A model generated the notes under the pieces. It saw only the letters and a list, made by a program, of their open reading frames with translations, made no database searches and was not told where the DNA came from. DNA of 33,730 nucleotides from Burkholderiaceae bacterium (GTDB taxonomy: Bacteria; Pseudomonadota; Gammaproteobacteria; Burkholderiales; Burkholderiaceae), in the NCBI GenBank assembly GCA_947380285.1, contig CANCQD010000012.1:1-33730 (forward strand). Direction: 5' to 3'. Both the position numbers and the translations under genes were made by a program. Shown piece by piece: positions 1-33,730 of the stretch (position 1 is its first letter; each line of letters begins with the position of its first letter).

Positions 1-90
1 TCACGTGGCCTTGTTAACCTCTGGTACGGCAGACATAAGAAGATTCAAAAACTCGCTATCGGCCAAGTTTGGCGCCCACAGGAGAAATAA
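1..90 (+). CDS. secD: Protein translocase subunit SecD, C-terminal end (partial)
   Basis: Only the last 29 codons are present; frame 1 is open from the window edge to TAA at 88-90. The translation ends LVNLWYGRHKKIQKLAIG and then a short polar tail, which fits the cytoplasmic C-terminus of SecD after its last membrane helix. SecD and SecF together form the inner-membrane RND-type unit that uses proton motive force to complete Sec-dependent export. secF starts 3 bp downstream, and its ribosome binding site (AGGAG) lies inside the last secD codons, so the two are probably translationally linked. Identity rests on the short tail plus the adjacent secF. Confidence 0.9.
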   Translation, partial: SRGLVNLWYGRHKKIQKLAIGQVWRPQEK

Positions 91-93
91 GCC

Positions 94-1068
94 ATGGAAT
101 TTTTCCGGATCAAAAAAGATATCCCCTTTATGCGCCATGCATTGGTGCTTAATGCGATTTCCTTAATTACCTTCTTAGCAGCAGTCTTCTTCCTCTGGCA
201 TAACGGCCTACACCTCTCCATCGAATTTACTGGTGGCACGGTGATGGAAGTTAGCTATCCACAGACTGCGCCATTGGACTCCATCCGCACTAAAGTTGAG
301 AAGCTGGGTTACGCAGATACCCAAATTCAGAACTTTGGCAGCTCACGCGATGTAATGATTCGCTTGCCTTTACAAAAGGACGCTGAAGGCAAGCTGATTT
401 CCTCGGCCGATCAAAGTACTGCAGTGATGCAGGTGCTTGATCCAGCAGCCACTGGTGCAAAGCTCCAGCGCGTTGAATTTGTCGGCCCACAGGTTGGACG
501 TGAATTAGCCATGGATGGTTTGATGGCATTGCTATTTGTCATCATTGGCATCGTGGTTTACCTCTCGTTCCGCTTTGAGTGGAAGTTTGCAGTTGCAGGC
601 ATCATCGCGAACTTGCATGACATCGTAATTATTCTAGGTTTCTTTGCATTCTTCCAATGGGAGTTCTCACTCTCTGTATTGGCAGCAGTCCTTGCAGTTC
701 TGGGCTACTCCGTCAATGAATCCGTGGTGATCTTTGACCGTATTCGCGAAAACTTCCGCAAGTATCGCAAGATGAATACCCGTGAAATCATTGATAACGC
801 AATCACCAGCACCATTAGCCGCACCGTAATTACTCACGGCAGTACTGAGATGATGGTTTTAGCAATGCTCATTTTCGGCGGCCCAACCCTCTTCTATTTC
901 GCCTTAGCACTGACTATTGGTATTTTGTTTGGTATTTACTCTTCAGTGTTCGTGGCTGCGGCATTAGCCATGTGGCTTGGTGTTACTCGTGAAGATTTAG
1001 TCAAGGGTGACAAAAAGCCTGATGACGAAGCTCGCAAAGACGACCCTAACTACGGGGCAACGGTTTAA
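94..1068 (+). CDS. secF: Protein translocase subunit SecF
   Basis: A 324-residue inner-membrane protein, close to the usual SecF length. It has an N-terminal membrane helix (about 15-35), the conserved EFTGGT segment at 44-49 opening the periplasmic domain, the GPQVGREL motif at 131-138, and a block of five C-terminal helices. The SecF signature SVNESVVIFDRIREN is at 206-220. The tail after the last helix is polar and charged. With SecD it pulls translocating preproteins into the periplasm using proton motive force. The ATG at 94 is preceded by AGGAG inside secD. The stop codon lies 1 bp from the stop of the convergent waaA gene, leaving no room for a terminator. Confidence 0.96.
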   Translation: MEFFRIKKDIPFMRHALVLNAISLITFLAAVFFLWHNGLHLSIEFTGGTVMEVSYPQTAPLDSIRTKVEKLGYADTQIQNFGSSRDVMIRLPLQKDAEGKLISSADQSTAVMQVLDPAATGAKLQRVEFVGPQVGRELAMDGLMALLFVIIGIVVYLSFRFEWKFAVAGIIANLHDIVIILGFFAFFQWEFSLSVLAAVLAVLGYSVNESVVIFDRIRENFRKYRKMNTREIIDNAITSTISRTVITHGSTEMMVLAMLIFGGPTLFYFALALTIGILFGIYSSVFVAAALAMWLGVTREDLVKGDKKPDDEARKDDPNYGATV

Positions 1069-1069
1069 A

Positions 1070-3882
<2,813 letters not shown>

Positions 3883-3896
3883 CTATACTTGAGCCC

Positions 3897-4511
3897 ATGA
3901 AACTAATCGGATCCCTCACCAGCCCCTATGTACGTAAAGTACGCATTGTTTTTAACGAGAAAAAGGTCGATGTAGACCTCGAATTGGAGAATGTCTGGGC
4001 CGCAGACACCAAAATCGGCTCTATAAACCCACTTGGGAAGGTCCCATGCCTAATTGCTGATGATGGAGAGGCTATTTATGACTCTCGCGTCATCGCCGAA
4101 TATGCTGATGGCCTAAGCCCAGTAAGCAAGCTCATTCCAGCCGATAACCGCGAGCGTGCCGCCGTAAAAACCTGGGAAGCGCTAGCAGATGGAATTATGG
4201 ATGCTGGCATTCTGGCTCGTTTAGAGCGCACTTTGCGCCCAGCAGAACAACAAAGCCAAACTTGGTATGACCGCCAAATGGGCAAAATCGATGCCGCCCT
4301 TCGTCAAATGTCCGAACAACTTGGTGGTAATGCTTGGTGTCATGGCAATCAAATGACTTTGGCAGATATCGCTGTCGGTTGCGCCATTGGATATTTACTG
4401 TTTCGCTTTCCAGAAGTGAAATGGCAAACGCAATATCCAAACTTAGATCGTCTGTATCAAAAATTATTACAGCGACCTTCTTTTATTGAAACCGAACCGC
4501 CAGCAGCTTAA
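3897..4511 (+). CDS. Glutathione S-transferase family protein
   Basis: About 204 residues from the ATG at 3897. The N-terminal thioredoxin-fold domain has SPYVRKVRI, with a Ser where GSTs place the glutathione-activating residue, then the NPLGKVPCLI cis-proline region and DSRVIAEY. The all-helical C-terminal domain includes the MTLADIAVG motif of the GST C-terminal fold. The substrate is not predictable; the family covers detoxification and reductase roles in the cytoplasm. An upstream in-frame ATG at 3879 would add six residues and has a slightly better AGG spacing, so the start is uncertain by that amount. It is a single-gene unit followed by a strong terminator at 4541-4571. Confidence 0.9.
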   Translation: MKLIGSLTSPYVRKVRIVFNEKKVDVDLELENVWAADTKIGSINPLGKVPCLIADDGEAIYDSRVIAEYADGLSPVSKLIPADNRERAAVKTWEALADGIMDAGILARLERTLRPAEQQSQTWYDRQMGKIDAALRQMSEQLGGNAWCHGNQMTLADIAVGCAIGYLLFRFPEVKWQTQYPNLDRLYQKLLQRPSFIETEPPAA

Positions 4512-4540
4512 TGAATATTAATTAACCAACTGTCTAAATA

Positions 4541-4571
4541 AAAAATGCCAATCAAACTGATTGGCATTTTT
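4541..4571. terminator. Bidirectional intrinsic terminator between GST gene and mnmA
   Basis: A perfect inverted repeat, TGCCAATC / GATTGGCA, surrounds the loop AAACT. It is flanked by AAAAA on the left and TTTTT on the right, so a GC-containing stem followed by a U-run forms on both strands. It sits 30 bp after the GST stop (+) and 28 bp after the mnmA stop (-), where a shared terminator for convergent genes is expected. Confidence 0.9.
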
Positions 4572-4598
4572 GCATCTGCTATTTGCCGATAAAAGTTG

Positions 4599-5711
4599 TT
4601 ACGCAGAAATAATTCCGCCACCTAAACAAATATCTCCGTCATAGAGAACAGCAGATTGTCCCGGAGTTACAGCCCACTGCGCATCTGGAAAGCTCAAGTC
4701 AAAACACAGAGCCTCTTCGCCAGATCTTAGAGTACATGCAGAGTCTGCCTGACGATAGCGCGTCTTCGCTGAATAGTTTCCAGGTGTTGGTGCCACACCA
4801 GCAACCCAACTTGCGTCCATAGCAGCAAGCTTGTTAGCCAATAGCCACGGGTGTTCGTGGCCTTGCGCCACATACAGCGTGTTGTTCGGAACATCCTTAC
4901 GCGCTACATACCAAGCATCACCATTGCCATCTTGGCTGCCACCTAAACCTATACCTTTGCGTTGACCCAAGGTAAAGAACGCTAAGCCCATGTGCTCACC
5001 CACCGTCTTACCCTCTGGCGTCTTAATCGGACCTGGTACGCGTGGTAAATAACGATTCAAGAATTCTCTAAAAGGACGTTCGCCAATAAAACAGATTCCA
5101 GTTGAGTCTTTCTTTTTAGCATTGTGTAAACCAATTTTCTCGGCAATTTTTCTCACTTCAGTCTTTGGAATTTCTCCGAGTGGAAACATCACGTTTGCCA
5201 ATTGTTGCTGCGTTAAGCGGTGCAAGAAGTAACTTTGATCTTTACTTGCATCAACTGCTTTTAATAACTGTACTTTTCCACCTTCATGACGAACACGCGC
5301 ATAGTGACCTGTTGCAATAGCATCGGCACCCAAACTCATGGCGTGATCTAAGAAAGCTTTGAACTTAATCTCAGCGTTACATAAAACATCAGGATTTGGT
5401 GTTCGCCCTGCAGCGTATTCCCGCAAGAAATCAGCAAATACACGCTCACGGTATTCGGCGGCAAAATTGACTGCTTCAACGTCAATTCCGATCATATCGG
5501 CTACCGAAACCACATCAAGCCAATCCTGACGAGCCGAGCAGTACTCATCGTTGTCATCATCCTCCCAATTTTTCATGAAAAGGCCAATAACTTCAAAGCC
5601 TTGCTCCTTGAGCATCCAGGCAGCAACCGACGAATCTACCCCTCCAGACATGCCAATAACGACTTTCTTAGGCTGGGAGGGCGGGATTGAGGAAGAATTG
5701 AGCGGGATCAT
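4599..5711 (-). CDS. mnmA: tRNA-uridine 2-sulfurtransferase
   Basis: Cytoplasmic enzyme that thiolates U34 of tRNA-Lys, -Glu and -Gln (s2U), taking sulfur relayed from IscS. The PP-loop ATP pyrophosphatase motif SGGVDSS is at 22-28 (370-residue form). The two catalytic cysteines are visible: C111 in the DVLCNAE segment and C207 in [18 protein letters not shown] near 135-140 is also conserved. The frame extends upstream to 5831, but the ATG at 5711 gives the usual length of about 370 residues, and the 40 extra residues resemble nothing in the family. The gene is divergent from pntAA and convergent with the GST gene. Confidence 0.95.
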
Positions 5712-5819
5712 CAAAAAATGCGAAAATTCAATATAAGCTTGCAGACCATATTGTAGAAGTCTTAGCCTAATTTCACAGGATTTTGGGCAAAAACCAAGCA
5801 AGAGGACTAAAGGGTAAGT

Positions 5820-5843
5820 AAATAGGCGCAATTAGCCCTATTT
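5820..5843. promoter_or_regulatory. Inverted repeat in the leader of the pnt operon
   Basis: AAATAGG and CCTATTT form a perfect 7-bp inverted repeat separated by 10 bp (5820-5826 and 5837-5843). It lies 45 bp before the pntAA start in the mnmA/pntAA divergent gap. It could be an operator or a weak RNA hairpin. No sigma-70 promoter pair stands out convincingly in the gap, so the role is unassigned. Confidence 0.35.
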
Positions 5844-5887
5844 AACTAAAATAGATTTTTTATAAATTTTGCTTTTGGAGACATGCC

Positions 5888-7018
5888 ATGCGCATAGGAG
5901 TGCCACTGGAAACAAGGCCCGGGGAAACTCGAGTTGCCGCCACACCAGAAACCGTTAAGAAACTCATCGGCCAAGGTCATACCGTCGTTATTCAAAAAGA
6001 TGCCGGATTAAAAGCCAGTCAACCTGACTCTGCGTACGAAGCTGTCGGCGCAACTATCGGTAGTGCCGCAGATGCATTTGGCTCTGAGATTGTTCTCAAG
6101 GTGCGCGCACCTGAGGGGGCTGAACTCAAGCAAATTAAATCTGGCGCCGTACTTTTGGGCATGCTCGATCCATTTGATAACGACATGATTGCCGCAATGG
6201 CAGCGCAAGGCGTTACCGCATTCTCCTTAGAGGCTGCGCCACGCACAACACGCGCACAAAGCATGGACGTTTTATCCTCTCAAGCAAACATTGCTGGATA
6301 TAAAGCAGTGATGGTTGCTGCTAATGAATATCAACGCTTTATGCCAATGTTGATGACTGCTGCAGGAACCGTGAAAGCAGCTCGCGTACTCATCTTAGGC
6401 GCTGGTGTTGCTGGCTTACAAGCCATCGCTACCGCAAAGCGTCTTGGTGCAGTTATCGAAGCCTCTGATGTGCGCCCTGCCGCTAAAGAACAAATCGAAT
6501 CATTGGGCGCCAAGTTTGTTGACGTTCCTTATGAAACTGATGAAGAACGTGAAATTGCCAAAGGTGTTGGTGGTTATGCCCGCCCAATGCCTGAAGCCTG
6601 GATGAAGCGTCAAGCAGCTTTAGTTGCTGAGCGCGCACAACAGGCTGACATCGTCATTACTACTGCATTAATTCCAGGGCGTAAGCCGCCTGTGCTTTTG
6701 CATAGCGATACTGTTGCCAATATGAAACCAGGCTCAATCGTGATCGACATAGCTGCAGGCAAAGGTGATAACGGTTCAGGTAACTGCCCGCTAACGCAAG
6801 CAGACAAAGTAGTTGATGTGAATGGCGTAAAGATTGTTGGCTACACCAATTTAGCTAGCATGGTCGCAGCAGATGCTTCCGCGCTCTATTCACGCAACCT
6901 GCTCGATTTCATGAAACTTATCGTGGATAAAGACGCCAAGCTGGTTATCCCGAGTGATGATGACATCGTTACTGCTTGCTTAATGTGTCGTGATGGTCAA
7001 GCCATCCGCAAAAACTAA
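5888..7018 (+). CDS. pntAA: Proton-translocating NAD(P)+ transhydrogenase subunit alpha, part 1 (NAD-binding)
   Basis: A 376-residue soluble domain I of the membrane transhydrogenase, which couples proton entry to hydride transfer from NADH to NADP+. It has the N-terminal alanine dehydrogenase/PNT fold (MRIGVPLETRPGETRVA) and the conserved RAQSMDVLSSQANIAGYKA segment at 122-140. The Rossmann NAD-binding motif GAGVAG is at 171-176. The subunit ends before the membrane helices, which are encoded separately downstream, so this is the three-gene form rather than the fused PntA of enterics. The ribosome binding site TTGGAG sits 8-9 bp before the ATG. pntAB follows after 24 bp. Confidence 0.95.
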   Translation: MRIGVPLETRPGETRVAATPETVKKLIGQGHTVVIQKDAGLKASQPDSAYEAVGATIGSAADAFGSEIVLKVRAPEGAELKQIKSGAVLLGMLDPFDNDMIAAMAAQGVTAFSLEAAPRTTRAQSMDVLSSQANIAGYKAVMVAANEYQRFMPMLMTAAGTVKAARVLILGAGVAGLQAIATAKRLGAVIEASDVRPAAKEQIESLGAKFVDVPYETDEEREIAKGVGGYARPMPEAWMKRQAALVAERAQQADIVITTALIPGRKPPVLLHSDTVANMKPGSIVIDIAAGKGDNGSGNCPLTQADKVVDVNGVKIVGYTNLASMVAADASALYSRNLLDFMKLIVDKDAKLVIPSDDDIVTACLMCRDGQAIRKN

Positions 7019-7042
7019 TAGTAAAAATACTAAGGAAACACT

Positions 7043-7381
7043 ATGGATCTCGCTGCCTTTCAAAGCATCCTCACCGTTCAAAACATTACCGTATTTGTGT
7101 TGGCCATTTTTGTTGGCTATCACGTAGTTTGGAACGTGACCCCAGCATTGCACACTCCTTTAATGGCAGTAACCAATGCGATCTCCGGCATCATCATCGT
7201 TGGCGCATTGCTCCAAACTGAAGTTATCGGTGGCGATGAAATCACCCTCACCAGCATTATTGGTGCGGTTGCCGTATTCCTCGCCTCGATCAATATTTTT
7301 GGTGGCTTTATGGTCACCCGTCGCATGCTTGAAATGTTCAAGAAAAAAGCCCCTAAAGCTGATGCGGCTGGAACCAAATAA
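7043..7381 (+). CDS. pntAB: NAD(P) transhydrogenase subunit alpha, part 2 (membrane)
   Basis: A 112-residue membrane protein with three hydrophobic helices (about 13-32, 38-58 and 68-90) and a short Lys-rich tail. The conserved segment [20 protein letters not shown] is typical of the first part of transhydrogenase domain II. It supplies part of the proton channel and pairs with the helices of PntB. AAGGA lies upstream of the ATG. It is the middle gene of the pntAA-pntAB-pntB operon, with 24 and 33 bp to its neighbours. Confidence 0.95.
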
Positions 7382-7414
7382 ACCTAGAACAAGACCCATA
7401 TAGAGACCAAAACT

Positions 7415-8782
7415 ATGTCAAACATAACCGCTATTTCCTATCTCATTTCATCGGTGTTGTTCATCCTCGCTTTGCGCGGCTTATCCTCACCAACCACTTC
7501 ACGTCAAGGCAACACCTTTGGCATGATTGGTATGTTGTTAGCAGTCATCACCACCTTCTTTGTTCCTGATTTCAAGCCAGTCATCTCATTGATTGGTGTT
7601 GCGATCGTAGGTGGCGCCATCATTGGTACGCTTGCTGCTAAGCGCGTACAAATGACTAAGATGCCTGAGTTGGTTGCTCTGATGCACTCCTTTGTAGGTT
7701 TGTCAGCCGTCTTAATTGCGATTGCTGCTGTATTTAATCCAGCACATGACCATACTGGCGCGCAGAAGATTGAACTCTTTATTGGTGCTTTCATTGGCGC
7801 CATCACCTTCACTGCATCTGTTATTGCTTTCGGAAAATTGTCCGGCAAGGTCAGCGGCAAACCAGTGAGCTTTACTGGTCAACACTTGCTGAACTTAGTC
7901 TTAGCAGTTTCGATGGTGGGCGCTGGCGTTGCATATTACATGGGTGATAGCCACGCAGCCTTCTTGGCGATGTGTGCCATTGCCTTGGTATTGGGCGTGA
8001 CCTTGATCATCCCTATTGGTGGTGCTGATATGCCAGTGGTTGTATCAATGCTGAATAGCTACTCTGGTTGGGCTGCTGCCGGTATTGGTTTCACATTGAA
8101 CAACCCAGTATTAATTATTGCTGGTGCTTGCGTTGGCTCATCAGGTGCAATTCTTTCTTACATCATGTGTAAGGCGATGAACCGCTCTATTCTAGCTGTA
8201 TTGCTTGGCGGCTTTGGTGCTGAAGCTGCTGCAGGCGGTGCTGATGATGGCGGTCCCAAGAACTACAAGACTGGCTCACCTGAAGATGCAGCTTTCCTTA
8301 TGGAAAATGCGGACACTGTAATCATCGTTCCTGGCTATGGCTTAGCAGTGGCTCGCGCTCAACACGCCCTCAAAGAATTAACTGAAAAGCTAACTCACCA
8401 TGGCGTTACTGTGAAATACGCTATTCACCCAGTTGCTGGACGTATGCCTGGTCACATGAACGTACTCTTGGCCGAAGCTGAAGTTCCATACGATCAAGTA
8501 TTTGAGATGGAAGACATCAACAGCGACTTTGGTCAGGCAGACGTAGTATTGGTGCTTGGTGCGAACGACGTTGTTAACCCAGCAGCACGCACTCCAGGTA
8601 GTCCAATCTTTGGCATGCCAATTTTGGAGGCATTCAAAGCCAAAACTATTATTGTGAACAAGCGCTCTATGGCAGCTGGTTATGCCGGCTTGGATAACGA
8701 ACTCTTCTACATGGATAAAACCATGATGGTCTTCGGTGATGCGAAGAAAGTTGTCGAAGAGATGGTTAAGGCTGTTGAGTGA
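7415..8782 (+). CDS. pntB: NAD(P) transhydrogenase subunit beta
   Basis: A 455-residue protein. The N-terminal two thirds form membrane domain II, with the strongly conserved ADMPVVVSMLNSYSGWAAA region at 204-222. The C-terminal domain III binds NADP(H): GYGLAVARAQ at 307-316, GRMPGHMNVLLAEA, and GANDVVNPAART. Together with PntAA and PntAB it forms the inner-membrane enzyme that makes NADPH at the expense of proton motive force. It is the last gene of the operon. Downstream there are three hairpins without U-runs rather than a standard terminator. Confidence 0.96.
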   Translation: MSNITAISYLISSVLFILALRGLSSPTTSRQGNTFGMIGMLLAVITTFFVPDFKPVISLIGVAIVGGAIIGTLAAKRVQMTKMPELVALMHSFVGLSAVLIAIAAVFNPAHDHTGAQKIELFIGAFIGAITFTASVIAFGKLSGKVSGKPVSFTGQHLLNLVLAVSMVGAGVAYYMGDSHAAFLAMCAIALVLGVTLIIPIGGADMPVVVSMLNSYSGWAAAGIGFTLNNPVLIIAGACVGSSGAILSYIMCKAMNRSILAVLLGGFGAEAAAGGADDGGPKNYKTGSPEDAAFLMENADTVIIVPGYGLAVARAQHALKELTEKLTHHGVTVKYAIHPVAGRMPGHMNVLLAEAEVPYDQVFEMEDINSDFGQADVVLVLGANDVVNPAARTPGSPIFGMPILEAFKAKTIIVNKRSMAAGYAGLDNELFYMDKTMMVFGDAKKVVEEMVKAVE

Positions 8783-8791
8783 TGTTTAGCA

Positions 8792-8925
8792 GCCTCAAGC
8801 AGTAAGTCTTGAGGCAGAAATAGAGTGTCGGAACCATCTTCCATCCCCCTATCGGGATTGAAGATGGCCACATTTCTGACGTGTTAATCCGCTACGTTTG
8901 GAATCCGAATTCGTATATTCGGATT
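8792..8925. repeat. Cluster of three hairpin-forming inverted repeats in a convergent gap
   Basis: Three separate inverted repeats lie between the stops of pntB (+) and the glycosyltransferase (-). (1) GCCTCAAG 8792-8799 pairs with CTTGAGGC 8808-8815. (2) CCATCTTC 8834-8841 pairs with GAAGATGG 8860-8867, continued inside by ATCCC/GGGAT after one mismatch. (3) AATCCGAAT 8902-8910 pairs with ATTCGGATT 8917-8925. None is followed by a T-run on either strand. They may protect 3' ends or belong to a small RNA; the function is unknown. Confidence 0.6.
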
Positions 8926-8945
8926 ACCCTGTAAGGCTTGCCTTA

Positions 8946-9629
8946 TTAATCAAAGCCCTCGTTAACCCGCAAATAATTTTTCTTCCATACATCGGACATA
9001 GACTCGTTTGCGTAGTCCTTGAAGCATGGGGTGCCCAATGTGTAATGAATTAGCTTTGCATTAGGATTTTCTGGGTATTCAATTGCAAGCCAGTTCCATT
9101 CCGCATCCAGACCACCAATCAAATCATCGTTAAGCCAAGAAAATCGATGTAAGTAGGATCCAGGCTGACTTTGGACAAATTCTGGGGTGAGAACACTATT
9201 GTCTGGATGCCCACAATTCCACAAAATTAAGCTAGACCAATTTTTCCTTGGGTAATCTACATTTTTATTGCCTAGATATTTTTTAATAGCTTTAGTTTTG
9301 TATTCATGTCGCACAACTTGAACAGCCTTATTTTCATCTCGCAGCGCCCACAACTCAGCAATGTCAGCCTGGCACACCATGTCTCCATCTGCAAAGATTG
9401 CCCAGCCAGAAAAGTTCATCAAATAAGGCGTCAAAAATCTTGAATAAACAAACGTGTTACTACCATCCGTATGCACTTCTCTGTATTTGTCTAGTGTGTT
9501 TTCTGCCAGCGGAAGAAATTCAACGGGCATAGTAGCGCGGTCAATAATGGTTTGACAAAAAACATGGTACGCAACGGCTTCTCGCTGATCAAAGCCAACC
9601 ACTAGGTTGATTTTATTTATAGATTTCAT
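8946..9629 (-). CDS. Glycosyltransferase, GT8-like (putative)
   Basis: A 227-residue cytoplasmic protein. The N-terminus INLVVGFDQREAVAYHVF starts a GT-A-like fold, and the metal/nucleotide-sugar DxD motif is seen as DGD at 81-83 (IFADGDMVC). The later NWSSLILWNCGHP and HYTLGTPCF segments match the layout of GT8-like enzymes, which have a conserved His near the C-terminus. Donor and acceptor are unknown; a role in a surface glycan is inferred from the TPR glycosyltransferase and acyltransferase beside it. The start overlaps the end of the upstream TPR glycosyltransferase by 17 bp, so the two are probably translationally coupled. The gene is more AT-rich than its pnt neighbours. Confidence 0.78.
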   Translation of the reverse strand: MKSINKINLVVGFDQREAVAYHVFCQTIIDRATMPVEFLPLAENTLDKYREVHTDGSNTFVYSRFLTPYLMNFSGWAIFADGDMVCQADIAELWALRDENKAVQVVRHEYKTKAIKKYLGNKNVDYPRKNWSSLILWNCGHPDNSVLTPEFVQSQPGSYLHRFSWLNDDLIGGLDAEWNWLAIEYPENPNAKLIHYTLGTPCFKDYANESMSDVWKKNYLRVNEGFD

Positions 9630-11193
9630 TTTTTAGTTTAGAAGCTATGTTGTTAATAGCGCCATTCCATTCGAAATTTTGGCCTTGAGAGTGCAAAGTG
9701 ACACTTGGATACCAGCTACTAATTGCTTCTTCATGCCAATACCAAATTCGCCCAGCTGAGTATGGTACCAATAAAAAAGTTGTCTTACCCAGGGCCCCAG
9801 CCAAATGTGCGGTTACATTGCTGGTAGTAACTATAAGATCGCATGCTTGAATAATGGAAAGCAATCCATCTATATTCTTAAATAAATCAATACCTTCAAT
9901 ACTTGTCAATTTAGTACCAAAATTCTTTTCTAAATTCTGGATTTCTTCCTGAGTATCGCCATACTGCAAATTTATAAATTCACAGCCCTCAGCTTGAAAA
10001 ATCTCATTTAAGTCTGAAAGCAAAATACTTTTATTCTTTCCAATCTTTTCGTTATTACTTCTCCATGCCACACCGCACTTAAATTGTTTTTTAAGGCTAA
10101 ATTTATTTTTGATATCCGTTGTTAACAAAGGATCATCCGCAAGATAAGGGACGCTGCGACCATCCATATCAGGATTTATTTTTAGAATGATGGGGAGGCT
10201 ACCTAGTGGAATCTGCGCATCATATAAGCTGGCATCTAATGGCAATCTATTATCGACAAATTTAAATTCGGGAAAAGATCTAGATAAAATTGGCAATAAT
10301 CTTGCATCGGTATAAAGCGTAATATTTTCTACTTTATTTTTAGCAATTCTTAGCAAAGATGCATAAAAAATAATATCGCCAACACCTTGCTCAGAAAAAA
10401 TGAGTAACCGCTTGCTGTTGGATCCATCCCATAATGCCAAGCCCTCAATTGCCAACTTCAATTGAAAGTCTCTTGTCTTTAACCTCCAGTCGTAGTCTTC
10501 CCACCCAGCCCCATACTTCTTGAGAAATAAATTAAGCAAGGCCTTATTAGACCTGGCCTCAGCATAGTCAGGTCTTATAGCAAGGGCTTTATCGAAGTGA
10601 GTAATAGCCTCGTCATAGCGCTTGTGCTCAGACAGGGTCATCCCCTTATTGGACCAAGCCTCAGCATAGTCAGGTCTTATAGCAAGGGCTTTATCGAAGT
10701 GAGTAATAGCCTCGTCATAGCGCTTAAGCTCATTTAATACATTGCCTTTGTTCGACCAAGCTTCAGCATAGTCAGGCTTCAGGCTAAGAGCTTTATCGAA
10801 GTGAGTAATAGCCTCGTCATAGCGCTTAAGCTCATTTAATACATTGCCTTTGTTCGACCAAGCTTCAGCATAGTCGGATCTTAAAGCAAGGGCTTTATCA
10901 AAAAAATTAGCGGAATTAGTGAACCGTCTAAATTCTTTTTCTATAAGGCCCAAGTTCAAATATGCCTCGCTATTACCGGCATCAATTGAAATAGCTTTTT
11001 CTGCAGCATCTTTGGCTTCAAAATATTTTTTTAACTTTAACTGTGTAGCTGATAAATTTGTCAATGTTGACGACCTATCAGGCATAAGCTCAAGTGATTT
11101 TTTGAACTGATATTCTGCTTGCGAAAATTCTTCGGCCTCTAAAAATTTGCAGCCCTCTAAAAAATATTCTTTTGCTACTTCAAATGTGCTCAT
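9613..11193 (-). CDS. TPR-repeat glycosyltransferase-like protein
   Basis: About 526 residues from the ATG at 11193 (MSTFEVAKEY). The N-terminal half (about 5-230) is a run of 34-residue tetratricopeptide repeats, several almost identical (RYDEAITHFDKAL). The C-terminal half resembles GT9/TPR-linked transferases: FSEQGVGDIIFYASLL near 266-281, then VTTSNVTAHLAGALGKTTFL near the C-terminus, as in ADP-heptose transferase-like folds. Such TPR-GT proteins are often linked to glycosylation of surface proteins or polysaccharide; the target here is unknown. The frame stays open to 11268, but the extra 25 residues do not look like TPR. The 3' end overlaps the GT8-like gene by 17 bp. Parts are very AT-rich: 10321-10380 has 14 G+C in 60. 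Confidence 0.82.
   Translation of the reverse strand: MSTFEVAKEYFLEGCKFLEAEEFSQAEYQFKKSLELMPDRSSTLTNLSATQLKLKKYFEAKDAAEKAISIDAGNSEAYLNLGLIEKEFRRFTNSANFFDKALALRSDYAEAWSNKGNVLNELKRYDEAITHFDKALSLKPDYAEAWSNKGNVLNELKRYDEAITHFDKALAIRPDYAEAWSNKGMTLSEHKRYDEAITHFDKALAIRPDYAEARSNKALLNLFLKKYGAGWEDYDWRLKTRDFQLKLAIEGLALWDGSNSKRLLIFSEQGVGDIIFYASLLRIAKNKVENITLYTDARLLPILSRSFPEFKFVDNRLPLDASLYDAQIPLGSLPIILKINPDMDGRSVPYLADDPLLTTDIKNKFSLKKQFKCGVAWRSNNEKIGKNKSILLSDLNEIFQAEGCEFINLQYGDTQEEIQNLEKNFGTKLTSIEGIDLFKNIDGLLSIIQACDLIVTTSNVTAHLAGALGKTTFLLVPYSAGRIWYWHEEAISSWYPSVTLHSQGQNFEWNGAINNIASKLKNEIYK
10561..10890. repeat. Tandem 102-bp repeats coding for TPR units
   Basis: Units begin at 10561, 10663, 10765 and 10867, with an exact 102-bp period (34 codons). 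The common core AGCATAGTC...CTTTATCGAAGTGAGTAATAGCCTCGTCATAGCGCTT is nearly identical in the first three units at DNA level; the fourth diverges quickly. Synonymous positions are preserved, which suggests recent duplication or gene conversion rather than ancient TPR similarity. Confidence 0.93.
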
Positions 11194-11383
11194 AGCCCTT
11201 ACTTTTGTCCGCAAAATCCAGCAAAAACCACCATAATGGTTTGTATATTGCCCCATTCTAATCCGCATCTATCTATGAAGATGCATTCAAAATCTATTTA
11301 GAAAGATCTAAAAAGGGGTATCTGAATGGAATCTTTATAAAAAACATTCCTGAGAGTGCGTCAGGGCGATTCAAATCTAAGAC

Positions 11384-11400
11384 AAAAAAGGTTTTAACCT
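11384..11400 (-). terminator. Weak possible terminator after the acyltransferase gene
   Basis: On the minus strand, AGGTT-AA-AACCT is followed by TTTTTT, 24 bp past the acyltransferase stop. The stem is short and AT-rich. The rest of the 230-bp gap (11194-11423) shows no other clear signal apart from whatever promoter serves the TPR gene. Confidence 0.3.
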
Positions 11401-11423
11401 CAATATTATTTAAACCACCAGCG

Positions 11424-13451
11424 TTAAAACGAGCGCTCAACCCTGACAATGACGATCATGTCAGGCTTTCTGTCTGCCTTCTCAAGGTCTGCGGGTAATT
11501 CTTTTAACTTTTCACTCCAGTGTCCGACATAGCGAACCTCTTTAAAGGTCGCATTCAAATACTGTCTTAATGCGCTGGTAAATGAATCGCCGACTACCCA
11601 AACATACTTACTTGATAAAGGATTGGCATTGCTTACAACTACGGTAGAACCAAATGCTGTTTTTTGCTCATCCTTAATTTCTTTTTCGCTTAAGGCTGGT
11701 TGATTTTTCCAAACAACATCCCAACTATCTCCAGGATGGATCGGGAAGTTCTCTATCTTATAAGTACTAATCAGATCGCCCTTGTACAGAGAGCCCTGTC
11801 GAAATTCGACCTCTGGGATGGGCAAATTAAGACGCCTTGAGCATTCAGAATAGGTTAAGAAGGAGCCTTTATTGTTCCAGTGAGTATCGGTTCTCGGATA
11901 AAGAATGCCTTCCGAGTTTTTCAGTCGAAGCAAATCATCCGTCGGATCACATACAACTAAATGAGGGATCTTTTTTAGCTCATCCAAAAAGAAGCTGCTA
12001 TATTTTTTTGTTGATGGCACCAAATCGTCTGGCAAATATTCAGGGTAAATGCTTGATTTATCCGGACCAACAATTAAAACAAGCTGGGTATTAAATTGTG
12101 CTGCTTTTTGAGCAATCTCAGAAAAAGCTTTGCTGGTAGCCTCTACCTCACCCTCAAATGGGATAACGGAAAGCTTAAGCTTAGCCATCGCATTGTCTGC
12201 AACGCCTAAAAATAACCAATCTTCTTTTCCTCTGTACCAGGGGACTCTATTGGTATTTACTTTATCGGCATTTCTAAAGCTTAAGCCATTACGAACATAA
12301 GTATTAAAGCCAATATAACCAACAATCGTCATCAGAGAGAGGAGAATTACAACACTAGCTTTAGTATTTTTTCCAAAGCGAATAGGACTCTCAACTAACT
12401 TGAATGTGACCCATGCAAGCAATACGGAAAGTAAACAAGCCCCGATTCTTGTGCCAAGACTTGGGACCGCACCCTCAATAATCCTAGCAAACGACAGTAA
12501 AGGCCAATGCCATAAGTACAGTGGGAAACTGATTACCCCAAACCAAACTATCAATGGATTTGATAAAACCAAGCGATTGATGATGGCCTCAGAACCAGCG
12601 GCAATAATCAATACAGTACCCATCACCGGTATTAAAGCCCACCATCCTGGAAAACTTATATCCTTATTAATGCTCCACAATCCATAGGCAAGCATACAAA
12701 ACCCAATAATTGATAGGATATTTGATAGCTTTAATGAAATAAGGGAAGCGTCAATCTTCTTTGCAGCATTGCCGAGCCAAGCTCTTTTATATAGGGCTAT
12801 CCACGCCAATAAACTCCCACTTAATAATTCCCAGAAACGTGTTTGCGGAGAATAAAAAGTTGCTACCGCATCATGCTTAATACCATGCACGTTAAGAGCA
12901 AAAGAGGCTAAAGCCATCATGATGGCAATAAAGAGAAGATTGAACTTACATCTCCACGAAATCCATAGCAATATTGGCCACACAATATAAAACTGCTCTT
13001 CAATCCCCAAACTCCATAAATGAAGTAATGGCTTGGTATCGGCCGCTGCATCAAAATAGCCAGCTTCATTCCACAAAACTAAATTAGATACAAACCCAGC
13101 GCCAGCAGCCATATGCTTACCCAACTGCATGTACTCATCAGCAATTAATACAAACCAGCCAAATACAAAGGAGGCGATCAGTACAAGAATGAGCGCTGGA
13201 AAAATACGTTTAATGCGACGCACATAAAACCCAGAGAAACTGAAAAGATTGTTGTCTAGACCATGAAAAATAATTGTGGAGATGAGGTATCCAGAGATCA
13301 CAAAAAAAATGTCGACCCCGATAAATCCACCCCTGACCATCTCCGGGAATGCATGAAAAGCCAGAACGGCAAGAACGGCTATAGCTCGTAATCCGTCAAT
13401 ATCAGGGCGATATTTAGGGTGAAATTGAGGGGGTACAAAAGTTTTGGGCAT
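11424..13451 (-). CDS. Acyltransferase-3 (OafA/YrhL-like) fused to an AlgX/AlgJ-like SGNH domain
   Basis: 675 residues. Residues about 13-385 are an acyltransferase-3 membrane domain: YRPDIDGLRAIAVLAVLAFH with the likely catalytic H33, FFVISGYLIS, the HLWSLGIEEQFY motif at 144-155, LYLWHWPLLS, and about ten helices. After the last helix comes a periplasmic domain (about 400-675). It opens with DWLFLG (411-416), has a DTHWN motif (D522, H524) and only later the GDSF serine (S623). This order is that of AlgX/AlgJ-type SGNH-like acetyltransferases; in the usual OafA C-terminal SGNH domain, GDS comes first. It probably O-acetylates a surface polysaccharide or LPS. It is divergent from the DUF4239-like gene. 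Confidence 0.85.
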   Translation of the reverse strand: MPKTFVPPQFHPKYRPDIDGLRAIAVLAVLAFHAFPEMVRGGFIGVDIFFVISGYLISTIIFHGLDNNLFSFSGFYVRRIKRIFPALILVLIASFVFGWFVLIADEYMQLGKHMAAGAGFVSNLVLWNEAGYFDAAADTKPLLHLWSLGIEEQFYIVWPILLWISWRCKFNLLFIAIMMALASFALNVHGIKHDAVATFYSPQTRFWELLSGSLLAWIALYKRAWLGNAAKKIDASLISLKLSNILSIIGFCMLAYGLWSINKDISFPGWWALIPVMGTVLIIAAGSEAIINRLVLSNPLIVWFGVISFPLYLWHWPLLSFARIIEGAVPSLGTRIGACLLSVLLAWVTFKLVESPIRFGKNTKASVVILLSLMTIVGYIGFNTYVRNGLSFRNADKVNTNRVPWYRGKEDWLFLGVADNAMAKLKLSVIPFEGEVEATSKAFSEIAQKAAQFNTQLVLIVGPDKSSIYPEYLPDDLVPSTKKYSSFFLDELKKIPHLVVCDPTDDLLRLKNSEGILYPRTDTHWNNKGSFLTYSECSRRLNLPIPEVEFRQGSLYKGDLISTYKIENFPIHPGDSWDVVWKNQPALSEKEIKDEQKTAFGSTVVVSNANPLSSKYVWVVGDSFTSALRQYLNATFKEVRYVGHWSEKLKELPADLEKADRKPDMIVIVRVERSF

Positions 13452-13512
13452 CTAGCGAGATTTTATCAACCCTTACGAGCTTCAAGTAACTAGCACCAGC
13501 ATTAAATAAATG

Positions 13513-13535
13513 ACCGCCTTTGGGCGGTTTTTATT
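13513..13535 (+). terminator. Plus-strand intrinsic terminator in a divergent gap
   Basis: The stem ACCGCC (13513-13518) / GGCGGT (13523-13528) has loop TTTG and is followed by a T-run with one A. It has the full form of a plus-strand terminator, yet no plus-strand gene ends before it: upstream is the start of the minus-strand acyltransferase, and downstream, 51 bp away, is the start of the next plus-strand gene. It could end an antisense or small transcript, attenuate the downstream gene, or be left over from a lost gene. Confidence 0.75.
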
Positions 13536-13585
13536 ACACTAAACAAACTCCAAAATTAAGCCCCACCACCTTACGAGAGCTTGCT

Positions 13586-14377
13586 ATGCCGAATTTCATT
13601 GGAAATCACCTAAATATTATTAAATATGCGCCCTTCATATTTTTTACCTCCATCCTGACGTTCTTATTTATAGGTTGGCTTCTTGGGAGATACCGAGTCA
13701 GCCACTCTGAGAGCATTGTCGTAAGGGATTCATTAGCGACAGCAATTTTTGGGCTTTCAGCGCTAGTACTTGGATTTACTTTCTCCAATGCTGCCGATCA
13801 CTTTGATACACGAATAAGCTTAATACGTGATCAGGCAAATATTGTTAAACAAGTCTATCAATCTAGCGCTTATCTAAGCTCTCAAGATCGAGTGCTTGTC
13901 CAAAATACATTACAGCAGATAGTGAACAAAAGAATATCTGCCTATGAAAATATCAAATCATTTGATGATCTTGAGGCTAATCTAGAAGAAATGGGTAGGT
14001 TATTAAATAAGTTAAATGAAGAAATTAATCAGGCCATACCTCGCGCTCCAAATAACACTCAGGGGCTGGCGGATACCATCTTGAGACCGCAGCTCACACA
14101 TCTTTTGAGTGTTTATCAGGCAGGAATACTGAACGCAAAGCACCACCCCCCTGTAATTATTGAGCGCTTTTTATTCGCCCTACTCTCAATAGGGGCCTTG
14201 CTAAGCGGCTACTCGATGGCAGTTAAGAAGGAGGAAGATTGGTTCCTAACCGCCCTGTACTTAGGTTTGATGGGATTTGCACTGTACGTGATTTTTTCTT
14301 TGGAATTTCCACATCAACTACAGAGCTCGGAATATATTAATGCTGACTTTTTGAAACTTCAAAAGGCTTGGCAATAA
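13586..14377 (+). CDS. DUF4239-like (bestrophin-like) membrane protein, function unknown
   Basis: 263 residues from the ATG at 13586 (MPNFIGNHLNIIKY), preceded by GAGAG. Topology: a hydrophobic helix at about 11-32, a second at about 52-69 with GLSALVLGFTFSNA, a long polar and partly coiled-coil middle (about 70-190), then two C-terminal helices (about 192-210 and 219-237). The FTFS...ADHFDTR...DQAN arrangement is like the DUF4239/bestrophin-like family, which is found widely in bacteria without an assigned role; transport has been suggested only by analogy. The assignment is from pattern recognition. The gene stands alone, and its 3' end is 11 bp from the convergent unknown gene. Confidence 0.68.
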   Translation: MPNFIGNHLNIIKYAPFIFFTSILTFLFIGWLLGRYRVSHSESIVVRDSLATAIFGLSALVLGFTFSNAADHFDTRISLIRDQANIVKQVYQSSAYLSSQDRVLVQNTLQQIVNKRISAYENIKSFDDLEANLEEMGRLLNKLNEEINQAIPRAPNNTQGLADTILRPQLTHLLSVYQAGILNAKHHPPVIIERFLFALLSIGALLSGYSMAVKKEEDWFLTALYLGLMGFALYVIFSLEFPHQLQSSEYINADFLKLQKAWQ

Positions 14378-14388
14378 CGCTAGCAACA

Positions 14389-15135
14389 CTACCGTCGTTG
14401 ATAGCTATTGGATAAGTTGTCTTGCAGCACATAAGCAACACCATTAGCTATCAAAGAGAGATCTTGATCGAGCACGCGGCTTCTATATGTCCAGCCAGCG
14501 GGTAGTTTCAATTGCTCGCTTAATACTGGTAGGTCTTTCATATTGAGCGAAGGATTCACAATTTGTGAATATGACTGCATTACATATACATCTCCCCCGG
14601 GAGAGGTAAGTTCGTAAACAGCACTACCGGCTCTGTAAATAAAATTAGTGGTGCGATTGATTTCATTTGGGGTGTACTTCTTGCTACCCATAAATTGCTT
14701 AAGCAAACTCAACCGTACCGTGGCTCGCAAATTCATCTCAATGCCGCCAAAAGATTCTTTTACATCATTTATCGTGCTACCAGCAGCCTGAATTTCATCC
14801 ATCGTCCAATAGCGTGGTCCATTTAATAGAACGAATGAGGCGTCAAAAGTCTTGGTAATAGATTCCTTGTCCAAGATCTTCCACTGTGACTCGGGACAAA
14901 GATTAAGGCCTTGAGTATTAAATACCCTAACCTCCAGTTTGAGCCATTCACGCTTACCAACTAAAACCTCGCAATACCGCTGGTTACGCAGATTAGAGAC
15001 GCTTTTTTGGAATACCGGCTGTGAGTCAGCTGATTGTGCAATTGAGACCCCTGAGACAAATAACGCACTCAATAAGATTGAATATATTGAGATGAATGAG
15101 ATTACTCGATTTTTACCAACCATTTGAATACCCAT
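14389..15135 (-). CDS. Conserved-looking exported protein of unknown function
   Basis: 248 residues (or 244 from a second ATG at 15123). There is a signal peptide with a hydrophobic core around 12-33 and a likely cleavage after SIAQS, so a periplasmic location is predicted. The mature part has two Cys (C55 in NQRYCEVLVG, C79 in GLNLCPESQW) that could form a disulfide. It also has the regular motifs LNGPRYWTMDEI, FGGIEMNLRATV and LPAGWTYRSRVL, which look conserved, but I do not recognise a named family. No enzyme motif is evident. No clear Shine-Dalgarno separates the two candidate starts. It is divergent from the Bug-type gene and nearly abuts the DUF4239-like gene. Confidence 0.75.
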   Translation of the reverse strand: MGIQMVGKNRVISFISIYSILLSALFVSGVSIAQSADSQPVFQKSVSNLRNQRYCEVLVGKREWLKLEVRVFNTQGLNLCPESQWKILDKESITKTFDASFVLLNGPRYWTMDEIQAAGSTINDVKESFGGIEMNLRATVRLSLLKQFMGSKKYTPNEINRTTNFIYRAGSAVYELTSPGGDVYVMQSYSQIVNPSLNMKDLPVLSEQLKLPAGWTYRSRVLDQDLSLIANGVAYVLQDNLSNSYQRR

Positions 15136-15263
15136 TCTGGAGCTAAAGTTGGCTCAAGCTTACTCCTATATATGAAAAACGCCTATGGACGCTTTTCTCT
15201 TGCGCTAAGATATGCCATAGAAGCATCAACAGAATGCTCCATCAATTAATAGGTCGAGACAAT

Positions 15264-16241
15264 ATGCAATTTAAATCAGCATTTATTAGTTTTTTCATTT
15301 CAATCTGCGCAATGTTTTGGGCAACATCAGCTAGCGCACAAAGCAGCTATCCTAACCGAACCATTCAAATCATCATGCCGCTTCAAGCAGGCAGTGGCGT
15401 TGACATCTTGATGCGCCCAATTGCCCAAAAAATGGGTGAAAGTCTGGGTCAAGCAATCACAATCGAAAATATTCCAGGAGGCGCGGGATTAATTGGTGCA
15501 GCTAAGGTTGCACAAAGCCCTGCTGATGGTTATGTATTGGGTGCTTTTAATGACAGCATCCTAACGATGTTACCTAATCTATATAAAAAGATTGATTACG
15601 ATCCGATTCAAAGTTTTACTCCAATATCTGAAGTGGCGGCGATCACTTTTGTGCTGGTTGCCAACCCAACATTTCCTGGGAATACTGCAGCGGACCTCGT
15701 GCGCATTGCTAAAGAAAAGCCTGGCAAGATTGACTATGCCTCTGGGGGCAATGGTTCACCGCAACATATTGGCATGGAAATCTTCCGCCAATACACTGGC
15801 GCTCCAATCGTTCATATTCCTTATCGTGGAGCTGCCGCCGCAGTCACTGACGTCATGGCTGGCCAAGTACCAGTGATGATCAGCGCTTTATCGGTTGTAC
15901 TCCCCCATATTCGCGCTGGAAAGCTAAAGGTATTAGGGGTAGCGAGTAAAACACGGTCTCCGCTGCTACCCAATGCTCCAACAATTAATGAGAGTGTAAA
16001 AGGTTATGAATTCTCAACCTGGGGCGCCCTACTGGCGCCTAAAGGTACTCCACCAGCGATTATTGAAAAACTAAATGAGTCTTTAGCAGCTGCGCTAAAA
16101 GATCCAAAACTACGTGAGCAACTCATCCAGCAAGGCTTTGAATTTGTCCCTCTTGGCCCAGATCATTTAAAAGAAATGATTGCACAGGGATTGGTAAGGA
16201 TGAAAAAAGTGATTAAGGATGGCGGTATACAGCCCGACTAA
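15264..16241 (+). CDS. Bug-family (TctC) periplasmic solute-binding protein
   Basis: 325 residues from the ATG at 15264 (MQFKSAFISFF), with a signal peptide ending ATSASAQ near residue 26. The mature protein opens SYPNRTIQIIMPLQAGSGVDILMRPIAQKM, the hallmark start of Bug/TctC proteins. It continues with ENIPGGAGLIGAAKVAQSPADGY, IPYRGAAAAVTDVMAGQV and the LLAPKGTPPAIIEKL linker. These proteins bind small carboxylates or similar ligands, and many are present in Burkholderiales without a dedicated transporter. No TctA/TctB membrane genes are in the window, so it is an orphan; the ligand is unknown. A shared terminator with groL follows. The frame is open upstream to 15234, but that adds only non-signal residues. 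Confidence 0.9.
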   Translation: MQFKSAFISFFISICAMFWATSASAQSSYPNRTIQIIMPLQAGSGVDILMRPIAQKMGESLGQAITIENIPGGAGLIGAAKVAQSPADGYVLGAFNDSILTMLPNLYKKIDYDPIQSFTPISEVAAITFVLVANPTFPGNTAADLVRIAKEKPGKIDYASGGNGSPQHIGMEIFRQYTGAPIVHIPYRGAAAAVTDVMAGQVPVMISALSVVLPHIRAGKLKVLGVASKTRSPLLPNAPTINESVKGYEFSTWGALLAPKGTPPAIIEKLNESLAAALKDPKLREQLIQQGFEFVPLGPDHLKEMIAQGLVRMKKVIKDGGIQPD

Positions 16242-16259
16242 TTCGAGAAGAGCAACAAA

Positions 16260-16296
16260 TAAAAAACGCCTGGTCTTTTGAACCAGGCGTTCTTAT
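16260..16296. terminator. Bidirectional terminator between the Bug gene and groL
   Basis: A 10-bp perfect stem AACGCCTGGT (16265-16274) / ACCAGGCGTT (16282-16291) with a 7-base loop. On the minus strand the stem is followed by TTTTTTATTT, ending the groSL transcript; on the plus strand it is followed by CTTATTTC, weaker but usable for the Bug gene. Confidence 0.9.
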
Positions 16297-16331
16297 TTCT
16301 ACAGCTAGATAGCTGAGGAAATTAACGGCTA

Positions 16332-17996
<1,665 letters not shown>

Positions 17997-18009
17997 TTAA
18001 ATACCGAAA

Positions 18010-18300
18010 TTACTTCTGTACAACAGCCATGATGTCGTCTTCACGCATCACGATGAGTTCTTCGCTGTCAACTTTTACTGTTTGACCTGCATATTTACCA
18101 AACAACACACGGTCGCCTACTTTGACGTCAGGTGCGTTTAATTTGCCGCTGTCATCGCGTTTGCCTGGGCCTACTGCTAAAACTTCACCTTGATCAGGTT
18201 TTTCTGCAGCAGCGTCAGGAATGATGATTCCGGAAGCAGTTTTTGATTCTTGATCCCAACGCTTGATGATTACGCGATCATGTAAGGGACGCAAATTCAT
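18010..18300 (-). CDS. groS: Co-chaperonin GroES (10 kDa)
   Basis: A 96-residue lid of the GroEL chamber, of full family length. It begins [14 protein letters not shown] and has the mobile loop region [18 protein letters not shown], the [10 protein letters not shown] signature, and [12 protein letters not shown]. The Shine-Dalgarno AGGAG lies 6-7 bp before the ATG. It is the first gene of the groSL operon, preceded by a 110-base AT-rich leader and the CIRCE/HrcA operator. Confidence 0.98.
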
Positions 18301-18409
18301 CTCTTCTCCTATGTTAGTAAGTGTTAACTATTTAATTAATCTATATAAATCAATGATTTATAAATTCCTCACATGAAAGCCAATGGTAATTTACGAATAA
18401 AATGCCTTT

Positions 18410-18436
18410 TTAGCACTCGCATGTAGGGAGTGCTGA
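18410..18436. promoter_or_regulatory. CIRCE operator (HrcA-binding) of groSL
   Basis: TTAGCACTC-N9-GAGTGCTGA differs from the consensus inverted repeat (TTAGCACTC-N9-GAGTGCTAA) at one base. It lies 110 bp upstream of groS and directly abuts the -10 box of the groS promoter, covering the expected start site. HrcA bound here would block transcription, and heat-induced HrcA inactivation would relieve it. The regulator hrcA itself is not in the window. Confidence 0.95.
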
Positions 18437-18465
18437 TTATATAGGTCTGTTTCCTGATATTTCAA
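18436..18465 (-). promoter_or_regulatory. Sigma-70-type promoter of groSL
   Basis: On the minus strand, TTGAAA (18465-18460), an 18-bp spacer, then a perfect TATAAT (18441-18436). The -10 shares one base with the CIRCE element, so the start site should fall inside the operator. This indicates vegetative sigma plus HrcA repression. I did not see a sigma-32 consensus overlapping it. Confidence 0.8.
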
Positions 18466-18482
18466 GGGTAGATCGCCATAAA

Positions 18483-18512
18483 TTCTTTAAGGATTTAGCC
18501 ACTAACTATAAT
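18483..18512 (+). promoter_or_regulatory. Possible promoter of the EAL-like/response regulator/kinase operon
   Basis: A perfect TATAAT at 18507-18512 with a poor -35 (TTCTTT at 18483-18488, 18-bp spacing). It drives plus-strand transcription toward the gene at 18617, with the predicted start about 18519. The weak -35 would fit an activator-dependent promoter, but the call rests mainly on the -10. Confidence 0.4.
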
Positions 18513-18524
18513 TTGGACAGGGTC

Positions 18525-18540
18525 GTAGGACTTTTCCTAC
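18525..18540. promoter_or_regulatory. Perfect inverted repeat, candidate response-regulator operator
   Basis: GTAGGA-CTTT-TCCTAC is a perfect 6-bp inverted repeat. The right half contains TTTCCTA, which equals the heptamer half-site consensus known for BvgA of Bordetella. It lies just downstream of the TATAAT at 18507 and 77 bp upstream of the first gene of an operon coding for a BvgA-like regulator, so autoregulation is plausible. It would also form a short RNA hairpin. Confidence 0.45.
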
Positions 18541-18567
18541 AGATAAATCAGCCCAAAGCCCTTACCG

Positions 18568-18609
18568 CTCCAATCTGTCCTGCCTAGACTGAACAGTCAC
18601 CGATTGGAG
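18568..18609 (+). promoter_or_regulatory. 5' leader hairpin that would mask the Shine-Dalgarno of the EAL-like gene
   Basis: CTCCAATC (18568-18575) is perfectly complementary to GATTGGAG (18602-18609). The right arm contains the GGAG (18606-18609) that is the only good ribosome binding site for the ATG at 18617. A smaller stem GACT-GAAC-AGTC sits inside the loop. If it forms, the ribosome site is paired, which suggests translational control. Confidence 0.5.
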
Positions 18610-18616
18610 AATCCTG

Positions 18617-19459
18617 ATGAGCCCGAAATCCCGGCTGTACACGCTTGTAAAGGCATGGAAGAACAAACCCTTCCAAGAAGTGCGAGACGCCTGTGGCGAC
18701 CCCTGGCTTGGCCTTAGTAACCAAGCCCTTGAAGAACACCAATCCTGGTCCAAGCGACAAGCGATTAGTCATGAACCCATATTTAACTGCAAGGGAACAA
18801 AACTGACAGGATCTTTATTTAGACCACTTCTTACTGCTTCTGACATGCAATTATTACGCCTTTTTATGGAAGGCTTAGACACGATCGCGTATTGGTATCG
18901 AGCTGGTCGCTTTATTCCTGGAATTTTGCCAATACCGACACATGTCTTAGCCTCAAAGGGGTATGTGGATGCAATATGTGAATTAATTCTGAACTCTCGA
19001 CTACCGGTTGGACTAGTAGCCATTGGGATTCAAAAAATTCCTGAGTCCGACATCGCCGATGCTTTTAAGGATGGATTGTTACGTTTGCGACGACTAGGCG
19101 TCTTACTGCATTTCCTCAAATTCACCGGAAGCATTGAGGAGTTGCAGTGGATTACTGATTTGCAATTAGAAGGGGTACATATTGATATGGGTCAGCTTCG
19201 TGAGCGCGAACTGACAAGTGATGCTCTATCCCAATTGAGGCAGTCACCCTATTCACCCACCCAGATTTATGCCAGCAACATTGCATTGGTAAAAGACCTA
19301 GAAAATGCCTGCACTCTTATTGCCGAACACTCTTATGGCAGCCTCATGATGTCACCTTTAAGTCGTCATCAGATGCTGCAAATTAACGATAGTCGTATCG
19401 CTAAAGCTATCTTTTCGCTTCACCCTCATCAACACCCAAACCAAAACGGAGACAAGTAA
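18617..19459 (+). CDS. Degenerate EAL-domain protein (BvgR-like position and size)
   Basis: 280 residues, no signal peptide or membrane helix. The central and C-terminal part (about 60-250) follows the EAL phosphodiesterase layout: LLRLRRLGVLLHFLKFTGS at 154-172 stands where LR-LG-DDFGTG is expected. LQLEGVHIDMGQL (182-194) replaces the PVD-LKID strand, and GSLMMSPLS (241-249) replaces the QGY-fSRP end. The catalytic EAL, DDFGTG and AEGVE residues are not there, so cyclic-di-GMP hydrolysis is unlikely; binding or protein contact is more likely. The stop overlaps the next start by 1 bp (TAATG), placing it in one operon with a BvgA/BvgS-type pair. Bordetella BvgR, also an EAL-like protein of similar length, is the closest functional parallel; this is inference. 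The ATG at 18617 has GGAG 7 bp upstream. Confidence 0.68.
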   Translation: MSPKSRLYTLVKAWKNKPFQEVRDACGDPWLGLSNQALEEHQSWSKRQAISHEPIFNCKGTKLTGSLFRPLLTASDMQLLRLFMEGLDTIAYWYRAGRFIPGILPIPTHVLASKGYVDAICELILNSRLPVGLVAIGIQKIPESDIADAFKDGLLRLRRLGVLLHFLKFTGSIEELQWITDLQLEGVHIDMGQLRERELTSDALSQLRQSPYSPTQIYASNIALVKDLENACTLIAEHSYGSLMMSPLSRHQMLQINDSRIAKAIFSLHPHQHPNQNGDK

Positions 19460-20082
19460 TGAGAAAACGCGTGATGTTGGTAGATGACCATCCAGCAATG
19501 CTGATGGCTCTTAAAAGTATGTTGCAAGACCAGTTACTCTTTGAAATTGCAGGGCAAGCCCAGAATGGGGAGGAGTGCCTCAGATCCATGAAGGAGGTTA
19601 ATCCTAATATGGTGATTTTGGATCTGGATATGCCCAAGACCGATGGCTTTGACGTTATCCGCCGCATTGGACTAATGTATCCCGATGTTCGTATGCTAGT
19701 TCTCTCGAGTATGGATGAGGCAGTCTACGGCGGCAGAGTCCGCTCCTTGGGCGGGCATGGTTTTGTGAATAAAACTGCTGGGGCTGATGTCATCCTAGCT
19801 GCCTGCGTTGCGATCTCTCAAGGTTATAACTTTTTCACCCATGGAAAAAATGGCAATAGCTCATTAAGTGATAACGATAAGCTGGCACTAATCTCTGATC
19901 GTGAGTTGCAAGTCATGAAGTACCTCGGCAAAGGCAATACCAATCAACAGATATCTGACATGTTGCATATCAGCAATAAGACTGTTGCAACCTACAAAAC
20001 CAGAGTCTTTGACAAGCTAGGTATTAATAATATTGCTGACCTTATTTTGTTCTGTCGCATGAATAATATTATCGAAAGCTAA
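19459..20082 (+). CDS. LuxR/NarL-family response regulator, BvgA/EvgA-like
   Basis: 207 residues. The receiver domain (1-120) has the acidic pair D9/D10 (VDDHP), phospho-acceptor D55 (VILDLDMPKTDG), the switch S83/S84 (VLSS) and K105 (VNKTAG). The LuxR-type helix-turn-helix follows at about 143-203, with SDRELQVMKYLGKGNTNQQISDMLHIS and TVATYKTRVFDKL. Length and domain make-up match BvgA/EvgA. It should bind DNA as a phosphorylated dimer and receive phosphate from the hybrid kinase encoded 6 bp downstream. It is coupled to the EAL-like gene by a 1-bp start/stop overlap. Target genes are unknown; the inverted repeat at 18525 is a candidate site. Confidence 0.92.
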   Translation: MRKRVMLVDDHPAMLMALKSMLQDQLLFEIAGQAQNGEECLRSMKEVNPNMVILDLDMPKTDGFDVIRRIGLMYPDVRMLVLSSMDEAVYGGRVRSLGGHGFVNKTAGADVILAACVAISQGYNFFTHGKNGNSSLSDNDKLALISDRELQVMKYLGKGNTNQQISDMLHISNKTVATYKTRVFDKLGINNIADLILFCRMNNIIES

Positions 20083-20088
20083 TTCAGC

Positions 20089-22512
20089 ATGCATCGATCC
20101 ATCATCCGTATTGCAGTCTGCATCTTGTTTAATGGGGTGCTAGGCAATGCATATGCAAATTTACTGAGTCCAGTTGAGCAGCAGTGGATCGATGCCCATC
20201 CCGTAGTGCGTTTTAGTATTCATGAAAAATACGCCCCGTATTTAGAGGTAACCGAAAGGAGTGAATACGGAATCTTTCATAACGTATTAAGCAAGTTGGG
20301 TGAATTTACCAAGCAAGAATTTATACCAAAGTGGCGCAAGAACGATAAAGAAGGGTTGCAGCAGCTTGCCAATGGGGAGGTGGACTTCATGATTGATCCG
20401 CCCTCATTAAATGATGATTACCTCAAGTTTGGATCTCTATCAGAGGCAATCTTCTGGGGCCAAGACGCTGTTCTGACAAAACGGTCAAAAAACGATACGC
20501 CTATTGACCCAATCAATATTGCCTACTTTGACCGTGGCTTTGAAAACCCGCCAATACCCAATCACCCTCAAGCTAGCATTTCTAGTCATGCCGAGAAATT
20601 GGTTTTTGATCTTCTCAAAAACGATATAGAAGCAATTGTTTTGCCGCTTCGATTAGCGCAGCAACTCATTCAAAAATTAAGCCCTGATAGGTTACAAGTG
20701 GATGGGCTTTATAGCCGAGAACCATTTGCATATCGCTGGCTTATTGCCCACCAGGATGAGGCTTTACATGGTGTACTGGATCATTTTCTACGTAACTTAG
20801 ATCCAATCGCATCGCGTCAACTTTTTAGCATCAACGCATCCACTTTAGAGGAAGTTCCTTCTCCTGCAAACCATTTGCCTTGGCTCTCCACTCTAGGAAT
20901 CCTATTACTAGGATCTTACTTAATCTGGCGCATGCATCAAAAGCAATCCCTGCAAAGACAAGAGGTGCAAGAACTAATGTCATCCAAAGAGCAGGCTGAA
21001 AATGCGAATGCTGCAAAGTCTACTTTTCTGGCAACCATGAGCCATGAGATCCGCACCCCAATGAATGCTATTTTGGGAGTGCAGGAGCTATTGCTCAGCA
21101 GCCCACTACCTGCAAATGAAAAAACCTTACTTAAAAGCGCGCATTCTTCTGCAGAATCTCTCTTAGGAATCCTCAATCAAGTTCTAGACCTCTCAAAGAT
21201 CGAGGCTGGAAAGCTCACACTCAATATTGAACCTTGCAATCTCAATAGCTTGATTGATAACATTGATTCAGCATTTGCAACCGTAGCTCAAAGGCAAAAT
21301 CTCAAACTGTATACCTCTAAAGATCCACGTATTGCAGAGGTTTTAATGCTCGATACCTTGCGCTTGCGTCAAGTATTACAAAACCTGATTAGCAATGCGA
21401 TTAAATTTACCAATAGCGGTGAAATCTATTTCTCAATTAGCGTACTTGCAGATGATCATGCTGGCCAGCTAATTGAATTCAGGGTAATCGATACAGGCAT
21501 TGGCATGGGTAAAGAGGAGATCGCAATTGCACTTCAAGCATTTGAGCAAATCCCAGGTAATGCCGAACAGCAGAATGGAACCGGTCTTGGTCTAACCATA
21601 ACAAACCACTTAGTCACTTCCATGAATGGTCAGCTCTACTTTGAGAGCGCCCCTGGCTTTGGTAGCAATATCCATTTTTGCCTTGCATTCCCACGCACCA
21701 GTATTGCCGCAACTAGAACCTTAACGCCAGAACATACCAATGCCTCTAGAAAGCTAGTATCGAAGCATGCTCAAAGCAATGAGCGCCCTCTACAAGCGCT
21801 AGTGGTCGAAGATCATCCTGCTAGCCGTCAAATCATTTCTCTCCAGCTTCAGGCTTTGGGTATTGAGGCATCCGTTTGCGATAACGCTAGCACCGCACTA
21901 GCTTTAATCAGCCAAAAGCATTTTGATCTTCTTCTAACGGACCAGTCCATTCCCGGAATGCAGGGGTCAGATCTTGCCAAGCACCTACGGAATAAAGGAT
22001 ATCGAGATCTCATCATCATTGGGATCACTGCAGATATTTATGCACTAGACTCGCGCCATCAATTTTTAGAGGCGGGCATGAATGGGGTCCTAATAAAACC
22101 CTTGAGTCTCATGACTTTAGAAAATGAGCTTTGTCGTTATTTCCAAAACGAGGGTTCTACTGATAAAACCGCACCTATTAGGATCCAAGATGAATATTCG
22201 TTCGATGCCTTCGAAAATCTCTTAAGAAGTAGTCCGAAATATATTCTGGTCATCCTTGAGGAAATTAAAAAGGTTCATGATGAAGCTCTTTTATCGCTTA
22301 AAGAGGAATCTATAGATGAGGCAAGCTTTAGTGCTATGGTGCATAAGGTTAAGGGAGGAGCCCAACTAGTTAGTGCTACAAAATTTATTCAAGCATGTGA
22401 AGCTTTGGAGCAAACAGGGATGCTGGACCATCGAATCCAAACTTTTATCCAATTGCTTGAAGAGCAAAATCAAATGATTACCGGATATCAAGCAAGATAT
22501 TCAAAGCTTTAG
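20089..22512 (+). CDS. Hybrid sensor histidine kinase, BvgS/EvgS-like
   Basis: 807 residues. Signal peptide about 1-23; one periplasmic Venus-flytrap domain (SBP_bac_3-like, about 28-248, beginning EQQWIDAHPVVRFSI); membrane helix about 264-281; a short helical linker rich in Gln/Glu/Ala (283-312); HisKA with phospho-His H319 (MSHEIRTPMN); ATPase with N436 (NLISNAIKF), DTGIGM (468-473) and GTGLGL (497-502). Then comes a receiver with E574/D575, D618 (LLTDQSIPGM) and K670, and a C-terminal Hpt with H752 (VHKVKGGAQL). The phosphorelay order His-Asp-His to the upstream regulator is that of BvgS/EvgS. It differs from BvgS in having one flytrap domain and no PAS domain. It lies 6 bp after the response regulator gene. 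The ligand is unknown. Confidence 0.92.
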   Translation: MHRSIIRIAVCILFNGVLGNAYANLLSPVEQQWIDAHPVVRFSIHEKYAPYLEVTERSEYGIFHNVLSKLGEFTKQEFIPKWRKNDKEGLQQLANGEVDFMIDPPSLNDDYLKFGSLSEAIFWGQDAVLTKRSKNDTPIDPINIAYFDRGFENPPIPNHPQASISSHAEKLVFDLLKNDIEAIVLPLRLAQQLIQKLSPDRLQVDGLYSREPFAYRWLIAHQDEALHGVLDHFLRNLDPIASRQLFSINASTLEEVPSPANHLPWLSTLGILLLGSYLIWRMHQKQSLQRQEVQELMSSKEQAENANAAKSTFLATMSHEIRTPMNAILGVQELLLSSPLPANEKTLLKSAHSSAESLLGILNQVLDLSKIEAGKLTLNIEPCNLNSLIDNIDSAFATVAQRQNLKLYTSKDPRIAEVLMLDTLRLRQVLQNLISNAIKFTNSGEIYFSISVLADDHAGQLIEFRVIDTGIGMGKEEIAIALQAFEQIPGNAEQQNGTGLGLTITNHLVTSMNGQLYFESAPGFGSNIHFCLAFPRTSIAATRTLTPEHTNASRKLVSKHAQSNERPLQALVVEDHPASRQIISLQLQALGIEASVCDNASTALALISQKHFDLLLTDQSIPGMQGSDLAKHLRNKGYRDLIIIGITADIYALDSRHQFLEAGMNGVLIKPLSLMTLENELCRYFQNEGSTDKTAPIRIQDEYSFDAFENLLRSSPKYILVILEEIKKVHDEALLSLKEESIDEASFSAMVHKVKGGAQLVSATKFIQACEALEQTGMLDHRIQTFIQLLEEQNQMITGYQARYSKL

Positions 22513-22549
22513 TCTTTGGCATGCTGCACTCTCCAATAATGTGGGTTTA

Positions 22550-22559
22550 TCCTATAGGA
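22550..22559. promoter_or_regulatory. TCCTATAGGA palindrome at the dacB start
   Basis: A perfect 10-bp palindrome ending 1 bp before the dacB ATG. Its right half (AGGA) is the only candidate Shine-Dalgarno but is unusually close to the ATG. Its halves share TCCTA/TAGGA with the inverted repeat at 18525-18540, though in the opposite arrangement. It may be coincidence. Confidence 0.25.
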
Positions 22560-22560
22560 A

Positions 22561-24090
22561 ATGGGCCCTTACATCCGACATTCAGCCGTCTTAATAGCAA
22601 CTACCTTTTGGCTAGCCAGCTCTTACGCCGCTACCAATGAAACTGCGCCCCTCAGCATCCCTAAGGTTGTAGTCAGTAGCCTAGAACGCAACCAGATTCC
22701 TCTCGATACTGTCAGTATTTCAGTTGTGGAAATCGAGTCTGGAAGTCCTGGAAAACATGTCGCCAAGAAAATGTTGGATTGGCGTGCTAATGAGCCAATG
22801 AACCCAGCTTCAACAATGAAGTTATTAACAACGCTTACTGGTCTAGACATATTAGGCCCCCAATATCGTTGGCGCACCAATATATTTACCGATGGCGTAA
22901 TTCGTCAAGGCACCCTCAAGGGTAATGTGTATTTGCAAGGTACCGGTGATCCGAAGCTCGTTCCCGAAGAACTTGCGAAGATGATGAAAGAGCTTCAGAG
23001 TCTGGGTATTCAGAAGATAGATGGCAACTTATTCTTTGATCGCAGCGCTTATGCGCCGAGCGTAATGGAGCACAACACCATTGATGGTGAATCCTTGCGT
23101 GCCTATAACGTTCCACCAGATCCTTTACTGTATGCATTTAGAACACTTTCGTTTCAGTTGAGCAAGTCACGTACCGCTGACTTTATCGACATCAGCTACA
23201 CACCAGCACTTTCTCAACTGAAGGTGTCTAACCAAATGCAGTTAGTTGATCGCTCATGCGACAACTGGAAAAGTAATATTCGTTTTAATTTAGATCCAGA
23301 AGGCGTAAGTAACACTGATCAACCTTTAACCGCACAGTTCTCTGGAGCATTTCCCAACACCTGCAAAGGGGTGAACTTTAATGTTGTTGCACTAGATGCC
23401 AATACCTTTCTAACGCAAGGCTTTGCTGCCGCCTGGGAGATGTCTGGTGGTACTTGGGTACGACCACCAGTGGGTAAAAACGGTAATGTGCCACTGGCAG
23501 CAAGACTGCTGCTTCAATTTGAGGGCATTGTACTGGCGGATGATATTTTGGATATTAATAAATATTCCAACAACGTGATGGCACGCCAACTGCTATTAAC
23601 CCTAGCCTTAGAAAAAATGGGGAAACCTGCTACTACTACCAATGGAGAACTCGTTATTCAGAGTTGGCTTAAGCAAAATGCTTTAGATTTTCAAGGTCTA
23701 GTAATTGAGAATGGCTCTGGTCTATCTCGTAATGAAGCAATCTCCGCCAGCCAAATGAATCAACTCTTACTAACCGCACGTAATTTAACGGTAGGCGATA
23801 TTTTTTATAATAGTCTGCCAATTGCGGGTACAGATGGCACGATGCGAAATCGCCTAATGAGTCAGCTTCGTAAGTTTTTGCATCTCAAGAAAAAGCCTGA
23901 AGCCAGAATAAAAACCGGCTCTCTTGCAGATGTGCGAGCAATCTCAGGTTATGTTTTAAGCAAATCTGGGAAGATGTATGCAGTAACTTCATTCATCAAC
24001 CACCCCAATGCCTGGAGAGGATTAGAAGCCCACGATCAGTTGCTATCGTGGCTACTAGAAGATGGGCCAGAGCCAAAGCATGCGCGTTGA
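22561..24090 (+). CDS. dacB: D-alanyl-D-alanine carboxypeptidase/endopeptidase, PBP4 type (S13)
   Basis: 509 residues, exported (hydrophobic signal about 8-23, then SYAATNE). The three active-site motifs of penicillin-binding peptidase family S13 are seen: SxxK as S84-T-M-K87 (NPASTMKL), SNN at 337-339 (KYSNNVMARQ), and KTG at 452-454 (IKTGSLADVRAISGY). It trims or cuts peptide cross-links in periplasmic peptidoglycan. The ATG at 22561 is fixed by an in-frame TAG two codons upstream; the only AGGA sits 1-2 bases from it, which is unusually tight. It starts 48 bp after the hybrid kinase gene, so read-through from that operon is possible. Its 3' end overlaps the convergent sua5-type gene by 55 bp. 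Confidence 0.92.
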   Translation: MGPYIRHSAVLIATTFWLASSYAATNETAPLSIPKVVVSSLERNQIPLDTVSISVVEIESGSPGKHVAKKMLDWRANEPMNPASTMKLLTTLTGLDILGPQYRWRTNIFTDGVIRQGTLKGNVYLQGTGDPKLVPEELAKMMKELQSLGIQKIDGNLFFDRSAYAPSVMEHNTIDGESLRAYNVPPDPLLYAFRTLSFQLSKSRTADFIDISYTPALSQLKVSNQMQLVDRSCDNWKSNIRFNLDPEGVSNTDQPLTAQFSGAFPNTCKGVNFNVVALDANTFLTQGFAAAWEMSGGTWVRPPVGKNGNVPLAARLLLQFEGIVLADDILDINKYSNNVMARQLLLTLALEKMGKPATTTNGELVIQSWLKQNALDFQGLVIENGSGLSRNEAISASQMNQLLLTARNLTVGDIFYNSLPIAGTDGTMRNRLMSQLRKFLHLKKKPEARIKTGSLADVRAISGYVLSKSGKMYAVTSFINHPNAWRGLEAHDQLLSWLLEDGPEPKHAR

Positions 24091-25130
24091 AGACGGTCTC
24101 TAACACCATCCCACTCCTCGCCTGTTGGCGGCTCAGGAAATAAAATCAAATCCCAACCTTGCTGATCTAGATCGCGCAAAGTTCGGTACAAGCGATTTGC
24201 AAAAGCGGTGCTATCACTAGGAACTTCTACCTCTTCAAAGTGCGCCGAAGGATGCCCATCCTCGCTTAAAGAAGATTCCGAATCCCACACTGCTACAGCA
24301 ACACGCGATTTAATGTCTGGAAACTCGCTCAAGGCATCTAAGACACGACCAGGAGCATATAGGCGCAAAGGGGTAGTTGGTGCGTAATGGGCTTTGAAAC
24401 TTCCAGATACTCTAGGTAAATCATCCTTCGCTTCGTTAGCTTTTGCCTCACCAGGCAGACAAACCTTTATACCGGTCTTCGCAAAGACCTCACTAGGAGT
24501 AATCGCGCCAGGCCTTAAAAGCACGGCTTTATCACCTGAAGATAAGTCAATGATGGTGGACTCAATACCAACTTCACAATCACCGCCATCCAACACCATC
24601 AAATCTAACATTCCTTCGAATTCATGACGGACATCTGCAGCACTAGTAGGTGATACCTTGCCAAAACGGTTTGCTGAAGGCGCTACAACACCACCTTTAA
24701 ATTTACGTAATAGCTCTTGGGCAATTGGGTGAGAAGGTGCGCGAATGGCTACCGTATCCTGCCCGCCTGTTAGCTCATTCAAAACGCTTTTATCTTTTTT
24801 GAAAACTAAGGTTAATGGGCCGGGCCAAAATGCATTAATTAACTTTAGTGCTTCTTCGGATAAATCCCTTGCCCATGGTGCCAGTAGAGCAACCCAATCA
24901 ATTTGGGCTTGATCAAATTTATCTGGTGCAGCTAAGTGAACAATTAAAGGATGATTTGATGGGCGTCCTTTAGCGGTGAAGATTTTCTTAATGGCTTCTG
25001 GGTTCTTTGCATCAGCACCCAAACCATAAACCGTCTCAGTAGGAAATGCGACTAAACCACCGTCTCGTAAGCTTTGTACTGCCTCGTTAATCACTGCAGA
25101 TGATTGCAGTGGGGTACTGTCGCTGGACAT
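24036..25130 (-). CDS. L-threonylcarbamoyladenylate synthase (Sua5/YwlC type)
   Basis: 364 residues. It makes threonylcarbamoyl-AMP from threonine, bicarbonate and ATP for the t6A37 modification of ANN-decoding tRNAs. The N-terminal YrdC domain (about 8-205) has FPTETVYGLGADA, KGRPSNHPLIVH and PSANRFGKVSPT, the KxR...SxN signature. After a linker, a C-terminal Sua5 domain begins around LPRVSGSFKAHYAPTTPLRLY; this separates it from the shorter TsaC form. It is the last gene of the pgk-to-sua5 operon, with 1 bp between the purK stop and its ATG. Its last 55 bp overlap dacB on the other strand, with no terminator visible at the junction. Confidence 0.93.
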   Translation of the reverse strand: MSSDSTPLQSSAVINEAVQSLRDGGLVAFPTETVYGLGADAKNPEAIKKIFTAKGRPSNHPLIVHLAAPDKFDQAQIDWVALLAPWARDLSEEALKLINAFWPGPLTLVFKKDKSVLNELTGGQDTVAIRAPSHPIAQELLRKFKGGVVAPSANRFGKVSPTSAADVRHEFEGMLDLMVLDGGDCEVGIESTIIDLSSGDKAVLLRPGAITPSEVFAKTGIKVCLPGEAKANEAKDDLPRVSGSFKAHYAPTTPLRLYAPGRVLDALSEFPDIKSRVAVAVWDSESSLSEDGHPSAHFEEVEVPSDSTAFANRLYRTLRDLDQQGWDLILFPEPPTGEEWDGVRDRLQRACFGSGPSSSSHDSN

Positions 25131-25131
25131 T

Positions 25132-26316
25132 CTAGGGCTCGATCCCTAATTCAGTAGCGACAGCGGCACAATTTTGGCGAGCCTCATTGAGAGCTTCACC
25201 TAAACAATTAATATGCCCCATTTTTCTACCAATACGGGGTGCAGACTTACCGTAGAGGTGCAACTTGGCATCGGGATGAGCCAGAACTTTATTCCAGGCA
25301 GGTTCGCGGGCTTTATCTTCGCTACCCTCAAACCAAAGATCGCCCAGCAAGTTCAACATGGATACTGGTGCTAACTGACGGGTATCACCTAAAGGCAATC
25401 TAGCCATTGCCCTCACCTGCTGCTCAAACTGACTGCTCACACATGCATCCATTGTGTAGTGGCCAGAATTATGTGGACGCGGAGCAATTTCATTGGCAAT
25501 AATATCGCCGTTTTTGAGAACAAAGAACTCAACACAAAGAACACCAACGTAATCAATCTTGCGAATGAGTGCCTTTGCTGCATCAATAATTTTCTTTTCT
25601 TGAGCAGGCTTAAGTGCTGGAGCCGGCACAGTAGAGGTATGCAAAATACCATCACGGTGAATATTTTGAGCGACTGGATAAGCGACTACAGCGTCGTCAT
25701 AACCGCGTACTACCAAAGCTGACACTTCGAAGTCTAATTCCATGCGCTTTTCCAATACACAAGGCACCTTACTTAATTCTGCCCAAGCTGCTGGTAACTC
25801 ATCGACTGTATAAACAGTAATTTGCCCTTTACCGTCATAACCCATGCGAGCAGTCTTTAGTATTCCCGGAAATAAATCTGCTGGAAGATGGGCAATATCG
25901 GCATCATATTCTAGGACGCCATATGGCGCTGGGCCAATATTGGTTTCAGATTTCCAGGTAGCTAGAAACTTTTTCTCGGCCACCCGATTCTGCGCTAAAG
26001 ATACGCAGCTACTGCGTGGCGCCACAAATACACCTAAAGATTCCAACTCATCCAATGCTTGAGCAGGCACATTTTCAAATTCAGTGCTCACTGATGAACA
26101 CAGGGCAGCCATCTCTTTTAAAGCAGCACTATCAGTGTATTCAGCTTGAATAAATTTTTCCGCAATAGAGCCGGCAGGACTATCAGAGCCAGGGTCGAGC
26201 ACACAAACCTTGTAGCCCATAGCTTGGGCAGCCTGAGTAAACATCCGTCCCAATTGACCGCCACCCAAAATTCCTAAATACGAACCCGGCAAAATGGGTT
26301 CAAGACGATCTGCCAT
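25132..26316 (-). CDS. purK: N5-carboxyaminoimidazole ribonucleotide synthase
   Basis: A 394-residue ATP-grasp enzyme that converts AIR, ATP and bicarbonate to N5-CAIR in purine synthesis. LGILGGGQLGRMF at about 14-26 is the conserved start. The ATP-grasp core includes GYDGKGQ, VLEKRMELDFEVSALV, VLCVEFFV and EIAPRPHNSGHYT, with the metal-binding acidic residues before the last. It sits 4 bp after purE, its usual partner: the product is passed to PurE for mutase conversion to CAIR. It shares an operon with glycolytic genes upstream. Confidence 0.96.
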   Translation of the reverse strand: MADRLEPILPGSYLGILGGGQLGRMFTQAAQAMGYKVCVLDPGSDSPAGSIAEKFIQAEYTDSAALKEMAALCSSVSTEFENVPAQALDELESLGVFVAPRSSCVSLAQNRVAEKKFLATWKSETNIGPAPYGVLEYDADIAHLPADLFPGILKTARMGYDGKGQITVYTVDELPAAWAELSKVPCVLEKRMELDFEVSALVVRGYDDAVVAYPVAQNIHRDGILHTSTVPAPALKPAQEKKIIDAAKALIRKIDYVGVLCVEFFVLKNGDIIANEIAPRPHNSGHYTMDACVSSQFEQQVRAMARLPLGDTRQLAPVSMLNLLGDLWFEGSEDKAREPAWNKVLAHPDAKLHLYGKSAPRIGRKMGHINCLGEALNEARQNCAAVATELGIEP

Positions 26317-26320
26317 GTAA

Positions 26321-26815
26321 TTAATATCCCGGCAAATTCATCGAACGTGCAGTATCAGATTGCTTTGCACGGAAATCTTCTAAACGCTTAGCTAAGCCAG
26401 GGTCATGCAAAGCTAAGCCTGCAATCACATGCAAGGCAGCATTCGCTGCGCCGGCCTCACCAATCGCAAAAGTCGCAACCGGAATACCTTTAGGCATTTG
26501 CACAATAGAGAAGAGAGAATCTTCGCCACGCAAATATTTACTAGCAACAGGTACGCCATAAACAGGAACAATGGTTTTTGAGGCAAGCATGCCTGGTAAA
26601 TGCGCTGCGCCACCTGCACCAGCAATAATGGCCTGTAATCCGTTAGCTTGGGCATTTTCAGCATACTGAAACATATCGTCAGGCATACGATGCGCAGAGA
26701 GAACTTTAGCTTCGTGAGCAATACCAAACTGCTCGAGCATTTGAGCGGCATGCTGCATGGTGTCCCAATCTGAATTGGATCCCATCACTATTCCGACGAT
26801 TGGCTTCTTACTCAT
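26321..26815 (-). CDS. purE: N5-carboxyaminoimidazole ribonucleotide mutase
   Basis: 164 residues, the class I size. It converts N5-CAIR to CAIR. Motifs: MGSNSDWDTM at 11-20 binding the phosphate, SAHRMPD at 40-46 with the catalytic His H42, and AGAGGAAHLPGM at 65-76. It is paired with purK (4 bp apart), which supports the bacterial two-step route rather than direct AIR carboxylation. The gene starts 49 bp after purC in the same direction. Confidence 0.96.
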   Translation of the reverse strand: MSKKPIVGIVMGSNSDWDTMQHAAQMLEQFGIAHEAKVLSAHRMPDDMFQYAENAQANGLQAIIAGAGGAAHLPGMLASKTIVPVYGVPVASKYLRGEDSLFSIVQMPKGIPVATFAIGEAGAANAALHVIAGLALHDPGLAKRLEDFRAKQSDTARSMNLPGY

Positions 26816-26864
26816 TTACTTCTCCAAATGCCTTATAACCATTAAGGACTCTATTATCTCCGAG

Positions 26865-27764
26865 TTAAGAAGTCTCAGTAAGCCGGGTTAGGGCTTCACG
26901 ATACTTTTGGGCAGTCTTTTCAATGACATCCGCTGGCAATTGCGGTGCAGGGGCTGTTTTAGGCCATAGCTTACCTTCTACCATGGCAGTTTCAAGCCAG
27001 TCACGGACAAACTGCTTGTCATAAGAAGGCGGGTTTGAGCCCACATAGTAGGTTTCAGTGGGCCAGAAACGAGAAGAGTCAGCCGTCAGGATCTCATCCA
27101 TCAACACCAATTGCCCATTAGCATCCAAGCCGAACTCAAACTTGGTATCGGCAATGATGATTCCGCGAGTCGCAGCGTATTCAGAGGCTTCTTTATATAA
27201 ACGAATACTGACCTCACGAATTTGATTGGCTAACTTTTCACCAATCAATTCAATTACTTTTTCAAATGAAATATTTTCATCGTGCTGCCCAAATTCAGCC
27301 TTAGCAGCAGGGGTAAAAATTGGCTCAGGTAGTTTTTGTGCATTCTCTAAGCCTTCCGGCAAAACAATGCCACATACCTTGCCTGTTTCTTGATAGTCTT
27401 TCCAGCCACTTCCTGCCAAATAACCGCGCACCACTGCTTCCACCAGAATCGGCTTTAATCGCTTAGCCACAACAGCGCGACCTTTGACTTGCTCTATTTC
27501 ATCTGCTGACACTACGGTGGCAGGATCAATCCCAGTCAAATGATTCGGAATAATGGCTGCCAATTTATCAAACCAAAAATTTGCCATTTGGTTGAGAACT
27601 ACACCCTTCTCCGGAATAGGCTCACCCATCACTACATCAAAAGCAGAAAGACGGTCAGTAGTAATCATCAACAACTTGTCGTCATCTAATGCATAAACAT
27701 CGCGCACTTTGCCTTTGGACAGCAAAGGTAATGACTTAATTGAGGTAGCGTACAAAGCAGACAT
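26865..27764 (-). CDS. purC: Phosphoribosylaminoimidazole-succinocarboxamide synthase
   Basis: 299 residues, the longer form of SAICAR synthetase common in betaproteobacteria. It joins CAIR and aspartate with ATP, the step after PurE and before PurB (also in this window). GKVRDVYAL (18-26), [28 protein letters not shown] and ADTKFEFG are seen in the expected order; these line the ATP and CAIR sites. The start is 7 bp after the fba stop, so its ribosome site lies at the end of fba. Confidence 0.96.
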
Positions 27765-27771
27765 ATTTAAA

Positions 27772-28836
27772 TCACTTCACAATTTGAGTTAATTTGCCGC
27801 TCTTATATAGCTCAGCCATTTTCTCTAAAGAAATCGGCTTGATTTTGGATGCTTGACCAGCAGAACCAAAAGCCTGGAAGCGTGCAATGCAAACCTTCTT
27901 AGCCGCTTCTCGGGCTGGCTTCAAATAATCACGTGGATCAAATTTAGATGGGTTTTCAATGAAGTAACGGCGAATCGCACCAGTCATTGCCAAACGAATA
28001 TCGGTATCAATGTTGATCTTACGTACGCCATTCTTAATACCCTCTTGAATTTCTTCAACAGGAACGCCATAAGTTTCCTTCATATCGCCGCCAAATTCAC
28101 GAATCTCAGCAAGCAATTCTTGAGGAACACTGGAAGAGCCATGCATCACTAAATGCGTATTTGGAATGCGCGCATGAATTTCTTTAATACGATCAATTGC
28201 CAATATATCGCCAGTAGGCTTTTTACTAAACTTATATGCACCATGGCTAGTACCAATCGCAATCGCTAAAGCATCGCACTGGGTTGCCTTCACAAAATCG
28301 GCTGCCTGCTCAACGTCAGTAAGCAACTGCTCACGAGTCATCTTGCCATCAGCGCCATGACCATCTTCTTTATCTCCCTGCATAGTCTCCAGCGAGCCTA
28401 ATACACCCAACTCAGCCTCAACCGTAACTCCGATTGAGTGAGAGAACTTCACCACCTCTTTAGAGACATCTACGTTGTACTCATAACTGGCAACAGTTTT
28501 GCCATCAGCCTCCAATGAGCCATCCATCATTACGCTGGTGAAGCCGCTCTTAATTGCTGCCATGCATACTGCTGGGCTTTGGCCATGGTCTTGGTGCATA
28601 ACTACTGGAATATGTGGATAAGCCTCTACTGCAGCAGAAATTAAATGGCGCAAGAATGCTTCTCCAGCATATTTACGTGCCCCTGCTGAAGCTTGCATGA
28701 TGACTGGGGAATCAGCTTCATTCGCTGCCTCCATAATCGCAGTTACTTGCTCTAAGTTATTTACGTTAAACGCTGGTAAGCCGTAACCGTTTTCAGCAGC
28801 ATGATCCAAGAGTTGTCTTAAAGATACTAAAGCCAT
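27772..28836 (-). CDS. fba: Fructose-1,6-bisphosphate aldolase, class II
   Basis: A 354-residue zinc aldolase, cleaving or forming fructose 1,6-bisphosphate in glycolysis and gluconeogenesis. The metal site motif [10 protein letters not shown] has D83 and the Zn ligand H84. A second His lies in [13 protein letters not shown] and a third in [12 protein letters not shown]. The length and the [14 protein letters not shown] segment place it with the class II Calvin-cycle-type (CbbA-like) aldolases used by betaproteobacteria. AAGAG precedes the ATG. It lies 57 bp after pyk and 7 bp before purC, in one operon. Confidence 0.95.
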
Positions 28837-28893
28837 GATGTTCTCTTAATTAAATAGTAATAATATTAAAAATAAATCTGCCTTCAATGTGAA

Positions 28894-30330
28894 TTACTTC
28901 ACATGAATAATTTTTAGGGTGTTGGTTCCACCGGGCTCGCCCATAGGTTCACCGGAAGTCAGGACAACGGTGTCGCCCCTCTTGATTGCACCCACTTTTT
29001 TCAAGCATGCCTCAACCTCTTGCAGTGCGGTATCACGATCTTTTGTATAGTCCAAACCAATTGGAGTGACATTACGATAGGTACTTAAAGCGCGCTGGGT
29101 AGCAATCTTAGAAGTCAATGCAAAGATCGGTACATGGATATTGTGACGACTCATCCAAATTGCTGTTGAACCTGAATCAGTTAATGCAGCGATTGCATCA
29201 GCGTTCAAATGGTGGGCTGTAAATAAAGCACCCAAAGCAATCGTTTGATCAATACGGCTAAAGGTCTGATCTAAGAAATCAGTATCGAGTTTTACGCGAT
29301 CAGATTTCTCAGCTTCAACACAAATCTCCGCCATCGCTTTGATGGTCTGCACTGGATACATGCCTGCAGCAGATTCAGCAGATAACATCACTGCATCAGT
29401 ACCATCCAATACCGCATTGGCTACGTCGCTAACCTCTGCACGTGTAGGTACTGGAGCATTAATCATGGACTCCATCATTTGCGTAGCGGTAATCGTAAAT
29501 TTATCCGCCTCACGCGCCCAAGTAATCATGCGCTTTTGTAGTGCAGGCACCGCTGCATTACCAACCTCAATAGCGAGGTCGCCACGCGCAACCATAATGC
29601 CGTCGCTCTCAGCAATAATGCTTTTCAATGCCTCTGGTTCAATCGCTTCTGCACGCTCCACTTTGGCAATCGTTCTGACTTTTCCAACCCCATACTTGGC
29701 ACTAGCGGCATCTGCCAACTTACGGGCATAAGCCATATCGGCACCGTCTTTAGGAAAGCTAATCGCTAAAAAATCAACGCCCATTGCAATAGCGGCATCT
29801 AGGTCAGCAATATCTTTTTCTGTTAGAGCAGGAGCAGTTAAGCCGCCGCCAGCACGATTAATACCTTTGTTATTGGAGAGTGGTCCACCCTGCTCAACGA
29901 TAGTAAAAATCTCTCCGCCTTTAACACTCTCAACCGTCAGAACAACTAAACCATCATTTAATAAAAGACGGTCACCTGGCTTTACATCATCAGGCAACTC
30001 TTTGTAATCAAGGCCCACCTTGGTTTGATCGCCAAGCTCACAAGCCACATCAAGCGTAAATTTGCTGCCTTCTTTCAGAAGAATCTTGCTATCTGCGAAT
30101 TTACCTACGCGAATTTTAGGGCCTTGCAAGTCAGCCATGATGCCGACTTCTTTGCCGACTTCAGCTGATATAGTGCGTACTAAATCGTGACGCGCCTTAT
30201 GGTCAGCAACAGTACCGTGAGAGAAGTTCATTCGCACAACATCTACTCCAGCACGGATCATGTCACGCAGTACTTCAGGTTTTTCGGAGGCAGGCCCTAG
30301 GGTTGCAATGATTTTTGTTGCTCTCAACAT
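28894..30330 (-). CDS. pyk: Pyruvate kinase
   Basis: 478 residues, full length. It transfers phosphate from phosphoenolpyruvate to ADP, the last step of glycolysis. It starts with TKIIATLGPASEKPEVLR and has VRMNFSHGT, ADLQGPKIRVG, AKVERAEAIE (active-site Lys and the following Glu), the MVARGDLAIEVG metal site and TITATQMMESMI. The C-terminal domain (about 350-478) is the usual allosteric part and ends GGTNTLKIIHVK. The ATG is 2 bp after the pgk stop, which implies tight co-expression. Confidence 0.96.
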   Translation of the reverse strand: MLRATKIIATLGPASEKPEVLRDMIRAGVDVVRMNFSHGTVADHKARHDLVRTISAEVGKEVGIMADLQGPKIRVGKFADSKILLKEGSKFTLDVACELGDQTKVGLDYKELPDDVKPGDRLLLNDGLVVLTVESVKGGEIFTIVEQGGPLSNNKGINRAGGGLTAPALTEKDIADLDAAIAMGVDFLAISFPKDGADMAYARKLADAASAKYGVGKVRTIAKVERAEAIEPEALKSIIAESDGIMVARGDLAIEVGNAAVPALQKRMITWAREADKFTITATQMMESMINAPVPTRAEVSDVANAVLDGTDAVMLSAESAAGMYPVQTIKAMAEICVEAEKSDRVKLDTDFLDQTFSRIDQTIALGALFTAHHLNADAIAALTDSGSTAIWMSRHNIHVPIFALTSKIATQRALSTYRNVTPIGLDYTKDRDTALQEVEACLKKVGAIKRGDTVVLTSGEPMGEPGGTNTLKIIHVK

Positions 30331-30332
30331 AT

Positions 30333-31544
30333 TTAGTCTTTCGCTCTTTCAACAAGTACTGCAAAAGCTGGCAAGGTTTTACCTTCTAAAAATTCCAAGA
30401 AGGCACCGCCGCCAGTAGAGATGTAATCCACTTGATTCTCAATACCGTACTTCGCAATCGCTGCCAAAGTATCGCCACCACCAGCAATAGAGAATGCAGG
30501 TGAGTGCGCAATGGCTGCGGCCAACATTTTGGTACCACCACCAAATTGATCGATTTCAAATACACCTAATGGGCCATTCCAAACAATTGTGCCGGCATGA
30601 GCAAGCATGGTCGATAAGCGCGCAGCAGTCTTTGGCCCAATGTCCAGAATCATGTCATCGTCTGCAACTTGATCCGAAGACACGCGATTCGCACGCGCTA
30701 ATGGAGATAATTCATTAGCAACCACTACATCTTCTGGAATCGGTACATGAGCACCACGCTTTTCCATGATCTCCATAATCTCTCTAGCTTCTTCGACTAA
30801 GTCAGGCTCAGCGAGTGATTTACCAATTGGCAATCCTTTAGCCAGCATGAAGGTATTGGCAATGCCGCCCCCAACAATCAACTCATCCACTTTCTCAGAT
30901 AAAGCTTTTAATATAGTGAGCTTGGATGAAACCTTAGAGCCTGCAACAATAGCAACCAGCGGACGTTTTGGACTCGCTAATGCACGACTTAATGCATCCA
31001 ACTCTGCAGCCATCAATGGACCAGCACAAGCGACTGGTGCGAACTTTGCCACACCATATGTCGTTGCTTCAGCGCGATGAGCGGTACCGAACGCATCATT
31101 GACATAGACGTCACATAACGCAGCAATCTTTTTAGCCAATTCATCGCTATTCTTTTTCTCGCCGACATTGAGACGGCAGTTTTCTAGCAACACCAGCTCA
31201 CCTGGATTAACTTCAAATCCTCCATTTACCCAATCACTAATCAATGGAACTTTGCGATTCAATAAGCTGGCGATGCGATCAGCAACCGGAGCCAAACTAT
31301 CTTCCGGTTTAAATTCACCCTCTGTTGGGCGACCCAAATGGGAAGTCACCATCACTGCTGCCCCAGCGTCTAAACACATCTGAACCGCTGGCATCGATGC
31401 CCGAATACGCGTGTCTTCAGTAATATTTCCAGCTTCGTCCTGAGGAACATTGAGGTCAGCACGAATTAACACCCGCTTACCCTTTAATTGACCTGATTGG
31501 GCTAATTCGCTTAAACGCTTAACTTTAAATAAGGATTCCGGCAT
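30333..31544 (-). CDS. pgk: Phosphoglycerate kinase
   Basis: About 403 residues from the ATG at 31544 ([11 protein letters not shown]). It interconverts 1,3-bisphosphoglycerate and 3-phosphoglycerate with ADP/ATP. Visible are [13 protein letters not shown] (substrate binding), [45 protein letters not shown] and the C-terminal nucleotide loop [12 protein letters not shown]. The frame stays open to 31742, but the 66 extra residues have no family match; the usual length is near 390-400. No clear Shine-Dalgarno precedes the chosen ATG. It is the first gene of the long minus-strand operon; the 210-bp gap to ilvE should hold its promoter, but none stands out. Confidence 0.94.
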
Positions 31545-31754
31545 GGGTTTGGGTAAATGAGGTGGTTTATAGGGAAAGTTCCATTCTAAAGGCACTGGTC
31601 CAACAACACCCAAGGATCGAAACCGACAGACTTCCTTGCCTGCTCTACAATAAGAACTTAAATGATTTCTGGGCCGGGAGACCATAATCCACCTGCCTAG
31701 AGCCTTGCTTAATCCGCTTTTACAGATATTTAACTGACACAAAAGGTAGAAAAA

Positions 31755-32678
31755 ATGTCGATGTCCGACCGCGATGGCTTTATTTGGACTGATGGGAAGT
31801 TAATTCCTTGGCGTGAGGCCAATGTTCACGTGTTAACTCATAGTCTGCACTACGGAATGGGGGTATTTGAGGGCATCCGAGCCTACAAAACTGCCCAGGG
31901 AACCGCTATTTTCCGCCTTCAGGAGCATGTAAAGCGGCTTTTTAACGGCACCAAGATCTTCCAAATGAACATGCCTTTCAGTCCAGAAGAGATCTCCAAG
32001 GGCATTATTGACGTGGTAAACAGCAATAAACTAGAAGCTTGCTATATACGCCCAATTATCTTCATTGGTGCCGAAAGGCTTGGAATCTCCCCTAAAGGCA
32101 ACAGTATTCATACCTCTATCGCCGCCTGGGAATGGGGTGCCTATTTGGGCGAAGATGGCATCAATAAGGGTATTCGGGTTAAAACCTCTTCTTTTACTCG
32201 CCACTTTGTCAATTCTTCATTGGTTCGTGCCAAGGCCTCGGGCTACTACATCAACTCTATTTTGGCCAACCAAGAAGTAACTGCTAATGGATATGATGAG
32301 GCTTTATTGCTTGATACCGAAGGTTATGTTTCTGAAGGTTCTGGCGAAAACCTCTTTATGGTTCGCAATGGTATTGTTTACACACCAGACTTAGCCTCTT
32401 GCTTAGATGGCATCACTCGTGACTCCATTATGCAGATTGCACAAGACCTTGGATATGAAATTCGTGAGAAACGCATCACCCGCGACGAAGTTTATTCTGC
32501 TGATGAAGCCTTCTTCACTGGCACAGCAGCTGAAGTAACCCCAATTCGTGAATTAGATGATCGCACTATTGGAGATGGCAAGCGTGGTCCCATCACTGAA
32601 AAAATTCAGAAGACCTATTTCGATGCGGTGTACGGCAGAAATGATCAATACAAAGCTTGGCTCACTTATGTTAAGTAA
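31755..32678 (+). CDS. ilvE: Branched-chain amino acid aminotransferase
   Basis: A 307-residue fold-type IV PLP enzyme that makes leucine, isoleucine and valine from their keto acids with glutamate as donor. Motifs: [16 protein letters not shown] at 31-46, [15 protein letters not shown] with the PLP-binding K160, and the conserved [14 protein letters not shown] and [10 protein letters not shown] segments. AAAGG lies upstream of the ATG at 31755. It is divergent from pgk and is followed after 23 bp by a small zinc-finger gene and then waaF. Confidence 0.96.
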
Positions 32679-32701
32679 TTTCAGTAATTAGGAAACAGGA
32701 T

Positions 32702-32890
32702 ATGACTCAAGCTCAAGTTGTTATGGTGGACGGCAAAGACTTACCTCTTCATTGCCCCACCAACAAAACTCCAGCATGGAACTCGCATCCGCGCGTTTTC
32801 TTAGACATTACTAAAACCGGCGATGCCAAGTGTCCTTACTGTGGCGCGGAGTACAAGCTCATTCCCGGCACTGAGCCACACGGTCACTAA
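32702..32890 (+). CDS. Small zinc-finger protein (zf-CHCC type)
   Basis: 62 residues. It carries one Cys in LHCPTNK, a His in WNSHPRVFLDI, and the pair CPYCGAEYKL, the ordering of the zf-CHCC family (the family includes a mitochondrial complex I accessory subunit; the bacterial role is unsettled). It ends in a His-containing tail, EPHGH. AGGA is upstream of the ATG. It lies between ilvE and waaF, an order I recall as common in Burkholderiales. No signal peptide. Confidence 0.88.
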   Translation: MTQAQVVMVDGKDLPLHCPTNKTPAWNSHPRVFLDITKTGDAKCPYCGAEYKLIPGTEPHGH

Positions 32891-32896
32891 GCCTTA

Positions 32897-32918
32897 TCAG
32901 CACCCCTTGGGGTGCTGA
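32897..32918. repeat. Palindromic hairpin between the zinc-finger gene and waaF
   Basis: TCAGCACCC-CTTG-GGGTGCTGA, a 9-bp perfect stem starting 7 bp after the zinc-finger stop. It has no T-run on either strand, so it is not a standard terminator; it could be an mRNA-processing or stability element. It ends 16 bp before the waaF ATG. Confidence 0.55.
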
Positions 32919-32933
32919 GTCGGGATACATTAC

Positions 32934-33730
32934 ATGCACGGTATTCTGATCATCGCCCCAAACTGGATTGGGGATGCGGTAATGACTCAGCCTTTAATAT
33001 CAAATATAAAAGAGCAATATCCAGAATCAAACATTGATGTACTTGCTAGCAATTGGGTGGCACCCATCTATCGCGCTTGCTCAGAAGTTCACGAAGTAAT
33101 CGAAGCGAAGTTCGAACACAAACAATTGCAATGGGACTTACGCAAACAGCTAGCAAAAAAACTTGCAGTAAAAAAATATCAAGCGTGTTTTGTATTACCT
33201 AATAGCTTTAAGTCGGCATTGATTCCCTGGCTCGCTAATATTCCTTTTCGAATCGGCTATCGTGGAGAGTTGCGCTTTGGATTAATCAATCTCCCCTTAG
33301 ATAACCCAAGCAAAATAAATCGCCCGCCCATGGTCGAGCACTATCTTGCGCTGAGCCAACTGCTTGGCAAAGATCAAGCATTAGCAATAAGTAATAGCCA
33401 GACACCAAAGTTAAATGTCTCCCCTATAGCAAATCAATCTGTGCAGGCAAAATTGCAAAGCGCCCAGATTGATCCTGCAAATATTTACGTCATGTGCCCA
33501 GGCGCCGAATATGGCCCAACCAAGCGCTGGCCAACAAGTCATTTCGCAGGGCTGGCGCAAAGATTAATTGCCAGCAACTCAAATAATCAGATCATTCTTT
33601 TGGGTAGCAAAAGTGATCACGCACTTGCCCAAGCAATTGATTCCCAAGCCAAGCAAGATGGCCACATCCATAATTGGTGCGGAAATACCTCACTGGATGA
33701 GGCGATTGCCCTGATTGGTACAAGCAAAGC
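32934..33730 (+). CDS. waaF: ADP-heptose:LPS heptosyltransferase II (partial, 3' end cut by window)
   Basis: The first 265 codons are present; the frame is open to the window edge. It begins MHGILIIAPNWIGDAVMTQPL, the diagnostic start of WaaF (GT9). It continues with FVLPNSFKSALIPWLANIPFRIGYRGE, and PGAEYGPTKRWPTSHFAGLA opens the nucleotide-sugar binding domain. It adds the second heptose to the LPS inner core in the cytoplasm, and so works downstream of WaaA encoded near the start of this window. The start is 43 bp after the zinc-finger gene; GGGA about 8 bp upstream is a modest ribosome site. Confidence 0.93.
   Translation, partial: MHGILIIAPNWIGDAVMTQPLISNIKEQYPESNIDVLASNWVAPIYRACSEVHEVIEAKFEHKQLQWDLRKQLAKKLAVKKYQACFVLPNSFKSALIPWLANIPFRIGYRGELRFGLINLPLDNPSKINRPPMVEHYLALSQLLGKDQALAISNSQTPKLNVSPIANQSVQAKLQSAQIDPANIYVMCPGAEYGPTKRWPTSHFAGLAQRLIASNSNNQIILLGSKSDHALAQAIDSQAKQDGHIHNWCGNTSLDEAIALIGTSK

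Follow-up and report, generated by a model that had tools for sequence, protein, structure and literature searches.

A core Polynucleobacter operon combining a Bvg/Evg-type phosphorelay with a predicted pseudo-phosphodiesterase

BvgS, the kinase of the Bvg system, carries a tandem pair of flytraps together with a PAS domain. According to the accessible portions of the respective reports, BvgR, a stand-alone EAL-type protein devoid of catalytic residues, is tied to a Bvg-type relay and controlled by its regulator (PMC11537037, PMC12805831, PMC1557856), its mode of action, via c-di-GMP or otherwise, being treated there as open (PMC11537037, PMC12805831). The accessible text on MrgRS of Burkholderia pseudomallei describes a Bvg-type pair having as a neighbour in the same direction the EAL-like ORF1, 25% identical to BvgR (PMC1557856). 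In RocSAR/PvrSR of Pseudomonas, as far as the partly available sources go, histidine kinases, transcriptional response regulators and EAL response regulators are joined in one network. RocR and PvrR have their own N-terminal receiver domain fused to EAL and are active phosphodiesterases. BluF of E. coli, in the excerpts at hand, possesses an EAL domain without phosphodiesterase activity and controls a regulator by acting on it directly, and direct action on a regulator is also the mode of the degenerate EAL regulator YdiV of E. coli.

The locus described here belongs to a window (the whole analysed stretch of DNA) of 33,730 nucleotides, in which three colinear genes (18617..22512) encode an EAL-like protein (EALL), a response regulator (RR) and a hybrid kinase (HK). 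The initial annotation had read them as a signalling operon with a catalytically dead EAL protein as first gene and had likened it to bvgAS–bvgR; this observation is confirmed, including the likeness, and the gene order is conserved. Like BvgR, EALL is a stand-alone EAL-fold protein without catalytic residues. Unlike BvgR, whose gene is downstream, convergent and its own unit, EALL is encoded first, colinearly, the start of RR overlapping its end by 1 bp (TAATG); ORF1 of MrgRS, in the text available, lies downstream behind a terminator. EALL is distinguished from RocR and PvrR by the absence of a receiver match, while BluF and YdiV have other domain make-up and other partners. EALL may work like BvgR. 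No title on the operon appeared among the matches listed for Polynucleobacter two-component and c-di-GMP literature, comprising titles and abstract openings of open-licence articles.

Our preferred reading, with a probability of about one half, is that of a Bvg/Evg-type phosphorelay which belongs to the core of the genus and is positively autoregulated, its dead EALL acting by binding other proteins, with c-di-GMP dispensable. Several of its elements are shown by the sequences: conserved operon order, EAL fold, catalytic loss, intact relay residues, the conserved promoter repeat, joint inheritance of EALL and RR, and selection acting on EALL where GGDEF matches are absent.

Anatomy and distribution of the operon

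Table 1. Features of the operon and its flanks (nucleotide positions in the window; residues for HK domains)
Feature	Position	Strand	Remarks
Conserved block	18522..18822	+	nucleotide level; promoter and about first 70 EALL codons; core and B lineages
Inverted repeat GTAGGA-N4-TCCTAC	18525..18540	.	putative site of the operon's own regulator
Putative promoter TTACCG-N17-TAGACT	18562..18590	+	identified visually within the conserved block
EALL	18617..19459	+	280 aa, stand-alone, EAL fold without catalytic residues; sequence and structure model
RR	19459..20082	+	207 aa, EvgA/BvgA-type; receiver D55 and K105, GerE/LuxR HTH
HK	20089..22512	+	807 aa, hybrid kinase; domain matches and structure model
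HK flytrap	about residues 26-251		single copy
HK predicted long helix	residues 263-291		read as TM
HK HisKA	residues 309-374		H319
HK HATPase	residues 422-534		
HK receiver	residues 571-678		D618
HK Hpt	residues 723-796		H752
dacB-like gene	22561..24090	+	name from sequence reading; 48 bp 3' of HK

The Bvg/Evg-type character of the regulator-kinase pair, also proposed by the initial annotation, is borne out. The best NCBIfam match of RR is EvgA (137 bits), the equivalog cut-off of 251 being missed, therefore RR is not EvgA itself; EvgA is also its best PDB match (E 6.3e-32), and with a receiver, a GerE HTH and EvgA/BvgA as nearest relatives it belongs among regulators of the BvgAS/EvgAS type. 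Within a core set of 46 sequences RR shares on average 97.8% identity with the window and evolves at dN/dS of 0.014. HK unites periplasmic flytrap, HisKA, HATPase, receiver and Hpt, as kinases of this type do; its Hpt match falls under the Pfam cut-off, yet the histidine is invariant, and the relay residues (His-Asp-His-Asp) are unchanged in 88/88 HKs compared. The kinase is trimmed, as had been suggested: unlike BvgS, it has one flytrap in the model and no PAS match, and in 13 loci, all retaining EALL, about 54-151 residues ahead of the phospho-histidine motif leave no room for a flytrap. The dacB-like gene is possibly the final gene of the transcript, its membership being uncertain; a consensus scan listed no terminator-like site in the gap between HK and dacB.

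The operon is a core, ordinary system of the freshwater genus Polynucleobacter, rather than the host-adaptation system in a free-living bacterium initially supposed: EALL was found in 138/144 near-complete genomes. Among 127 loci read, 116 carry EALL of at least 260 aa, and in every one of them RR (at least 200 aa) follows directly 3', which disposes of the suspicion that the first gene might regularly be separate from the pair. No RR orthologue was seen in any of the six near-complete genomes without EALL, four yielding nothing for RR at E 1e-20 and two a sole RR-like match of 29-32% identity. Profile A2 was searched in a sample of 299 genomes from the family, Polynucleobacter members included. 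Beyond the genus, 11 genomes matched it weakly (E 5e-8 to 6e-4); in ten the match falls in a frame of 456-1170 aa, and in the remaining one (G192) it is a 264-aa protein with intact EAL, DDFG and AEGVE motifs. The closest relatives of RR from other genera were inspected in 20 hand-chosen neighbourhoods (17 genomes): none contains the trio, five contain a hybrid kinase, and one (L300) has an EAL-like gene some 4 kb upstream.

In seven loci (eight counting L097) a broken or partial EALL stands beside an intact RR, so RR is independent of EALL, and both RR and HK can remain intact in such a case (L075, L095, L097). This would suit an EALL that is an output controlled by RR and acts on another regulator or complex without feedback to the relay, in the manner of BvgR in Bordetella, for which the accessible part of one report describes expression activated by BvgA~P and silencing of other genes by a protein that has no DNA-binding domain (PMC12805831). 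An output gene, however, would be expected to relocate sometimes, and because of this the first position of EALL and its constant adjacency to RR count against such a role, which we regard as rather unlikely.

Upstream region and putative autoregulation

The preferred reading, that of an autoregulated relay with EALL as protein-binding partner, is supported from the region upstream of the operon. The inverted repeat is positioned about 93 bp upstream of EALL, with its centre about 64 bp 5' of the inferred transcription start, and its half-sites are BvgA-like, the right arm overlapping TTTCCTA, the published BvgA half-site; the promoter hexamers themselves were not called by a consensus scan. 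The motif TGTAGG-N6-CCTACA is matched at 10 or more of 12 positions in 106/116 EALL upstream regions, the same 116 loci from which it was derived, and the exact pattern GTAGGNNNNTTCCTAC precedes EALL in 24/26 genomes searched. RR binding to the repeat is probable, and RR likely autoregulates its operon through it. Phosphorylated RR would bind the repeat and activate the operon; EALL would be made first from the resulting transcript, with the TAATG overlap presumably coupling it to RR.

A wider regulon could not be called: away from the operon the exact pattern occurs at three sites in the 26 genomes, fewer than the six matches of a reversed control, and when two mismatches were allowed the control outnumbered the real pattern in 14/14 genomes among the matches listed. 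As a separate observation, a GCAGG...CCTGCA site recurs just 3' of a ClpB-like gene in three genomes and is perhaps meant for another factor.

Conservation at the nucleotide level extends from the promoter into the coding sequence. In 17 sequences the synonymous divergence of EALL, estimated in ten-codon bins, is 0.00-0.51 over codons 2-71, compared with 0.68-0.76 for the three bins that follow and 0.69 for the remainder of the gene. RR displays similar conservation over about 20 codons; none was seen in HK or dacB, groES and groEL have low synonymous divergence throughout, and lineages E2, F1 and G2 do not have the block. For a possible structured RNA leader, RNAalifold applied to 24 sequences gave z of -2.4 (-100 to 0) and -3.5 (+20 to +120) for the coding strand and -3.3 (-100 to 0) for the opposite one, where the inverted repeat itself counts. 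The two strongest leader hairpins hardly vary among 77 sequences, leaving therefore no covariation to test them by, and Rfam returned for the leader region two matches only (E 2.0 and 4.2). As to an overlapping gene, the longest shared open stretches in other frames over EALL measure 20-58 codons, compared with 108 for EALL itself; an antisense stretch of 38 codons is common to both groups.

The EAL-like protein and the question of c-di-GMP

Structure prediction yields a confident EAL-fold model of EALL, contrary to the possibility that such a fold would be missing, and of 13 positions of the catalytic set (E-A-L, DDFG, AEGVE and metal ligands) between 0 and 2 are present in each of 37 members, so far as these data go identifying EALL as a pseudo-phosphodiesterase and not an active PF00563 enzyme. 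The PvrR model matches EALL over residues 78-161 only (E 0.016), and BLASTP relates it to the stand-alone EAL-like paralogue L134 at E 0.039 only. The best-conserved segments in the core set are 2-72 and 241-270; mean identity to the window in 46 core sequences is 98.8% for residues 2-20 and 66.6% for the barrel part 131-200. Residues 1-33 are poorly predicted (pLDDT <50), and the conservation of the N-terminus, being partly nucleotide-level, need not mark an interaction surface. An N-terminal amphipathic membrane helix was considered and rejected, the hydrophobic moment in core lineages being 0.29 versus 0.28 in shuffles and in deep lineages moderately raised in some only (0.39-0.49, p 0.05-0.19).

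The initial annotation also connected EALL with c-di-GMP, and a non-catalytic receptor joining the second messenger with the relay, a role put forward for BvgR, would be conceivable in G001, of the genomes compared the nearest to the window, which has 5 GGDEF, 3 EAL and 3 PilZ matches; the window's own lineage may retain c-di-GMP. However, EALL has other residues at most of the positions by which active EALs contact c-di-GMP or metal, and no GGDEF match was obtained in 39/138 near-complete EALL-bearing genomes, none of the 39 having a PilZ match. Twelve of them, re-searched with a Polynucleobacter GGDEF domain, gave a best E of 0.16, and the same search of the control genome G001 gave five matches. 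Unlike BvgR, EALL is thus kept in genomes devoid of GGDEF matches: in 117 near-complete genomes with the locus read it is intact in 29/31 without GGDEF versus 78/86 with it, breakage being no commoner in the former (2/31 vs 8/86). Purifying selection is similar, with a median dN/dS over codons 75-245 of 0.100 without GGDEF (18 pairs) and 0.089 with it (131 pairs), and may be slightly weaker in the former (Mann-Whitney p 0.06, pairs not independent), and in some of these genomes the loss of GGDEF genes is possibly recent. Since EALL stays intact and constrained there, the data do not support c-di-GMP linkage as its general function, and we consider the receptor role unlikely. The original interpretation stands for anatomy, dead EAL protein and Bvg-type pair, and is not supported for the general c-di-GMP link and host adaptation.

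The old substrate pocket might instead have been rebuilt for another ligand, turning EALL into a cytosolic sensor, in particular beside the kinases with no room for a flytrap. New residues at former active-site positions (E53, P105, G137, H188 and Y240, mapped to active EALs partly by manual reading) are among the most conserved columns (percentiles 0.88-0.98), but K140, L167 and D190, also in the pocket, are not (0.21-0.47), and the conserved residues may merely hold the fold, which makes this proposal improbable. A broader version, which we entertain tentatively, has the genus retaining a BvgR-like pseudo-phosphodiesterase that is independent of c-di-GMP and has a rebuilt pocket, and that either provides cytosolic input to the relay or serves it as feedback partner, the periplasmic sensor of the relay having been lost in some lineages; the circuit would then be chiefly a closed autoregulatory loop, because the one perfect site recurring in nearly every searched genome is its own promoter. 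The idea that EALL persists as a remnant under almost no selection, with a 5' end of importance solely at the DNA or RNA level (as promoter or leader, or for coupling to RR), accords with the nucleotide-level conservation of its first 70 codons in core lineages and its breakage beside intact RR in some loci, but is scarcely credible given dN/dS of about 0.09-0.10 over codons 75-245 and the confident fold.

According to the preferred reading of a phosphorelay with a protein-binding EALL, the latter would use the conserved segments at its two termini, together with the altered barrel top, to contact RR or HK and so adjust the relay, probably as feedback, with either partner and either sign being conceivable. 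Polynucleobacter thereby offers a natural experiment, in which EALL is kept under selection where no diguanylate cyclase gene was found, and strains with and without GGDEF genes could separate the c-di-GMP and protein-contact models directly. The genus also indicates that loss of the external sensor from a relay can leave its EAL-like partner in place.

Chromosomal setting and linkage of the three genes

Since the best named matches of EALL, the stand-alone EAL-fold protein that opens the operon and lacks the catalytic residues, are Polynucleobacter proteins labelled "diguanylate phosphodiesterase", and the flanks consist of housekeeping-like genes (named by reading the sequence), the window is read as Polynucleobacter chromosome. 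The closest genome compared, G001, with 34% of sampled 31-letter words in common, presumably belongs to the same genus. Most loci of sufficient length have groES-groEL divergent upstream and a dacB-like gene downstream, the latter on the strand of the hybrid kinase (HK) and often 20-60 bp past it (the window; L039-L133). No terminator-like site was found in this gap in the window, and the dacB-like gene may be a member of the operon or its target.

Coordinates of the features
Sequence	Feature	Position	Strand	Length or note
Window	Inverted repeat GTAGGA-N4-TCCTAC	18525-18540		
Window	Conserved 5' segment	18522-18822		
Window	EALL	18617-19459	+	280 aa
Window	Response regulator, EvgA/BvgA type (RR)	19459-20082	+	207 aa
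Window	HK	20089-22512	+	807 aa
Window	dacB-like gene	22561-24090	+	
L134	Second EAL-like family	2881-3729		
L135	Second EAL-like family	2010-2861		
L136	Second EAL-like family	2881-3666		
L300	EAL-like protein	950-1918		322 aa
L300	Bvg-type regulator + kinase frame	5995-10373		kinase frame 1287 aa

EALL is present in 169 of 186 genomes of the genus and in 138 of the 144 near-complete ones (90% complete, contamination at most 5%). Among the 127 genomes in which the locus was read, RR of at least 200 aa lies immediately 3' of EALL in 123, including all 116 loci with EALL of at least 260 aa, and HK immediately follows RR in 122. The four loci with no immediate RR comprise two decayed ones (L088, L096), one at a contig end (L098) and L097, where another EALL fragment follows the longest one and RR is intact. 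A search for RR in 16 chosen genomes covered all six near-complete ones devoid of EALL: four (G003, G051, G060, G092) gave no match at E 1e-20, and the sole match in G135 and G142 was 29% and 32% identical, respectively. Outside the genus the EALL profile retrieved weak EAL matches only (299 sampled genomes of the family), the trio was found in none of 20 neighbourhoods selected around the closest relatives of RR from other genera, and the RR profile, scoring E 9e-105 or better within the genus, fell to 1e-55 (second family search, 259 genomes).

The comparison system is BvgR of Bordetella (PMC11537037), from which EALL differs in gene position, and EALL is not classed as BvgR; MrgRS with the downstream EAL-like ORF1 is a further case of such association (PMC1557856). 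L300, from a different genus of the family, encodes an EAL-like protein free of EAL, DDFG and AEGVE motifs, with a Bvg-type regulator and the 1287-aa kinase frame about 4 kb downstream of it. Polynucleobacter also has a second family of stand-alone EAL-like proteins (261-283 aa) keeping an EAF motif, with an N-terminus (IPSKTRLF in L134) resembling that of EALL and a cysteine-synthase-like gene (named by reading the sequence) nearby in two of three loci.

Uneven constraint along the operon

Over 46 core sequences, RR shows dN/dS of 0.014 and mean identity to the window of 97.8%, versus 0.116 and 81.4% for EALL; HK is much more variable than both, its synonymous sites being saturated (17 sequences). 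EALL is the more dispensable part, as it is broken or partial beside an intact RR in seven loci (eight counting L097). The relay residues H319, D618 and H752 are unchanged in all 88 HKs exceeding 500 aa (window counted, two fragments excluded). The phospho-histidine motif is preceded by about 309-339 residues in 67 of 89 HK frames, by 216-217 in five and by only about 54-151 in 13, so that the flytrap cannot fit in the latter; the value of 151, from L126, depends on the start codon chosen, and the remaining four frames are fragments or single cases. Three Polynucleobacter genomes (L124, L069 and L086) carry an HK gene broken up or shortened into two frames next to intact EALL and RR.

The first ~70 codons of EALL diverge at synonymous sites by 0.00-0.51 per ten-codon bin versus ~0.7 beyond (17 core sequences), and nucleotide-level conservation spans the promoter together with these codons in the core and B lineages. 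In the same sequences HK and dacB show no comparable 5' conservation, that of RR covers only ~20 codons, and groES and groEL diverge little throughout. Lineage B shows the EALL signal; it is weaker elsewhere, and E2, F1 and G2 lack it. A role in translation may account for part of it, and an RNA element is also possible.

Retention of EALL and cyclic di-GMP

Among the 186 genomes of the genus, 128 gave a GGDEF (PF00990) match (104 of the 144 near-complete), and crossing the lists left 39 of the 138 near-complete EALL-bearing genomes with no GGDEF match, none of which had a PilZ match. When a GGDEF domain from Polynucleobacter was used to re-search 12 of the 39, nothing scored better than E 0.16, against five matches in a control genome. 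EALL persists in such genomes: among 117 near-complete genomes with the locus read (of the 138), it is intact in 29 of 31 lacking GGDEF versus 78 of 86 possessing it (Fisher p 1.0). For codons 75-245, pairs in which both genomes lack GGDEF have a median dN/dS of 0.100 (18 pairs), versus 0.089 where both possess it (131 pairs); the pairs are not independent and were limited to synonymous divergence of 0.08-0.6 (Mann-Whitney p 0.06). Since EALL is intact and has similar dN/dS in genomes with no GGDEF match, its retention does not need c-di-GMP made by GGDEF proteins. It is possible that EALL binds c-di-GMP in strains possessing the messenger, the strain of the window probably among them. Former pocket positions E53, P105, G137, H188 and Y240 are strongly conserved in new form and others are not, hence a pocket rebuilt for another ligand is possible as well.

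Promoter repeat and proposed mechanism

In the window the inverted repeat starts ~93 bp ahead of the first codon of EALL. Of 116 upstream regions, 106 match TGTAGG-N6-CCTACA, a motif itself built from these loci, at 10 or more of its 12 positions; the ten scoring lower are L058 plus five regions from lineage F and four from lineage G. The exact pattern GTAGGNNNNTTCCTAC stands upstream of EALL in 24 of 26 whole genomes and at three sites elsewhere, versus six matches of the reversed control pattern in the same genomes. The published high-affinity BvgA site consists of inverted TTTCCTA heptamers (PMC4314077), and the repeat resembles this site at the level of the half-sites. A putative TTACCG-N17-TAGACT promoter, not found by the consensus promoter scan, would place the repeat ~64 bp upstream of the transcription start. 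A GCAGG...CCTGCA inverted repeat occurs just past a ClpB-like gene (named by reading the sequence) in L250, L251 and L252. The favoured reading of the trio is a positively autoregulated relay in which EALL, co-made with RR, may act as a protein-binding modulator. The sequences themselves show the linkage, the loss of the catalytic residues and the persistence of EALL where no GGDEF gene is detectable; the activation of the promoter, the partner of EALL and the sign of its effect are what we infer for this system.
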